NCBI GenBank assembly: GCA_026388275.1
Contig: JAPLKB010000020.1
Location: 1 to 64,000 of the forward strand
Origin: Pseudomonadota bacterium
GTDB lineage: Bacteria; Desulfobacterota; Syntrophorhabdia; Syntrophorhabdales; Syntrophorhabdaceae
Direction of reading: 5' to 3'
Length of the DNA stretch: 64,000 bases
Shown here: one piece after another, positions 1 through 64,000 of the stretch
How positions within the stretch are numbered: position 1 is the stretch's first letter
Layout: each line of letters begins with the position of its first letter
Translations under genes and position numbers: made by a program
Notes under the pieces: model-generated
Database searches by the model: none
The model's input: the letters and a program-made list of their open reading frames with translations, nothing else
What the model was told of the DNA's origin: nothing

Positions 1-387
1 ATAACCGCTGATGAGATAGCAAAAGTAGCCGAGTTCTTCTCTTTCGGCACAAACGACCTGACTCAGACAACACTCGGTATGAGCAGGGACGATGCAGGGA
101 AGTTCCTGCGATTTTATGTGGATCATGACATATATTCCTATGATCCTTTTCAAAGGATAGATGAAAACGGTGTAGGCAAGCTTATGGAGATAGGCATCGA
201 ACTTGGCAGGAAGACAAGAAAAGATCTTAAGATCGGCATTTGTGGGGAACATGGAGGAGAACCAAATTCTGTTGAATTCTGCCACAGAATCGGTCTGAAT
301 TATGTGAGTTGCTCGCCTTACAGAGTAACCCTGGCAAAACTGGCAGCCGCAAGGGCAGCTGTAAAGGAAAAGAGGCTTAAAAGATAA
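1..387 (+). CDS. ppdK: Pyruvate phosphate dikinase, C-terminal fragment (5' end outside window)
   Basis: The reading frame is open from base 1, so this is the 3' end of a gene that starts before the window. The 128 visible residues contain the signature of the PEP/pyruvate-binding TIM-barrel of PEP-utilising enzymes: [13 protein letters not shown] near the start and then [16 protein letters not shown], which holds the conserved catalytic Cys region, followed by [24 protein letters not shown] interconverts pyruvate, ATP and phosphate with PEP, AMP and pyrophosphate in the cytoplasm. In anaerobes it often works in the gluconeogenic direction. A GC-rich hairpin follows the stop codon. The family call is secure; the PPDK rather than PEP-synthase call rests on the short C-terminus and the wording of the motif. 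Confidence 0.9.
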
Positions 388-422
388 GAAGTTCAGAAAA
401 TATGAATGCAGGGTGATTAAAA

Positions 423-444
423 GACCCCGGAGAAAACTTTCCGG
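423..444 (+). terminator. Hairpin after ppdK
   Basis: CCCCGGA and TCCGGGG arms surround a short A-rich loop 36 bases after the ppdK stop. No long T-run follows, so it is a weak candidate terminator. The right arm abuts the start of the decayed ParB-like copy. Confidence 0.4.
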
Positions 445-1384
445 GGCTGTTTCAACCTGCTTTTCTATGAATGAGACTAAGACCCGCAGTTCATCAAGGA
501 ATGTCTGAATATCTGATTTAGCATACATCCCGGTCTTATTCTCAAAGTATGATTTTGCATTTTGTAAGACGGCAACCTTCTTTTTAATAGGTATGGGTTT
601 CGGATATATTGATTCCGGTTTTCTTCTTTTGTATGCAATAAGCATTTTCTCTAATTTAACATTGGTTACAGGCATCTCCATTATTTCATCAAATATGGTA
701 AAAAAGTCAGGACTTCCAAGGTTAGCGGCAAAGAGATATCCCTGGGAAACAGGCAGCGTTCCGGCAGTACGGTTTAATCACGACAGCGGAGTGACAATTA
801 CGTCCTGAATTTTAGGAACCAGTTTTAGGAGGGATATCGTGCGAAGTAGCGTCCGTGTTGACTTTCAGACGATTTCAGAAATCATTGACACTGTGTCAAT
901 GATTTCTTTTGCCAGGCTTTTGGGCTGCATTTCATAGCTTATCAACACACTCATCACCCCATCCAAATTGTACCCTTTATCAGGATGTTTTGCCTGAATA
1001 TATGCAAGTATCTTTGGCCTGATCTATGGGATTTAATTCCAATTCTAAATCAAGGCTCTATCATCGTTGGCTTCGTCATCTGCTCCTCCGACGTACTATT
1101 ACCGTACGCCTACGTCGCCTCTTCCTTGCCGCCTTGGTTTCATCCTTGATTTAGAATTGGAATAACCCCTCTCTCTGGAGATTCTCTGTTAGCTGGATGG
1201 CCAGTATTTCATCTTTTTGGGTGACTGTATTAAAAATTCTTACCGGGATTGTTTCCATACCGAGTTTTTGGGCTGCCAAATAACGTCTTTCCCCACAGAG
1301 GAGCAGGTACTTGTCGTCTTTTTGAGTTACAAGTATAGAATGTCCCCATGTTCCCCGGTACCAAAAACGGCCATTGAGGATCAA
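440..1384 (-). pseudogene. Decayed second copy of the ParB-like gene
   Basis: Read on the minus strand, 440-1336 matches the intact ParB-like gene at 4715-5659 closely in most blocks (for example the stretch encoding the GERRYLAAQKL motif and the C-terminal coiled segment). The copy is broken. The first part of the N-terminus is missing or replaced after base 1336. A TGA replaces the Gly codon in the ISGKSTRT segment. Around 755-800 the sequence has diverged with an insertion. A 128-bp hairpin element interrupts the frame at 1036-1163. It is a non-functional paralogue, showing that this ParB-like family duplicates within the genome. Exact ends are approximate. Confidence 0.85.
1036..1163. mobile_element. 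MITE-like hairpin insertion
   Basis: Two perfect 20-bp inverted repeats (1036-1055 and 1144-1163; arm ATTCCAATTCTAAATCAAGG) bound a 128-bp segment that is absent at the equivalent position of the intact paralogue near base 5327. A smaller internal inverted repeat (CGACGTA/TACGTCG) lies near the centre. It has no coding capacity, so if mobile it needs a transposase in trans. A target duplication is not clear. Confidence 0.75.
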
Positions 1385-1403
1385 TATATTGGATCTTTTG
1401 AAC

Positions 1404-1424
1404 CCACCGGCTTTTAGCCGGTGG
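1404..1424. repeat. Perfect hairpin, CCACCGGC/GCCGGTGG
   Basis: An 8-bp perfect inverted repeat with a 5-base loop lies between the decayed ParB-like copy and the end of the acyl-CoA dehydrogenase gene. The same core, with small changes, forms the centre of the palindrome at 25387-25428, so both may be copies of one dispersed palindrome. It could end transcription of the acyl-CoA dehydrogenase unit. Confidence 0.5.
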
Positions 1425-1444
1425 TGATTTAGTTGGGCCGGTTT

Positions 1445-2596
1445 TCAGCTTAAGGCATTGATGCCAAGCAATTCCCGCCCGATCGTAAGCTTATGCATCT
1501 CCGATGTGCCTCCCAGGATGGTGCTCATGATCGCATCCCGGTAATGATGCTCAACAGGATACTCGTCCGAGCAGCCATAGGCACCGTGCAACCGGATAGC
1601 TTCAGCGCTAACCCGCACTGCAAGCTCCGAGGCAAGCCATTTTGCGGATGAAAGCTCCTTAGCATGGGGTACGCCCTTGTTTTTCAGTTCAGCAGCATAA
1701 TAGACTTGCCACCGCGTGGTCTCAATTTCGGCGTGCATGCGCGCCACTGTCTCCTGCACCAGTTGGAATCCTCCAATCGGTTTTTTGAATTGATAGCGCT
1801 CCTTGGCGTATTTGATGCACGCATCAAGACAGGACTGAGCCATTCCGATGGCGCCCGCGGAAACAAACAGGCGAGCAGTATCAATCCCTATCAGAGCATT
1901 TTGAAGTCCGCGACCAATATCCCCGACCAGATTTGCCTTTGGAACCCGGCAATCCATAAAAGACAGACTGGAGATTTCGCCGGCCCTGCCCCCCACCATG
2001 TCGCCACGTGTCGCGGTGAAACCCGGCACATCTTTCTCCACAGCAACCAGCGCCAGGCCTCGTGGGCCAAGTTCCTTTTCTGTCTGTACCAGAACGAGCA
2101 CGACGTCCGCAATACTACCGCCCGTGATGAAATTTTTACTGCCGTTGATTATCCAGGCATCACCATCAATGGAAGCTTTTGTCTCAACAGCAGAGGCGTC
2201 ACTGCCGACATTAGGTTCTACCGCAGCCATGGCAACAATCAGATTACCTGTGCACAAATCCGGCAGATATTTTTGTTTCTGCTCCTCACTGGCCACTTTA
2301 CTCAGGATGGTGCCTGCAAGAACGGCATGGCCCAAAGAGATGAGCGTCTGCGTCCAGCTTGCACGGCTCAACTGTTCCCATACGATGGCCGCCGTGACAT
2401 AGCCAGCCTCCATACCTCCGTACTTCTGAGGTAAATGAACTCCAAGCAAGCCCAGAGACGCCATCTTTTTAATCAGCCCGATATTCACTTCATGACGGCG
2501 CTCATAGTCTCGTAGCGTGGGCAGCATTTCTTTCTCGGCAAAATCATGAGCCATTTTCCTGGCCATAGCCTGTTCTTCGGTGAGATCAAAATTCAT
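1445..2596 (-). CDS. Acyl-CoA dehydrogenase family protein lacking both usual catalytic Glu positions
   Basis: The 383 residues match a full-length acyl-CoA dehydrogenase (N-terminal helical domain, middle beta domain with AAVEPNVGSDAS, C-terminal helical domain with RYQFKKPIGGFQLVQ and LHGAYGCSDEYPVEHHYRDA). These FAD enzymes oxidise acyl-CoA to enoyl-CoA and pass electrons to ETF. The base that is Glu in medium/short-chain enzymes (YEGT) reads Gly362 here (ILGGTSE). The alternative position used by isovaleryl-CoA dehydrogenase (LxxERL) reads Ala241 (IDTARL). The alignment is by eye. The enzyme may use another base or catalyse a different reaction. It is 11 bp downstream of a carboxyltransferase gene, so the two likely form one operon acting on the same acyl-CoA. 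Confidence 0.85.
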   Translation of the reverse strand: MNFDLTEEQAMARKMAHDFAEKEMLPTLRDYERRHEVNIGLIKKMASLGLLGVHLPQKYGGMEAGYVTAAIVWEQLSRASWTQTLISLGHAVLAGTILSKVASEEQKQKYLPDLCTGNLIVAMAAVEPNVGSDASAVETKASIDGDAWIINGSKNFITGGSIADVVLVLVQTEKELGPRGLALVAVEKDVPGFTATRGDMVGGRAGEISSLSFMDCRVPKANLVGDIGRGLQNALIGIDTARLFVSAGAIGMAQSCLDACIKYAKERYQFKKPIGGFQLVQETVARMHAEIETTRWQVYYAAELKNKGVPHAKELSSAKWLASELAVRVSAEAIRLHGAYGCSDEYPVEHHYRDAIMSTILGGTSEMHKLTIGRELLGINALS

Positions 2597-2607
2597 GAAT
2601 GCCTCCT

Positions 2608-4164
2608 TTAGAGTGGAATATTGCCGTGTCTTTTCGCGTTACGTGCAATTCCTTTATTTTCAATCAATTTCAGGGAGCGGGTCAGACATCGCCTAGTCTC
2701 AGCGGGTTCAATGATATCCTGAACCCACGTCACCTCGGAGGCCAGGGCCAAAGGATCTGCATACAAGTCCCTGTATTCTTTGACTTTGTTGTTACGAAAC
2801 TCCTCGGGATTCGGTGCTTTCTTGATCTCATCTCCATAAAAAAGGTCCACCGCCTGTGCAGCGCCCATGGCCCCCACCTCTGTAGTGGGCCAGCCAAAGA
2901 CAAGATCCGTACCAAATCCCGGCAGTATGCCCATACCGAGCGCTGCTCCGCCATACACTTTTCTCAGTAGTATGGCCACCTTCGGGACAGAGGCTTCAGA
3001 GAGGGCATACAGGACCTTTGCGCCATGGCGGATTATACCGGCGTGTTCCTGTCCCTTTCCGGGTAGATACCCCGGCGTATCAACGAGAAGCACGATGGGA
3101 ATGTTAAAGGCGTCGCAGAAACGGATGAACCTTGCCTGCTTGTCTGAGCTGTCTACACTCATGCAGCCTGCTTTTACCATAGGCTGGTTGGCCACGATCC
3201 CAACAACGCACCCGTCAAGGCGCGCAAAACCCACAATAATTTCTCCCGCAAACTCCCGCTTTATCTCGAAGAAATCGCCCTCATCAACAATTGCGTCGAT
3301 CACCTTGTGCATGTCGTAGCCTTGAGTCGGTTGCCCGGGTACAATCTTCTCGAGAATAGCAGTTGGACGCTCAGGATCGTCTTGAGTGTCTTTTCTCTCT
3401 GACCGCATGTAGCAATTTTGGGGAAGATAGGACAGGAGTTTCTTGATACCATCAATGCAATCCTGCTCGGTTTTAACACGAAAATCGGCGACGCCCGTTA
3501 CCTGACAATGGACCTTGGCGCCCCCCAGCTCTTCAAGCGTCACATCTTCGTGCATGACCGATTTTATGACGCGGGGACCGGTTATGCACATGTGAGAAAG
3601 TCCGTCGACCATGAAGATAAAATCCGTCAGGGCAGGTGAGTAGACTGATCCGCCTGTGCAGTTGCCCAATATGGCTGAAATCTGTGGGACTACACCGGAG
3701 CAGCGCGCATTCATAAAGAAGACAACGCCCGCGTGTTTCTCGTCGCTCACGCGGTAAGGATCATCGCTGCCGGCAACCTCGTGTCTGACAACCCGCGCGC
3801 CCGGCGAATCATTGAGGCCGATTAATGGTACGCCCATTTCAAAAGCCATCTCATGAATTTTGTACAGCTTTCTGCCGTGCATGTAGCCCTGCGAGCCGCC
3901 CATCACGGTGGCATCGTGTGAAAAAATGCAGACCCTGCGGCCGTCAATCGTTCCATGTCCAACCACGATCCCATCGCCAGGGGCACCGATGCGGTGCTTG
4001 ACCAGCATGTTGAATTCATTGAAGCTGCCGGGGTCGAGGAGCAGATTGATTCGCTCCCGGGCACTCAACTTACCCTTCTCGTGTTCCTTGGCGATCTTCT
4101 CGGGACCGCCTCCTGTCGAAGCCGCTGCTTTGACGTCGCGAAGCCGTTTTATGCGCTCTTTCAT
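2608..4164 (-). CDS. Acyl-CoA carboxylase/decarboxylase carboxyltransferase subunit (PccB/MmdA type)
   Basis: At 518 residues this has the usual length and two crotonase-like carboxyltransferase halves. Visible motifs include GKLSARERINLLLDPGSF, GGSQGYMHGRKLYKIHEMA and, in the second half, VDTPGYLPGKGQEHAGIIRHGAKVLYALSEA and GGAALGMG. Such subunits move CO2 between carboxybiotin and an acyl-CoA (propionyl-, methylmalonyl-, methylcrotonyl- or glutaconyl-CoA). No biotin carboxylase, biotin carrier or membrane decarboxylase subunit lies nearby, so partners must be elsewhere. The adjoining acyl-CoA dehydrogenase suggests a role in branched or dicarboxylic acyl-CoA breakdown. Substrate is not determined. 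Confidence 0.88.
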   Translation of the reverse strand: MKERIKRLRDVKAAASTGGGPEKIAKEHEKGKLSARERINLLLDPGSFNEFNMLVKHRIGAPGDGIVVGHGTIDGRRVCIFSHDATVMGGSQGYMHGRKLYKIHEMAFEMGVPLIGLNDSPGARVVRHEVAGSDDPYRVSDEKHAGVVFFMNARCSGVVPQISAILGNCTGGSVYSPALTDFIFMVDGLSHMCITGPRVIKSVMHEDVTLEELGGAKVHCQVTGVADFRVKTEQDCIDGIKKLLSYLPQNCYMRSERKDTQDDPERPTAILEKIVPGQPTQGYDMHKVIDAIVDEGDFFEIKREFAGEIIVGFARLDGCVVGIVANQPMVKAGCMSVDSSDKQARFIRFCDAFNIPIVLLVDTPGYLPGKGQEHAGIIRHGAKVLYALSEASVPKVAILLRKVYGGAALGMGILPGFGTDLVFGWPTTEVGAMGAAQAVDLFYGDEIKKAPNPEEFRNNKVKEYRDLYADPLALASEVTWVQDIIEPAETRRCLTRSLKLIENKGIARNAKRHGNIPL

Positions 4165-4714
4165 AGTTACACTCCTATTAGGTTAAGTTTCCAATATCAC
4201 GCGGGCTCTCACAGCCGCGCAGTCCTAACTCGACTATATTTATGACCCGTACTATTGTACCACTCCAAAAGTCAGTTTCTCCACTAAAGAATTATAGTTA
4301 CAGATAATATAGCCTCAGGGGCTGGTGGCTTGAAGGCCGGAAGACTAACACGCTGGACTGACCAGTTTTTGGGGAGCGGTCAAACAAAATGCCAGGCGTT
4401 CGCGCATTTCATATGGTTATTAGTACATCCAGGCAGGGACCTGATATGCAGATTTGTAAGTGAAAAAGAAATTGTCCGGGAATGGGCAGCGGCAAGCGCT
4501 TCTTTATGTAATTCCTGCCTTTCGGAAACCGCTCAGTTGTGCTTCTCGCGGATGTTAAAAAGAGTCATCCCGATAGGAAATAAACAACCGCATTTTTTAG
4601 GTAATCCTTGCTCTTATGATTTTCTCTACCCTGTCTCATCAGGTCAACTGTAGACTCTTACCATTTGGGTTAAGGGTTTGCAGTTACAGTCTGCCGAAAA
4701 CGCTCGTGCACCCC
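4165..4714. other. Intergenic stretch, nothing convincing
   Basis: 550 bases separate the start of the carboxyltransferase gene from the end of the ParB-like gene. A 107-codon open frame at 4330-4653 (+) has no ribosome binding site, and its product shows no recognisable motif. The minus-strand promoter of the carboxyltransferase operon should lie near 4170-4320, but no clear consensus is visible. Confidence 0.5.
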
Positions 4715-5659
4715 TCACACCTGCGGAACAGGTTTTTTAACCGGTTTGATTGGCACAATCTCAGGGGCTGTTTCAACCTGCTTTTCTATGAATGAGACTA
4801 AGACCCGCAGTTCATCAAGGAATGTCTGAATATCTGATTTCGCATACATCCCGGTCTTTTTCTCAAAGTATGATTTTGCATTTTGTAAGACAGTAACCTT
4901 CTTTTTAATAGGTATGGGTTTCTGATATGTTGATTCTGGTTTTCTCCTTTTGTATGCGGTAAGCATTTTCTCTAATTTAACATTGGTTACAGGCGTCTCC
5001 ATTATTTCATCAAATATGGTGAAAAAGTCAGGACTTCCAAGGTTAGCGGCAAAGAGATATCCCTGGGAAACAGGAAGTTTTCCTGCCTGAATTACGTCCT
5101 GAATTTTAGGAACGAGTTTTAGGAGGGATATCGTGCGAAGTAGCGTCCGTGTTGACTTTCCGGATATTACAGCGATGACGGACACAGTGTCCGTCACTTC
5201 CTTTGATACAGAGTCAGGCTTGAGGTTATAATTCATTATTTCGCTCATTACCCCATCCAGATTGTACCCTTTGTCAGGGTGTTTTGCCTGGAAGTAGGCA
5301 AGTATGCCATTGGCCTGATCTATGGGATTTAAGTCTTCTCTCTGGAGATTTTCCGTTAATTGGATGGCAAGTATTTCATCTTTTTGGGTGACTGTATTAA
5401 CAATTCTTGCCGGGATTGTTTCCATATCGAGTTTTTGGGCTGCCAAATAACGGCGTTCCCCGCAGAGGAGCAGATACTTGTCGTCTTTTTGAGTTACAAG
5501 TACAGGCTCTAATACACCCTTGTCTTTAATTGACGACATAAGAGCTTTAAATGACTCGCTTGTTGTGTCAACGGCTGAACGAATCTGTTCTTCCACTATA
5601 ATGCTTCCCATTGGCAGGTACAGAAATTCCGGGTTTTCCACTGTTTTCTTTGTTGCCAT
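4715..5659 (-). CDS. ParB-like (ParB/RepB/Spo0J family) DNA-binding protein
   Basis: The 314-residue product begins with a ParB-N domain: LPMGSIIVEEQIRSAVD, then VTQKDDKYLLLCGERRYLAAQKL (GERR box) and AIQLTENLQREDLNPIDQA. This is followed by a helix-turn-helix region (SGKSTRTLLRTISLL) and a basic C-terminal segment with a PIKPVKKPVPQ tail. ParB proteins bind centromere-like sites and, in the known family, hydrolyse CTP. No ParA partner is present, so this is an orphan, possibly from a plasmid or integrated element. Iteron-like heptamers lie just upstream (5679-5831). A decayed copy sits at 440-1384. Confidence 0.85.
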   Translation of the reverse strand: MATKKTVENPEFLYLPMGSIIVEEQIRSAVDTTSESFKALMSSIKDKGVLEPVLVTQKDDKYLLLCGERRYLAAQKLDMETIPARIVNTVTQKDEILAIQLTENLQREDLNPIDQANGILAYFQAKHPDKGYNLDGVMSEIMNYNLKPDSVSKEVTDTVSVIAVISGKSTRTLLRTISLLKLVPKIQDVIQAGKLPVSQGYLFAANLGSPDFFTIFDEIMETPVTNVKLEKMLTAYKRRKPESTYQKPIPIKKKVTVLQNAKSYFEKKTGMYAKSDIQTFLDELRVLVSFIEKQVETAPEIVPIKPVKKPVPQV

Positions 5660-5678
5660 AATTACCCCCTTTGTTTTA

Positions 5679-5831
5679 GTGAATAGTGAACAGTGAATAG
5701 CAACACACCCCCTTGCTGGGGTGATTTATCAAGGAGTAACTTTACAGAAAAGGTTGAGATACTCAGAAGCGATAACCCGTTTACTGCCTTTATCGCTGTC
5801 CACTATATACTATATACTATTCACTATTCAC
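5679..5831. repeat. Two arrays of tandem heptamers in inverted orientation
   Basis: 5679-5699 holds three tandem heptamers (GTGAATA, GTGAACA, GTGAATA). 5804-5831 holds four more on the opposite strand (two TATATAC then two TATTCAC, the latter the complement of GTGAATA). Together they give a 13-bp perfect inverted repeat (5679-5691 with 5820-5832) about 20 bases upstream of the ParB-like start codon. They could be a ParB binding site or autoregulatory operator, or a simple-sequence microsatellite. Confidence 0.6.
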
Positions 5832-6234
5832 TGCTTTTTTATGATTTAACTTAAGATGATATTAACTAAGATGCCCCGTAAAAATCTGTATATATTGATA
5901 TACTATTTCAAATATTATTTTCAAGAATATTTTGAATAAAAATACAAAATATTTACAAACTTTTATCCGGCCTTTCTACGTGAACTCTATTGCCTCTGTG
6001 AGAGACAAATGCATTTGTAGTTTTTTCTCCCGCCCACTTCCTTATGGTTGTTCATGATCTTCCGCCTGCGATGGGGATGTTGTTTCTTAGCGTGCATAAA
6101 ATGGAAAGAGCATGGAGAAGTGTAACCCATGTACCAGGATTATACCAAAAAACGCAGATAACCAGTCGTTACATTGGTAATTACGGCTCTTGGTGAACTT
6201 CACGTTACCCCTAGAATTAATGTGCAATCATTAG
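5832..6234. other. AT-rich intergenic stretch
   Basis: This lies between the divergently oriented ParB-like gene and the toxin-antitoxin operon. It is strongly A+T-rich to about 5970. No open frame with a ribosome binding site and no structured element was recognised. Confidence 0.5.
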
Positions 6235-6278
6235 TTGCATTATGCTATTCCGAGATATATAATGATAGCATGTTGCAA
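6235..6278 (+). promoter_or_regulatory. Toxin-antitoxin promoter inside a palindromic operator
   Basis: A TATAAT -10 box (6258-6263) lies 17 bp after TTGCAT (6235-6240). Arms 6235-6248 and 6265-6278 form an inverted repeat (12 of 14 positions pair, including ATGCTAT/ATAGCAT) that covers both promoter boxes. This is the arrangement expected for autorepression by an antitoxin or antitoxin-toxin complex. The antitoxin ATG follows at 6302 after GGAGGA. Confidence 0.6.
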
Positions 6279-6301
6279 TAAAGATATTCGGAGGAACGAT
6301 T

Positions 6302-6481
6302 ATGGCTACAGCAGTAAGAATATCAGAAAGACTTGTAGATGAAGCAAAGAGATTTGGACGAATTGACCATAGGTCTTTAGCCGGGCAGATTGAGCACTGG
6401 GCACAAATGGGCAAATGTGTCGAAGAGACGAACTGGATCACGGAGAGAAGACTGAATACACATTCGGATAGACATCTATGA
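6302..6481 (+). CDS. ParD-like antitoxin (59 aa)
   Basis: A short gene: ATG at 6302 preceded by CGGAGGAACG, stop TGA at 6479-6481. The product begins MATAVRISERLVDEAKRFG and continues with RSLAGQIEHWAQMGKCVEE, the pattern of the ParD-like antitoxin family: a ribbon-helix-helix DNA-binding half, then a short toxin-binding tail. Its stop overlaps the start of the next gene as ATGA, typical of translational coupling in toxin-antitoxin operons. It should repress its own promoter at 6235-6278 and neutralise the RelE/ParE-type partner. Confidence 0.85.
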   Translation: MATAVRISERLVDEAKRFGRIDHRSLAGQIEHWAQMGKCVEETNWITERRLNTHSDRHL

Positions 6482-6756
6482 AAGTATATCAGTCAAAATC
6501 ATTTGAGAAGAAAGTCAAGAAGATGTCTAAACCTGAGAAAGACTCGTTGGATCGGGAAATAAATAAAATTGTGGAAAATCCATGCATCGGAGAGGAAAAA
6601 AAAGGTGACCTGCGAGGAGTATTCGTACATAAGTTTAAACTTAAGACTACGCAGTACCTGCTTGCATATCGAAAAATTGGTGAAGATTTGGAGCTTGTCA
6701 TGATCGGTCCCCATGAAAACTATTATCGGGATTTGAAGCAGTATTTGAAGACTTGA
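6478..6756 (+). CDS. RelE/ParE-superfamily toxin
   Basis: 92 residues with the compact RelE/ParE fold pattern: YQSKSFEKKVKKMSKPEKDSLDREI (two N-terminal helices), then the beta-sheet segment GVFVHKFKLKTTQYLLAYR and a C-terminal IGPHENYYRDLKQYL. Members either cleave mRNA in the ribosome or poison gyrase; the sequence alone does not say which. GPHENYYRDLK resembles the C-terminal motif of RelE-type toxins. It is translated from an ATGA overlap with the upstream ParD-like antitoxin. Confidence 0.85.
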   Translation: MKVYQSKSFEKKVKKMSKPEKDSLDREINKIVENPCIGEEKKGDLRGVFVHKFKLKTTQYLLAYRKIGEDLELVMIGPHENYYRDLKQYLKT

Positions 6757-6984
6757 TGAAGCCGGGTAACGAAACTATGCCGCCAATCGGCCTAAAATCA
6801 GGCTTCTGGCTGACCTTTGTTACTACTTTTGGTAAATCACAATACTTATCTGCGCCACAGATGCTCGAATTGTAAGCGCTAAAAAGGGTTATCCAGTCAT
6901 GGACGTGTTACAGGAAATTTGCTAAGTTAAATATTATGAAATTTGAACGAGGAATCACAGGCTAAGAAAAGGAGGAAGAAAGGA

Positions 6985-7785
6985 TTGAGAAGACGCAAAA
7001 GGATTATAGGCAATTTACTTTCGGGACCGATGTTTCAACCTGTATGGGAGTCCCTTCACAAACTATCTTTGCACAGAATGAACTATGGACGCGGGGCAAC
7101 GGTTGAAGGAGGCGGGGAGAAATGGATACTAAGGCATCTGAAGGAAATATTCAAAGATAAGGAACATCTGGTTATCTTTGATGTGGGTGCGAACAGCGGT
7201 CAATATACCACTGAATTGCTTAAATCATTCGGGAACAAGGCTGATATCTTCTGTTTTGAGCCAAATACGGAAACTTTTAACCTGCTTGTGCAGAATATGG
7301 CCGGCAAGAATAATGTTCATTGCTTTAATGTCGGTCTAAGCGACGCAGATCATGAGGCGCTTATGTATTCAAACGGAGCAACTTCCGGAATGGCGTCCCT
7401 TTACGATAGACACCTGAGTCACTCAGGCATCACAATGGCGCCGATTTCTACTGTGAGCCTTACCACACTGGCCGGGTTTTGCCAACACGCTGGTATCGAT
7501 CAAATAGACTTCCTGAAAATAGATGTTGAAGGACACGAACTGAGCGTATTAAAAGGAGCTTCCGGCATTGTTAAGCCAATCAGCTTCATTCAGTTCGAAT
7601 TTGGAGACTGCGGTATAGACTCAAGAACTTTTTTTCGCGATCTATTTGAAACGCTGAATCCAGATTATAATGTATATCGTATTCTTCATCATGGCATGAG
7701 AAAAATACACCGATACAGTGAATCTCTCGAAATTTTCAAAGTAACCAATTATTTCGCAGTTCTCAGAACAAGAAATGACTCCTGA
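6985..7785 (+). CDS. FkbM-family methyltransferase
   Basis: The product is a class I SAM-dependent methyltransferase: VIFDVGANSGQYTTELLKSFG (SAM-binding loop), IFCFEPNTETFNLL, then FLKIDVEGHELSVLKGA, the FkbM signature. Such enzymes O-methylate sugars or polyketides. TTG at 6985 is chosen because AAAAGGAGG lies 9 bases upstream. The frame is open to a TTG at 6943, which has no good ribosome binding site and would add 14 basic residues. It stands alone between the toxin-antitoxin pair and the SemiSWEET gene, not in a visible polysaccharide cluster. The substrate is unknown. Confidence 0.85.
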   Translation: MRRRKRIIGNLLSGPMFQPVWESLHKLSLHRMNYGRGATVEGGGEKWILRHLKEIFKDKEHLVIFDVGANSGQYTTELLKSFGNKADIFCFEPNTETFNLLVQNMAGKNNVHCFNVGLSDADHEALMYSNGATSGMASLYDRHLSHSGITMAPISTVSLTTLAGFCQHAGIDQIDFLKIDVEGHELSVLKGASGIVKPISFIQFEFGDCGIDSRTFFRDLFETLNPDYNVYRILHHGMRKIHRYSESLEIFKVTNYFAVLRTRNDS

Positions 7786-7917
7786 TGCCAACAGAAATAA
7801 TAAACATGGCAATCAGTGAGAATCTCTACGGCTGACTTGGTGAGCAAGAAGGCACGTACGTTTTTTGCCATATAATTCATTTGTTTTTTCGGATGGAGTA
7901 ATGGTAAAACCTTATCA

Positions 7918-8166
7918 ATGAAGGACTTAATCGGTTATATTGCAGCCATACTTACAACGTTTGCCCTGCTGCCTCAGATTATGCGAATCTGGAAACTCAA
8001 GGAAGCAAGAGACATTTCAATTTTTATGCCGCTTATGACAACAACCGGTTCAGTATTATGGCTCATCTACGGCATTTTGATCAATGAAGTACCCATAATA
8101 GCAGCAAATGTCATATATTTGTTCTTCTCATTGACAGTACTGTTTTTTACGATAAAATACCGTTAG
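7918..8166 (+). CDS. SemiSWEET-family sugar transporter
   Basis: 82 hydrophobic residues form three transmembrane helices with the PQ-loop near the start (TTFALLPQIMRIWKLKEARDIS) and the WLIYG segment in helix 2. SemiSWEETs dimerise in the inner membrane and let sugars cross down their gradient. The start codon overlaps the stop of a six-codon open frame (7901-7921) that carries its own GGAG, which may couple translation. The gene lies 25 bp before an enoyl-CoA hydratase gene, so the two may be cotranscribed although no shared function is evident. Confidence 0.88.
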   Translation: MKDLIGYIAAILTTFALLPQIMRIWKLKEARDISIFMPLMTTTGSVLWLIYGILINEVPIIAANVIYLFFSLTVLFFTIKYR

Positions 8167-8191
8167 CATAATACAAAAGAGGTTTATAACT

Positions 8192-8980
8192 ATGAAAGAC
8201 GAACACGTATTATACAGCCATCAGGACACGGTAGCTGTTATAACCCTTAACCGGCCTGAAGTAAAAAATGCTTTCAGCCCGGAAATGATATCCCTCTGGG
8301 AAAGATATCTCAAGGAAGCAAAACAGGATGACTCAGTAAGGGTTATTATCGTAACAGGCAATGGAGATACTTTCTGTTCAGGCGGGGATATAAAGGACAT
8401 GGCAGAAGGAAAACTCCTTTCATGGGGCATGAAAAACTTCCTCTGGGAAGGTGTGCATCGGATTGTCCTTACCATGGAAGACCTTGACAAACCTGTCATT
8501 GCAGCAATCAACGGAGCTGCCATGGGAGCTGGCATGGATATGGCCCTTATATGCGATTTGCGTGTCTGCTCAGACAGAGCAAGGCTTGCCGAATCATATA
8601 TCACAATGGGTCTGATACCCGGAGATGGCGGCGCTTATTTTCTGCCCCGTCTTGTGGGCACATCAAAAGCTCTGGAACTGCTTCTTACCGGCGAAATGCT
8701 CAGTGCTTCAGAGGCCCTGGATCTTGGGATTGTAAATAGAGTCGTTCCCCATGACTTGCTTATGGAAGAAACCATGAAACTGGCAGAAAAAATTGCCAAT
8801 AAACCGCCTCTTGCTGTGAGAATGATGAAAAGGGCAGTATATCAGGCTCAGACAAGCACCTTAAGGGCTCACCTGGATTATATATCCTCGCAATTGTCTT
8901 TGCTTTCAGAAACAGAGGATCATAGAGAAGCTGCCCTGTCGTTTCTCGAAAAGAGAAAACCGGTTTTTAAAGGAAAATAA
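8192..8980 (+). CDS. Enoyl-CoA hydratase/isomerase family protein
   Basis: 262 residues spanning the full crotonase fold: ITLNRPEVKNAFSPEM, DTFCSGGDIKDMAEG (oxyanion hole), AAINGAAMGAGMDMALICDLRV and ESYITMGLIPGDGGAYFLPRLVG, then a C-terminal helical part with KPPLAVRMMKRAV. It is probably a hydratase in acyl-CoA or aromatic ring-product beta-oxidation. The isomerase and other crotonase activities cannot be excluded. GAGG precedes the ATG. A repeat element and a terminator hairpin follow. Confidence 0.88.
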   Translation: MKDEHVLYSHQDTVAVITLNRPEVKNAFSPEMISLWERYLKEAKQDDSVRVIIVTGNGDTFCSGGDIKDMAEGKLLSWGMKNFLWEGVHRIVLTMEDLDKPVIAAINGAAMGAGMDMALICDLRVCSDRARLAESYITMGLIPGDGGAYFLPRLVGTSKALELLLTGEMLSASEALDLGIVNRVVPHDLLMEETMKLAEKIANKPPLAVRMMKRAVYQAQTSTLRAHLDYISSQLSLLSETEDHREAALSFLEKRKPVFKGK

Positions 8981-8997
8981 TTATCGGGGAAGCGGAA

Positions 8998-9160
8998 CGC
9001 GAGCATAAACCAGCCCGCTTGAGCGGGCGAGAGGGGGAGGCTCCACGGACTTGGTTCGTGGAGGGGGCGACCGGGTACCCGCTTGCGGGTGTCCCGGTAA
9101 ATGAAGCCGCCGGAGCATAATGAGCCTGTTTGTCCGGGACAACTTGACACCGATACTTAT
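8998..9160 (+). repeat. Dispersed structured repeat, copy A (full length)
   Basis: In order: CGCGAGCATAAACCAG, hairpin 1 (GCCCGC-TTGA-GCGGGC, 9013-9028), the conserved GAGAGGGGGAGGC, a variable hairpin (CTCCACG/CGTGGAG), then GGGGGCGAC, a further hairpin, and a tail ending GACACCGATACTTAT. The same order appears in reverse at 58010-58167. Internal parts recur at 20168-20278 and 22193-22324, and the tail alone at 38563-38632. Stem bases differ between copies but remain paired. Confidence 0.75.
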
Positions 9161-9180
9161 GATGATAAGCTGTAACAAAA

Positions 9181-9213
9181 GAAAGGGGCAGGAATAAAAA
9201 CCCTGCCCCTTTC
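9181..9213. terminator. Bidirectional terminator between enoyl-CoA hydratase and lon
   Basis: A 12-bp stem (GAAAGGGGCAGG/CCTGCCCCTTTC) with an A-rich loop is followed by a T-rich stretch on the plus strand and by A/T-rich sequence on the other side. It lies between two convergent genes and can serve both. Confidence 0.75.
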
Positions 9214-9246
9214 TGCATCTTTTATTTATATGCTATGTGCCTGATG

Positions 9247-11598
9247 CTACTGTGTCAGACAAATCTCTATGGCCTCATCCATCTTCTCGATAAATTTGAA
9301 ACGCATATTTTCTTTTATGCTTTCAGGCACTTCTTCAAGGTCTTTTTCATTTAATTTTGGCAGGATTATGTTCTGTATCCCTGCCCTCTTTGCTGCAAGC
9401 ACCTTCTGCTTGATTCCACCCACAGGCAGCACAAGCCCGCGTAATGTAATCTCCCCAGTCATAGCCACATCATTTCTTACAAGCTTATCCGTAATAAGCG
9501 ATACAAGAGAAACAAGCATGGTTACGCCTGCAGAGGGTCCGTCTTTCGGGATAGCTCCTTGCGGAACATGGACATGCAGGTCGTTTTTCTCAAAAAAATC
9601 CTCGGGAATCTGATACTCTCCTGCCTTACTCCTGATATAACTTAACGCCGCCTGGGCAGATTCTTTCATAACATCACCAAGCTGACCTGTAAGAGAGAGA
9701 TTCCCCTTACCTCTCATCTTGGTTGATTCTATAAAGAGAATTTCGCCGCCGGTAGGAGTCCAGGCAAGGCCTGTTGCAACGCCTGAATACTTTGTTCTCT
9801 CAGCAATCTCTGAGAAAAACTTTATCGGTCCGAGATATCCATGAATGCTATCCAACGTGACTATCTTTTTTTCTGTATCTCCTTCTGCAACCAATTTAGC
9901 TACTGCCCTGCAAATCGTTGCTATTTCCCTTTCAAGGTTTCTTACACCCGATTCCCTTGTATATGAACGTATAATGATTTTCAGCGCCTCATCTTCAAAG
10001 GCAATCAGGTCTTCGTTAAGACCATGTTCAAAGCGCTCTTTCGGAATAAGAAACTGTTTGGCAATCATTACCTTTTCTTCCTCAGTATAACCGGGGAGTT
10101 CGAGGACCTCCATCCTGTCCTTCAGAGCAGGAGGGACCGGATCAAGCATGTTTGCCGTTGCAATAAACATAACCTTGGACAAATCAAAGGGCACTTCAAG
10201 GTAGTGGTCGCTGAAGGAAAAATTCTGTTCGGGGTCCAAAACCTCGAGCAAGGCGCTTGAGGGGTCTCCCCTGAAATCTGTTCCGATTTTATCTACTTCA
10301 TCAAGCATAAATACAGGGTTATTGGAGCCCGCCTTTTTAACCCCCTGGATAATCCTGCCCGGCAAAGCGCCCACATATGTTCTCCTGTGTCCCCTGATCT
10401 CGGCTTCATCCCGTATGCCTCCAAGGGAGATCCTCATAAATTTTCTTCCCAATGCTCTGGCGATTGATTTGCCAAGTGATGTTTTGCCCACTCCCGGGGG
10501 GCCTACAAAGCACAAAATCGGGCCTTTCATATCCGACTTAAGCTTTCGAACAGCAAGATACTCAAGGATTCTCGTTTTCACCTTTATAAGGTCGTAGTGG
10601 TCTTCATTGAGAATTGTATTTGCACCGGCAATGTCAAGATTATCCTCTGTCTGATTTGACCAGGGGATTTCGGTGAGCCAATCGAGATAAGTCCTTGCAA
10701 CAGTATACTCTGCCGACATGGTGCTCATCTTGGAAAGCCTGTCAAGTTCTTTTTCAGCAACCTTTTGTACATCAGGAGTCATCTTCGCATCAAGTATCTT
10801 TTTCCGTATCTCATCAACTTCCGACATTTTATCATCGGTATCGCCAAGCTCTTTCTGAATTGCCTTGAGCTGTTCTCTCAAATAGTATTCTCTCTGGGTT
10901 TTATCGATGCCTTCTTTCACATTAGTCTGAATTCTACTGCTCAGCTCAAGGGTCTCGACCTCCCTGTTCAGAAATACCGTGACTTTTCTCAGCCTCTCCT
11001 TCAGGTCAATCTTTTCGAGGATCTCCTGTTTTTCAATAACACTGATATTTATGGTAGAGGCAATAAGGTCTGCAAGGTTACCTGGATTTTCTACCTTCGT
11101 TGCAATCTGGGAAAGCTCTGAAGAGAGATAAGGCGCCATGTCTATAGCTTTTTTAAAAAGGTTTCTAAGGTTTAAATACATTGCATCTACTTCAATATCC
11201 TTCTGGTAATCCTCAAAAATAGGCATTATTTTTGCCTGCAAATGCGGCTCTCTCTGAGTAAATTCGATGAGTTTAAACCTGCATAAACCTTGAATTACTA
11301 CCCGCTGACTCCCATCTACCATTTTCACCATTTTCATAATTGTGGCAATGGTGCCTACCGTATAGAGGTCTTCCATATCCGGATCTTCTATATCCGGATT
11401 TTTTTGCGTTATTATCGCAATCATCTTATCCATATTCATTGATTCATCTATAAGTTTTATAGAACGTTCTCTTCCTACTATAAGCGGCATAACAAGGTCA
11501 GGATAAGCAACCGTGCCTCGAAGCGGCAATACGGGAAGTTCTGAAGGATAAAATATTCTGTCTTTTGTGCCTTTATCGTTTCTCAAACCTATCACCAT
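9247..11598 (-). CDS. lon: ATP-dependent protease Lon (LonA type)
   Basis: 783 residues, the normal length. The N-terminal substrate-binding domain starts at LPVLPLRGTVAYPD. A coiled segment leads to the AAA+ module with Walker A GPPGVGKTS (366-374) and Walker B VFMLDEVDKIG. The protease domain has the catalytic Ser in KDGPSAGVTM and Lys in GGIKQKVLAAKRAG. Lon degrades misfolded and regulatory proteins in the cytoplasm. Only 9 bp separate it from the upstream dnaK, so the two likely form one operon driven by the promoter at 13560-13588. Confidence 0.97.
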   Translation of the reverse strand: MVIGLRNDKGTKDRIFYPSELPVLPLRGTVAYPDLVMPLIVGRERSIKLIDESMNMDKMIAIITQKNPDIEDPDMEDLYTVGTIATIMKMVKMVDGSQRVVIQGLCRFKLIEFTQREPHLQAKIMPIFEDYQKDIEVDAMYLNLRNLFKKAIDMAPYLSSELSQIATKVENPGNLADLIASTINISVIEKQEILEKIDLKERLRKVTVFLNREVETLELSSRIQTNVKEGIDKTQREYYLREQLKAIQKELGDTDDKMSEVDEIRKKILDAKMTPDVQKVAEKELDRLSKMSTMSAEYTVARTYLDWLTEIPWSNQTEDNLDIAGANTILNEDHYDLIKVKTRILEYLAVRKLKSDMKGPILCFVGPPGVGKTSLGKSIARALGRKFMRISLGGIRDEAEIRGHRRTYVGALPGRIIQGVKKAGSNNPVFMLDEVDKIGTDFRGDPSSALLEVLDPEQNFSFSDHYLEVPFDLSKVMFIATANMLDPVPPALKDRMEVLELPGYTEEEKVMIAKQFLIPKERFEHGLNEDLIAFEDEALKIIIRSYTRESGVRNLEREIATICRAVAKLVAEGDTEKKIVTLDSIHGYLGPIKFFSEIAERTKYSGVATGLAWTPTGGEILFIESTKMRGKGNLSLTGQLGDVMKESAQAALSYIRSKAGEYQIPEDFFEKNDLHVHVPQGAIPKDGPSAGVTMLVSLVSLITDKLVRNDVAMTGEITLRGLVLPVGGIKQKVLAAKRAGIQNIILPKLNEKDLEEVPESIKENMRFKFIEKMDEAIEICLTQ

Positions 11599-11607
11599 TC
11601 AATCCCC

Positions 11608-13521
11608 CTATTTCTTCACGTCCTCAAATTCAGCATCCACCACATCGTCATCACCCTTGCGGCCTTCCTGCTGTGTTTTCTGTTCTTCCGCGCCCTGTCC
11701 GGCACCACCTGTTGGTCCTGCTGTCTTTTTATACAGCACCTCGGCAAGCTTGTGTGAAGCCTTTGTAAGTTCATCCATTGCACTCCTGATTTTATCGGAA
11801 TCGCCGCTCTTTAAGATGTCTTTTGCTGAAGCCATTGCATCTTCAACGGGCTTCGTGTCTTCATTCGTCAGTTTATCTTTATTGTCATTCAGTGTTTTCT
11901 CAGTCTGGTATATAAGATTATCAAGCTGATTTTTTGCTTCGATATCCTGTTTTCTCTTTCTGTCTTCTTCAGCATTCACTTCAGCATCATGGACCATCTT
12001 CTTTATTTCGTCTTCGCTCAAACCTGTAGATGCTGTGATCTGGATATTCTGTTCCTTGCCTGTGGCAAGATCTTTTGCATTCACATGAAGAATGCCGTTT
12101 GCATCAATATCAAAGGTAACCTCAATCTGAGGAATTCCTCTCGGGGCAGGCGGTAAGCCTATCAGTTGAAATCTTCCAAGTGTTCTATTGTCCCTTGCAA
12201 ATTCCCTTTCCCCCTGAAGCACATGGATCTCTACGCTCATCTGGCTGTCTTCGGCAGTGGTAAAAATCTGGCTCTTCTTTGTAGGAATTGTAGTATTCCT
12301 TTCAATGATCTTCGTCATCACTCCGCCCAATGTCTCAATACCGAGTGAAAGCGGGGTCACATCAAGAAGCAGTACATCTTTCACTTCACCGGCCAGTACG
12401 CCTGCCTGGACTGCTGCGCCAAGGGCCACAACCTCATCAGGGTTCACGCCTCTGTGTGGTTCCTTGCCAAAGAAGCTTTTTACAATTTCCTGAACCTTGG
12501 GAATTCTTGTGGACCCACCCACAAGGACAACTTCATCTATTTTACTGAAATCCAGTTTTGCGTCTGCCATAGCCCTTTTGCACGGTTCAACCGTCTTCTG
12601 CATTATATCATCGGCCAGTTTTTCAAGCTCAGCTCTGCGAAGCTTCATATTCAGGTGTTTCGGACCCGCGCTGTCGGCAGTTATAAAAGGAAGGTTGATC
12701 TCAGTCTCAACTGCTGTTGATAACTCAATCTTTGCCCTCTCCCCTGCCTCTTTGAGCCTCTGTAAGGCCATCCTGTCCTTGGAAAGATCAATGCCCTGAT
12801 CCTTCTTGAATTCCGCAACGATCCAGTCTATGACAAGCTGGTCTATGTCGTCGCCTCCAAGGTGGGTATCGCCATTAGTGGATTTTACCTCAACAACATT
12901 GTCGCCGACTTCCAATATGGAAATATCGAATGTGCCTCCGCCAAAGTCGTAAACAGCGATGGTTTCATCCTTTTTCTTATCAAGCCCGTATGCAAGCGCA
13001 GACGCTGTCGGTTCATTGATGATACGCAATACATTAAGCCCTGCAATCCTTCCCGCATCTTTTGTTGCCTGTCTCTGGGAGTCATTAAAATAAGCCGGTA
13101 CGGTAATGACTGCATCTTCTATAGTCTGACCAAGATATGCTTCGGCAGATTTCTTCAGTTTCTGGAGTACAAAAGCAGAAATTTCCTGAGGAGTATACTG
13201 TTTTCCCCTTATATCAACTCTTACATTACCTTCCTGATCCGCCACTACTTTATAGGGAACAGTCTTTATTTCTCCCTGTACTTCATTATACCTTCTTCCC
13301 ACAAATCTCTTAATCGAGAAGATTGTATTTTCAGGATTTGTAATGGCCTGTCTTTTTGCGGTCTGCCCTACAAGCACTTCACCGTCTTTCGTGAATGCAA
13401 CCACGCTTGGTGTTAACCTGCTACCTTCCTCATTTATTATTACCTTCGGCTCACCACCTTCCATAATCGCTACAACAGAATTGGTTGTACCGAGGTCTAT
13501 ACCGATCACTTTTTTTGCCAT
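11608..13521 (-). CDS. dnaK: Chaperone DnaK (Hsp70)
   Basis: 637 residues with the full Hsp70 pattern: [20 protein letters not shown] (phosphate 1), [15 protein letters not shown] (phosphate 2), [14 protein letters not shown] (adenosine), the [18 protein letters not shown] linker and substrate-binding domain, and the acidic tail [14 protein letters not shown]. It folds and holds unfolded proteins with DnaJ and GrpE, which are not in the window. It is the first gene of a dnaK-lon operon. Upstream are a good ribosome binding site (AGGAGG) and a strong vegetative-type promoter. Confidence 0.98.
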
Positions 13522-13559
13522 ATGTAATATCCTCCTGTGCTTTTTTAAGTTTTCAGGTT

Positions 13560-13588
13560 AATATAGTGCCCTTACAAGATGTTGTCAA
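13560..13588 (-). promoter_or_regulatory. Sigma-70 type promoter of dnaK-lon
   Basis: On the minus strand TTGACA (13583-13588) and TATATT (13560-13565) are separated by exactly 17 bp, about 40 bp before the dnaK start. No CIRCE palindrome and no obvious sigma-32 boxes were seen, so heat control, if any, is by another route. Confidence 0.75.
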
Positions 13589-13634
13589 CATTGCAGAGGG
13601 AATAAATTTATACTGTTAATCCGATCAATTGATT

Positions 13635-13752
13635 CCTCGAAGCTCTGCTTCGGGGTGACCACATTTCCTCGCCCCTTGAGGGAGAGTGCAGGGTGAGGGG
13701 GGGGATAATCATGTTCCCCATTCCTCTGATACCTCGCAGCTCTGCTGCGGGG
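13635..13752. repeat. Pair of related hairpins with compensatory change
   Basis: 13635-13655 (CCTCGAAGC-TCT-GCTTCGGGG) and 13732-13752 (CCTCGCAGC-TCT-GCTGCGGGG) are the same hairpin except for an A-T pair replaced by C-G. Between them lies a G-rich stretch. The second is followed by a T-rich run, so it may act as a plus-strand terminator. Likely a repeat family with conserved secondary structure. Confidence 0.6.
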
Positions 13753-13900
13753 AGGTTCATTTTTTTTATTTCTGTTATAAAATAAGGTTGCAAATTAAAC
13801 CACATTATCAGAAACTATCTGAAAGGGGTAAATATTAACCTTATTATAGACCATGATCTATGTCTAAGTCATGGCAATTTCATTAAAAGGAAGGGCTTCG

Positions 13901-14800
13901 ATGAATAGTTATGACATTGTTTTTATCGGTCACACTGCAACAGGCGAGATCGTTCCTTTTGAAGACACTCCTTCTTTCGGAACAGGAGGAGGCGCAGCTT
14001 TTTTCGGAGCAACAGCGGCTGTTTGTTGCGCTAAAAAAATTGCAATGGTAACAAAAATGTCTAAAGAAGATGCTCATGTTATGGAACCCTTAAAAGCCAT
14101 GGGCATCGACATTTATCTTCAGCCTTCTTCTGAGACTACACACATGAAGATCGTTTATCCGACTGCGAATGTTGATGAAAGACAAATCTTTCAAACCAAG
14201 AGCGCAGGGTTTTTCCGGATTGAGGAAATGCCTCCCCTGGAGCCGGGATTAATCCATCTCGGCGCTCTCAGCGACCAGGAATTTACCCTGGAGTTTATGA
14301 AGGGACTTAAAGCACGCGGATTTCGCTTATCAATTGATATGCAGGGTTTTTTATGGGAGGTAGATCAACAGACACGTGCCATTCGCTACAAAGATTTACC
14401 TGAGAAGGAGGAGATCCTGCATATGGTCGAAACGGTAAAATTGGATGTAGCAGAGGCAAAAGCCCTGACAGGAACAGACGATCTTAAAAGAGCTGCTGCT
14501 ATAGTTGAAGATTGGGGATGTCTTGAAACAATTATAACGCGTTCAGATGGTGTATTGGTATACAAAAACGGGGAAAGCTATTTTGCGCGATTCTCAAACA
14601 GGAGCGTTGAAGGAAGAACAGGGCGCGGTGATGCGACAATTGGGGCATATCTTGCCCGGAAAATAGACCATTCCATTGAAGACGCCATAAAATTTGCCGG
14701 AGCCCTTGCATCGATTAAGATGGAGGCTAAAGGACCCTTTATGGGTACCCTTGAAGATGTTCTGAAAAGAATGGAAGAAACTGAAGTTGTAGTCCCTTAA
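13901..14800 (+). CDS. PfkB-family (ribokinase-like) sugar/nucleoside kinase
   Basis: About 299 residues with the ribokinase fold: an N-terminal FGTGGGAAFFGATAAV glycine motif and the C-terminal active-site segment VEGRTGRGDATIGAYLA, where the usual GAGD reads GRGD and keeps the catalytic Asp. Substrate cannot be assigned. The start at 13901 is preferred because AAGGAAGGG sits 6-7 bases upstream; an in-frame ATG at 13871 lacks a ribosome binding site. It appears to be a single-gene unit. Confidence 0.82.
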   Translation: MNSYDIVFIGHTATGEIVPFEDTPSFGTGGGAAFFGATAAVCCAKKIAMVTKMSKEDAHVMEPLKAMGIDIYLQPSSETTHMKIVYPTANVDERQIFQTKSAGFFRIEEMPPLEPGLIHLGALSDQEFTLEFMKGLKARGFRLSIDMQGFLWEVDQQTRAIRYKDLPEKEEILHMVETVKLDVAEAKALTGTDDLKRAAAIVEDWGCLETIITRSDGVLVYKNGESYFARFSNRSVEGRTGRGDATIGAYLARKIDHSIEDAIKFAGALASIKMEAKGPFMGTLEDVLKRMEETEVVVP

Positions 14801-15103
14801 TGTTATTTGAGGAAAAGCTGAAAATCTACTCCAGGGCAAAATTATCCCTGAAACAAATCTGGCAGCACAGTTTCATTTCGAGCAAGGTCGAGCAACAGCA
14901 AGAATTACAGATGGCAATATGCCCATTCAGTCCTTTCCCTGGTGGTTATTTTTATCACAAATGCGCACACTGCGTGGTTCCCCAGAGGCAAAGACTACGG
15001 ATTGAAATGCGCCCCTTAGTACGTTCCTTGATGAATATTTTTAACACCTACAACTAAGTAATTAAAAATAAATATGTTATCGACAATTACGAACTGAAAT
15101 GTG
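14801..15103. other. Intergenic stretch between the kinase and the cassette array
   Basis: No supported gene. An open frame at 14800-15057 (+) overlaps the kinase stop and has no recognisable product. It lies just beyond the last cassette boundary, so it may contain the remains of further cassettes, but no third attC was found. Confidence 0.4.
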
Positions 15104-15164
15104 GTATAACGATTGAGCTAAGCTGCTGGCGTCCTCGCCAGTCAGCTTCAGCGAATGGTTAGGC
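15104..15164 (-). other. attC recombination site of cassette 2
   Basis: Read on the minus strand: R'' GCCTAAC (15164-15158), imperfectly pairing arms with extra-helical bases, a CTGGCG/CGCCAG inner stem, an L' that reads GCTTAGCTCAATC, then R' GTTATAC (15110-15104). L'' CATTCGCTGAAGC and this L' closely resemble known attC arms. The R'' is the exact complement of GTTAGGC, the boundary at the start of the same cassette (17255-17249), as expected for one excisable circle. It lies 130 bp after the radical SAM stop codon. Confidence 0.78.
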
Positions 15165-15294
15165 AAAAGATTCCAGAAAAGGGTTGCGTCTCCTTTCTTT
15201 ACCGGTTTTTCTTTAACCGGTTGTTTTTGCAGTATCTTTAAATTTTGCCTTGACAGGAGATTATAGGATTGTCCCCCTTTACTTCATTGTGTGT

Positions 15295-16584
15295 CTAAGT
15301 TTTCCACGAAATGAAGGTTTCGCAGGCACGCCTGAAGCTATGACAGTCCGGGTCTTGTCCTAAAAAGTCGCCTGTATGAACAACGGCATTCTGTCTACAA
15401 AGTCCCCCACAAAGATACTTAATTTTGCAGAGGGAACATTTTGGTAGATTGTCCACAGTAAGAGAAGAAAAACTTTTTATTTTATGAATTGTTTCCTCCC
15501 AATCGAAGTCTATTCCCAGAATATTTCCTATCTTATGGGCATCCATACCAGAAAACCGGCGACACGGAAAAATGTTCCCGGAAGGATCGATCATAAAATT
15601 CCCTTTCGTAAGGCCACACCCTTTCCTTTTGAATTTACCCTCCACGAAGAGGTCATATCTGTCCGAAAATGAGGTAATGCCGATTTCCCCTTTTAAGTTT
15701 TTGGTGATAATATCCAGATTGATGAAATGGAATTTACGAGTATTGTGGCTAAGTTCTATCGAGTTAGTGATGGCTCTGCCTTGAGAGAATACCGTACTCA
15801 CTTGAAACGAATTTGCGCCTAACCGTATGCCAAGATTAATTGTATTTTCGATATAAGGATAGTTGAAATCTGTGGAGGTAAAGACCAAATTAGTATAAAC
15901 ACCGTACTTGGCAAGGTTTTCAATTCCCTTAACAGTTTTTTGGAAAGCCCCAGGAGATCTCATTGCATCATGAATTTCAGGTGAAGGTCCATCTAGACTT
16001 ATGCTTACCACAAGAATATTATCCAATTGTGATAGTAATTGAGCAGTTGTGTTGTCTATAAGCGTGGCATTAGTCTTGATCATGACTCCATTATTATTCA
16101 ATGTCGTCAATTGTAATAATGAGAGGAAATGTTTATGTAAAAACGGTTCTCCACCACTAAAGTCTATAATCCCAATTTGTTTATCTTTTAATTGTTCCCA
16201 AACAGTCAAAAGTAAATTTTCATTGACGTCATGATTATTAATAATATCTCCAAGGTAACAATGAGCGCACGATAAATTACATTTGTATGTAATATCCCAG
16301 CATAGTGCATCAATCTTAGATACATTGACATCAGTGGTACGAAGTAAACCAAAGTGATTTAATTTCTTTATAAATTTGGCTACGTCTTCGCTTATTTGAC
16401 CTAGTGGAATATGTGCATAATCATTACATAATTTAGAAACTATATGATCCTCAGTTTGTCCATCTTGCAAACACTCAATAATCGTCTTACCGGTATTGTT
16501 AAATTGATAGCTTGCACCATTTGTCAAGTCGAATAGCGTTATTCCAGCATTGTTCTTTTTAATGATAAGTGAATCGATAAGCAT
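15295..16584 (-). CDS. PqqD-like/radical SAM/SPASM peptide-modifying enzyme
   Basis: 429 residues. Residues 1-85 look like a PqqD/RRE recognition domain (GITLFDLTNGASYQFN, then a helical part ending NHFGLL). The radical SAM core starts with C102-x3-C106-x2-C109 (CNLSCAHC) and has SGGEP at 143-147. A SPASM region has Cys323, 341, 383, 386, 392, 396, 414 and 421, enough for two auxiliary Fe-S clusters. Such enzymes install thioether or carbon-carbon crosslinks in ribosomal peptides. AGGAG lies 7 bases before the ATG. It is 325 bp downstream of a small Cys-bearing peptide gene, inside an integron-type cassette. The substrate assignment is an inference. Confidence 0.88.
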   Translation of the reverse strand: MLIDSLIIKKNNAGITLFDLTNGASYQFNNTGKTIIECLQDGQTEDHIVSKLCNDYAHIPLGQISEDVAKFIKKLNHFGLLRTTDVNVSKIDALCWDITYKCNLSCAHCYLGDIINNHDVNENLLLTVWEQLKDKQIGIIDFSGGEPFLHKHFLSLLQLTTLNNNGVMIKTNATLIDNTTAQLLSQLDNILVVSISLDGPSPEIHDAMRSPGAFQKTVKGIENLAKYGVYTNLVFTSTDFNYPYIENTINLGIRLGANSFQVSTVFSQGRAITNSIELSHNTRKFHFINLDIITKNLKGEIGITSFSDRYDLFVEGKFKRKGCGLTKGNFMIDPSGNIFPCRRFSGMDAHKIGNILGIDFDWEETIHKIKSFSSLTVDNLPKCSLCKIKYLCGGLCRQNAVVHTGDFLGQDPDCHSFRRACETFISWKT

Positions 16585-16908
16585 CTAGTCTCCTATTGCG
16601 GGGTTATCAAATATCAGTAGAAGTCTTAACCTGCATGTGATGCAAGACGTGCGATACTCCGGTGTATGAGGTCAGGAGCTTTGATAAATAATTAGCATAG
16701 GCGACGCAGATACCGGAGTTTTGTTCGATTGCAGAAGTCACCCCTTGCGCATGTATAATTAACCAATTGCCAACCATATTGGTTGAAAGCAACGGTGCAA
16801 CAATAGTATATGGCTAAAGGGCCATTTTTTTCTAAGATGTTCTCTGCCCAAAACCATTACAGCTATTACGCCCAAAGAGTAGAATCACTGCGATGGACTT
16901 TCGTTTTA
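16585..16908. other. Spacer between precursor peptide gene and radical SAM gene
   Basis: It contains two weak inverted repeats: ATGGC/GCCAT near 16810-16830, and ACTCCGGT/ACCGGAGT arms about 66 bases apart at 16650-16730. These could modulate readthrough from the precursor gene into the maturase gene. A 61-codon TTG-started frame (16607-16792, minus) has no ribosome binding site and is not annotated. Confidence 0.4.
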
Positions 16909-17094
16909 TTAACAGTCTCCGACTCCAGCACCGGTGCACCCGCATCTATCTGTAGCAAATATTAGTGGCCGCTCATAATCTGCCGGTATTTTATTAACGC
17001 CTTGTTCAAATTGCTCTTTTGAGATCTCATAATTATTCAATAAGTCTTCAGGAATCTCATAATACCTTTCACATCTTTTAATCAAAATAGACAT
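16909..17094 (-). CDS. Candidate RiPP precursor peptide (61 aa)
   Basis: ATG at 17094 is preceded by AGGAGG at ideal spacing. The peptide has a charged leader (MSILIKRCERYYEIPEDLL...) and a compact C-terminus, DRCGCTGAGVGDC, with Cys51, Cys53 and the last residue Cys61 among Gly residues. A leader plus a Cys/Gly-rich core next to a radical SAM/SPASM enzyme with a PqqD-like domain is the usual RiPP precursor layout. I do not recognise the family. The real gene status is supported by the ribosome binding site and context, not by known homology. Confidence 0.7.
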   Translation of the reverse strand: MSILIKRCERYYEIPEDLLNNYEISKEQFEQGVNKIPADYERPLIFATDRCGCTGAGVGDC

Positions 17095-17248
17095 AACATA
17101 CCTCCTAATTTAACCTCTATTTTTTAAGATTTACCTGGTAATTATTTCCTAAAGTAAGGCTTTCACCAGCCCTAAAAAATCTTACCTGTTTCCTTGCTCC
17201 CTAAAGCCTCATATTACCATCACCTCCTTTTTTGCCAAGCAAAATGTC

Positions 17249-17320
17249 GCCTAACACCTGGGTCACTGGGGGCCCGCCTTTTGGGCGAGGTACGCGATCC
17301 AGTGCACCCGGTCGTTAGGA
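17249..17320 (-). other. attC recombination site of cassette 1
   Basis: Minus-strand reading: R'' TCCTAAC (17320-17314), L'' ACCGGGTGCACTGG pairing with L' CCAGTGACCCAGGT with single extra-helical bases, an inner CGCC/GGCG hairpin, and R' GTTAGGC (17255-17249). R'' is the exact complement of GTTAGGA found at the start of cassette 1 (17961-17955). It lies 40 bp after the stop codon of the cassette gene. Confidence 0.78.
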
Positions 17321-17960
17321 GTCTTATACTCTTTAGCTCTTTCTTCATATGTAAGGTACATTACACTTTCTTTATCTTCATTATGGTCTTATCAAGAGTA
17401 TCCACGCTCCGACGGAACCCAGTCCTAGATACGGTTGCAGTTCCATTCTCGTGAGCGATTACGGAATAAGGTTCTTCAAAGCAAAACTCCTTTCCATCCA
17501 CGGACCTCTTGAAGGAAACGGAAAGCAGAATAGAACGTCTAACGAGCTCCAAACCTTCTGGTATTTCAGTTTCTGCACCAATCTCAGTAGCGATGGCGAA
17601 GTATCGGGCAATATCGCATTGCAGAGAGGTTTTTGGTTTCAGCTTCTGATTCCATGTCCGTGTGTCAATACACCTCATAATCGGGGAGGGAGTGCCGTCA
17701 GTGTGTCGATAGATTGCCGAAACCTGCATGTGAATAGTATCAACATCACATCCCGAATTGTTGACGAGCTTAGCGGATCGCGTAGGATCGTGCAGAATGT
17801 CCTCTGGTATTAGCAAGTCTATGCGTGGCTCAACTTGAAGTTCAACTAACTTCTTCGTCAAATTCACGTAGCGCCACGTAACAAAAACCAGCACAATCGT
17901 TGCAAAGCCCTGAATGATTGTACTTATGACGGGTAGGTCTTGCATGATTCTAACTCCTAA
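17255..17960 (-). mobile_element. Integron gene cassette 1 (706 bp)
   Basis: It runs from TTAGGA (17960-17955) to the G of R' at 17255 and contains one gene plus its attC. In the circular form the attC would read TCCTAAC...GTTAGGA, fully complementary. The boundary hexamer itself supplies part of the AGGAG ribosome binding site for the gene, an economical cassette design. Confidence 0.72.
17361..17945 (-). CDS. Cassette-borne membrane-anchored protein of unknown function
   Basis: 194 residues. One N-terminal transmembrane helix (residues about 8-25, TIIQGFATIVLVFVTWRYV) is followed by a soluble domain rich in beta strands with three Cys. The topology N-TM-TKKLVELQVEPRIDLLI resembles small single-pass proteins often found in integron cassettes and defence islands, but no family is recognised. 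ATG follows AGGAGTTAGAATC. The only gene in its cassette; the function is unknown. Confidence 0.7.
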   Translation of the reverse strand: MQDLPVISTIIQGFATIVLVFVTWRYVNLTKKLVELQVEPRIDLLIPEDILHDPTRSAKLVNNSGCDVDTIHMQVSAIYRHTDGTPSPIMRCIDTRTWNQKLKPKTSLQCDIARYFAIATEIGAETEIPEGLELVRRSILLSVSFKRSVDGKEFCFEEPYSVIAHENGTATVSRTGFRRSVDTLDKTIMKIKKV

Positions 17961-17961
17961 C

Positions 17962-18382
17962 TATCAACATACTGCATGCAGTAATTTCCCAAATATTAGT
18001 ATTTGCCATGAAAGATGTCAACAAATTAAATAATTAAACATTGAACAATAATACCCAGAAAATCAGATAGATACAATACATTTCAAAAATAGATGACGGG
18101 ACAAATTTTGCAATATAACATTAACATTCCGATGTTATATTGCATGCAGTAATTGCTCACTATCGATCGGAGAGAAACTAATCTTTCAGAAGAATCACCA
18201 AATTTATTGCCATTTGAAATGTTAAACTTTTAGAGATAATGACATAAACTCGACTTCAGGAAGGAGTTTGTGCCTCAGGCAAATATCATGGGGTGAGCAT
18301 TTCAGGCTGAAACGGTTAGCTTCGGGCAAAAAACACGCAGTATTAACCTCAGAAAGACTCAGAAATTTACATGCAATTCCTG
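17962..18382. other. Intergenic region upstream of the cassette array
   Basis: A+T-rich and without a supported gene. It holds a 14-bp direct repeat (TGCATGCAGTAATT at 17973-17986 and 18141-18154) and a perfect 12-bp inverted repeat with a 10-base spacer (18110-18121 with 18132-18143). No integrase gene or recognisable attI was seen; these repeats are the nearest candidates for an array boundary. Confidence 0.45.
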
Positions 18383-18412
18383 TTGACAAAATATCCCTTC
18401 TTTCGTTAAAAT
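18383..18412 (+). promoter_or_regulatory. Promoter of the aryl-CoA/2-oxoacid operon
   Basis: TTGACA at 18383-18388, 18-bp spacer, TAAAAT at 18407-18412, about 145 bp before the first ligase gene. The start point would fall at about 18419, just before a palindrome. Confidence 0.65.
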
Positions 18413-18423
18413 AATTGATATAC

Positions 18424-18436
18424 AGAACGATGTTCT
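18424..18436. promoter_or_regulatory. Candidate operator AGAAC-GAT-GTTCT
   Basis: A 13-bp palindrome (arms AGAAC/GTTCT, extended imperfectly by ATAC/ATAT on each side) sits at about +5 to +18 of the promoter. The operon encodes an IclR-family regulator (22959-23747), the obvious candidate to bind here. Confidence 0.5.
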
Positions 18437-18555
18437 ATATACAGAATAATAAAACATAGATTAAAAGGCCAAGTGCACAGGCGAATCAAAAAAAACTATT
18501 CAACAAAATAATGTGTTCCATTGGCTGGATATAATACTGGTTAAGGAGGACGAAA

Positions 18556-20163
18556 ATGAACAACGGTCACTGGATGACGGCAAAAGATGTATTAAAGGTG
18601 AATGCATTTAAATGGCCGGATAAGATAGGCGCTAAAGATCTATACAAGGAATATACATTTAAGCAGTGGAATGAACGTTCATGCAGGCTTGCAAATGCGC
18701 TCACAAATATGGGCATGAAGAAAGGCGACAGGTTTGCCGTTCTTGCATACAACTGCGTGGAATGGATGGATATCTATGCAGCAGCTGCAAAAGGCGGGTT
18801 TATTTGCGTACCTATTATGTTCAGGCTTTCTGCGCCGGAAATGGAATATAATATCAACAACAGCGAATCCAAAGTATTTATTGTTCAGGGCGGAGCAGAT
18901 CCGAGAGACGGTAAGGCATACCCATGGATAGACATAGTAAACGGCATGAAGAAGAATCTTCCTTCAGTAGAAAAATATGTTTCCTTTTCCTCTGATAATC
19001 ATCGTTATGAAAACTTTATCTCCTTTGAAGATGCAATAGCCGCGGCAAGCCCGGAAGAACCGGCTGTGCAGGTAGATGCTGATGACATCTGGGTTCTTAT
19101 GTACACAGGGGGTACAACAGGCAAACCTAAGGGTGTTATGAAAAGCCATGCAAATATGTTTGCGCAGTTTCTTATCATGATTTACGACCATGTCTTTGGT
19201 TTTAATGACACGAATCTTCTTGTCATGCCCTGCTGTCACATCAATTCGCTGAACTATTCCTTTGTTGTCACCTGGGTGGGGGGAACGGTTATGTGCTACA
19301 ATATGATAAGCTTTGATCCTGAAGACCTGTTGAAGACTTTCTCCGACCACAGGATCACCTTTACTTCCCTTGTGCCGACTCATTATATCATGATGCTTAC
19401 CCTCCCTGATGAGGTGAAGCAAAAATACGACCTCACTTCTGTCAAGAAACTTCTTATCTCTTCTGCTCCAGCCAGACGCGATACAAAGCTCGGTATCCTT
19501 AAGATGTTTCCGAATTCCCAGCTTGACGAGGCCTATGGCTCAACAGAAGCAGGCTGCGTCACAATCCTGAAACCGGAAGAGCAGCTTGCAAAGCTTGGTT
19601 CATGCGGACGTGAGTTTATCGGCACAGATTTGATAAGGCTCTATGATGAAAATGGCAATCTTATTACAAAACCGAATACGGTTGGCGAGCTTTATTCGAG
19701 AAGTCCCATGCTCTTCGAGGGCTACTGGAAAGACCATGAAAAGACAGCATCAGTTATGAAAGACGGTTTTTTCACTGCCGGCGACATGGCTTACAAGGAT
19801 GAGGATGGGTATGTTTTTCTCGTTGACAGAAAGGCGAACATGATCATCTCCGGCGGCGAGAATATCTTCCCGTCCGAGGTGGAAAATATTGTAGGCGGAC
19901 ATGAGAAAGTAAAAGATGTGGCGGTCATTGGCGTGCCTCATGAGAAATGGGGCGAGCAGGTCACAGCCGTTGTTGTGCTTCATGAAGGGCAGACGGCAAC
20001 TCCGGAAGAAATTTCCTCGTACTGTAAGGGCAAGATCGCAGGCTACAAAGTCCCCAAGAATGTAATTTTTATCAAGGACGATGAGATGCCGAGATCAGGG
20101 CCGGGTAAGATACTTCATAGAGCATTGAGAGAAAGATATGGAAAATGGAGCGATCATCAATAA
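18556..20163 (+). CDS. AMP-forming acyl/aryl-CoA ligase 1
   Basis: 535 residues of the ANL adenylate-forming family. The P-loop-like MYTGGTTGKPKGVMKSH, the EAYGSTEAG motif, GDMAYKDEDGYVFLVDRKANMIISGGENIFPSEVE and the C-terminal PRSGPGKILHRALRE (catalytic Lys) are all present. It activates a carboxylic acid to acyl-AMP and transfers it to CoA. AAGGAGG precedes the ATG. First gene of an operon with iorAB, an IclR regulator and a second ligase, so an aryl acid such as phenylacetate is a reasonable substrate, but this is inferred from context. Its last 77 bases and stop are duplicated at 20279-20360. Confidence 0.9.
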   Translation: MNNGHWMTAKDVLKVNAFKWPDKIGAKDLYKEYTFKQWNERSCRLANALTNMGMKKGDRFAVLAYNCVEWMDIYAAAAKGGFICVPIMFRLSAPEMEYNINNSESKVFIVQGGADPRDGKAYPWIDIVNGMKKNLPSVEKYVSFSSDNHRYENFISFEDAIAAASPEEPAVQVDADDIWVLMYTGGTTGKPKGVMKSHANMFAQFLIMIYDHVFGFNDTNLLVMPCCHINSLNYSFVVTWVGGTVMCYNMISFDPEDLLKTFSDHRITFTSLVPTHYIMMLTLPDEVKQKYDLTSVKKLLISSAPARRDTKLGILKMFPNSQLDEAYGSTEAGCVTILKPEEQLAKLGSCGREFIGTDLIRLYDENGNLITKPNTVGELYSRSPMLFEGYWKDHEKTASVMKDGFFTAGDMAYKDEDGYVFLVDRKANMIISGGENIFPSEVENIVGGHEKVKDVAVIGVPHEKWGEQVTAVVVLHEGQTATPEEISSYCKGKIAGYKVPKNVIFIKDDEMPRSGPGKILHRALRERYGKWSDHQ

Positions 20164-20166
20164 AGG
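20086..20166 (+). repeat. 81-bp direct repeat, left copy (end of ligase 1)
   Basis: Near-identical to 20279-20360, which has one added base and a two-base swap. The left copy holds the true end of ligase 1 and its stop; the right copy is non-coding and leads into the iorA ribosome binding site. The dispersed repeat element lies between the copies, so its arrival seems tied to the duplication. Confidence 0.85.
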
Positions 20167-20167
20167 C

Positions 20168-20278
20168 ATCTGTTTAGCCCGTACCGCGGGCGAGAGAGGG
20201 GAGGCCGGGGTACGGGCTTTAGCGGGTCGTGGCTTAATGCCGGTGGAGGGGGCGACGCAAGCCCCATGAACAATGGCA
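20168..20278 (+). repeat. Dispersed structured repeat, copy D
   Basis: Hairpin 1 is GCCCG-TACCG-CGGGC (20177-20191), followed by CGAGAGAGGGGAGGC, a variable part, then GGTGGAGGGGGCGACGCAAGCCCC. It lies exactly between the two 81-bp repeats separating ligase 1 from iorA. Confidence 0.7.
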
Positions 20279-20360
20279 ATGCCGAGATCAGGGCCCGGTA
20301 AGATACTTCATAGAGCATTGAGAGAAAGATTATGGAAAATGGAGCGATCATCAATAAAGG
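20279..20360 (+). repeat. 81-bp direct repeat, right copy
   Basis: This duplicate of the end of ligase 1 restores the TAAAGGAGATAAGGG sequence that probably once joined ligase 1 directly to iorA by translational coupling. A spurious upstream ATG for iorA at 20332 arises from it. Confidence 0.8.
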
Positions 20361-20370
20361 AGATAAGGGT

Positions 20371-22191
20371 ATGAAAAAAATAATGCAAGGGAATGAGGCG
20401 ATTGCAAGAGGTGCCTGGGAGGCAGGTGTAAGTGTGGGATGTGCCTATCCGGGGACGCCAAGCAGTGAAATTATGGCTGAAATATCCAAATATGATGAAG
20501 TCTATACGGAATGGTCCCCTAACGAGAAAATAGCAGTGGAAGTTGCCCACGGCGCTTCCCTTGCCGGTGGAAGGGCGATTGCATGTATGAAACATGTAGG
20601 ACTGAATGTAGCTGCCGACCCTTTTATGACCATTACTTACACAGGCATTAAGGGTGGTTTTGTCGTTGTTGTAGCTGATGATCCCGGACAGCATAGTTCC
20701 CAGAATGAACAGGACAGCAGAAACTGGACCCGTTTCGGAAAGGCCCCAATGCTTGAACCGGCTGATTCTCAGGAGTGTAAGGATTTTACGAAAATAGCCT
20801 TTGATATGAGCGAAAAATTTGATACTCCCGTGCTTTTAAGGACCGAGACCAGGGTTTCACACTGCGATTCCACTGTTGAACTGGGTGAAAGAAAGGAATC
20901 TGCAATTCAGAAAGGTCTTGACCAAAAAGATACGCCCAAGTATGTCATGGTTCCCATGTATTCCAGGGTAAAGCGGATTGCCCTTGAAGATAAAATAAAA
21001 AAACTTGCTGCATATGCAGATACCGAATTCCCATACAATGTTATGGAGATCAATGATCCTTCAATAGGTTTTATCTCGTCAGGTGTTTCCTATCTCTATA
21101 CAAAGGATGTTTTCCCTCAATATTCCTTTTTGAAGCTGGGTATGGTATGGCCGCTGCCAAAGAACATGATTGCCGAATTCTTTAAAAAGGTTAAAAAGGT
21201 AATTGTAGTGGAAGAACTTGACCCTTTTCTTGAAACAGAGATCAGGGCAATGGGCTACAAAGTCTGGCACGGTAAAGACCTGATCCCGTCAGTAGGTGAA
21301 TTGTCAACAGGTATAGTCAAACAATCGCTTATAAAAGTTGTGGAGGGCAGGAAATATAAACCACCGAAAATAATGATAAAACCGGAAGACTTGCCGAGAA
21401 GACCGCCGAATCTCTGCGCCGGTTGTTCACACAGGCCGTTGTTCTATGCTCTGAAAAAACTTGGATTGTATGTGTTCGGCGATATTGGCTGTTATGCGCT
21501 GGCAGTTGCACCGCCCCTTGCTGCCATGCATGCTTCAACGTGTATGGGTGCCGGTGTCGGTGGCGCTTATGGCGCAGGGAAGGTTCTCGGCAAGGAGGGG
21601 CTTGGGAAGATCTGTGCGGTGCTCGGTGATTCCACATTCCTCCATAGCGGTATCGGACCATTGATGGACACGGTTTACAACAAAGGCTATTCAACTACAA
21701 TTATCCTTGACAACAGGATTACGGCCATGACCGGACAACAGGAAACGCCCGGCACAGGATATACGATCAAAGGTGAACCTGCCAACATGGTCGACTATGA
21801 GCAGATAGCAAGAGCTTTGGGTGTCAAAAATGTGAGAAAAGTAGACCCATATAATATTGAAGCAACAATGAAAGTAATCAGGGAAGAAGTCAACAGGAAT
21901 GATGCCTCAGTTATTATCACAATGAACAGTCCTTGTATGCTCCTGCGCAGGACAAACCCCTTAGGAAAATTCAAGTATCCGGTGTATTTAATTGACACTG
22001 GTATGTGCAGAGGCTGCAAGGTCTGCCTTGAGATCAACTGTCCTGCAATAAGCTGGCAGGAGGGTAAAGGTCAGACAAAGGACGGCAATAAGAGAAAAGG
22101 GACAGTGTTTATCAACAAAGACCAGTGCGTCGGCTGTGAGGTCTGTGTTCAGGTCTGTAAATTTAAAGCCATTACACCAGGAGCAAGATAA
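20371..22191 (+). CDS. iorA: Indolepyruvate:ferredoxin oxidoreductase, alpha subunit
   Basis: 606 residues. N-terminal pyrimidine-binding half (GNEAIARGAWEAGVSVGCAYPGTPSSE), a central domain, then the TPP-binding half with GDIGCYALAVAPPLAAMHASTCMGAGVGGAYG and GDSTFLHSGI. The C-terminus has two 4Fe-4S motifs (CRGCKVCLEINCP; CVGCEVCVQVCKF). The IorAB complex oxidatively decarboxylates aryl-pyruvates to aryl-acetyl-CoA and reduces ferredoxin. ATG 20371 is chosen because AAAGGAGAT precedes it. The longer frame from 20332 begins inside duplicated DNA. Coupled with iorB and CoA ligases in one operon. Confidence 0.93.
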   Translation: MKKIMQGNEAIARGAWEAGVSVGCAYPGTPSSEIMAEISKYDEVYTEWSPNEKIAVEVAHGASLAGGRAIACMKHVGLNVAADPFMTITYTGIKGGFVVVVADDPGQHSSQNEQDSRNWTRFGKAPMLEPADSQECKDFTKIAFDMSEKFDTPVLLRTETRVSHCDSTVELGERKESAIQKGLDQKDTPKYVMVPMYSRVKRIALEDKIKKLAAYADTEFPYNVMEINDPSIGFISSGVSYLYTKDVFPQYSFLKLGMVWPLPKNMIAEFFKKVKKVIVVEELDPFLETEIRAMGYKVWHGKDLIPSVGELSTGIVKQSLIKVVEGRKYKPPKIMIKPEDLPRRPPNLCAGCSHRPLFYALKKLGLYVFGDIGCYALAVAPPLAAMHASTCMGAGVGGAYGAGKVLGKEGLGKICAVLGDSTFLHSGIGPLMDTVYNKGYSTTIILDNRITAMTGQQETPGTGYTIKGEPANMVDYEQIARALGVKNVRKVDPYNIEATMKVIREEVNRNDASVIITMNSPCMLLRRTNPLGKFKYPVYLIDTGMCRGCKVCLEINCPAISWQEGKGQTKDGNKRKGTVFINKDQCVGCEVCVQVCKFKAITPGAR

Positions 22192-22192
22192 G

Positions 22193-22324
22193 GGGGGCGA
22201 CGCAAGCCCGGCGTATACAATGTCAGGGTGATAAATAGCTCGCACAGCGAGCGAGAAGGGGAGGCTCCGACGGCCGGGGGACCCACCCTGTGAGTGGGTC
22301 GCTGGAGGGGGCGACGCAAGCCCC
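22193..22324 (+). repeat. Dispersed structured repeat, copy E
   Basis: It begins with a partial GGGGGGCGACGCAAGCCC, then hairpin 1 GCTCGC-ACA-GCGAGC (22238-22252), GAGAAGGGGAGGCTCCG, a hairpin GACCCAC/GTGGGTC and the conserved GGAGGGGGCGACGCAAGCCCC. It fills the gap between iorA and iorB. Confidence 0.72.
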
Positions 22325-22347
22325 AGAAAATAGTAAGGGAGGCGATT

Positions 22348-22941
22348 ATGACAGAGAATGGAAAAGTCACAAATATATTTCTTTCAGGTGTTGGAGGTCA
22401 GGGGACGATTCTTGCGAGCAACATTCTTGCTGAAGTATTCCTCAACACAGGGTATGATGTAAAAAAGGCTGAAGTTCACGGTATGGCACAGAGAGGCGGA
22501 GATGTTACCACTCATTTTCGATTCGGTAAGAAAGTATACTCGCCGCTTATTGAGTACGGCGAGGCAGATTTTCTCCTGTCCTTTGAGCTGCTTGAAGCTG
22601 CACGATACATAAACTGGGTGAAGCCTGAAGGGAAAATTATCATCAATAGACAGGCAATTCTCCCGCCTGGCGTAAGCCTTGGGCAGGCAGAGTATCCCGG
22701 AGATATTGAAAGGACATTCAGGAAATACTTCAAAAACAATGTCTGGATAATTAACGGGCAGGAAATGGCGCGGGAACTTGGTAATATTCAGGCTGCAAAC
22801 GTGGTGCTTACAGGTGCCTTTTCCAATTTCTTCCCCAAAATCAAGGAAGAACAGTGGACAAATGCGATAAAGGCGCTTTTGCCGGCAAAACTTCATGACC
22901 TTAATGTGAAAGCATTTTATGAAGGCAGGATGGCTGTTTAG
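22348..22941 (+). CDS. iorB: Indolepyruvate:ferredoxin oxidoreductase, beta subunit
   Basis: About 197 residues with the gamma-type 2-oxoacid oxidoreductase fold: NIFLSGVGGQGTILASNILAEVF at the start, KKAEVHGMAQRGGDVTTHFRFG and ANVVLTGAFSNFF. It partners IorA. ATG 22348 follows AAGGGAGGCG; an in-frame GTG at 22294 lies inside the repeat and is unlikely. The gap to iorA is unusually large for this pair because of repeat copy E. Confidence 0.92.
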   Translation: MTENGKVTNIFLSGVGGQGTILASNILAEVFLNTGYDVKKAEVHGMAQRGGDVTTHFRFGKKVYSPLIEYGEADFLLSFELLEAARYINWVKPEGKIIINRQAILPPGVSLGQAEYPGDIERTFRKYFKNNVWIINGQEMARELGNIQAANVVLTGAFSNFFPKIKEEQWTNAIKALLPAKLHDLNVKAFYEGRMAV

Positions 22942-22958
22942 GAACTCAGGAGGTCTCT

Positions 22959-23747
22959 TTGGATAAAAAAGAACAGGAAAAGAAATCCGAATATAATGGC
23001 TTGGTTCCTGCGGTAGATCAAGCAGCAAGAATCCTGCTCTGCCTTACAAAAAGCCCGTCCCAGAAGATGAATCTCACAGAGATATGTAAAGATGTCGGTA
23101 TATACAAGAGCAAGGGGTACTCGATTCTCAATACCTTGCAGAAGTATGGTTTTGTACAAAAAGATCCTGCCGGGAAAACCTACTTTCTGGGGCTTGGACT
23201 GATATCCCTGTCAAGAAGGGTTCTGGATGGCTTAAATTACAGCGAAACAGCAGGTCCCTTTCTTGAAACTCTTGCAGAAAAGACCCACAGCACAGCCCTG
23301 TTTGGTATCATAAACGATGGAAATGTTTTTGTTGTAGCCAGGCAGGAGGCGGATAAAGACATCAGTGTTACAATCCGTCTTGGATACAGATTCAACATTT
23401 CCCACGGCGCCCATGGAAAGGCAATAGTCGCTTTTCTGCCGGAGGAGGAGCGAGAGAGCATACTCAGACAGGATAAACTCTTTTTTCATGGCGATGCCTC
23501 AAGACTGGATCGCAACAGGCTGGAAAAGGAGCTTACGAAATGCAGGCAAACAGGTTTCGCCTTTGATATGGGTGAATTAAATGCAGGCATCAATGTCATT
23601 GCCTCTCCTGTTTTTGATTCACATGAGAGATTGATCGGATCTCTATTTATCATGGGAACATTTCCTGAGTCACGCATTGAAGAATATGGCGCCATAGTTA
23701 CTGAACATGCCGGAAAGTTCTCTGCGATGCTTGGCGGCAGACAATGA
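22959..23747 (+). CDS. IclR-family transcriptional regulator
   Basis: 262 residues: winged helix-turn-helix (QAARILLCLTKSPSQKMNLTEICKDVGIYKSKGYSILNTLQKYGFV) and an effector-binding C-terminal domain ending HAGKFSAML. TTG start with AGGAGG 6-7 bases upstream. IclR proteins commonly control aromatic acid degradation. Its place inside the ligase-iorAB-ligase operon suggests local control, likely at the palindrome 18424-18436. The effector is unknown. Confidence 0.9.
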   Translation: MDKKEQEKKSEYNGLVPAVDQAARILLCLTKSPSQKMNLTEICKDVGIYKSKGYSILNTLQKYGFVQKDPAGKTYFLGLGLISLSRRVLDGLNYSETAGPFLETLAEKTHSTALFGIINDGNVFVVARQEADKDISVTIRLGYRFNISHGAHGKAIVAFLPEEERESILRQDKLFFHGDASRLDRNRLEKELTKCRQTGFAFDMGELNAGINVIASPVFDSHERLIGSLFIMGTFPESRIEEYGAIVTEHAGKFSAMLGGRQ

Positions 23748-23800
23748 ACATACGTATAAATATTGTGGTGTTATGTAGTTGAAAATAAAGGGGGTTAAAA

Positions 23801-25384
23801 ATGACTGACATTAATGTCCATATCGGTGAGATGCTGGCAAGAAACGGCAGGATGTATCCTGATGATATTGCCCTTGTCGAAAGGATGCCGGCGGAGGGTA
23901 AAAGGTTTATCATAACATGGCGTGAATTTGATGAGCGTGCTAATTGTTTTGCCAACGTTCTTTTGTCAAAAGGCATTAAAAAAGGCGATAAAGTCATGCA
24001 CCTAATGAATAATTCCATTGACTGGCTTATTGCTTATTTCGGTATAGTGAGGACAGGCGCATGGGTAGTGCCTCTTAACTTCAGATTTATGAGCAACGAC
24101 ATCCAATATTGTGCTGATGTGGCTCAACCAGATATTTTTATTTTCGGCGAAGAATTTGAAGAAAGAATAGAGCCTATCAATGCCGGATTAACCTCTGTTA
24201 AACACTACATCTGTACAGGCGAAAAATGTCCTTCCTATGCCGAATCATTTTCTCGGCTTCTGACCGGATCGTCTCCAATGCCGCCGATCGTAAACATTAC
24301 TTTCGAAGATCCCTGCGGCCTTTATTTTACTTCCGGCACAACGGGTCAACCGAAGCCGATTCTGCTTACTCATTTAAATATGGCAACGGCTTGTATTACG
24401 GAAAACATGCACCATTTCCAGACAAAGAAGGACATCTTCATACTCATACCGCCCCTTTACCATACAGGAGCGAAGATGCACTGGTTTGGCAGCCTTATTG
24501 TAGGAGGGACTTCCGTAATCCTGAAAGGAATTTCCCCGCAATGGACTCTTGAGGCGGTGAATGAGGAAGGAGGAACCATTGTCTGGCTTCTTGTGCCCTG
24601 GGCTCAGGATATATTGCTCAAACTGGACAGCGGCGAATTAAAATTAAAGGATTACAAGCTTTCCCAATGGCGTCTCATGCATATAGGCGCACAGCCGGTC
24701 CCGCCTTCCCTTATTATCCACTGGAAGAAATATTTTCCGGATATGGCCTATGATACTACTTATGGTTTGAGCGAGGCCACAGGACCGAACTGTGTCCATC
24801 TGGGGATTGAGAATATCCACAAGGTCGGCGCTATAGGACGTCCCGGCTTCAACTGTGAAACAAAGATTGTCGATGAAAACCGTAATCCTGTAAAGAAGGG
24901 CGAGCCGGGAGAACTATGTGTCCGCGGCAATGGTGTAATGCGTGAGTATTACAAGAATCCTGAAGCAACGGAAAAGGCACTTATAAACGGATGGCTTTTT
25001 ACCGGTGATATGGCAAAAGAAGATGAAGACGGCTTTATCTATATTGTGGACAGGAAGAAGGATGTCATTATTACCGGCGGTGAAAATGTCTTTCCTGTTG
25101 AAGTTGAAGATTTCCTCCACACAAACCCCTGTGTTAAAGATACCGCAGCTATCGGCATTCCTGATGAGCGGCTTGGAGAGATTGTTGCCATTGTGGTTGA
25201 TGTGGTCCCCGGCAAAATGCTTACCGAAGAAGAGGTCCTTGCATACTGCGAGAAACTGCCGAAATACAAACGTCCCCGAAAGGTCTTTTTCGGTGAGATT
25301 CCAAGGAATCCTACCGGCAAAATAGAGAAGACAAAACTGAGGAAAAAGTATATAGGCATGGAGGAAGCATTCAAGATAAAGTAA
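23801..25384 (+). CDS. AMP-forming acyl/aryl-CoA ligase 2
   Basis: 527 residues of the ANL family with YFTSGTTGQPKPILLTH, TTYGLSEATGPN, GDMAKEDEDGFIYIVDRKKDVIITGGENVFPVEVE and PRNPTGKIEKTKLRKK. Same reaction class as ligase 1 but only moderately similar, so the two probably take different acids or act at different steps. GGGGGTT precedes the ATG. It closes the operon; a long palindrome follows the stop. Confidence 0.9.
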   Translation: MTDINVHIGEMLARNGRMYPDDIALVERMPAEGKRFIITWREFDERANCFANVLLSKGIKKGDKVMHLMNNSIDWLIAYFGIVRTGAWVVPLNFRFMSNDIQYCADVAQPDIFIFGEEFEERIEPINAGLTSVKHYICTGEKCPSYAESFSRLLTGSSPMPPIVNITFEDPCGLYFTSGTTGQPKPILLTHLNMATACITENMHHFQTKKDIFILIPPLYHTGAKMHWFGSLIVGGTSVILKGISPQWTLEAVNEEGGTIVWLLVPWAQDILLKLDSGELKLKDYKLSQWRLMHIGAQPVPPSLIIHWKKYFPDMAYDTTYGLSEATGPNCVHLGIENIHKVGAIGRPGFNCETKIVDENRNPVKKGEPGELCVRGNGVMREYYKNPEATEKALINGWLFTGDMAKEDEDGFIYIVDRKKDVIITGGENVFPVEVEDFLHTNPCVKDTAAIGIPDERLGEIVAIVVDVVPGKMLTEEEVLAYCEKLPKYKRPRKVFFGEIPRNPTGKIEKTKLRKKYIGMEEAFKIK

Positions 25385-25386
25385 TG

Positions 25387-25428
25387 GTTGGAATAAACCA
25401 CCGGCTAAAGCCGACGGTTTATTCCAAC
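25387..25428. terminator. Long palindrome after the aryl-CoA operon
   Basis: Arms GTTGGAATAAACC and GGTTTATTCCAAC (13 bp) enclose an inner CCGGC-TAAA-GCCG hairpin. It begins three bases after the ligase 2 stop and probably ends transcription, though there is no T-run. The core resembles the hairpin at 1404-1424. Confidence 0.6.
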
Positions 25429-25627
25429 ATGTATAGAACCGAAGACGATCCGGACATATCCTGCGGTTTTTCCCTTGACATGTCTCAATTTCATCTGTTA
25501 GTTTTGACATGACAATGCAAAGAGGGCAAACAATGAAATATACAGCAGATATTTCCCTGTATATGGTGTTCTTTTTACCTGAAAGTGCATAATCAATATA
25601 ATAAAAAATGAGACGGGTTTTCAATAT

Positions 25628-26443
25628 ATGAAGATAGCAGGCATTCAATTTGCGTGTTCTGAGGATAAAGAGGAAAATATTAATAAGGCTCTGAAAATCA
25701 TGGATGTAGCCCTGAAAGAAGGTGCACGGATCATATGTTTTCAGGAAATGTTCAACCAGCATTGGTTTCCCAAGGGAAGAGATGAAAAAGCTTTCCTGTT
25801 AGCCGATGATATAAGAAATAAAATTGTTGGTACTTTCAGGAAGAAGGCGAAAGCCTCAGATTCCGTAATCCTGCTGCCCATATTCGAAAAGCATACGTCG
25901 CATTTTTATAATAGTTGTGTAATTATAGATGCTGACGGTAAGACATCCGGAGTATACAGAAAAATTCATATTCCTGATATACCGCTATGGGAAGAGAAAT
26001 ATTATTTTTCTCCAGGCAAAAAAGGATTGCCCGTCTTTGACACAAAGTATGGAAGACTTGGAGTTCAAATCTCCTGGGACAACCTGTATCCCGAGAGTAC
26101 ACGAGTCCTTGCTTTGAAAGGCGCTGAAATAGTTTTTTCACCCACTGCGTGCGCTTTCAAGACCCAGCATATATGGCAGACGGTTATTTCAGGAAATGCT
26201 ATAATGAATGGTTTGTATATTATGAGAGTAAACAGGGTAGGAAGCGAGAATGACCTTGATTTCTACGGGATGAGTTTTTGTGTGAATCCGGAGGGAGAAT
26301 TGATAGGGGGGCCGACTGGGGCGGTTGACAGTATCCTTTTGGCAGATATTGACTTTGAATATCTGAAACATATCCGGAGAGAGTGGCCGCTGATGAAAGA
26401 AAGAAAGCCTAAATTTTATAAGGAGATTATAAAGGAGATATAA
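25628..26443 (+). CDS. Nitrilase-superfamily protein with Ser in place of the catalytic Cys
   Basis: 271 residues with the carbon-nitrogen hydrolase pattern: catalytic Glu40 (ICFQEMF), Lys112 (VYRKIHIPD), and the nucleophile segment LGVQISWDNLYPE. Family members read ICWD here; this one has Ser149 (codon TCC). By known mechanism the Cys attacks the amide or nitrile, so this protein should be poor or inactive as an amidase unless Ser can serve. The rest resembles N-carbamoylputrescine amidase-like branches. It overlaps the next small gene by one base, within an argS-containing run. Confidence 0.85.
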   Translation: MKIAGIQFACSEDKEENINKALKIMDVALKEGARIICFQEMFNQHWFPKGRDEKAFLLADDIRNKIVGTFRKKAKASDSVILLPIFEKHTSHFYNSCVIIDADGKTSGVYRKIHIPDIPLWEEKYYFSPGKKGLPVFDTKYGRLGVQISWDNLYPESTRVLALKGAEIVFSPTACAFKTQHIWQTVISGNAIMNGLYIMRVNRVGSENDLDFYGMSFCVNPEGELIGGPTGAVDSILLADIDFEYLKHIRREWPLMKERKPKFYKEIIKEI

Positions 26444-26616
26444 TGGCTAACGAACCTTCACTCTGCATAATCTGTGCATGGAGAGAGAATTGTCAGAAAA
26501 AGTTTTTAAAAAGTAAGGATGTAACGTTAAGATGTCCTGATTTTACAAAGGATCTTTCTATTAAGAATACGGAGACACCGGATGATAAGAAAACGGGTAG
26601 TGGAGATAATAAATGA
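26443..26616 (+). CDS. Small Cys-rich protein overlapping argS (57 aa)
   Basis: ATG at 26443 follows AAAGGAGATATA. The product, starting MANEPSLCIICAWRENCQKKF, has Cys8, Cys11, Cys17 and a fourth Cys at residue 31 (RCPDF), a plausible metal or Fe-S site. It overlaps the argS start by 35 bases in another frame. I have the impression that similar proteins precede argS in related bacteria, but cannot confirm that here. The function is unknown. Confidence 0.7.
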   Translation: MANEPSLCIICAWRENCQKKFLKSKDVTLRCPDFTKDLSIKNTETPDDKKTGSGDNK

Positions 26617-28291
26617 GGCCTGTGATATATGTAAAACTGAAGGTATTTTACCTTACGATGTTAAAACAGAGCCTATTATAGAAATTCCCAGAGAAGAAGA
26701 GTTTGGCGATTATTCCACAAACATTGCCTTTTTATTAGCCCCTAAAATCAGAAAAAGCCCTCAGGATATTGCAAAAATTCTCATCGGCCGTATGCATTTT
26801 GGTGATGTATGTAATAAGGTCGAACTTGCAGGGAAAGGGTTTATAAATTTTTATATAAAAGATGAAATATGGCGGCAGGCACTATCGGAGATATTCAACA
26901 ATGGACTGGAGGCCTCCATGCCCGACGTTGGGAAAGGCAAAAAAGTCCTTATGGAGTTTGTGAGTTCCAACCCTACAGGGCCCCTTCATATAGGGCACGG
27001 AAGGGGAGCTGCTGTAGGCGATGTGCTTGCAAACATACTAAAGAAAACCGGTTACAACGTTGTAAAGGAATATTATGTGAATGATGCGGGTAAACAGATA
27101 GATACGCTCGGTGAATCGACCTACGCACGGTGGAGAGAGCTGAAAGGTGAGGATGTTGTATTTGAAGACAGTTTTTATAAGGGTGCGTACGTTAAGGATA
27201 TTGCAGCCGATGCAATCAAGCAGGGGTTAATTATTCCTGAAGATAGAAAAGAGGCCATAGATTTTTTTGCAAAATTTGCCGGTGATACGGTCCTGGATGG
27301 TATCAAGAGTGACCTTGAGAGCTTCGGTGTTTTTTTCGACAACTATTTCAGTGAGACAACCCTGCACAGGAACGGAATTGTCGAAGCGACCCTGGAATCA
27401 CTCAAAACAAAGGGCTATGCGTATGAGCAGGAAGGAGCGCTTTGGTTCAAGACGAGCCTTTTTGAGAAGGATGAGGACAGAGTATTGATTAAGTCTGATG
27501 GCGAGAAGACATACTTTGCTTCAGATATTGCCTATCATAAAGACAAGTTCAACCGGTCCTTTGATATTCTCATAGATATATGGGGGTCTGATCACCACGG
27601 GTATATCCCGAGGATGAAGGCAGGCGTGGAAGCCACTGGGGGCCGCAAGGAAGATCTCAAGGTTCTCCTTATCCAGTTTGTTACTCTCCTTGAAGATGGA
27701 AAGCCGGTGGGTATGTCGACAAGATCAGGGCAGTTCACAACTCTCAGGGAGGTTCTTGATGAGGTAGGGAAGGATGCTGCCCGTTTTTTCTTTTTAATGC
27801 GTAAAAGCGATGCTCATCTTGAATTTGATCTTGATCTTGCGAAGAAAACATCAAGCGAAAATCCTGTATATTATGTTCAATATGCCTATGCAAGGATTGC
27901 AAGTATTTTCAGGAATGCTAAGGAAGACGGAATAGATATTGATTTTTTGAAGGCAAAAGCCAGGGAGCAGACAATAAATGGTGATGTGGCATTGGAAGGA
28001 GACGCTGTCAGGGTTGATCTTTTGACGGTTAAAGAGGAAATTGATTTGATCAAATCGATACTCCATCTCTATGATATCCTGGAGGGAAGTTCACGTAGTC
28101 TTGAACCGCATAGGATAACGTTTTATCTTATAGAACTTGTAAGTAAGTTTCACAGTTATTATAATAAGACGAGGATTTTAAAGAACGAGAAAGACCTGAC
28201 TATCGCAAGGCTGCTGCTTCTTTACATGCTGCAGTATGTGATTAAGTACGGGTTGGATATACTCGGCGTATCAACGCCTGAAAAAATGTAG
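26582..28291 (+). CDS. argS: Arginyl-tRNA synthetase
   Basis: 569 residues, class I synthetase. The N-terminal Add-1 domain is followed by VSSNPTGPLHIGHGRGAAVGD (HIGH motif), then GSDHHGYIPRMKAG, GMSTRSGQFTTLREVLDEVG (KMSKS counterpart) and a DALR anticodon-binding C-terminus. It charges tRNA-Arg. The upstream small gene overlaps its start. Confidence 0.97.
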   Translation: MIRKRVVEIINEACDICKTEGILPYDVKTEPIIEIPREEEFGDYSTNIAFLLAPKIRKSPQDIAKILIGRMHFGDVCNKVELAGKGFINFYIKDEIWRQALSEIFNNGLEASMPDVGKGKKVLMEFVSSNPTGPLHIGHGRGAAVGDVLANILKKTGYNVVKEYYVNDAGKQIDTLGESTYARWRELKGEDVVFEDSFYKGAYVKDIAADAIKQGLIIPEDRKEAIDFFAKFAGDTVLDGIKSDLESFGVFFDNYFSETTLHRNGIVEATLESLKTKGYAYEQEGALWFKTSLFEKDEDRVLIKSDGEKTYFASDIAYHKDKFNRSFDILIDIWGSDHHGYIPRMKAGVEATGGRKEDLKVLLIQFVTLLEDGKPVGMSTRSGQFTTLREVLDEVGKDAARFFFLMRKSDAHLEFDLDLAKKTSSENPVYYVQYAYARIASIFRNAKEDGIDIDFLKAKAREQTINGDVALEGDAVRVDLLTVKEEIDLIKSILHLYDILEGSSRSLEPHRITFYLIELVSKFHSYYNKTRILKNEKDLTIARLLLLYMLQYVIKYGLDILGVSTPEKM

Positions 28292-28328
28292 GAATCTGTG
28301 AAAAAGTAAAGAAAGTAAAAGGTGAAAA

Positions 28329-28988
28329 GTGAAAAATACAAAAGACATAAACATGGAAGCAATAAAAGGAAAAACTAAGAGTAAAACCAGGGAATATGTT
28401 GAATCATTAATTATTGCAGCAATTATAGCATTTTTTGTGAGAAGTTTTTTTGTTCAGGCATTCAGGATACCCTCAAGCTCTATGGAGCCTACACTCCTTA
28501 TTGGTGACCATCTTCTTGTAAATAGGTTAAGCTATGTGATGAAGATTCCTTTCACGGATAAAGTAATCTTTAGTCTTGGAGATCCAAAAAAGGGGGATAT
28601 AGTGGTCTTTCGTTATCCCATTGACCCGGACAAGGATTTTATTAAGAGGGTCATGGCAACCGAAGGTGATAATATATCTATCAAGGATAAAGTCATCTAT
28701 ATAAATGGAAAAAGGATAGAAGACAAATGGGGGCATTACATAGACAACATAATACTGCCTGAACATGTTAACCCGAGAGATAATTTTGGACCATACAAAG
28801 TGCCTAAGAATTCCTACTTTGTTATGGGCGACAACAGAGACAGAAGTCTTGACAGCAGATACTGGGGTGTTGTCACTAAAGATCATCTTGTAGGGAGGGC
28901 GCTTATATTGTATTTTTCCTGGAATGTAAAGCCTGACAATGCGCTTGGATTCATAAGGTGGTCGAGGATTGGGAATCTTATACGATAA
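28329..28988 (+). CDS. lepB: Signal peptidase I
   Basis: 219 residues. A single N-terminal membrane helix leads to FRIPSSSMEPTLLIGDHLLVNR (catalytic Ser), then FIKRVMATEGDNISI (catalytic Lys) and MGDNRDRSLDSRYWG. It cleaves Sec signal peptides at the outer face of the inner membrane. Start is GTG 28329 after AAAGGTG; ATG 28353 is an alternative. Encoded 37 bp after argS. Confidence 0.93.
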   Translation: MKNTKDINMEAIKGKTKSKTREYVESLIIAAIIAFFVRSFFVQAFRIPSSSMEPTLLIGDHLLVNRLSYVMKIPFTDKVIFSLGDPKKGDIVVFRYPIDPDKDFIKRVMATEGDNISIKDKVIYINGKRIEDKWGHYIDNIILPEHVNPRDNFGPYKVPKNSYFVMGDNRDRSLDSRYWGVVTKDHLVGRALILYFSWNVKPDNALGFIRWSRIGNLIR

Positions 28989-29007
28989 TAGATTTTAAAA
29001 GGCTTGT

Positions 29008-30687
29008 ATGTTATTATCAGGTATTATGAGAAAACTCTTTATTTATGTGCTCATGTTGTTTATCCCCTTCTCCCTGCTTGCAAGTGATTACTCTTCGTCC
29101 ATACTCTTTTTTTTAAAGGGATACAGAAGCGAAACAAGGGGCCAGTCTGAAGATGCCATAAATTATTATAAGTCTGCTCTTCGTCTTAACCCCGATTCTT
29201 CCTATATCAGATCGGAGCTATCTTTTTCGTATATCAAGAAAAGCGAACTTGACAATGCACAAAAGCTGCTTGAGGAAGCAATTGTCCTGAATGAAAAGAA
29301 TCGTACCGCCCTTATTTTGCTTGGAGGTGTCTACTCTGCGAAGGGGCTGCTCGGCAAGGCAAAGACAATGTATGAAAAATGTATTGCCATCAATGCTGAG
29401 GATACAGAAGCCTATCTGCACCTGGGTTCTTTGTATATATCTGAGAAGAATCATGATGAAGCTGTTAAAGTATATGAAAAAATAATATCCTATGATAATG
29501 ACAATATCATAACACTTTATTATATCGGCAGGTTAAAAGCTGAATTAAAGGATTATGAAGAAGCAAAAAAATATTACAGCAGGGTCATTGAGCTAAAATC
29601 TAATTTTGAGCCTGCATTTTTCGATCTTGGTCTTATTTATGAGATTGAGAATAATAATGCTAAAGCTATGGAGTATTATCAAAAAATTATTGCTTTTGAC
29701 CCCCTCAATAAAAAAGCGAGGACAAAAATTGCAAATATTTTTGTCAGGGAAAAAGAATATGATAAGGCTATTCATGAATTTGAAAAAATGTCTGACATGG
29801 ACAGGGAAGATCTTTCTGTAAGGGGCAAAATAGGTCTGCTGCATCTTGAAAAAGGTAGATATGATGAAGCAATAAGAGAATTCAACATATTACTTGCATC
29901 ATCGCCAAAAAACAATATGATCAGGTTGTATCTTGCCTATGCATTGAAAGAAAAAGGCGATATGAAGAGTTCTATTGATGAATTGGCAAAGATAGACCCT
30001 GGCTCAGAGGAATTTAATAGTGCAATAAAGACCATGACCTTGCTGTATATTAAAACAGGTTTGGTTGAAGAGGGAATAAATAAATTTAAGGACTATCTGG
30101 AAAGCAAAAAAGACAATATTGACCTTTATGTAATGTTGTCTGCCCTTTATGAAGAAAAGTCGGATTACAAAAAGAGTATTGAAGTCCTGGAAGAAGCAAA
30201 TAGACGTGATCCGAAAAATATTGAGCTTCTTTATCAGATCGGAATAGTATATGAGAAGAGCGGGAATACTGATAAAGCATTGCTATATATGGAAGAAACG
30301 CTGAAAATTGATCCTGATTACCCGAATGCCCTGAATTTCATAGGTTATACATGGGCAGATAAGGGCACTAACCTTGACAAAGCTGAGGAGATGATAAGAA
30401 AGGCACTTGCAAAAAAGCCCGACGATGGATATATCATGGACAGCATAGGCTGGGTATATTATAAAAAGGGTGATTACAAGAAAGCCCTTGATGAATTATT
30501 AAAGGCACATCAGAAGCTGCCTGATGACCCGACCATTACCGAGCATCTCGGTGAAGCCTATACAAGTATGAAAGATTACGACAGGGCAAAGGAGTATTTT
30601 GAAAAATCCATGAAACTGGAAAGCAAAGAGGAAAAGAAAAAGGCAATTGAGAAGAAGATAAAGGCAATAGAAGAAAAAAGAAAGTGA
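29008..30687 (+). CDS. Secreted/periplasmic tetratricopeptide-repeat protein
   Basis: 559 residues: a signal peptide (KLFIYVLMLFIPFSLLA) then about a dozen TPR units throughout, for example EAYLHLGSLYISEKNHDEAVKVYEKI and GYIMDSIGWVYYKKGDYKKALDELLKA. It ends in a charged helix. TPR arrays hold protein partners; many such proteins with a downstream lipoprotein act in envelope assembly. Start 29008 follows AAAAGG; ATG 29026 would also fit. The next gene starts within its stop (GTGA). Confidence 0.85.
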   Translation: MLLSGIMRKLFIYVLMLFIPFSLLASDYSSSILFFLKGYRSETRGQSEDAINYYKSALRLNPDSSYIRSELSFSYIKKSELDNAQKLLEEAIVLNEKNRTALILLGGVYSAKGLLGKAKTMYEKCIAINAEDTEAYLHLGSLYISEKNHDEAVKVYEKIISYDNDNIITLYYIGRLKAELKDYEEAKKYYSRVIELKSNFEPAFFDLGLIYEIENNNAKAMEYYQKIIAFDPLNKKARTKIANIFVREKEYDKAIHEFEKMSDMDREDLSVRGKIGLLHLEKGRYDEAIREFNILLASSPKNNMIRLYLAYALKEKGDMKSSIDELAKIDPGSEEFNSAIKTMTLLYIKTGLVEEGINKFKDYLESKKDNIDLYVMLSALYEEKSDYKKSIEVLEEANRRDPKNIELLYQIGIVYEKSGNTDKALLYMEETLKIDPDYPNALNFIGYTWADKGTNLDKAEEMIRKALAKKPDDGYIMDSIGWVYYKKGDYKKALDELLKAHQKLPDDPTITEHLGEAYTSMKDYDRAKEYFEKSMKLESKEEKKKAIEKKIKAIEEKRK

Positions 30688-31202
30688 AAAAAACATTCAT
30701 AGTTTTTTGTTTTTTTATTCTGCTTTCATCCTGTGCATTATTTCCCCGAAAAACACATATAATATGGCCTGAAAAAATAGAGTATCTGGAGGCGCTTTGC
30801 GATATTGATATTTCCTGGAGGGATATGAAATATTCAGGCTCCATGTCTTTAAAAATGAAACACCCCGATAGGCTGCAGTTCGAGGTTTACGGACCCTTTG
30901 GGGAAACAGTTGTCTATCTTGCCAAGAACAGGGATAAATTCTCATTTGTAAGCAGTGACGAAAAATTCAGTAATGAAAAAATGTTTGAAGAAAGATTTGG
31001 AATTAAACTCAATGAATTTATAGATGATATATCTTTTATGAATTATCGGAAAGAAGGCCGGGAAAGCGTTTACTTTAAAAGGGAAAATTATGTGGTTATA
31101 TACCGGCTCGACAATACTGAAAATAGTATATGCTGGAAGGGCAAGGATGGTAGTATTTGTATGAACTTCCTTGAAGCTGTTTTTGATGAAAAAGAGCAAT
31201 AG
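30684..31202 (+). CDS. Lipoprotein, LolB-like
   Basis: 172 residues. MKKTFIVFCFFILLSSC is a lipoprotein signal with lipobox Cys17. The rest, with YSGSMSLKMKHPDRLQFEVYGPFGETVVYL, suggests the half-barrel fold seen in LolA/LolB and the DUF4292 group. It might insert lipoproteins in the outer membrane. It overlaps the TPR gene by four bases, so the pair is probably functionally linked. The LolB link is structural guesswork from pattern. Confidence 0.6.
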   Translation: MKKTFIVFCFFILLSSCALFPRKTHIIWPEKIEYLEALCDIDISWRDMKYSGSMSLKMKHPDRLQFEVYGPFGETVVYLAKNRDKFSFVSSDEKFSNEKMFEERFGIKLNEFIDDISFMNYRKEGRESVYFKRENYVVIYRLDNTENSICWKGKDGSICMNFLEAVFDEKEQ

Positions 31203-31327
31203 GGATTTTATGCAGATTTATTTATGTTAATTACCGGAGGTTAAGGGCGTGTTCCTTTTTACCTGATGCCGGATAGATCGTTGTATCGAAAACTATTCAA
31301 AATAAACCTGGTCGTGGAGAATATGTT

Positions 31328-32395
31328 GTGGAAAAGGTAGTGGCAGAAAGATGTGATTCCTACGATATTAAAATGCTGAAGGATTTTTTCCACACAGGCT
31401 TTATGGAAGTAGGTTTTAAGGCGTCACGCCAAAGGGTTCTGCTCAAACCTAATCTTTTAAGCGGGAAATCACTGGAAAAAGCCGTAACTACCCGGCCGGA
31501 ATTTGTAAGGGCTATATCTGAATTATTGCTGGACTCCTCATGTGATGTTTATATCGGGGATAGTCCGGGATATGAATCCACAGAAAAAGTCCTGTCAAAA
31601 TCAGGTATTATGGATGTGGTTAAAGATTGTGGTTTAAAGATACTCTCTTTTAATAAAAAGATTATAAAAAAATATCAGGGTATTTCCCCTTACCGAGAGT
31701 TTATTCTGGGCGAAGACCCCGATGATTTCGAAATAATTATCAACCTTCCCAAGCTAAAAACTCATGTAATGATGGGCCTTACTCTGGGAGTAAAAAACAC
31801 CTTTGGTTTTATTCATGGCCTTGATAAAGCAAAGTGGCACCTGAAGGCAGGAACGGATAAAGCAATCTTTGCCTCGATACTTATTGATATTCATAACATT
31901 GTGAAACCTGCAATAACGATTATTGACGGAATTATCGGCATGGATGGAGATGGACCAGGCAGCGGCAGGGTAAGAGATTTTGGGATAGTTGCTCTAAGTA
32001 AGAATGCATTCGCCCTTGATCGCTATGTAGAGCAACTTGCATGTGTACCATTTCCTCTTCCTATAACCTCAAAGGCTAGAGAATATGGTATGGTGCCCGA
32101 TTTTGAGACGATCTCAGTTAATGCTCCTGCATCCATATCGGATGGCTTTCAAATGCCGGGTACGATGGATACCAACTGGAATCTTCCCGATATGGCGAAG
32201 AAGGTGCTAAAAAACGTTTTTATAAAAAAACCGAAATTACAAAAAAGCATATGTAAGGGATGCGGGGTCTGTGAGCATGTGTGCCCAGCAGGTGCTCTTT
32301 CTGTTGTTGAAAAAACCGTGTTTTTTAATTACAAAAAGTGCATACGTTGTTACTGTTGCCAGGAGATGTGCACTGAGGGGGCAATCAGAGTTTAA
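31328..32395 (+). CDS. DUF362-domain protein with C-terminal 2[4Fe-4S] ferredoxin
   Basis: 355 residues. DUF362 hallmarks include RVLLKPNLLSG, DVYIGDSPGYEST, INLPKLKTHVMMGLTLGVKNTFGFI and GIIGMDGDGPGSG. The C-terminus has CKGCGVCEHVCP and CIRCYCCQEMC, two ferredoxin-type clusters. The family is widespread in anaerobes and thought to be redox related, but its reaction is not established. GTG start after GGAG. It lies 70 bp before nrfH, without obvious functional connection. Confidence 0.88.
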   Translation: MEKVVAERCDSYDIKMLKDFFHTGFMEVGFKASRQRVLLKPNLLSGKSLEKAVTTRPEFVRAISELLLDSSCDVYIGDSPGYESTEKVLSKSGIMDVVKDCGLKILSFNKKIIKKYQGISPYREFILGEDPDDFEIIINLPKLKTHVMMGLTLGVKNTFGFIHGLDKAKWHLKAGTDKAIFASILIDIHNIVKPAITIIDGIIGMDGDGPGSGRVRDFGIVALSKNAFALDRYVEQLACVPFPLPITSKAREYGMVPDFETISVNAPASISDGFQMPGTMDTNWNLPDMAKKVLKNVFIKKPKLQKSICKGCGVCEHVCPAGALSVVEKTVFFNYKKCIRCYCCQEMCTEGAIRV

Positions 32396-32465
32396 TCGTG
32401 TTGGGTAAATTTTCAAATATCAAGGGCTGATCCTGGTTTTATTCACCTGATCGAGGGAGGGAAAA

Positions 32466-32939
32466 GTGAGACCCATAGACAACCGCTGCCAATCGGGCAG
32501 ATTAATCATAGTCGCTGTTATTATAATAGGCATCCTGATTGCGGTATTCATGGCTATTGGCTATCACGGAGCGGGAAGCCCCCGCTTCTGCGTCACTTGC
32601 CACAGCATGGAACATGTTGGCAATCGCTGGCAACAATCCTACCATAAACAGTTTGCCTGTATCGAATGTCACCTGCCAAACAGTAATTTTATCGTCCAGG
32701 CTACCTACAAGGCCCGAGCCGGGCTCAACGACCTTTTCCATGAAACTTTGCGGACCTACCCGGCGGCAATCCTCATCTCGTCGGAAGGCAAGGGAATTGC
32801 TCAAGGAAATTGTCTCCGTTGTCATTATTCAACTATTGAAAACACGCCAATGGCCCGACAGGGAGGTGAATGCCTGAAATGCCACCACAATCTGGTTCAT
32901 GGACGAGGATTGGAAAAAGGAGGAATGAAAGTTGAGTAA
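32466..32939 (+). CDS. nrfH: Cytochrome c nitrite reductase small subunit
   Basis: 157 residues: one N-terminal membrane helix and four CxxCH haem sites (CVTCH, CIECH, CLRCH, CLKCH), as in NrfH of the NapC/NirT family. It takes electrons from menaquinol and feeds NrfA. GTG start after GAGGGAGGG. The stop overlaps the nrfA start by 8 bases. Confidence 0.93.
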   Translation: MRPIDNRCQSGRLIIVAVIIIGILIAVFMAIGYHGAGSPRFCVTCHSMEHVGNRWQQSYHKQFACIECHLPNSNFIVQATYKARAGLNDLFHETLRTYPAAILISSEGKGIAQGNCLRCHYSTIENTPMARQGGECLKCHHNLVHGRGLEKGGMKVE

Positions 32940-34212
32940 GAAAACAAAGCTATCGCTGCTGATACTTGGGATCGTGATCATTGTTTTTGTTGCTGTTGTC
33001 GTACAAGCTTTCCTTCATCAACCCAAATTGACGCTCAAGCTGGCGAAGATACCTGCCGGAGAGTACGATCCGGCAGTCTGGGGGAAATATTATCCCCTGG
33101 AATACAAAAGCTATATAAGAAACCTGGAAATGGCACCATCCCCAACAGGTTTTGGCGGCAGCGAAAAGATTGAAAAGTCTCTTAAAGAACCGGAAATCCT
33201 CATGAACTTCAAGGGAATGGCCTTCAGTAAGGAATACACTGAAGATCGGGGACACCCTTACGCCCTTGAAGATATTAAAAAAACGAAACGGATCACGCCG
33301 GCAAGCCCTGGCGCCTGTATGACTTGCAAAACAGCCAACCTCATCGACATTTACAGGGAGATGGGATGGAAATATGCCAAAATACCCCTTACCGAGCTTT
33401 TCCCAAAAATGAAGCATCCCATTGTGTGTGCAAACTGTCATGACCCGGCGACTATGAATCTCCGTGTCATCAATCCGGCTTTCATCGAAGCCATGCAGCG
33501 ACGAGGCGTTGATTTGCAGAAAGCGTCCCGTGAAGAGATGCGCAGCTATGTCTGCGGCCAGTGCCATGCAGAGTACTATTTCGAGCCTGAATCTAAGAAG
33601 GTTGTCTTCCCCTGGGACAAAGGTTTCCTGCCTGAACAGATGTATGCTTACTATAGCGGCACCCCTGCCGGGTTTGACCAGGACTGGCAGCACCCAGATT
33701 CACAGGCGAAGATGCTCAAGGCGCAACACCCGGACTTTGAAACCTGGACCAACGGTGTACATGGGAAATCCGGAGTCTCCTGTGCAGATTGCCACATGCC
33801 ATACATACGTGAAAACGGTCAAAAATACACATCCCACTGGGTAACCAGTCCCATGAAGCATACGAAGACCTCCTGCCAGACCTGTCACACCCAAGACGCA
33901 GTCTGGCTCCTGGATCGTGTCAGGATCATCCAGAACAATGTCTGGCAGTTGCAGCGAACAGCCGGACAGACCGTCGCACGGGCTCATGAGGTTATCGGCA
34001 AGGCAGGGGCCGTTGTCAGGGCTGATAAGGCACAACTCGACCAGGCGCGGGAACTGGCCCGAAAGGCTCAATGGTTCTGGGATATAGTGGCTGCCGAAAA
34101 TAGCATGGGTTTCCATAACCCTGACCAAGTTATGAACACTCTGGGCCGCTCCATCGACATGGCCCACCAGGCCATTGCCAAAGCCAACAAGGCGGCCGGA
34201 ACACAGTTTTGA
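32932..34212 (+). CDS. nrfA: Ammonia-forming cytochrome c nitrite reductase
   Basis: 426 residues with a signal/anchor helix and five haem sites: the active-site CMTCK (129-133) and four CxxCH (166, 208, 284 and 315). Tyr216 and His277 fit the catalytic Tyr and His. It reduces nitrite to ammonium with six electrons on the periplasmic side, attached to NrfH. It is shorter than the Escherichia coli enzyme (478 residues), as in several anaerobes. TTG start after AAAAGGAGG. Confidence 0.95.
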   Translation: MSKKTKLSLLILGIVIIVFVAVVVQAFLHQPKLTLKLAKIPAGEYDPAVWGKYYPLEYKSYIRNLEMAPSPTGFGGSEKIEKSLKEPEILMNFKGMAFSKEYTEDRGHPYALEDIKKTKRITPASPGACMTCKTANLIDIYREMGWKYAKIPLTELFPKMKHPIVCANCHDPATMNLRVINPAFIEAMQRRGVDLQKASREEMRSYVCGQCHAEYYFEPESKKVVFPWDKGFLPEQMYAYYSGTPAGFDQDWQHPDSQAKMLKAQHPDFETWTNGVHGKSGVSCADCHMPYIRENGQKYTSHWVTSPMKHTKTSCQTCHTQDAVWLLDRVRIIQNNVWQLQRTAGQTVARAHEVIGKAGAVVRADKAQLDQARELARKAQWFWDIVAAENSMGFHNPDQVMNTLGRSIDMAHQAIAKANKAAGTQF

Positions 34213-34531
34213 GGGAAGCATAGAGGGAAACCCTTGACATTTGAATTATTTGTTAAGACCGACTAAAAGTAATAGTGGCAAATACATTATACAACAACAA
34301 GTTGTCCAATAACTCAGTCCAGTCGCCAGCTTACAGCCGCGGCTGATTTTTTTTGGTTGAGCCTGTTTAAAAAGTAGATTTGAATAAATTATGCTTTAAT
34401 CCCGGATATATCATTTAGTTACGAGCCATAAAAAAATATCGAACTTTTTCTACAGGTTTGTTAGGATACAACGATACAAAAGAAAATTGACTATAATATG
34501 GAAAGGGAAGATTCCTTAAAGAGGTGGTCTA
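34213..34531. other. Intergenic stretch after nrfA
   Basis: 319 bases with no supported gene. A TATAAT at about 34492-34497 lies just before the next gene, but no good -35 is paired with it. No clear FNR- or Hcp-type palindrome was seen. Confidence 0.45.
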
Positions 34532-35440
34532 ATGAATAACGCCAAGCAAAATAACAAAGAGGCATGGATCAGGGGGCTTATTGAAGACTTTATCGAATCT
34601 TCCGAAAACACCCTTGGGAATAATGCCAACGACAAGGTCTTTGACGCACCTATTGTAGGATACGCCCGCGGAGACGATCCGATCTTTGATGAATTCAAAA
34701 AGGATATCGGCGTCTTCTACCTGACACCCCTGGAAGTATTTGAAAAAGTTTATTCCGGATCAGGGGTAAGACCTGATGAGTTGACCGTAATAAGCTGGAT
34801 ATTGCCGCATATAAAACAGACCAAAATGGATAACAGAAAAGAGAAAGCTTATCCTTCCGAGCGCTGGGCCAGAGGAAAAAAGTTTGGCATTCTCGTTAAC
34901 GTGAAGCTACAGAAACATCTGATAAAAACGCTCGGAGAAGCCGGTTACAAGGCCATGGCTCCCTGTGCTCCGTCCCACTGGTCGGAACAGATATCGGAAA
35001 AGTACGGCTATTCCTCGACCTGGTCTGAACGACACGCCGCATATGCCGCGGGACTCGGTACCTTCGGGCTCTGCGATGGGCTCATCACTCCTGCAGGTAA
35101 AGCAATGAGATGCGGGTCAATTGTAGCACAAATCACCATTTCTCCCACGAAGAGACCTTATAAAAAGCATACGGAATACTGTCTTTTTTTGACAGAAGGC
35201 GCCTGCGGCTTATGTATTAAAAGGTGCCCTGTAGGAGCCATTACAGAAAAAGGGCACGATAAGGTGAAATGCAGAGCCCACTGTGACGGAATTTGCACCG
35301 AGTATGCGAAGACGCACTTCAATATTGATATAAACGTCTGCGGACTCTGCCAAACAAAAGTACCATGTGAGTCGGGGATACCCGAGCAAAAGAGGGGGAA
35401 AGCAATGAAAAGGTATTCCAAAACCAGGAACAAAGTGTAA
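34532..35440 (+). CDS. QueG-like (epoxyqueuosine reductase-related) Fe-S protein
   Basis: 302 residues. It has WSERHAAYAAGLGTFGLCDGLITPAGKAMRCGSIV, as in QueG and reductive dehalogenase-like proteins, followed by a ferredoxin motif CGLCIKRCPVGAI and more C-terminal Cys (CGLCQTKVPC). True QueG binds cobalamin and reduces epoxyqueuosine in tRNA. This protein lacks the HEAT-repeat end, so the reaction is uncertain. AAGAGGTGG precedes the ATG. Stand-alone gene. Confidence 0.8.
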   Translation: MNNAKQNNKEAWIRGLIEDFIESSENTLGNNANDKVFDAPIVGYARGDDPIFDEFKKDIGVFYLTPLEVFEKVYSGSGVRPDELTVISWILPHIKQTKMDNRKEKAYPSERWARGKKFGILVNVKLQKHLIKTLGEAGYKAMAPCAPSHWSEQISEKYGYSSTWSERHAAYAAGLGTFGLCDGLITPAGKAMRCGSIVAQITISPTKRPYKKHTEYCLFLTEGACGLCIKRCPVGAITEKGHDKVKCRAHCDGICTEYAKTHFNIDINVCGLCQTKVPCESGIPEQKRGKAMKRYSKTRNKV

Positions 35441-35578
35441 CCTATGTACCCGGACTGTACTTGTAAGACCGCCTGATTTTAATGAGGCGTGCAGCTAATC
35501 AACAAAAAAGCGGCTCGCTGGCGGCCTCCTATGTTTGGCATTAAGATTGGTGGAATATAAGATGATGAGGAGGAGTGA

Positions 35579-36178
35579 ATGGACAATCAGACAAGTCAGT
35601 GGAAACATTGGATTCCGGTGCTTGAGAACGAACTTTCTGTTGAAATGCAGAAGGCACCTTCACCTTCTGAAGTTCATGCAAGGGATCATATTATCCGTGT
35701 GCTGAGACGTTGCATACGCCTTGGAGAAAAACTGGACGCGGACCTTGAGATACTGGTTGCGGCAGTTTATCTCCATGATCTCGGGCGTCATTATATTGAT
35801 GACAAGGCTCACGGTGCTCTCAGCGCCCAAAAGGCTGAGCCGGTGCTCGAGCGGATCGTTTTTCCGCAGGGAAAAAGAGACGCTGTCTTGCATGCCATCA
35901 AGGTTCATGATGTAAGTGCCGGTTCGGAGGACAGGACAACTCTTGAGTCAAAGATTTTGTATGATGCCGATAAAATTGATACTCTTGGGGTTGTGGGTGT
36001 TCTCAGGTACATCCGACATTTCTATGGAAAGAAACCCATAGATTATATGCTCGATGACATTGATGCCCGGTGGGAAGGGCTTGCCCTTCCGGAGACGCGA
36101 AATCTGGCCTTGCAGGATTACAATTACATCAAGGACTATTTTGTAAGGCTGAAAGAGGAACTGGGAGCGGGCGCCTAA
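35579..36178 (+). CDS. HD-domain phosphohydrolase
   Basis: 199 residues of the HD superfamily: HARDHIIRVLRRC (first His), YLHDLGRHY (HD pair) and YDADKIDTLG (distal Asp). Such proteins hydrolyse nucleotides or related phosphoesters with a divalent metal. GAGGAG precedes the ATG. It is convergent with the glycosyltransferase gene. Substrate unknown. Confidence 0.83.
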   Translation: MDNQTSQWKHWIPVLENELSVEMQKAPSPSEVHARDHIIRVLRRCIRLGEKLDADLEILVAAVYLHDLGRHYIDDKAHGALSAQKAEPVLERIVFPQGKRDAVLHAIKVHDVSAGSEDRTTLESKILYDADKIDTLGVVGVLRYIRHFYGKKPIDYMLDDIDARWEGLALPETRNLALQDYNYIKDYFVRLKEELGAGA

Positions 36179-36240
36179 TTTCTGAGTAATGATTCTCGTG
36201 CTCTCACTATCGGCAAGGAGATGTCCGTTTACGGTTTTCC

Positions 36241-37905
36241 CTATTGTTTGTTTGAGAGAAGGACAAGTGCTCGGTCTGTTCCCATCTCTTGTTTAACCCG
36301 AACGGAGAACTTGCCTGTAGACAATAATTTCTTTTCCATTTCATCTCTTTTATCCCTGATCATGACAAAGAAAGGTTCTTCTTTTTTGAGAAGATCGTTG
36401 CCGAGTTCCTCAATTTCAATAGCATAACGCCCTGTATAGAAAGGTACGGCACCCCTCAAAGTTTCATCGGGCTGATAGGCGTAAAGCGGCTGATCGGCCG
36501 GTACGATAGCCATGACCTTACTGGAGAAAGGGACAAAGCTTTTGTGACCATCCAGGATAGGAACTATGGCTGTTAGAGCAAATAGCAATAACGCAATAGT
36601 CGAGAGATTGATTGAAATCCAGTATCTTTTGAGATTTCCATGGTAAAGATATAAAATCCCTGTGAGAGAGATTACCGTGACAAGTATGGAAACAACAATG
36701 ACCGCAGCTAAAAAATTACCGGGAACACCGGTGAGTAACGCCTTCTTCATTAAGAAATAGGCGGGTGTTAGAGCAAAACCGATAATAAGCAAAAACACAG
36801 CAAAAGCCCAGAGGAAGACTTTTCCAATCCTGTTCAGTCCTTGGGATGTCATGGTGGAATTGATATAACCTGCAGTGAGCATAGCCATAGGTGCGAAGAT
36901 GGGCATGAGATAAAGCGTCCGTTTCGTCGATGCAATACTAAGGAAGATAATACCCGAAAGGAACCAGCATTTTGCGAATAGACGGCCTTTTTGTGATGCA
37001 GTGTTGGCCGCATTTAGTTGACTTGGTTTTGAAAAGGCATAATAGAAGACTGGTACAAGCAAAATGCTCCAGGGAAGAAAACCGGTTGGAAATCCTGTGA
37101 GGTAGTAGTAAAAAGGACTGTGGTGTCCCGATACACTTCCGGAAATACTCCCTGCCATGCCGGCAGGAAGGAACCGTTGCAAATGGTTATGTATGAAGAA
37201 AACCTTGAGATGCTCCATACCGGCCTGCTGCCAGAGAGCGACAAACCAGGGAAGAGTCATGATAATGAAGATAAGAACGCCAAGCCATAGACGCATTTTA
37301 AGAAGTTCCCTGAAATTTTTTTCTACTGCCAGAAAGACAAGGATGGTCAGTCCGGGTATAACGATGCCGATGAATCCTTTAGTGTAGAAGGCGAATGTAC
37401 ATGATACATAAAGGAGGATATAACATAGAAGTTTCTTCCTGTTGCTTTCGGAAAGATATCCAGTAATAAAAAGACCCATGGCGCTCATAATAAAGAAGGT
37501 AAGAGCGCCGTCTACAATAACCCAATGGGCGACACGGAAGTATTCGCCGGTTGTGGCAAGGACAAGTCCGGCAAGGAGGGCAACCCTTGAACCGAAGAGG
37601 AGATGTGCCATGAAAAAAATAACGAGAACAGATGCAAAGGCGAAGAAGGCAGATGGGATTCGTACCACTTTATCAGAAACCCCGAAGGCCTTGAAAGTGA
37701 GTGACAGGACTCCATAGTAAAGAGGTGGCTCTTCAAGAAAGGGCTTTTGGTTTAACGTCGGAACAGCCCAGTTACCTGTTTCTGCCATTTCCCGGCCAAT
37801 CTCCGCAACCCTCGGTTCATCGGCAGTCCAGAGCCCGTGGTTGGAAATACCCAGCGAAAAGAGCGGTATCACTACAATGAGAAGCAATATCAAACATTTT
37901 AACAT
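36241..37905 (-). CDS. ArnT/PMT-family membrane glycosyltransferase
   Basis: About 554 residues with some 11-13 transmembrane helices. The N-terminal LWTADEPRVAEIGREMAETGNWAVPTLN carries the acidic catalytic motif of ArnT/PMT enzymes, and FLEEPPLYYGVLS follows. They move a sugar from a polyprenyl phosphate to lipid A or protein in the periplasm. The start at 37905 (MLKCLILLL) is chosen for its AAAGGAT site. A longer frame up to 37992 would run through remnants of the upstream regulator fragment. Confidence 0.85.
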   Translation of the reverse strand: MLKCLILLLIVVIPLFSLGISNHGLWTADEPRVAEIGREMAETGNWAVPTLNQKPFLEEPPLYYGVLSLTFKAFGVSDKVVRIPSAFFAFASVLVIFFMAHLLFGSRVALLAGLVLATTGEYFRVAHWVIVDGALTFFIMSAMGLFITGYLSESNRKKLLCYILLYVSCTFAFYTKGFIGIVIPGLTILVFLAVEKNFRELLKMRLWLGVLIFIIMTLPWFVALWQQAGMEHLKVFFIHNHLQRFLPAGMAGSISGSVSGHHSPFYYYLTGFPTGFLPWSILLVPVFYYAFSKPSQLNAANTASQKGRLFAKCWFLSGIIFLSIASTKRTLYLMPIFAPMAMLTAGYINSTMTSQGLNRIGKVFLWAFAVFLLIIGFALTPAYFLMKKALLTGVPGNFLAAVIVVSILVTVISLTGILYLYHGNLKRYWISINLSTIALLLFALTAIVPILDGHKSFVPFSSKVMAIVPADQPLYAYQPDETLRGAVPFYTGRYAIEIEELGNDLLKKEEPFFVMIRDKRDEMEKKLLSTGKFSVRVKQEMGTDRALVLLSNKQ

Positions 37906-37906
37906 A

Positions 37907-38110
37907 TTATCCTTTGCACCCACCGTAGCTTCCCTTTCCGGTAATCGCTTCAGAAGTCCGTATAATAGATTGGACCCCTGAGAGCACTTCATTTAATAAT
38001 GTGCCCAAAAAACCATCTATTGCGCGGTCGACAACAAAACCAGCCTCCTTGAGACCTTTCATGATGAAAAAGGCGATGGTTTTATCATCTTCAATGAGTA
38101 GAATTCGCAT
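37907..38110 (-). pseudogene. Response-regulator fragment
   Basis: The frame starts MRILLIEDDKTIAFFIMKGLKEAGFVVDRAIDG, the beginning of an OmpR-type receiver with its acidic pocket, and then switches at about residue 34 to unrelated sequence (FLGTLLNEVLSG...) and stops at 67 residues. The phosphoacceptor Asp and the output domain are gone. It is probably what remains of a two-component gene after an internal deletion; the glycosyltransferase gene now follows directly. Confidence 0.7.
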
Positions 38111-38278
38111 TTCTTTATTATTGCAGATTCCTGGCGGATAGGCAACAGGGATAAAGGATTATCAGATGAAAAGCCGGCGAGGTGTTCTTATCATTAGTAT
38201 GACGCAGACTGTGTGCAAAACTAAAGTAGCCAGTACTTTGTAAGTTTATTTAATGCAATTGTCCTGTTCATAATACCC

Positions 38279-38306
38279 TTGACAGTATTTTAAAGACTGT
38301 TATAAT
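38279..38306 (+). promoter_or_regulatory. Perfect consensus sigma-70 promoter
   Basis: TTGACA (38279-38284) and TATAAT (38301-38306) with a 16-bp spacer. Both hexamers match consensus exactly, which is rare for an ordinary gene and suggests a strongly made short transcript. Confidence 0.75.
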
Positions 38307-38354
38307 TGAATTATTACTACACGATAAAGTAAGGGTCAGAAGGAGGTGATAAAA

Positions 38355-38459
38355 TTGAAAAAAAGGGTGAATAAAGGGATACTTGAGAAGGAGGCTGTTT
38401 TCTGGAACAGTATCAAAAAAACGTTGGTAAAAGATACTGTAAAGAGATGCCACAATTGA
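38355..38459 (+). CDS. Putative 34-residue basic peptide
   Basis: TTG start with an unusually strong ribosome binding site (AGAAGGAGGTGAT, 38336-38350). The product starts MKKRVNKGILEKEAVFWN and ends VKRCHN, with one Cys. It lies in a short unit with a consensus promoter and a strong terminator, before a radical SAM/SPASM gene. It could be a precursor peptide, a leader peptide or part of a small RNA. I recognise no family. Confidence 0.45.
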   Translation: MKKRVNKGILEKEAVFWNSIKKTLVKDTVKRCHN

Positions 38460-38477
38460 AAGAGCTGAAAGACTTAA

Positions 38478-38546
38478 CGTTGCAGGTCTGCAACGCAATA
38501 ATTGACAGGCAGCTAAGGTACTGTGTTACCTTATCTGCCTGTCTTT
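38478..38546 (+). terminator. Double hairpin ending the short unit
   Basis: 38478-38495 is CGTTGCAG-GT-CTGCAACG. 38504-38543 pairs GACAGGCAG/CTGCCTGTC and TAAGGTA/TACCTTA with a small loop, followed by TTT. The second is a very stable terminator or attenuator upstream of the radical SAM gene. Confidence 0.7.
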
Positions 38547-38562
38547 GTATTTCAGCCCGGAT

Positions 38563-38632
38563 GTGAGCAAATGTTACCGCCTTAAGCGTAATAAGCGTGT
38601 TTGCTTTAGGGCAACCCGACACCGATACTTAT
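38563..38632 (+). repeat. Tail part of the dispersed repeat (copy B)
   Basis: Contains CTTAAGCGTAATAAGCGTGTTTG and ends GACACCGATACTTAT, matching the tails of copies A (to 9160) and C (from 58010). The hairpin part is missing. It ends 26 bases before the radical SAM gene. Confidence 0.65.
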
Positions 38633-38657
38633 CTTAATGGAAAGCAAGGAATAAAAT

Positions 38658-39719
38658 ATGGAATTTAATGAAACCGATAAAACAGAGAATTCTTTCGATT
38701 ATTTTATTCAGTGGCATCTTACGGAAAGATGCAATCTTGCATGTACCCATTGCTACCAGGAAAAAAGAACCATGGCGGAGATGACACTCCCGGAAATTAA
38801 CAGGACATTGCAAAATATCTCCAACACAATCGGGCAATGGTCGGATACATATGAGATTCCTTTCTCCACAAGTTTTAATATAACAGGAGGTGAGCCGCTT
38901 CTTCGAAAAGACCTCTTGAAAATTCTTCAGAAAATTCAAAAGTATAAGTTCAATATATACCTCCTTACTAATGGGACAATGATAAAAAAAGAAAATGCCC
39001 GGCTTTTTGCAGATATTCCCGTTAAGGGCGTACAGGTAAGCCTTGAGGGACCGGAAGAAATACACGAAGCAATACGGGGAAAACATAGTTTTTCCTCTGC
39101 ATTAAAGGGGGTTCAATACCTTCTTGATGAGGGCACAACAGTAACGTTGAATGTAACACTCTCCGAAATAAACGAAGCTTATTTTTCAGACATGGTGATG
39201 CTGGCAACCGATCTTGGTGTCCAGCGCCTTGGTTTTTCAAGGCTAGTGCCTTATGGAAGAGGTTTAACATTACTTCCCAGAATGCTTAAAAAGGAGAAAG
39301 TAAAAGAATTATACGAAAGTATATTTTCCATCAATACCCCGGGTCTGGAAATCGTCACAGGTGACCCTGTTGCATCACAGTTGAATAGTGAAATTACTGA
39401 AAACCATGATGATTCATTTCCTGACGGGGGTTGTGCAGCAGGAGTATCAGGCATTACCTTACTTCCTGACGGTACAATTACTCCATGCAGGAGGTTGGGT
39501 ATTCCCATCGGTCACATCTTAAAAGATTCATTACGGGAGATATGGGCAGCCTCAAATGTTCTCAACGCACTTAGAAATAAAAGTGCCTATAAGGGGAAAT
39601 GCCGGGTCTGCAAACGGTGGTCGAATTGCCGGGGATGCAGGGCCATTGCCTATGCCTACTCGCTTTCTCAGGGGAGAGATGATTTCCTCGAAGAAGACCC
39701 TCAATGTTTTATTGAATGA
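38658..39719 (+). CDS. Radical SAM/SPASM protein
   Basis: 353 residues. Radical SAM Cys at 25, 29 and 32 (CNLACTHC) after FIQWHLTER, NITGGEP for SAM binding, and a C-terminal SPASM-like region with GGCAAGVSGITLLPDGTITPC and CRVCKRWSNCRGC. The FIQWHLT start resembles peptide- or haem-modifying SPASM enzymes. It has no PqqD-like domain, unlike the cassette enzyme. A short basic peptide unit lies just upstream and an MFS gene converges from the other side. Substrate unknown. Confidence 0.87.
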   Translation: MEFNETDKTENSFDYFIQWHLTERCNLACTHCYQEKRTMAEMTLPEINRTLQNISNTIGQWSDTYEIPFSTSFNITGGEPLLRKDLLKILQKIQKYKFNIYLLTNGTMIKKENARLFADIPVKGVQVSLEGPEEIHEAIRGKHSFSSALKGVQYLLDEGTTVTLNVTLSEINEAYFSDMVMLATDLGVQRLGFSRLVPYGRGLTLLPRMLKKEKVKELYESIFSINTPGLEIVTGDPVASQLNSEITENHDDSFPDGGCAAGVSGITLLPDGTITPCRRLGIPIGHILKDSLREIWAASNVLNALRNKSAYKGKCRVCKRWSNCRGCRAIAYAYSLSQGRDDFLEEDPQCFIE

Positions 39720-39806
39720 GAAATTCCAGGAAGCTCTGCTGCGTCCAACATGACTTTATGAAGATTTTAAACCAAGGGCAAGTTATCAGCGAAAAGCACC
39801 TTTCGG

Positions 39807-40970
39807 TTATTCAAGTTCCTTCAGATGGAAAACCAATGTGCTGGTCAGTGCTGCGAATATGCCGAGAATTATAATGCCTAACCTGAAACTATACAGATCC
39901 CCTGAGATACCTAAAAAATAGGGTATGATGCCGCCCCCGGAGAATATGCTTATGGCGAGGATAATCCCCGTAGCCAGGCTTCTCATTTCCCGGCTGAACG
40001 TCTTTGCGATCGCTACAAGTCCTACCGGGAAAAAACCTGTTACAAAAAATGCCTGCAGGAAAAGAATGATCCCAATATATTTGACAGGAGTCAGACCCAG
40101 GAGAATGGTGAAAAAACTCGTAATGATTATCAAAAGAAACATGACTTTTCTAAGGTTAAATCTGTCAATAAGAAAACCGCATGTGATTGCTACGCCAACT
40201 GATCCCAATCTTGATATGCCCAATATGGTATTGGCATAATCTATATTTAACTGAAGTTCCTTTGTCAAATACAGAGGTACGATGGAGTAAATGCCGAGAT
40301 TTGACCCTGCGCCGAAAGTCCACATTATAGCCATCAGCCAAAGGGATCGTATTCTAACAATATCCCGGAACATTGCTTTGGGAGAATGGCTGATTTTTAC
40401 CTCACTGCTTCCCAAATGAAAAACAATTGAGCAGACCAGAAAGATGCAGGCAAACACCACAAATATCCCGCGCCAGGGAAAAAAGTGGAGAAGAAAGAGC
40501 GCAACAAAGGGAGTAGCAAAGATGGAGATTGAGGCCCCGGTATCATGAATGGCTATTGCCTTGCCCCAGTTTTTTTCAGAGTAATATTCAGTGATTAGTG
40601 GTATGGCAGAAGGTAGATATATGCCGACGGAAAAACCGAGTACAAAAGCGAAAAGGTACAGTAAAAATAAATTGTGAACAAAGGGGATTAAGAAGGCCAC
40701 CAGACTTAAGAGTAACAGAGAGAAGACAATAGACTTTTTATAACCGAATTTGCCGGAAAAAAGCCCGGAAGAAATCACTGCAATACCATATCCGAATGAC
40801 AGAAAAATGAAAATACTGCTTGCCTTAGCGTGAGTTACCATGAACTCATCTTCTACAATCGGTAAGATTGGTGAGAATATTATCCTGACTGAGAAGCTAA
40901 AAAACCATATACACCAAAGAAATAAAAGAAAAAGAATTGCTTTACCCCGGAAATTTGAATATCGCTCCAT
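39807..40970 (-). CDS. MFS transporter
   Basis: 387 residues with about 12 transmembrane helices. The helix 2-3 loop holds SGLFSGKFGYKKSIVFS, a form of the MFS signature, and the GISRLGSVGVAITCGFLIDRFNLRKV segment repeats it in the second half. It is a secondary transporter of unknown substrate. No clear ribosome binding site precedes the ATG at 40970. Confidence 0.85.
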   Translation of the reverse strand: MERYSNFRGKAILFLLFLWCIWFFSFSVRIIFSPILPIVEDEFMVTHAKASSIFIFLSFGYGIAVISSGLFSGKFGYKKSIVFSLLLLSLVAFLIPFVHNLFLLYLFAFVLGFSVGIYLPSAIPLITEYYSEKNWGKAIAIHDTGASISIFATPFVALFLLHFFPWRGIFVVFACIFLVCSIVFHLGSSEVKISHSPKAMFRDIVRIRSLWLMAIMWTFGAGSNLGIYSIVPLYLTKELQLNIDYANTILGISRLGSVGVAITCGFLIDRFNLRKVMFLLIIITSFFTILLGLTPVKYIGIILFLQAFFVTGFFPVGLVAIAKTFSREMRSLATGIILAISIFSGGGIIPYFLGISGDLYSFRLGIIILGIFAALTSTLVFHLKELE

Positions 40971-41215
40971 TTTTACAATCTAACTTAACATGTTCATAAT
41001 TTCCATATAACTTTGTTTGCAATTGTCGTAAATATCCTTCACAATTTGTAGTAATTTTCCTACATACAAAAAAATTGATCTGTTATACATTGTCAAATAT
41101 ATCTATAGAATTAACCATAGCAGGAAAGGAGTAGAAAGCTAACGGGTATTATTTGACAACAGAATATAGAGTTATCGGGTTACATGACTTTGTTTTCATA
41201 ATATAAGGAGGTAAA

Positions 41216-41926
41216 ATGAAACTAAGATATTTATCAATATTGTTGATTGGATTTTTTGTGCTTGGAATGTGCATGGTTTCCAACTCATATGCACTTATCT
41301 ATGACTTGAGAAGCGATTGGAGCGATGTAAGCAATCCTAATGAGGTATGGTCCTATAATTTAAATGGTTCACCCCTTCCTTCGGCAATCAGGGGAGGCGA
41401 CAACTGGGGAACTCCGCAAATAAGTTGGGTAACATATCCTTATGGTCATATCGGATGGTTCAAGAGTAATGGAACGGAACAATTTCCCCACGATTGGATA
41501 GCAGGGGATATTATAACACATACACCTTCCGGCCCAGACTATACCGATATTACATGGACAAGCCCGATTAGCGGTGTCGCTTCAATAAGCGGCGGCGTCT
41601 GGCATACTAGAGACTGGGGACGTACTAACAATTGGTATATTTATATCAATGGTGTACAGTTGGCAAGTGGATCTGTCAGCTCAGGAGGATCAGACAGTCG
41701 TAATAATCCATCCTTATTTACCACTGGATATGACTTGGACAACATATCAATATCAATTGGGGATATCATCCAGTTACATCTGAGCGGTCAGGGCACGGGT
41801 GACTATGCCGGCGTTAACCTCACAATTGAAACAAGTACGACTCCTGTTCCTATCCCTGGTGCCATATGGCTTTTTGGCCCCGGTCTGGCAGGACTGGCAG
41901 GGCTTAGAAGAAGATTTTTCGAATAA
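41216..41926 (+). CDS. VPLPA-CTERM-type exported protein
   Basis: 236 residues: signal peptide (ILLIGFFVLGMCMVSNSYA), a soluble beta-rich domain, then the sorting tail VPIPGAIWLFGPGLAGLAGLRRR, which is the VPLPA-CTERM pattern (motif, membrane helix, Arg cluster). Such proteins are processed by an exosortase and placed at the cell surface or in extracellular matrix. No exosortase is in this window. AAGGAGG precedes the ATG and a strong terminator follows. Confidence 0.88.
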   Translation: MKLRYLSILLIGFFVLGMCMVSNSYALIYDLRSDWSDVSNPNEVWSYNLNGSPLPSAIRGGDNWGTPQISWVTYPYGHIGWFKSNGTEQFPHDWIAGDIITHTPSGPDYTDITWTSPISGVASISGGVWHTRDWGRTNNWYIYINGVQLASGSVSSGGSDSRNNPSLFTTGYDLDNISISIGDIIQLHLSGQGTGDYAGVNLTIETSTTPVPIPGAIWLFGPGLAGLAGLRRRFFE

Positions 41927-41944
41927 AGAAATCAGGAATGACAC

Positions 41945-41978
41945 AAAAAGGCAGGGTTTTTATGACCCTGCCTTTTTT
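41945..41978 (+). terminator. Rho-independent terminator
   Basis: AAAAAGGCAGGG/CCCTGCCTTTTTT stem with a T-rich end, 19 bases after the VPLPA-CTERM gene. Confidence 0.85.
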
Positions 41979-42170
41979 ATTCCCTGCACCACAGGTTGTT
42001 TCCGGGATTGGATATTACACATATTTTCCATACCAGTTTTTTGGATATATCCGACCTGCTCCCAAAAAAACTGTTGCTATTGGCACAATTTTGTATCAAA
42101 ATACCTTCAGATTTATAAGAACCCTCTATAAGCAAGAGAACAAAAAATATTTTCGGAGAATGAGCGCAAA

Positions 42171-43709
42171 TTGAGTATTCATAGTTATGAAGAACTGGCC
42201 GCTTTGCACGCGATAGCTAAAATATTAGCCCAACCTACGGATTTGCGTGATGAGTTAGAGCAAGTTCTGCAAGAAATGAGTTTACGTCTTGGAATGCAGA
42301 GGGGAATGATATCTCTATTTGACCGTGACAAAAATGAAGTTTGGCTGGATATTGCACATGATGTAAATATTGAAGGAATGGATGTGACATACAAGCCCGG
42401 GGAAGGTATTACCGGAGAAGTCGCCCAGACAGGACGTCCGATTGCGGTGGCTAATCTGGGGCATGCCACTCATTTTTTAGACCGCACAGGCGCCCGGCGT
42501 CACTTAAACAGATCTGAACTGGCCTTTCTTTGTGTTCCTATTATGTATGACGACCATGTTGTAGGCGTTTTATCCGCCGACAAGGTCGCGCGTGAAGTGG
42601 AAAGTCTGGATAAAGAACTGGCGATGCTTTCCTCGATTGCGGAATTAACAGCCAAATTCGTGCACATCAGAGCTTTGGAAGAGGAAAACAGGCGGCTGAG
42701 AAAAATTGTCGGCAACACACAAGCACCTTCGATACATATTGTAGGTCGTTCCAAACCAATGCAGGAAGTATTCGGTTTGATCGCTCAGGTAGCAGATTCC
42801 AAAACAACTGTTTTAATAACCGGAGAAACCGGGACGGGCAAGGAACTGATCGCTCAAGCAATCCACATGAACTCTCCACGGCAAAGAGCGCCTTTAATGC
42901 AGGTCAATTGCGCGGCAATTCCTGATACTCTGATTGAAAGCGAATTGTTCGGTCATGAGAGAGGAGCTTTTACCGGTGCGCTACGGCGGCAGCGCGGACG
43001 TTTTGAAGAGGCCGACGGTGGCACAATTTTTTTGGATGAAGTTGGAGAGCTTTCCGCTGCTGCCCAAGTAAAGCTTTTGCGGGTTTTGCAGGAAAAAAGA
43101 TTCCAGCCTTTGGGTTCTTCAAGAGTTGTTAATGTTAATGTTCGCATTATCGCCGCAACCAACAGAGATCTGGAACAGGATATTGTGGCAGAACGTTTTC
43201 GTGCCGATTTGTTCTACCGATTGAATGTTTTTCCCATATATCTGCCGCCTCTGCGCGAAAGAGGCAGTGATATTATACTTTTGGCGGATCATTTTGTTTT
43301 AAAGCACAGTAAGGAAATGGGCAAAAAAGTTAAAAAAATTTCTACAGCGGCAATAGAAGCATTCTTGTCTCATAAATGGCCGGGCAATGTGCGGGAGCTG
43401 GAAAATTGTATTGAACGTGCCATTCTTTTATCCAATAGCGATACAATTGAAATTTCACATTTGCCGCCATCTTTGCATGTAACAGAAACAAAAGTGGAAA
43501 ATAAGGAATACGACAAACTATCTTATGTTGTGGAAGCTCAGGAAAGATCTTTAATTGTTGATACTCTCGAAGTTACAGGGGGAAATCAAGCCAAAGCCTC
43601 GAAAATACTGGGAACTACCAAACGAATCATTCAGTATAAAATTAAAAAACTGGGGATTGATCCGAATTTGTTCCGCAAAAAGAGTAAAGATGTCAAAAAA
43701 GCTGAGTAG
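42171..43709 (+). CDS. Sigma-54-dependent activator with GAF domain (NifA-like)
   Basis: 512 residues. A GAF sensor fills residues 1-165. The AAA+ domain has Walker A GETGTGKE (218-225), the sigma-54 contact loop GAFTGA (265-270) and [12 protein letters not shown]. The C-terminal Fis-type helix-turn-helix reads [26 protein letters not shown]. It activates sigma-54 promoters. It converges on the glutamate-synthase-like operon, whose candidate -24/-12 promoter is at 53874-53890, a likely target. TTG start; the ribosome binding site (CGGAG) is a little far, so the start is not firm. Confidence 0.9.
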
Positions 43710-43713
43710 ATTT

Positions 43714-46299
43714 TTAATCGAAGTAGCAGACCATTTCCTGCGCCACAATATCGGAAAGTAATATTAAATTCTTTTCCCGAACATCGTAGATGCGAACGAC
43801 ATCAACATATTGGCGATCCTCCGGCGCAAACTCTTCCAGGAGATTGCTCGTTGATTCCATTGTGAGCATATTGAAGATAACTTTTTCCTGTTCCGGATAG
43901 ATAGCCATGTAAAAGATGTTCATCTCTACCATATCCTGAAAAAAATGGGTGCCGAAAGACAGATCGGGAATCAAACTTCCTTCTGTATACGCTATTTCCG
44001 CAATGGCCGCTATATTATTGATTTCGGAAAAAGTAACCGGCACGCCCATTGCCGGTGTTGTTGTACCCCAGCGGCCGGGACCGAAAAGAATTGTCGGCAT
44101 TTTATCTCGATTACCAATAGTCTTGTTGATTTTTCCCACCAATCGGGCAACACTATATTTTTCCGAAAGCTGGAGTTTGGAATAACCTTGTGGGTCAATG
44201 TAAATGATTAGCGAAATATTCTCGTAAACACTGCCTCCCATAAAGTTGCCTTCCTGCTTCAACAATATTTTATTTTTCTCGATCTTATCGGGAATCTTCA
44301 CACGTTTATGGTGACCTTTCGTCTGAAAAGGCCGGCATTGCAGCAGATTGATTTGCATTTTCCCATCCGCGTTGAAGTTTGCTGTAAATTCAATATCTAC
44401 CGGATATTTATAAATTGATTCCAACCGTTTGAGCATCCTGGACATAAGATCGGGGAATTCCGTTGACGAAAGCAGCTCGTCAAAGGTAAGTATCCACACA
44501 TCCATGTTTTTGCCTAAAGCGTTCATCCGCTCACTAGCATCAATATCACGGGTGCCTATAAGGTTTATGCGCGCTCCCAGATCTTTATTGAGCACCTCAG
44601 TAAATGATAAGGATTGAAAAATATTTTCCTCCAGATTTAAAGCATCAACATAATGCTGGGAAAAACGTCCTGTATCTTCCGGTTTGGCGTAGGGTTTAAC
44701 CAAGGGATTATCCAGAGCTACGATACGTGGATAATCATTTTCCATGCGGTTTACGGCTCTTGTACCCAATCCGAAAACAAGCCTGAGCATTCCAGCTTTG
44801 GGATCCATGCCTTTTTGCCAGACAAAGGTATTATAAGACAAACCGACACCGGCCAGCTCGGGAAAGAAATAGTATTTGCGGTAAGAACCGGAAACCCGCT
44901 GCACCAGCAGGGCCATTTGTTCATCCTGTTGGTCCAACCCCCTCTGCATACGGTAAGTGAGGGCGTCTATATTCATTGTGCTGGCAAAGATTTTTCTAAC
45001 CGCTTCCTCGAACTTTTCATAACGTTCCTCCGGTGTCCCCTGATTGGCACAGAAATAACTTTCGTATTTTCCGGCAAAAGCATTGCCAAAAGCGTCTTCC
45101 AGAAGACTGCTGGAGCGCACAATGATCGGCGACTGTCCATAATATTCAAGCATTAATTGAAAACGTTCCCGAATTTCTTCCGGGAAAACCCCTTTTAACA
45201 TTTTGTCTTTCAAATCCCGTGCGCTCTCAAAATAGCTTTCCTTTGTTTTATGGGACATCAGCGTTCTCCACAAGCCGTTTTGAACGATGAAGGAATAAAA
45301 GATATCAGAACCTATATAAAACGAGTCGTGCATTTCCAGATGCTCCGACCATTTTACAGAAGGGTCTTTGCGCAGAATATTGCGTGCCAGCAGCATGCCC
45401 GCGGATTTACCGCCGATGAAACCAGTTCCTATAAGCCGATCTTTGATTTCGATAAGATCTTCCAGCGTAAAATATTCTTTTACCAGGGACAGCATTCTTC
45501 TTTCCTTGCCGATCAACACGCGGGAGAGTTGTTCCACCATTTGTTGTTTTTCCGACATGCTCTTTGAATTTTCCAGTATATATTTTGCCTCCATGAATAT
45601 GCGGTCCCAATAGTCCAGATTTCTTTCGGCACCGGTGGCGCTTGCCTGATTAAGATAGGAAAATAAATTCGAGGCATCAACGCTGTTCAGGATGGGGACA
45701 AATTCGTCTTCTTCCATAATGTGCGGAAGAAACATCGTCGGGGAATAACGCTGCCAAGCTTTAATAGGGTGGACACAAAATGTACCCTGATAATTATAAA
45801 CATCCAGCAGTACCTGTGTAGTTTCTCTTATGCGGGCGATTGTTTTAAAAGAATGTCGGTTACGCAGGATGGAAAAATAAGCGACAGTGTTTAACTCGAA
45901 AAGATAGGGGCAGGTAATCACAAAGAAGTTGCCGATCATCAGATCGGTAGCCCAGGTCAGAAGCAGATCCGACAGGCAATCGAACACATAAAAAACATCA
46001 CGTCCTTCCTGCCGGATGATATAATGAACCTGCGTGGAAAAGGATTCAAAACCGATATCGGCGTTGAGTTTGTAAATTGCTACTTTGCCGCTGGCCTCTA
46101 TGATTGGCGGGTGTTTAGCGAAGCGCATATAAACAATACGCCGCCCTTTTTCCAAGGCATTTTCTACGTAGGGATTGACAAATTTTTTGTAGTCTTCAAT
46201 ATCTTCGACCTGAAAGACAACATTATCACCCATTTGCAGGTAATTAAGAGTTTTGTCCAATCCTTTAATGCCTGTGCTGACACTGGATATCGAAATCAT
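43714..46299 (-). CDS. PEP/pyruvate-binding domain protein with degenerate KaiC-like N-terminus
   Basis: 861 residues. The start (STGIKGLDKTLNYLQMGDNVVFQV) follows the KaiC/RecA pattern, but the Walker A loop is lost. From about residue 270 there is a PPDK/PEP-synthase ATP-grasp domain: GTGFIGGKSAGMLLARNIL, PIIVRSSSLLEDAFGNAFAGKYES and VDIEFTANFNADGKMQINLLQCRP. The phosphohistidine and PEP-binding domains are missing. Hence it cannot make PEP by the known route; it may phosphorylate or sense something else. Last gene of the split glutamate-synthase-like operon. Confidence 0.8.
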   Translation of the reverse strand: MISISSVSTGIKGLDKTLNYLQMGDNVVFQVEDIEDYKKFVNPYVENALEKGRRIVYMRFAKHPPIIEASGKVAIYKLNADIGFESFSTQVHYIIRQEGRDVFYVFDCLSDLLLTWATDLMIGNFFVITCPYLFELNTVAYFSILRNRHSFKTIARIRETTQVLLDVYNYQGTFCVHPIKAWQRYSPTMFLPHIMEEDEFVPILNSVDASNLFSYLNQASATGAERNLDYWDRIFMEAKYILENSKSMSEKQQMVEQLSRVLIGKERRMLSLVKEYFTLEDLIEIKDRLIGTGFIGGKSAGMLLARNILRKDPSVKWSEHLEMHDSFYIGSDIFYSFIVQNGLWRTLMSHKTKESYFESARDLKDKMLKGVFPEEIRERFQLMLEYYGQSPIIVRSSSLLEDAFGNAFAGKYESYFCANQGTPEERYEKFEEAVRKIFASTMNIDALTYRMQRGLDQQDEQMALLVQRVSGSYRKYYFFPELAGVGLSYNTFVWQKGMDPKAGMLRLVFGLGTRAVNRMENDYPRIVALDNPLVKPYAKPEDTGRFSQHYVDALNLEENIFQSLSFTEVLNKDLGARINLIGTRDIDASERMNALGKNMDVWILTFDELLSSTEFPDLMSRMLKRLESIYKYPVDIEFTANFNADGKMQINLLQCRPFQTKGHHKRVKIPDKIEKNKILLKQEGNFMGGSVYENISLIIYIDPQGYSKLQLSEKYSVARLVGKINKTIGNRDKMPTILFGPGRWGTTTPAMGVPVTFSEINNIAAIAEIAYTEGSLIPDLSFGTHFFQDMVEMNIFYMAIYPEQEKVIFNMLTMESTSNLLEEFAPEDRQYVDVVRIYDVREKNLILLSDIVAQEMVCYFD

Positions 46300-46326
46300 A
46301 AAATCACTATGATATTAATATTCACA

Positions 46327-48957
46327 TTACTCTTCTAAACCATCATCTTCTTCTTGGATATCAGCTGCTTTTAGAGGCCTTATTTTTCGGTAGACTTCCT
46401 TCGGAGTTTTTTTATTTCCGTCAACCGTGAGAAGCCTTTCTATAGCAATACCGAAAAGTCTTTCGTTTTCTTCCAGATAAGGTTCTATCAGATTCCAATC
46501 CGCATTTGTAATCTCGACAAACTCTCCCCCATTGAGTTGTTCATCAACAAGTTTTTCGTGCGGATCTCGGACATAAATCGCGCCGCCGGAAGCCAGAGAA
46601 AATATATTCGAACCGGGATAGGGTGTATCGTATTCACAAACCGAACCGTCCTCATCGTCAAAACCGATGCCGTTGAGAATTACAAAACCACCGCCATTGA
46701 GCGGATCGCCGGCCATAAAGGATTCGGCAAGATAATCCAGCGCCGTTCCATTTATAACCACCCGTGGCCTTCCCACAGCGTTAATTAAAGGCCTGCCCGC
46801 CGCGTTACCCATTATATAAGCGTCGCCTCCTTTGGCCCCGTACATAAATGTCTGGCCGACATCGCCGAATACCACGAGTTTTCCCTCTTTCATAATCTGG
46901 CAGAGTTGATCCTGAGCATTGCCGTGAATATAAATTTCCATTCCGTCAATACCGGAAGCGATATAATCGCCCGACGCCCCATAAATATCAATTCTCACAT
47001 CTTTTGTGGCTGGGCCAAAACCACAACCGGTAAACCTCTGGCCGCGATATTTATAAATAATGAAATGCTTCCAGCCAAGTTTAAAGGCCTTTACAATCAT
47101 TACGGCATCGCACTTATCGCCTTCAGGTTCAAACTGTTCGGCATCAACAATAAGGACTTTCTCATTGTCCTTTGGCGTGCGAAGCTGGTCACGGCTGGCA
47201 AAATTAATCCGAACAAACCGTGAATTTGATATTTCGGTGATCATTGGCGATGTGTCGAAAATCTCATCCAGCGTTAATTTCAGAACATGCTGTAACGAAC
47301 TTCTTTTTATCGAATCAGTATTGAATCTACGATCATTCAAAAGAGCTAACGCGCTGATGGCTGCTTGCTTGCAATCATCATTTTTCAGGGAATAGCCCTT
47401 GATTGCTTCAACGCAAAACATGAGCTTATCGGGATTAAAGTTGCCCATGTTATCCTTTACATATGTAAACAATTTATTGACAGCGGCTGAATAATCACTT
47501 TCGGCAAACAAAGCAGCAAGCTTATCTGATATGGACTTGTATTCTTCTGTAGCCGTTATCTTTTTAGCTAAATCACAGGTGGTTTTGCCTTTTGGAGTTT
47601 TAATCACCTTGCCGAATTTATCGGTACAAATTAGTTTCATACCCTCCGCGGTATCTTTCAGGCTAAAAATAAATGAGCCGCCATCTGTATAGCTACCGCC
47701 GCGGGCATTCCAATATTTATCGGCAATAGGCCCGAAGCGAGAATCTTCCCGCTCCAGAGAGATTAAAGTCGCATCAATGGCCTGTTTTTCCGAACAAATG
47801 AGACCAACCTGGACTTCTCCCTCCTGCAGGGCGAAAACCTGCGGACGCAGCATGGCGGTATCGGTAATACCGATGAGCTGAAACTGATCGTTTTCAATAT
47901 CGTTTCTCGCTATGATAAAAAACCACGGTCCATCAGGTGATGCGCCTACATGATGGGTTTGAATGGCTTTATACAGCACCTTTTTTTCAGCAGGCAGCAT
48001 ATCAAAGTCCATTTCAGAAGTCGGCGCCATGGCTTCAATAAGATATTCCAACGGATATTTATATACTCTGCTCCATAAATCCAGCAACAGCGCTGCTTCT
48101 TCTGTATCTGTCAGAAACAGAGGGTAATAGTTGCGCTGTTTGAGATATTCATTAACAGCCTGATAATTGGCAAAGTCGCCGTTATGCACCAGTGCTTCAT
48201 TTAGCGCGCTGAACGGATGGCATCCGCCCGGGTGCCAGACACGTCCGCGCGTCGGATAGCGCTGGTGAGCCAGCCATACATGAGCTTTGAAGTCTTCCAG
48301 TTTATAGTATTTGACAACGTTTTCCGCATATCCTACGATTTTCAGGATCATCATATTCCTGCCATGCGACATGACAAAAGCCTTTTTCTCACCAAGAGAC
48401 GCGTAATAGTGGGTGTTAATCTTAAAACTATTCTGATAGACAAACTCATCCTCGGCGTCACGCCGGTCCATGGAAGAAAATTTGTTATCGGAAATGAACT
48501 TATCGAGGACATCATCCTTAACGCGCACAAAATAGCGCATTACATCCGGAGGCCGTACATCCAGACCGATACTGCGATGATCATTAATGGTGGCGAGCTT
48601 TTCCGACTTATCTATTTTAAAGTACGGTTTGATGTATTGATTTTCTATTTCAGTACAAACGCTTACATCCAAAAGAGCGATATGTAACATGTAATCATCT
48701 TGAAGCACTTGTTTGGATACACCCATCGCTTCGGGAATAAACCCGACAGCTCCGATGCCTCCACCTTTCCCGTTGCCTCTGTTGTGCATTTGGACTGACG
48801 GCTCGAAGATGTTCTTTCCCGTTACAGGAATAGAACATATAAATCCTGTTACGCCGCAGCCGCCTTCTTCTTCAGTGTTTAAACTCAAAGGCGGTGTCTG
48901 CCTGCAAATTTCAGCGCGTGATATGATTATTCTTTCAACATTGTCCATTATTAGCAA
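46327..48957 (-). CDS. Glutamate synthase-like glutaminase plus GXGXG protein
   Basis: 876 residues. A class II glutamine amidotransferase comes first: Cys34 in EEGGCGVTGFICSI would become the N-terminal nucleophile after removal of a 33-residue propeptide. RYPTRGRVWHPGGCHPFSALNEALVHNGDF follows. The C-terminal part is the GXGXG helix (beta-helix) of GltB (GASGDYIASGIDGMEIYIHGNAQDQ). The FMN synthase domain that normally lies between is on a separate protein (48966-50447). It probably supplies ammonia from glutamine. Nine bp after the preceding gene. Confidence 0.85.
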   Translation of the reverse strand: MLIMDNVERIIISRAEICRQTPPLSLNTEEEGGCGVTGFICSIPVTGKNIFEPSVQMHNRGNGKGGGIGAVGFIPEAMGVSKQVLQDDYMLHIALLDVSVCTEIENQYIKPYFKIDKSEKLATINDHRSIGLDVRPPDVMRYFVRVKDDVLDKFISDNKFSSMDRRDAEDEFVYQNSFKINTHYYASLGEKKAFVMSHGRNMMILKIVGYAENVVKYYKLEDFKAHVWLAHQRYPTRGRVWHPGGCHPFSALNEALVHNGDFANYQAVNEYLKQRNYYPLFLTDTEEAALLLDLWSRVYKYPLEYLIEAMAPTSEMDFDMLPAEKKVLYKAIQTHHVGASPDGPWFFIIARNDIENDQFQLIGITDTAMLRPQVFALQEGEVQVGLICSEKQAIDATLISLEREDSRFGPIADKYWNARGGSYTDGGSFIFSLKDTAEGMKLICTDKFGKVIKTPKGKTTCDLAKKITATEEYKSISDKLAALFAESDYSAAVNKLFTYVKDNMGNFNPDKLMFCVEAIKGYSLKNDDCKQAAISALALLNDRRFNTDSIKRSSLQHVLKLTLDEIFDTSPMITEISNSRFVRINFASRDQLRTPKDNEKVLIVDAEQFEPEGDKCDAVMIVKAFKLGWKHFIIYKYRGQRFTGCGFGPATKDVRIDIYGASGDYIASGIDGMEIYIHGNAQDQLCQIMKEGKLVVFGDVGQTFMYGAKGGDAYIMGNAAGRPLINAVGRPRVVINGTALDYLAESFMAGDPLNGGGFVILNGIGFDDEDGSVCEYDTPYPGSNIFSLASGGAIYVRDPHEKLVDEQLNGGEFVEITNADWNLIEPYLEENERLFGIAIERLLTVDGNKKTPKEVYRKIRPLKAADIQEEDDGLEE

Positions 48958-48965
48958 GCTCCGCT

Positions 48966-50447
48966 TTATTTACTGTAATCTATATGTTCCAACAAATCCG
49001 TCCTGCCTACAAGTTCTCTTACACTCTTCATCCCGAACTTCTGCAGTATTTCCACAAGCTGGACATTCCAGGCGTGATACATATTTGTCAAACGCTGTGT
49101 TGCCCATTCTTCATTAAACAAATCAGCGAGCTCAGAATCCGTGGAGGCGATACCGCGGGCACAGCCGCGTCCAGATTCGCAGTTTCCACAGCGGACACAT
49201 TCCAAAGAAACCAGTTCTGCTGTGCCGATAACTGCGCCATCAGCACCCAGGCAAATGGCTTTGGCCAGATCATGAGCAGTTCGTATGCCGCCTGAGGCAA
49301 TAAGTGTCATTGCATCCCTGGCTCCTTCATCCTTTAAGAAGTTGTGAACTTTAGTTATTGCATATTCTATGGGCATAGCGATGTTTTTTTTGGCAATATC
49401 CGGCGCTGCGCCTGTGCCGCCATATCCACCGTCGATATGTATTATATGGGCGCCGGCATAATAAGAACCGACCGCAACCATATCCACGTCATTGGGTGTC
49501 GAAACCTTGACGGAAATAAGCGCATGGGGATTGATTCCCTTGATCCAGTCAATATGTTTCTTGTGATCTTCGATGGAATACACCGAATGAAATGGGAAAG
49601 GTGAAAACAAGGAGGTGCCTTTGACCGCTTCCCGCATCCGGGCAACGCTTTCCGTATTTTTTTCACCCAGTAGATGACCGCCAAGGCCAGGTTTAGCGCC
49701 CTGTGCGTATTTAAATTCCACAATTTTTACCCGTTGTATCGTTTCTTCGCGCACTCCGAACAAACCTGTAGCCACCTGAGTGATGACGTGGTCATTATAA
49801 GGTTGCAGCAACTCCGGGTAACCTCCCTCGCCGGTGCAGGTAAAGGTATTCCATATGGCGGCGTTACGTGCCTTGGAAACCATGGTGGGCAGACTTACCG
49901 AACCAAAGGACATTCCCCCTCCATAGACAGGTGTGGAAATGATGATATTGGCACGGCCGTCATTTCTTCTGTTTAAGGGAATTTCCGTTGATATTTCGAA
50001 CTTATCAATTTTCGGCCTTCCGGAGGGAAATTTGAGACGCAGTTTGTCGAACCCGCCGCCGGAATTGCCGGTATTATATTCCAAATCCTTTCGCGCTGGT
50101 GGATATCCTGTTTCCGCCATTATCCAAGTTCCGGTAATCATATCCGCTGTCCATCGGTAGTCACCCAACGTTTCATACATTGGATTAAGCGATATAGTCA
50201 ATGCGCCGCGCGGACATTTATTAACGCAATAAAAATCGTTATTTTTGCATTCAAAGCCAATACACCTATAGTCTATGGGCGCACTCGTTTTATTGTGCCC
50301 TTCCAGTCTTTCGTGCACTCCGTAAGGGCATGATTTGGCACAAGTGCCACAGTTAATGCAGGCGTCGGATCTGGTGACTTTGTATTTGGGCACCTGGTGT
50401 TTGAATCGAGACGGCATTTTTTTAATTATTACAGTTGGTGGTTTCAT
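48966..50447 (-). CDS. Glutamate synthase-like FMN subunit with ferredoxin domain
   Basis: 493 residues. The N-terminal ferredoxin-type motifs CINCGTCAKSCPYG and CVNKCPRGALT are followed by the FMN-binding GltS domain: TPVYGGGMSFGSVSLPTM, EGGYPELLQPYN, YAQGAKPGLGGHLLG, ISVKVSTPNDVDMVA, HIDGGYGGTGAAP and IASGGIRTAHDLAKAICLGADGAVIGTAELVSLECVRCGNCESGRGCARG (cluster region). This matches archaeal-type glutamate synthase large subunits. It joins 2-oxoglutarate and ammonia to glutamate with two electrons. Overlaps the upstream paralogue by ATGA. Confidence 0.88.
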   Translation of the reverse strand: MKPPTVIIKKMPSRFKHQVPKYKVTRSDACINCGTCAKSCPYGVHERLEGHNKTSAPIDYRCIGFECKNNDFYCVNKCPRGALTISLNPMYETLGDYRWTADMITGTWIMAETGYPPARKDLEYNTGNSGGGFDKLRLKFPSGRPKIDKFEISTEIPLNRRNDGRANIIISTPVYGGGMSFGSVSLPTMVSKARNAAIWNTFTCTGEGGYPELLQPYNDHVITQVATGLFGVREETIQRVKIVEFKYAQGAKPGLGGHLLGEKNTESVARMREAVKGTSLFSPFPFHSVYSIEDHKKHIDWIKGINPHALISVKVSTPNDVDMVAVGSYYAGAHIIHIDGGYGGTGAAPDIAKKNIAMPIEYAITKVHNFLKDEGARDAMTLIASGGIRTAHDLAKAICLGADGAVIGTAELVSLECVRCGNCESGRGCARGIASTDSELADLFNEEWATQRLTNMYHAWNVQLVEILQKFGMKSVRELVGRTDLLEHIDYSK

Positions 50448-51856
50448 AGGTTTGCAGTTTCTCTTTTTTTAAATAGTTTTCCAAAAGTGTCATTATCAAT
50501 TTCTTCAAAGAAGATGGCTCTTCCGGTTTCACCGCGCAGACGACGCGCTTCACGGATGCCCATTGCGCCCATAACCTCAAGAAGCTGAGAATGCCATGCG
50601 CCAATGAGGTTGATAATTCTTTGCGTTACAATTCGCTTAGTAATTTTTTCCAATCCTTCAGGGAACAGTATAATCTTTTCCGGTTCTTCATACAACCTGG
50701 CGCCCAGTGCAATAAGCAGCGGTAAATCTATCGCAGTCAAATCCGCACCGCAGAGCATTGCCTTCGGCACATGCTCGGCCATGGCTATTCCGCCAGAGAA
50801 AATAATTGTAACCTCATCGCGAATTCTTTCCTCAACCAGTTTCAGATGTACGGCTCGGATAATATCCTTGGCCAGCCGCCGGTTTTCAGCAGGAGTTTCA
50901 TTATTTTCCATGCCGCGATAATCGGCCACGACGTGGATGATTTCCGCGCCATTTTGCGCCAGCCTGGAAACAGTGGTTTCAACGACCTTTGTTGCGGGAA
51001 CTCGAACGATAGTAAGCACATCATTTATTTTCTTAATTTTATCCTGCAGTGCAGGTAAAGTGCTTAAAACTTCATCGTCATAATCAATCGCCACCATTCT
51101 AATACTCTTGATCAATGCCTGATGCTTGTCAATCTCTTTGTAGGAAATTAACGGGATGATGTTTTTTATGTGTTTCTTTATATCTGCCGTAATATCATCC
51201 GCGGACAATACGACAAAAGTATTCAACTCCGCAGCTGCTCTGGTTATGGCGATTTTTACATTCGGACTAAAATTTACTTGAGGGAAATCAAAGATGATGG
51301 GAATAGGAATATCAATGGTATTATGAATTTTCGAAAGCAATTTGCCATTTTCGTCAAACGTCAGGTGATTGAGTTTTCGTCCCAGTTCAACGGATGTGCT
51401 GATGTATTCCCGTCCATGAATTCCGTCGCGTGTCGGGCGGACAATTTCCGACATGTCGGTCCACATGCTGTCAAACCCCGGTCCGGTAAAGGGGCCACGG
51501 TAGCCGGCACCGGTAACAGGAACCTTGCCGTCCTCAGACTGTTTCCATAAAGTTATAAACATATCGGACTTCCAGTAGGAACCGCCGATATTTAAAAAAT
51601 CCTTATCCAGAGATTTTTCCAGCGCTCCCCGAGGGCATTCCTGAATACATCGGAAGCAGTTTCTGCAGACCACAGTGTTCGGGTCAGCCATTTTGCGCGG
51701 ATCGCCGCCTTTCCCCCGTTTATGTGCTTCATAAATACACACTTTAGTGCACTTGCCGCAGTTGATGCAGTTTTCTCCCCGTTTAATACTGAATTTGAAA
51801 ACGTAATCCAGATTAAGCGGCGTTACTTTAGTGTGAATGTGATATTTCTTTGGCAT
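50444..51856 (-). CDS. Diverged glutamate synthase-like paralogue with ferredoxin domain
   Basis: 470 residues with the same layout as the next gene: N-terminal clusters CINCGKCTKVC and CRNCFRCIQECPRGALEK, then a TIM-barrel domain. The key motifs have changed: the phosphate-binding and substrate loops are not conserved, and the Cys-rich cluster segment after the FSGGIAMAEHVPKAMLCGADLTAID loop is missing. It looks like a structural or regulatory partner, not a second synthase. Inferred from motif loss by eye. Confidence 0.8.
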   Translation of the reverse strand: MPKKYHIHTKVTPLNLDYVFKFSIKRGENCINCGKCTKVCIYEAHKRGKGGDPRKMADPNTVVCRNCFRCIQECPRGALEKSLDKDFLNIGGSYWKSDMFITLWKQSEDGKVPVTGAGYRGPFTGPGFDSMWTDMSEIVRPTRDGIHGREYISTSVELGRKLNHLTFDENGKLLSKIHNTIDIPIPIIFDFPQVNFSPNVKIAITRAAAELNTFVVLSADDITADIKKHIKNIIPLISYKEIDKHQALIKSIRMVAIDYDDEVLSTLPALQDKIKKINDVLTIVRVPATKVVETTVSRLAQNGAEIIHVVADYRGMENNETPAENRRLAKDIIRAVHLKLVEERIRDEVTIIFSGGIAMAEHVPKAMLCGADLTAIDLPLLIALGARLYEEPEKIILFPEGLEKITKRIVTQRIINLIGAWHSQLLEVMGAMGIREARRLRGETGRAIFFEEIDNDTFGKLFKKRETANL

Positions 51857-51900
51857 AATCTTTTAATTCACCTTTTCTCTTATTCATTACAATCTATGGT

Positions 51901-53760
51901 TCAGTTATTTCTATCCACCATCTCCCAGTAATCCTTGCTGTCATCAACCCGTTTAAGAAATTCATTGATTTTTTCTTCGGGTCGGCCAAATGTTCCCTCG
52001 ATTCTTTTTTCCAGTGCATCCCAGAGCAGCATCAGTTCGAGATTAGTTTGACAAATCTCCTCGCAGGCCTTGCAATGCATGCACATAAACACACTTTCAG
52101 CTTCTTCTTTAGTTACCGGCCGGCCTTCAATGAGCTTTTTAGCCAGAGCAATCTTTCCTTTTGCGGTCATTTCTTCATTTCCGGTGACAAGATATGCCGG
52201 ACAAACTGCAATACAGTTTCCACACTTGGCGCAGGCATGAGTAGTAAGCTCAAAATTGAGACTGTCGACTTTCTTCAATTTGCCCAGAAGCAGTGTTGCA
52301 ATTTTCCCGATCACAGGTGACAGCAGAATCAATATCTCTATGGAAAAACTGAAAATGGATGGACGGAAAACAACAGCCGGAATATTGAAGAACTTTGATT
52401 TAATTCCAAAAAACTTGCCTGGATTCATGATATTATTCGGATCAACTTTTGCTTTGTAGGCCAGAAGTTCTTGCTTCTTTTCACTTTTATACAGATAATT
52501 GATAAACCCCGCATTCCAAATACCCAATCCATATGGTTCTGCTCCCATGGAGATTGCTGTTTTGGTAAGCATCATTGTCAAGGGCAAGTCAATGTAATAT
52601 TTAAACTTCCTTGAATCGCAAAGGAAATTGGTCATGATCAGAGCCATTTTGGAATCAATGATGTAAGAATCAATGAATATTTCCACGCCAAAATTAGCAC
52701 CCAGGTTTTTTGCTTTTTCAATAAATCCCGCAGCCGAATCTATGGGTATAATACTTTCGCTGGCCAGAATTGTCGGACCGAGGCGTTTTGTCTTCATGCC
52801 GAAAAGCCGCTCATTCCATAAATAACTGGCAACATAGCGAGGCGCTTCTTCGACGTAATCACCTGGCTCTATAATTGACAAAAACTTATTATCTTCTTCA
52901 GGGCTACTGAATTCTATTAACACTCCTGCACTCTTTTTAAATACCTTCGAATGCATGATTTCATTGATGTCATTAATGTGATTTTCATCAAGAAAACGGA
53001 TTACATTGGGTTTCAGATCGCCTGCCTGCCCTGATTTGATGAATTTTTGAATGAACAGGAAAGCATCTCTGTCCCTTTCAAAATAAAACAGATGTGGATA
53101 GGAGGCCTGTGGAACATCACGTAATTTAAGGTTTACTTCAACAATAATTCCAAATTCACCTTCTGTGGAAACGAAGTACTCAAACTCCGGATCATTGGGG
53201 GTAATCTTTTTGGATTCGCCGGACGGTGTTATAACTGTCATTGATACTATCTGGTTGGCTAAGTGGCCATAGCGAAAACTATTGATGCCGTAACCGCCCG
53301 TGGCAATCCAACCGGCAACCGTGGAAAACTTGCTTGACGGATATGTCATAAGGCACAAGTCTTCTTTTTTAGCCAGAATGTCAATATCGCTCCATCTTGC
53401 CCCTGCTTCCACAGTTATGGTTTTTTGTGCGTTGTTGAGATAGAGGATTTTTCTAAACGGTGATAGATCAATGACTATGCCCGCATTTGTCGGAATTACA
53501 CCCCCGAATCCCCATGATGCGGCACCTCTCGGAATAACCGGCACTTTCTTCTCATTAGCAAATTCCAGCACTTTCTTTATCTCATCAACGCTTTTAGGCT
53601 GGACGACAAAATCAGGTTGTATTTGAAAAAATGTTTTGGTCATGATCGTAGGAACATCGCCTATATCATGGCTGTACATTTCTTTTTCTTCTTCTTTGTC
53701 GATAATCTTTATATCGCCCGCTATTTTTTTGAATTCTTCTGCCAGTTCCATATTTTGCAT
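51901..53760 (-). CDS. GlcD-like FAD oxidoreductase with C-terminal Fe-S domain
   Basis: 619 residues. FAD-binding type 4 domain with VPVIPRGAASWGFGGVIPTNAGIVIDLS and AGWIATGGYGINSFRYG, a C-terminal FAD-oxidase cap, then two ferredoxin motifs (CAKCGNCIAVCPAY; CMHCKACEEICQTNL). Relatives are glycolate/lactate dehydrogenases and fused GlcDF-like enzymes. As first gene of the glutamate-synthase-like operon it is the best candidate to deliver electrons in place of the NAD(P)H-linked GltD, which is not present. Confidence 0.88.
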   Translation of the reverse strand: MQNMELAEEFKKIAGDIKIIDKEEEKEMYSHDIGDVPTIMTKTFFQIQPDFVVQPKSVDEIKKVLEFANEKKVPVIPRGAASWGFGGVIPTNAGIVIDLSPFRKILYLNNAQKTITVEAGARWSDIDILAKKEDLCLMTYPSSKFSTVAGWIATGGYGINSFRYGHLANQIVSMTVITPSGESKKITPNDPEFEYFVSTEGEFGIIVEVNLKLRDVPQASYPHLFYFERDRDAFLFIQKFIKSGQAGDLKPNVIRFLDENHINDINEIMHSKVFKKSAGVLIEFSSPEEDNKFLSIIEPGDYVEEAPRYVASYLWNERLFGMKTKRLGPTILASESIIPIDSAAGFIEKAKNLGANFGVEIFIDSYIIDSKMALIMTNFLCDSRKFKYYIDLPLTMMLTKTAISMGAEPYGLGIWNAGFINYLYKSEKKQELLAYKAKVDPNNIMNPGKFFGIKSKFFNIPAVVFRPSIFSFSIEILILLSPVIGKIATLLLGKLKKVDSLNFELTTHACAKCGNCIAVCPAYLVTGNEEMTAKGKIALAKKLIEGRPVTKEEAESVFMCMHCKACEEICQTNLELMLLWDALEKRIEGTFGRPEEKINEFLKRVDDSKDYWEMVDRNN

Positions 53761-53791
53761 CTCTCTTCCGTTACTATATTAATGGTAAATT

Positions 53792-53866
53792 AATGTTACG
53801 AACATTATTATACAGCAAAATGATAAATTAATGTTACGAACATTATTATACAGCAGTACGAACATT
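53792..53866. repeat. Repeated palindromes AATGTT-ACG-AACATT
   Basis: Two perfect palindromes (53792-53806 and 53830-53844) lie in 38-bp tandem units, and a third half unit (53857-53866) follows. They sit between the first gene of the glutamate-synthase-like operon and its candidate sigma-54 promoter, so they may be operators. Confidence 0.65.
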
Positions 53867-53873
53867 ATTATAT

Positions 53874-53890
53874 AGCAAAATGAATGCCAA
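53874..53890 (-). promoter_or_regulatory. Candidate sigma-54 promoter
   Basis: On the minus strand TTGGCATT-CATT-TTGCT: the -24 GG and -12 GC have the required 12-base offset. It is about 115 bp upstream of the FAD oxidoreductase gene. Part of the -12 motif is also in the repeat unit, so chance match is possible. Confidence 0.5.
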
Positions 53891-54345
53891 TAGTCTTACT
53901 CTAATGAATAAACAATCTATAAAACAATCTATAAAAGGAATAACAAAGGGATTTATTTTATAGAAAATTAAATTTCTGGTGACAATACAGAGCATTAGTA
54001 ATAACCATGATGTTACAATATTGTCATTTCCCGGATATTAATAACACATAATTGTTCTTTATGAGCGTCGTATAGTAACAAAAATAACCTTGCGTTTCTT
54101 TTTATCTGCGCTTCAATGCAGAATTTGATTTTACGAAAGTTACATGAATAAGCCAGTATACCATCAATATTAAAGCGGACGATGACCGTTCCTTATTTTA
54201 CCATGGCGCTTTCGTCTTTGCTTAAGAAATCCCTAGGTGCTTGACATAATTATTTTGACTGTATAATTGTTTCATTGTTAAGGATAATGGATATGAAATT
54301 GACGTACAAACCCAAACTGTACTTTAAACGTAATAAATACTGAGA
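53891..54345. other. Intergenic A+T-rich stretch
   Basis: No supported gene. An upstream activator site for the sigma-54 regulator would be expected in the first 150 bases, but no clear palindrome stands out. Confidence 0.4.
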
Positions 54346-54618
54346 AGTAGCACGAAAACGTTATGAAAAGTTAAAGGAATCGGAAGCATCTTTGCGGGAA
54401 GGGAGAGGCTTATTTCTGAACTTGAGGTGAGGATGGATTCGCTAAAATAAAAGCTTTGAGCTATTTACTTCCTAAATCTGTGCTGTAATAAAATACGTAA
54501 TGACAAGGGTTAATGGGAACAAATTGAACAGTATATAGCAGACCACTCCGATGCAGAATTTAGTCATAGTATTTGCCCGGAGTGCGCAAAGAAATTATAT
54601 CCAAAATTCTATAAATAA
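54346..54618 (+). pseudogene. Remnant of a PAS/two-component signalling gene (C-terminal tail)
   Basis: Across several frames the sequence reads KLKESEASLRE, then RLISELE, and finally NKIRNDKG-stop-WEQIEQYIADHSDAEFSH followed by SICPECAKKLYPKFYK and a stop at 54616-54618. This is the well-known tail of PAS or receiver proteins in Desulfobacterota (coiled coil, then CxxCKKIRDDKGYW, then EAEFSHGICPEC). Frameshifts and internal stops show it is dead. The 5' limit is approximate. Confidence 0.75.
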
Positions 54619-54636
54619 AATGAAGGCTGACTTACA

Positions 54637-55647
54637 TTAGATCATTTTCATATCCGTCAAAGATTTTATCTTTTCTACTTCGGGGTTAAGCCAGAAAAGC
54701 GGCTGCTGCCCCTTTAATACTGCCAGCAAATTGTCGGCGGCAATTTCCGACATTTTTCCCCGTGTTTTCTTATTCGCACTACCTATATGAGGCAGGAGTA
54801 TGACATTGTTCATCTTAAGAAGGGGATTATCTGCATCAAGAGGTTCTTTTTCAAACACATCAAGACCTGCTCCGGCAATCCGGTTTTCTTTTAAAACTTT
54901 TATAAGTGCTGCCTCATTTATCACAGATCCTCTCGATGTATTAATCAGAATGGCGTCCGTTTTCATTAATCCGAGTCGTTTTTCATCTATTATATGATAC
55001 GTTTCTTTTGTAAGGGGGATGTGCAGGCTAACGAAGTCCGATTCTATAAGTAGGTCGTCAAGAGACCTGTATTCAACACCCAGTTCCTTTTCCTCTTCGG
55101 ATGAAAGTCTGGTTGTGCTGTTGTAAATAACATTCATATTGAAACCCTGAGCCCTCTTTGCCATCCCCTTGCCTATTCTTCCAAGACCTATAATCCCGAT
55201 TGTGCATCCCCGGACACTTTGCCCAAGCAGTAATTCAGGCGACCAGGCAATTTTCCAGTTAATTTCGCGGACAAATCTGTCTGCCTCTACTATTCTTCTG
55301 GATACACTCAGCAGGAGGGTAAAGGCAAGATCGGCAGTTGCATCAGTAAGGACACCCGGGGTATAACCTATATATATACCTTGATTTGTAGCTTCACTCA
55401 CGTCTATATGCTCAAAACCTGCACTCATTGTGCTGATTACCTTCAGCACCGGGGCAGCATTTATGATATTTTTATTAATCCTGTCCGAAAGCAGACATAG
55501 AATTGCATCCTTGTTTCCGACATTTCTGATAATTTCTTTTTCATCCGGTGGTTCTCCGCCTGGCTGAATGAAAATGTCACAAAATTCAGCTATAAGTTTG
55601 ATACCTTGTTCAGGGATTTTCCTCGTAATATATACTTTAGGTTTCAT
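54637..55647 (-). CDS. D-2-hydroxyacid dehydrogenase
   Basis: 336 residues. The NAD(P) loop is GIIGLGRIGKGMAKRA. The catalytic triad is visible as Arg in INTSRGSVINEAAL, Glu in GLDVFEKEPLD and His in LLPHIGSANKKTR. The family reduces glyoxylate, hydroxypyruvate or aryl-pyruvates. Given the local aryl-acid genes an aryl-lactate role is possible, but the gene stands alone. AGGAGG precedes the ATG. Confidence 0.9.
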   Translation of the reverse strand: MKPKVYITRKIPEQGIKLIAEFCDIFIQPGGEPPDEKEIIRNVGNKDAILCLLSDRINKNIINAAPVLKVISTMSAGFEHIDVSEATNQGIYIGYTPGVLTDATADLAFTLLLSVSRRIVEADRFVREINWKIAWSPELLLGQSVRGCTIGIIGLGRIGKGMAKRAQGFNMNVIYNSTTRLSSEEEKELGVEYRSLDDLLIESDFVSLHIPLTKETYHIIDEKRLGLMKTDAILINTSRGSVINEAALIKVLKENRIAGAGLDVFEKEPLDADNPLLKMNNVILLPHIGSANKKTRGKMSEIAADNLLAVLKGQQPLFWLNPEVEKIKSLTDMKMI

Positions 55648-55937
55648 AGCACCTCCTTAAATTTAATATATAATAACCTGCTTTTATCATCAACGCATAA
55701 AGAACTATTTTATCGGTACCTCTACCCATAAAACAAAGAAATATATTCAAAAGACTCCCCATCTTATCCCGGTAAATTTTCTCTGGACAATATTCAGAAA
55801 ACTATTTGTATTCTTTATTCCAAAGGATTACAATTTCCTATGGTTATGGTGTAGAAGGTAAGGTTGGCGATCCGCATCACATACTGCACTGAATACCATA
55901 ATAAATGGATAGAATTTTTGACGAATAAGGAGGTACT

Positions 55938-57305
55938 GTGAATCTCAAACGGTTATTCAAACCCGAAACAATGGCAGTGGTGGGTGTTTCTCTCACCAAC
56001 GAGTCAAATCCGGCAAATGTTGTATATAACAAAAACCGTCTTCGTTACCCCATCAAGGTCTTTGCTGTTAACGGAAAAGGTGGTGCCATCAGGGGTGAAA
56101 CCGTATACAGGAGGTTGCAGGATGTCCCGGCAAATATAGATTTGGTAATTATTGCCACAAAAGCGGAGATCGTCCCCTCAATAATTTCAGACTGTATCGA
56201 AGCAAAGGCAGGAGGCGCCGTGATTATCTCCGGCGGGTTTGCTGAAACAGGAGCTATGGATTTGCAGAATAGGACAGTCTCAATAGCAAAAGAGGGGGAT
56301 TTCCCGTTTATAGGGCCTAACTGTCTTGGAATCTTTGCCTCTGGCCATATGGACACTTTCTTCATACAAGGCGAGAGGCTGGTGATACCGGAACGGGGAA
56401 GAGTTGCCATGGTAAGCCAGAGCGGAGGTATTCTCGTGGATCATATGGTCAAGTGTGCTGCTGAAGGGGTTGGTGTGTCTCTGGCAGTGAGCATAGGCAA
56501 TAAAGCAATGATAAAAGAACTGGATATGCTGAGATATTTCAAGGACGATCCTGAAACGGATGTGATTGGTTTTTATCTGGAAGGATTCGGTGAAAACGAA
56601 GGTCGTGAGTTTGTTGTTGCCGCTTCAGAATGTGGAAAACCAGTGATTGTCCTCAAATCCGGCAAAACCCCCAGAGGAACGACGGCTGTGAAAAGTCATA
56701 CAGCATCTATCGCCGGCGATTATGAAGTCTTTTCTTCCATTATGACACAATATGGAGTGGTAGAAGCAAAGGATGAGTTTGAGATGGTTGCCTTTGCCGA
56801 GTCATTAAGCTGTTATCAAAGGTCAATTCAGGGAAAAGTTGCAATTATTACGGGTAGCGGCGGTCACGGTGCCCTGGCAACCGATGCATGCTTTTTACAT
56901 GGACTTTCAGTACCTGTTTTGAGCCCGTCTGCCCAGGCGGAGCTTCATAGCCTTGTGTCGCCCACTATTCAGGAAATTTCTTCATTTGCCAATCCTATCG
57001 ATCTTACAGGCAGTGCAACAGACAGTGATTTTATGGAAGTAGTACGTTCAGTAAGCAGAAACGACGGCATAGAATGCATTATTGTACTTCTACTCCCTTA
57101 CCTGCCCAGGATAACGATGGATCTGGGAGCACAAATAAGTCTTCTTTACCAGCAGGAGGGGAAGCCTATCGTTGCTTACGTGCCTCATGTGGATAAATAC
57201 AGGATGCTTGTTGAAGGTTTCATGCTGAATAAGATTCCCGTTGCTGATTCCATAGAAGACGCGGTGCACATGGCTGAAGCCATGAGGAGGTACAAATCAT
57301 GTTGA
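55938..57305 (+). CDS. ADP-forming acyl-CoA synthetase, alpha subunit
   Basis: 455 residues: CoA-binding Rossmann domain (FKPETMAVVGVSLTNESNPANVVY), two ligase-CoA domains (VSQSGGILVDHMV), the phospho-His loop TAVKSHTASIAGDYEVF and the GSGGHGALATDAC loop. With the beta subunit it turns acyl-CoA, ADP and phosphate into acid, CoA and ATP, an energy-saving step common in archaea and fermenting bacteria. GTG start after GGAGGT. Overlaps the beta gene by 7 bases. Confidence 0.9.
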   Translation: MNLKRLFKPETMAVVGVSLTNESNPANVVYNKNRLRYPIKVFAVNGKGGAIRGETVYRRLQDVPANIDLVIIATKAEIVPSIISDCIEAKAGGAVIISGGFAETGAMDLQNRTVSIAKEGDFPFIGPNCLGIFASGHMDTFFIQGERLVIPERGRVAMVSQSGGILVDHMVKCAAEGVGVSLAVSIGNKAMIKELDMLRYFKDDPETDVIGFYLEGFGENEGREFVVAASECGKPVIVLKSGKTPRGTTAVKSHTASIAGDYEVFSSIMTQYGVVEAKDEFEMVAFAESLSCYQRSIQGKVAIITGSGGHGALATDACFLHGLSVPVLSPSAQAELHSLVSPTIQEISSFANPIDLTGSATDSDFMEVVRSVSRNDGIECIIVLLLPYLPRITMDLGAQISLLYQQEGKPIVAYVPHVDKYRMLVEGFMLNKIPVADSIEDAVHMAEAMRRYKSC

Positions 57306-57979
57306 GAGACAATATCCGGGAAATATTATCTGAGGCGAAAGAACGGGGCTGGGTCATGGAGCCGCAGGCAAAGGGTTTGCTTCGTCTTGCGGGTGTGGAT
57401 GTACCGCGTTTCCTCTTTACAGCGGATGTAGCTGAGGCAATACGGTTTGCCGATGAGATCAAATATCCTGTTGTGGCAAAGGTGGTTTCACCCGATATTA
57501 TCCATAAATCGGATGCTTCAGGGGTTGTTTTGGGCATACCGGACGATAAAAGACTTGGAGAGGTCTTCGCAGAGATGGGCAAAATCAAAGGGTTTCAAGG
57601 TATTATTGTCGAAGAAGTACTTAAAGGCATTGAGATGATTGTAGGAATGAAGATGGATAAACAGTTCGGACCCGTTATCCTCCTTGGTATGGGAGGTACG
57701 GCTGTCGAGATATATAAAGATGTAACGCTCAGGATGGCGCCGCTCCGCGAGCATGATACGGAATCTATGATGATGTGCCTTACGGCAAGACCGCTTTTAG
57801 AAGGATACAGGGGATCCGAAGGAGTGAATGTTGATGAACTCAAAAGGATGCTCCTGGCGTTTTCAAGTCTCATCATGGAATTTGAGAAAGAGGTGGAATC
57901 AGTAGATCTGAACCCTGTTATATGCAATGCTTCCCGATGTGTCGTCGCAGATGCACGGATCATGCTCACAAAGTCATAA
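57299..57979 (+). CDS. ADP-forming acyl-CoA synthetase, beta subunit (ATP-grasp)
   Basis: 226 residues of the ATP-grasp type found in this enzyme: LRLAGVDVPRFLFT, YPVVAKVVSPDIIHKSDASGVVLG, MKMDKQFGPVILLGMGGTAVEIYKDVTLRMAPL and SVDLNPVICNASRCVVADARI. It exchanges phosphate between the alpha-subunit His and ADP. Translated from an overlapping start with the alpha gene. Confidence 0.9.
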   Translation: MLRDNIREILSEAKERGWVMEPQAKGLLRLAGVDVPRFLFTADVAEAIRFADEIKYPVVAKVVSPDIIHKSDASGVVLGIPDDKRLGEVFAEMGKIKGFQGIIVEEVLKGIEMIVGMKMDKQFGPVILLGMGGTAVEIYKDVTLRMAPLREHDTESMMMCLTARPLLEGYRGSEGVNVDELKRMLLAFSSLIMEFEKEVESVDLNPVICNASRCVVADARIMLTKS

Positions 57980-58009
57980 TGTTAATCCCATATTTTTTAT
58001 TAAGATAAG

Positions 58010-58167
58010 TATCGGTGTCGTGCTGTCCTCAACAAACACGCTCATTACGCTTAAGGTGGCTTCATTTACCGGGGCTTGCGTCGCCTCCTCCACCAGCAAA
58101 GCTGTCGGAGCCCCCCCCTCTCGCCCACGGTGTGAGCTGGTTTATGCTCGCGTTTTTGCTTTTTGAA
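58010..58167 (-). repeat. Dispersed structured repeat, copy C (full length, inverted)
   Basis: Reverse of copy A: minus-strand reading gives CGCGAGCATAAACCAG, hairpin 1 GCTCAC-ACC-GTGGGC (58137-58123; one pair is U-G, valid only as RNA of this strand), GAGAGGGGGGGGCTCCG, a CAGC/GCTG hairpin, GGTGGAGGAGGCGACGCAAGCCCC and a tail GACACCGATACTTAT. Confidence 0.75.
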
Positions 58168-58198
58168 CTTTTGCTAAGCAACTATGTGATGGCCGTTG

Positions 58199-58525
58199 TC
58201 AGCTCCCTTTTTTGGCCAGCTTAGCCGCTTTTTTCTCCTGTTTGGATAAGGTTTTCAGGCTTTTTTTATCAGGGATTCCTGTGTTTGGAACAGGCGCCTC
58301 ATAAATATTTTTTTTGATGTGATCAGGGGCTTCTATCTCGGATTCAGTCGCTCGGGGTAAACTGATGTCTTTGGCTTCCTGCTTTTTTACCCTGGTAAGG
58401 CGGATTTTTGCCATGACTGCCTGGGCCATACTTTTGCCGAACTGGCCGATAAAACCTGCAAGCAGGACAATAATAACCCATTTAAGAATAGACCATGTAC
58501 TTATATCATTAATAATATCATGCAT
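58199..58525 (-). CDS. Small membrane-anchored protein with basic tail
   Basis: 108 residues. One transmembrane helix (about 14-30, LKWVIIVLLAGFIGQFG) is followed by a hydrophilic, Lys-rich end (SLKTLSKQEKKAAKLAKKGS). No family recognised. It lies alone between a repeat element and the nitronate monooxygenase-like gene. No strong ribosome binding site stands out. Confidence 0.6.
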   Translation of the reverse strand: MHDIINDISTWSILKWVIIVLLAGFIGQFGKSMAQAVMAKIRLTRVKKQEAKDISLPRATESEIEAPDHIKKNIYEAPVPNTGIPDKKSLKTLSKQEKKAAKLAKKGS

Positions 58526-58642
58526 ATCTTTGAAACTTTTAAAAAAAATTTTGAATTACAACATAAATGGAAGGTTTAGCCACAAACAACACAATTATTG
58601 AAATCCACCATCTTTCCAACTTTTCACTCATAACTTATACAT

Positions 58643-59749
58643 TTACTTAATGCCCTTTAACTCATCCATTAATTCCTTTACGTTTGTAGTTTTGTCAATC
58701 CTATAACCATTCAGACCCACTGTGTAGAGCGGTTCTTCCTGGGGACAGTCACCTGCTGAACTGAGAAGGCCATTGCATATGCAGAAATATCCTTTATTAT
58801 CTGTTTGTGCATTACATTGTGTATATTGGCCGTTTTTATCTCTGGTAAGTACATATCCTTTATCACACTTAGGTTTTCTCTTTCCATTAAGTGTGGAAAG
58901 GAACATGGGGGAACTCTTTATAACTACAAAAGGTAAGCCACAGGGGGAGCCGGGTTTTTCTGCTATGAGTATATCCTCTTTTGTTGCTTCAATAACAGCC
59001 TGTTTGTATGCCTGCGTTGCGCTGCTTTCATCTGTCACAAGAAAGCGTGTACCCATCTGTACCCCGTCCGCACCCATCCTTATAAACTTTACAATATCAT
59101 CATGTGTATAGATACCACCTGCGACTATGACAGGAAATCCACCATGTTGCATGGCTGCCTCTTTGACAGAGGGAAATAGATTTTCCAATCTGTTTGATTC
59201 AAGACCTAACTGGTCAAATCTGAACCCGAGATGCCCTCCTGCAAGCGGCCCTTCAAGGACGACAGCGTCAGGTCTATAGCCCACCCTTTCCCATTTTTTA
59301 CATATTAATTCAAGGGCCCTTGCAGACGACACAATAGGTATAAGAGCAGTGTCCCCAGGATCCTTGATGACCGGGAGATTAAGAGGGAGACCTGCACCGG
59401 AAATAATTACATCTGCATGTGCATCAATGGCTCCTGTAACAGAAGCTTCATAATCTTGCTGAAGGGCAACCATGATATTAATACCGACAAAACCTGATGT
59501 TGATTTTGCAAGTGATATTTCTTCATAAGCGGCTTCGTATGTATTCATGGTCTTACCGGTTCTTCTAGAGACAAGTCTATCGAGGGCAGCGCTTGAGATA
59601 ATGCCTATGCCACCTTCCCTGGCAACTGCACTTGCAAGGGGCGCAAGTGATACACCCACTCCCATTCCACCCTGGATTATAGGTGATGTTATGGTTTTAC
59701 CTTTTATTTTTAATGACGGCAATGTCTGTCTTATATTGTTATTTTCCAT
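58643..59749 (-). CDS. Nitronate monooxygenase/2-nitropropane dioxygenase family protein
   Basis: 368 residues with an FMN TIM barrel: PIIQGGMGVGVSLAPLASAVAREGGIGIISS, VVLEGPLAGGHLGF and VIVAGGIYTHDDIVKFIRMGADGVQMGTRFL. A C-terminal extension with five Cys (CDKGYVLTRDKNGQYTQC, GYFCIC, GDC) is unlike the simple enzyme and may bind a metal. In anaerobes many of these act as enoyl-reductase-like or trans-acting flavoproteins, so the named reaction is uncertain. Confidence 0.85.
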   Translation of the reverse strand: MENNNIRQTLPSLKIKGKTITSPIIQGGMGVGVSLAPLASAVAREGGIGIISSAALDRLVSRRTGKTMNTYEAAYEEISLAKSTSGFVGINIMVALQQDYEASVTGAIDAHADVIISGAGLPLNLPVIKDPGDTALIPIVSSARALELICKKWERVGYRPDAVVLEGPLAGGHLGFRFDQLGLESNRLENLFPSVKEAAMQHGGFPVIVAGGIYTHDDIVKFIRMGADGVQMGTRFLVTDESSATQAYKQAVIEATKEDILIAEKPGSPCGLPFVVIKSSPMFLSTLNGKRKPKCDKGYVLTRDKNGQYTQCNAQTDNKGYFCICNGLLSSAGDCPQEEPLYTVGLNGYRIDKTTNVKELMDELKGIK

Positions 59750-60128
59750 CCGCTCCTTTTCCTAATAACGTTTGTTGCAGTAAATTAGTCTATACATTTT
59801 TCCTGTCTTGAACTTATGAATGTAGGTAGCAACGTTTAAGAACACAACTTTGTACTTTATCATATAATGATAAGATATTGCAAAAAAATATGCACAAGCT
59901 TGATAATTTATTCAGGAGATGCAGCGGTTTATCTATAATATATTTTAATTGTTGTATCCATACGTATTTTGAAGGATTCATATAAAAGGCTTTCTTTTTA
60001 ATAACAATTAATTTATGATAATCAAATGGCTTGGGCATGAATCTATGTCACATGTTTCGATATGGAGTAGATGTGCTTCCCTGCTTCTATCTCCACAAGG
60101 AGCATAAAAATAATATCAGGAGGATAAA
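59750..60128. other. Intergenic A+T-rich stretch
   Basis: About 380 bases between two divergent genes. It should hold promoters for both, but no clear -35/-10 pair or structured element was seen. Confidence 0.4.
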
Positions 60129-60410
60129 ATGCAGGGTGGCAAACTTTATGTTGGAAATCTTAGTTATTCGGTAACCAGCGAACAGCTTAAGGAGCTATTT
60201 TCAGGTTGTGGAGAGGTAAAAGAAGTCAAAATAATTGAAGGTAAGGGTTTTGGTTTTGTCGAAATGGGAACACAGATAGAAGCAGAAAAGGCAAAAAAAG
60301 ACTTAGGCGGTACACAGTTCATGGGACGCTCAATTACCGTTGAAGAAGCGCGCCCCCAGAGAGAAAAACCAAGAGGCGGAAGGGGAGGCGGTTTCGGCAG
60401 GAGATACTGA
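60129..60410 (+). CDS. RRM-type RNA-binding protein
   Basis: 93 residues: one RNA recognition motif with RNP2 (KLYVGNLSYSVT) and RNP1 (KGFGFVEM), and a short Gly/Arg-rich tail (RGGRGGGFGRRY). Bacterial single-RRM proteins bind RNA, and many are cold inducible. CAGGAGG precedes the ATG. A FKBP gene follows on the same strand. Confidence 0.92.
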   Translation: MQGGKLYVGNLSYSVTSEQLKELFSGCGEVKEVKIIEGKGFGFVEMGTQIEAEKAKKDLGGTQFMGRSITVEEARPQREKPRGGRGGGFGRRY

Positions 60411-60482
60411 TTCAGGAAATTTATTCGTTTAATAGATTTCCAAATTGTTTTACAGGGGCATGGATCGCAGGAGGTGAAATTA

Positions 60483-60917
60483 ATGAGACAGGCAAAAACA
60501 AATGACCTTGTAAGGGTGCATTATACAGGGTCATTAAAAGATGGCACTGTCTTTGATTCATCACTGGATAGACAACCCCTGGAGTTTAAGATAGGACATG
60601 GGGTAATAATCCCAGGATTTGAAAATGGTATAATCGGGATGAAAGAAGGGGATGCAAAGGTTATTTCAATCCCGCCGGAAGATGCCTATGGTCCACACAG
60701 GGATGACCTTGTAGGTGTTATTGAAACGGCGCGAATACCTGATAATATTACTCCTAAAGTTGGAATGGTGCTTAAGATCCGTTCACCGGAAGGAGAAATG
60801 ATTAAGGTTACGGTAACCGATGTCAACGAAACAGGTGTAACACTTGACATGAACCACCAGCTTGCAGGAAAAGAACTTATTTTTGAACTTAAGCTTGTAG
60901 AGGTGATTTCGGAATAA
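60483..60917 (+). CDS. FKBP-type peptidyl-prolyl isomerase (SlyD-like)
   Basis: About 144 residues: NDLVRVHYTGSLKDGTVFDSSLDRQPLEFKIGHGVIIPGFENGIIGMKEGDAKVISIPPEDAYG, then an inserted chaperone flap and a return strand (GVTLDMNHQLAGKELIFELKLVE). It lacks the His-rich metal tail of Escherichia coli SlyD. ATG 60483 is used because GCAGGAGG lies just upstream; the in-frame GTG at 60474 is inside that site. Confidence 0.92.
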   Translation: MRQAKTNDLVRVHYTGSLKDGTVFDSSLDRQPLEFKIGHGVIIPGFENGIIGMKEGDAKVISIPPEDAYGPHRDDLVGVIETARIPDNITPKVGMVLKIRSPEGEMIKVTVTDVNETGVTLDMNHQLAGKELIFELKLVEVISE

Positions 60918-60963
60918 AATTCAAAGATCATATCCCCTTAAATTCTAAACCTATCAGTATGTC

Positions 60964-62142
60964 TTGTGTATCTGCTATTTTGCTGATATTTTATTTACCT
61001 ATATGAGTTTAATACTCGTCCTTTTTTTTCTTTTATACAGCCTGATGCACTTTTATGTATGTCTGAAAACAAGATATGTCTACCGTTTTGGCATAAAAAC
61101 CGGCATTTTCTTCGCTGTATTTATGACTGCAATGGTCTTTGCCCCTGTGATTGTGAGATTATCTGAAAAGGCCGGTTATGAATATTTTGCAAGGTTTATG
61201 GCATATACAGGGTATATCTGGATGGCAGTCTTGTTTCTGTTTTTTCCCCTTTCCCTTTTTATTGATTTTTGCAGGCTATGTATCTATGTTCCGGGACGAA
61301 TATTAAAAATAAATTTTTCACACGTGCTTCATGCATATAAATGTTTTTTTGTTGTGCCTCTAATATGTTCATTGTCTATTGTTGTTTACGGGTACTATGA
61401 GGCAGGACAAATAAAAACTGAACGATTGGTAATAAAAACGGACAAAATACCTGAAGAGATAAAAAAATTGAAAATAGTACAGATTTCCGATATTCATCTC
61501 GGACTTATTGTCCGGCAAGGAAGTCTGGAGAAAATTACTGCTGAAATCAGAAGAATAAAACCCGATATACTTGTATCAACAGGGGATATTGTTGATGGAC
61601 AGATAGACCATCTCGATGGCCTCATAGATCCTTTAAAAAGCATTAACCCTCCCTATGGTAAGTATGCTGTTACGGGCAATCATGAATTTTACGCAGGTAT
61701 CGAAGAGTCGCTTGAATTCATGAGAAAGGCTGGTTTTATAGTTCTCAGAGGAAGAAGTGTAATTGCCGGAGGAATTATCAACATTGCCGGGGTTGATGAT
61801 GCTGTTAGAATGCCATTTAAATACGTGGAAATATCTGATAATGTATTGCTTTCCGGCCTCCCTAAAGGTCTGTTCACTGTTCTGCTTAAGCATAAACCTA
61901 TAGTAGATCGGGCAGCTATAGGCCTGTTTAATTTGCAGCTTTCCGGGCATACGCATAAAGGACAGATTTTTCCTTTCAATTTTATTACCAAACTGTTTTT
62001 TCCCATGTATAATGGTTTTTTTAAACTCTCTGACTTTTCATACCTGTACGTCAGCAGGGGTTCAGGCACGTGGGGACCGCCGATTCGTTTCCTGGCGCCG
62101 CCTGAAATAACTGTGATTGAACTTGTATATGCATCAAATTGA
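60964..62142 (+). CDS. Membrane-anchored metallophosphoesterase
   Basis: 392 residues. Three to four N-terminal transmembrane helices precede a calcineurin-like domain with all metal motifs: ISDIHLG, STGDIVDGQ, GNHEFY and SGHTHKGQ. It resembles YkuE/YaeI-type phosphodiesterases on the membrane. The start is uncertain: TTG 60964 or ATG 61003 (MSLILVLFFLL), neither with a strong ribosome binding site. Confidence 0.87.
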   Translation: MCICYFADILFTYMSLILVLFFLLYSLMHFYVCLKTRYVYRFGIKTGIFFAVFMTAMVFAPVIVRLSEKAGYEYFARFMAYTGYIWMAVLFLFFPLSLFIDFCRLCIYVPGRILKINFSHVLHAYKCFFVVPLICSLSIVVYGYYEAGQIKTERLVIKTDKIPEEIKKLKIVQISDIHLGLIVRQGSLEKITAEIRRIKPDILVSTGDIVDGQIDHLDGLIDPLKSINPPYGKYAVTGNHEFYAGIEESLEFMRKAGFIVLRGRSVIAGGIINIAGVDDAVRMPFKYVEISDNVLLSGLPKGLFTVLLKHKPIVDRAAIGLFNLQLSGHTHKGQIFPFNFITKLFFPMYNGFFKLSDFSYLYVSRGSGTWGPPIRFLAPPEITVIELVYASN

Positions 62143-62153
62143 TGAGGTGCAAT

Positions 62154-62927
62154 ATGGCTGATTATTCGATAATTGATAACTCACCGGTGCTCTGGTATAT
62201 TTTTTATCCACGCAGTGGGCATACTGACTGTCCGGCCAATGCATTTGATGTATCTGTGCCTGTCGAAGATAGTGTTTTTGTTTCGTGCAGGTTTTATGTG
62301 GGAGACAATGAATGGCCATGGATATTATTTTTTCATGGCAACGGAGAAATAATCAGTGATTATGACCATGTATCCCATTTTTATATAAAGAATGGCATTA
62401 ATCTTATTGTGGCTGATTATCGTGGCTATGGTTCAAGCAATGGAACACCTTCACTGGCCGATCTTTTTAAGGATGCCCATATAATTTTTAAAACAGTAAG
62501 GGAAGAGCTGAAGAACAGAGATTCCAATGCCGGCTTATGGATCATGGGAAGGTCTTTAGGCAGCTTATCTGCCATTGAACTTGCATATCATTACGAAGAT
62601 CAGATAAGAGGCCTCATTATAGAGAGTGGTTTTGCAAATATTTTAAGGATTCTAATGCATCTCGGTCTGCCGTTATACGGAGCTGATTATGAGGGTATAG
62701 ATGAAGAATGTCTCAGCATAGTCGGAAATATAACTCTTCCTACCCTTATTATTCATGGGGAAGAGGATGTTCTTGTCTCGCCGAGGGAGGCCGAAACCAT
62801 ATACAGACATGTCGGGACAGACAAAAAACGTCTTGTATTGATATCCGGTGCCGACCATAATGACATCATGTCTGTCGGGTTTGATGAGTATTATGAAGCA
62901 TTACGGTGGTTTGTTTTTGGTGTTTAG
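62154..62927 (+). CDS. Alpha/beta hydrolase
   Basis: About 257 residues with the serine hydrolase pattern: ILFFHGNGEIISDY (oxyanion), MGRSLGSLSAIELA (nucleophile Ser), HGEEDVLVSPREAE (Asp) and SGADHND (His). Acts on an ester or amide of unknown kind. ATG 62154 follows GAGGTGC. It begins immediately after the phosphoesterase stop; the longer starts would overlap that gene. Confidence 0.85.
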   Translation: MADYSIIDNSPVLWYIFYPRSGHTDCPANAFDVSVPVEDSVFVSCRFYVGDNEWPWILFFHGNGEIISDYDHVSHFYIKNGINLIVADYRGYGSSNGTPSLADLFKDAHIIFKTVREELKNRDSNAGLWIMGRSLGSLSAIELAYHYEDQIRGLIIESGFANILRILMHLGLPLYGADYEGIDEECLSIVGNITLPTLIIHGEEDVLVSPREAETIYRHVGTDKKRLVLISGADHNDIMSVGFDEYYEALRWFVFGV

Positions 62928-63445
62928 ATTTTTTTGGAAGGCAAGCTGCGCCGGTTTTTCGTCACATTTGATTGATTTTATGGACAATCACGGATATACT
63001 TAAGCCGTGGATGATGAATACTATATGAAGATTTGTCTGGATGAAGCTATGGCTGCCTTCATGTCGGGCGAAGTGCCTGTCGGAGCGGTTATAGCATCCC
63101 AGGATAATCAAGTGATAGCCAAAGCACATAATCTGACCGTACATAAAAACTCGCCGCTTGCCCATGCTGAAACACTTGTAATGGATATGGCAGCAAAAGT
63201 GCTCGGTAATTTTAGATTAACGGGTTGTACACTTTTTGTTTCAAAAGAGCCTTGCATTATGTGTGCAGGTGCAATCATCGAGGCAAGAATAAAGAGAGTT
63301 GTTTTCGGTTGTTACGATGTGAAGAGAGGAGCTCTTGGCTCCTTAATTGATGTAAACAAACTTCCTCTTAACCACAAGTTCGAAGTCCAGGGCGGTGTTT
63401 TGGAGAAGAAGTGCAAAGCATTGTTGAAAGAATTCTTTCAGGCAA

Positions 63446-63800
<355 letters not shown>

Positions 63801-63804
63801 AAAA

Positions 63805-63965
63805 CAGAAAGAAATATTTGCACTAAAGTGAAAAACGGAATCCCTGAAACACACTTACGTCCTCTTGCTTCTCTCCCTCCTGATGAACAACGTCAAGTCT
63901 ACCAGAAAGCCATAGATGCCACACCGGAGTGAAAGTTAACAGCAAAGTATGTGGTATTACCCTGA
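63805..63965 (+). pseudogene. Decayed ParB-type domain fragment
   Basis: One frame reads VKNGIPETHLRPLASLPPDEQRQVYQ, then KAIDATPE, a TGA stop, and KLTAKYV. This is the pattern of the helical part of plasmid or phage ParB-like nuclease-domain proteins (HLRPL-LP-EEQ-VYxKA-TPEGKLTAK), with Gly mutated to stop. It has no start codon. Short and inferred by pattern only. Confidence 0.5.
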
Positions 63966-64000
63966 CTGGCATTAATCTAACTTTTCCTACACAAACTGTC

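Follow-up and report, generated by a model that had tools for sequence, protein, structure and literature searches.

Two open reading frames, one for a 61-residue peptide and one for a 429-residue radical SAM enzyme, lie one after the other on the minus strand of the window (the whole 64 kb stretch of DNA analysed here), within a segment that has an attC recombination site at either end (Table 1). Both frames have a good ribosome-binding site upstream, AGGAGG at 6 nt before the ATG of the peptide and AGGAG at 5 nt before the start of the enzyme, and both point towards the site that we call attC1, since attC1 and the two genes all have minus orientation. Read directly on the minus strand, the segment runs from G/TTAGGC (17255/17254) to G/TTATAC (15110/15109), where the slash marks the boundary. 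The R'' box of attC1 (GCCTAAC) complements the segment's own start (TTAGGC) across 6 bases, a pairing that the earlier note on this DNA had claimed and whose coordinates, like those of the reading frames, proved exact when read again. The boundary that this note placed at 17255/17254 is also real, although what had been missed is that it belongs to a full attC (attC2), the property of a second cassette that occupies 17960-17255.

Table 1. Features of the cassette array in the window and attI-like platforms elsewhere in the same genome
Feature	Position	Strand	Details and basis
Gene cassette	15110..17254	-	2145 bp; start TTAGGC at 17254, end G at 15110; boundaries read directly, attC at both ends
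attC1, recombination site of this cassette	15104..15164	-	R'' GCCTAAC, R' GTTATAC, extrahelical G in L''; class 1 model, folding, structural scan
RRE(PqqD)-radical SAM-SPASM enzyme, candidate maturase (429 aa)	15295..16584	-	Pfam, alignment, PDB relatives
Candidate RiPP precursor (61 aa)	16909..17094	-	tail DRCGCTGAGVGDC; ribosome-binding site AGGAGG at 17106-17101
Promoter-like sequence inside the peptide/radical SAM cassette	17211..17238	-	TTGGCA-16-TAATAT, upstream of the peptide; predicted by consensus scan
attC2, recombination site of the upstream cassette	17249..17320	-	its R' gives the start of the peptide/radical SAM cassette; structural scan, folding, same-genus twin
Upstream cassette	17255..17960	-	706 bp; start TTAGGAGT, end R'' ACTCCTAA; boundary complementarity read directly
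Hypothetical protein, cargo of the upstream cassette (194 aa)	17361..17945	-	N-terminal hydrophobic stretch
Promoter-like sequence and possible diverged attI	17961..18021	-	TTGACA-17-TAATAT (18021-17993), then AATATTTGGGAAATTACTGCATGCAGTATGTTGATAG/TTAGG
attI-like platforms in the same genome	C11:69351, C25:38870, C46:26202, C56:48854, C15:61752, C16:74589, C3:2298		loci L031-L034, L041-L043

The upstream cassette obeys the same boundary rule, its start TTAGGAGT being complementary to ACTCCTAA of its own attC over 8 bases. Its cargo, the 194-residue protein, has no family match and no homologue in 297 genomes of the phylum. Upstream of it stand a promoter-like sequence and what may be a diverged attI; the likeness of this putative attI to those of seven platforms found elsewhere in the genome (see below) is suggestive only, because 1 to 12 of 500 shuffles matched it for five of the seven, which was not so for the other two. 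The consensus promoter scan, which also picked out the promoter-like sequence inside the peptide/radical SAM cassette, found the region overall not to be enriched (17 promoter-like sequences against 12.8 expected). Just upstream of the first cassette there is also a near-palindromic TGCATGCAGTA repeat in two copies 168 bp apart (17969-17991 and 18137-18159), beside which lies a perfect 13-bp inverted repeat (18109-18144).

The identity of the two attC sites was examined with a covariance model, by folding and with a structural scan. The covariance model, for which the sole training set was twelve attC sites of annotated class 1 (clinical) integrons, gave attC1 37.9 bits on the minus strand, the strand expected and its top match genome-wide (E=1.4e-6 over 3.5 Mb, a rough value since calibration was short). 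The attC-like site that the earlier note had placed at 15104-15164 is thus borne out by the model; attC2 was missed by it. The structural scan detects both. Its requirements were R boxes and an L''/L' stem with a minimum of 7 pairs and a single additional base in the 5' half. In the 64 kb it returned exactly two sites, attC1 and attC2, against none in three shuffled windows, and in two control records it recovered most known class 1 attC sites. A looser version of the scan returned zero sites in five shuffles. The layout of attC1 is R''-5-L''(3+G+6)...L'-6-R', a box and spacer order that matches aadA-type sites. attC2 has spacers of 4 and 4 and a 4+G+6 stem that keeps the extrahelical base, and its geometric twin is a site (L057:8389-8453) in an integron from another genome of the same genus. 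Both sites have DNA folding energies well under those of shuffles (z -4.3/-4.9 for attC1, -3.5 for attC2). Blastn of attC1 against plasmids yielded chance matches only, and Rfam over 14500-18700 gave no match above threshold. Together with the lineage context described below, the models, the anatomy and the boundary rules uphold the integron-type cassette that had been proposed: the segment 17254-15110 is a genuine integron gene cassette with an unusual cargo, a known vehicle with a new load.

The larger gene of this cargo encodes an enzyme whose N-terminal PqqD domain (PF05402; 37.2 bits, cut-off 23.4) and Radical_SAM domain (69.9 bits) are both above the Pfam cut-offs, while the SPASM match is weak (14.4 bits, under the cut-off of 21.5). 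Ten cluster cysteines are invariant across seven aligned proteins, three of the radical SAM motif (CxxxCxxC) and seven of SPASM (C323, C341, C383, C386, C392, C396 and C414), and the reading frame is open with all of them intact, so that the PqqD-like/radical SAM/SPASM assignment holds, as does the predicted RRE. Its relatives in the PDB are anSME, SkfB, CteB and SuiB. Among the curated NCBIfam families listed (sactipeptide, ranthipeptide, SCIFF, SbtM and others) it scores above no cut-off, the best being 120 bits against 650. A single-protein query found no close relatives in GTDB genomes and viral contigs, and an alignment-based scan of the viral contigs detected distant radical SAM proteins only. 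A defence library returned only generic viperin-type matches to the radical SAM core; an AlphaFold2 model of the enzyme alone (pLDDT 39) was set aside. The closest relatives of the enzyme, at loci L012 and L013 (28-30% identity), adjoin a large ORF that ends in CVRGPFDPECDE, a subtilase-like protease by eye, and possibly represent another peptide-modification system. In a further genome, a 57-residue peptide ending in HACSPFDPGCGVLG (L028:1154-1327) lies directly 5' of an RRE-like radical SAM gene with no attC nearby, and is likely to be a RiPP precursor.

The smaller gene fits the earlier description of a 61-residue peptide with a Cys/Gly C-terminus and a strong ribosome-binding site. Its C-terminal tail is CGCTGAGVGDC, and no other ORF among the 1376 short ones has three cysteines and three glycines in the last 13 residues, a criterion picked after the tail had been seen; the peptide ORF is also among the 11 of these ORFs with a strong ribosome-binding site. 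The G+C content drops from the first to the third codon position (0.45, 0.37, 0.31), a trend shared with the enzyme gene and with the neighbouring sugar-kinase-like gene, which fits coding but is no proof of it. Profile searches gave no family match. None of the collections examined (contigs from GTDB, viral contigs, plasmids, phages, 395 genomes of the phylum and 46 of the class) yielded a homologue, the scans of contig collections being able to detect close relatives only, so both the coding status of the peptide and its role as a substrate are argued from features of its sequence. The candidate precursor that had been proposed is therefore kept as such: the tail, the ribosome-binding site and the sharing of one cassette with an RRE enzyme make a substrate role plausible.

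The peptide gene precedes the enzyme gene on one strand, the usual order for precursor-maturase pairs, and we take such a RiPP pair to be the best reading of the cargo, with a plausible link between substrate and enzyme. A protease, an exporter and an immunity gene are all absent from the cassette, which speaks against this reading and leaves any later processing to the host. Between the two genes, at 16740-16830 on the minus strand, there are inverted repeats (AACCAATATGGTTGGCAATTGGTT) that are a possible regulatory element. When 117 loci (655 kb) around other radical SAM genes were searched for attC, three weak, chance-like matches with different geometry resulted, so that cargo of this kind is uncommon in the relatives sampled.

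The lineage provides the context for these sites. No IntI over the cut-off was found in the genome itself, a draft in 71 contigs in which an integrase could have been missed, whereas four other members of the family have a full-length IntI. In a genome of the same genus (G201), a frame-broken intI, also over the cut-off, is followed by an attI (TTAATTG/TT) and by four attC-bearing cassettes that share the orientation of intI (contig C53, locus L057). This genome has six attI-like sites. The genome studied here has nine ATGTMTASTTAATTGTTA-like sites, against one for a reversed control pattern, and seven of the nine show the features of a platform, that is, a promoter-like sequence with attI and, in several cases, a remnant of the IntI C-terminus (Table 1). 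Each of the seven is followed by a different sequence, and attC lies downstream at several. The platforms on C25, C46 and C56 are 84-94% identical over ~350 bp, and that on C11 matches the G201 integron minus ~970 bp of intI. Thus, integrase-less platforms seem to have multiplied in this genome. A clean empty site was sought in G201 and none was found; synteny with G201 stops at about window position 14820, just beyond the stop of the sugar-kinase-like gene (pfkB-type, named by eye).

Other explanations of the locus have to be weighed against a two-gene cassette with a self-contained RiPP-type module, which we regard as the probable one. A reading without any cassette, in which the hairpins would be no more than unrelated repeats, is nearly excluded: of the two sites attC2 alone was missed by the class 1 model, but this model matched attC1 at 37.9 bits, the scan found two sites in the window and none in shuffles, and the same-genus G201 carries an attC array. 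A fusion of two former single-gene cassettes, one for the peptide and one for the enzyme, that lost the attC between them would account for the 324 nt that separate the genes; the structural scan detected neither an attC-like site nor a relic of one in this gap (16585-16908), and we consider such a fusion very improbable. The same gap, long for an operon, also suits a reading that accepts both cassette and enzyme but in which the 61-residue ORF is not the substrate, or not a gene, and the enzyme acts on a protein or peptide encoded elsewhere, like the anaerobic sulfatase maturases, one of which is its nearest solved structure by sequence; conservation of the peptide, moreover, could not be shown. 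Against this, the N-terminal RRE fits leader binding, the strong ribosome-binding site and the Cys/Gly tail occur within the same small cassette, and no other ORF in it is a better substrate candidate, which makes this reading unlikely in our judgement.

A far closer competitor, to which we would give a little under an even chance, shares its origin with the RiPP-type cassette and differs only on present mobility: the array would be a fossil, a degraded CALIN-like remnant whose sites look intact by eye and which no integrase of the lineage still moves. The lack of an IntI over the cut-off in the genome, the deleted intI remnants that are all that several other platforms hold, and a mispairing of R' and R'' at two positions in attC1 speak for it; the R and L boxes and the extrahelical base kept in both attC, the open reading frames, the IntI of family members and the draft state of the genome speak against it. 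The cassette was probably acquired through integron recombination. As the search of the genome turned up no intact integrase, it is likely to be stranded now, save where IntI is supplied in trans. The mobility claimed for the pair therefore has to be qualified, as it is uncertain at present.

Compared with known systems, the locus shows both similarities and differences: (i) cassettes with two ORFs, with a toxin-antitoxin pair or with a promoter of their own have already been described (PMC8618304), so that the earlier statement that cassettes usually hold single genes is right with this exception. The toxin-antitoxin cassettes resemble ours in having attC, a circularisable unit, two ORFs and possibly their own promoter, but here the cargo is a candidate peptide and a peptide-modifying radical SAM enzyme. 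(ii) A CALIN is defined by at least two attC in the absence of an integrase (PMC9024848), and the window array, with two attC and no integrase found, agrees with this definition and not with that of a complete integron, in which a functional intI adjoins attI; unlike a CALIN, however, it has a promoter-like sequence and a possible attI upstream, and attI-like sites accompanied by intI remnants occur at the other arrays of the genome. (iii) The G201 integron is similar to the Treponema-type chromosomal integrons, whose intI lies in the cassette direction (PMC3607928), but here a single genome contains several scattered copies that have lost intI. (iv) The enzyme shares with RRE-radical SAM/SPASM maturases such as SuiB, CteB, SkfB and their relatives the domain order, the CxxxCxxC motif, the seven-cysteine SPASM pattern and a small upstream peptide, whereas it has only 24-30% identity to the relatives aligned and no NCBIfam equivalog over the cut-off, and its candidate precursor, unlike theirs, matches no described family. 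A full-text search of the open-licence literature, judged on titles and abstracts, returned no paper in which an attC cassette carries a RiPP pair or a radical SAM maturase, which is weak evidence of absence. Two-gene cassettes are known, and RiPP-type cargo did not appear in the literature searched.

For the two-gene RiPP-type cassette that we favour, we propose the following scenario. IntI would have recombined the bottom strand of the folded attC, inserting the unit in second place within a small cassette array, whose two attC sites and cassette boundaries remain in order today. Transcription would run towards attC1 from the array promoter, from the promoter at the cassette's own start, or from both, and the peptide would be translated from its strong ribosome-binding site. 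The RRE of the enzyme would then bind the peptide leader, and the radical SAM/SPASM core would modify the Cys/Gly-rich C-terminus, which we take to be the core peptide; thioether (sactionine- or ranthionine-like) links to cysteine would be the most likely modification, the chemistry being the weakest step of the scheme, and host functions would perform any further processing.

Since a genuine cassette holds a peptide gene together with the gene for a probable modifying radical enzyme, a small peptide-making kit appears to be packaged here in a form open to capture and transport by integrons. A more ambitious reading, which we offer as doubtful, is that this is a new RiPP class whose whole precursor-maturase module rides on an integron cassette, in a lineage with multiplied, integrase-deleted attI-promoter platforms that an integrase in trans could load at many expression sites. 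If true, these findings would add a minimal natural-product pathway to resistance, toxin-antitoxin systems and single enzymes as integron cargo, would make site-specific recombination a route for the spread of a RiPP system, and would render cassette metagenomes worth mining for precursor-maturase pairs. The dispersed integrase-less platforms are possibly of wider interest than the cassette itself.
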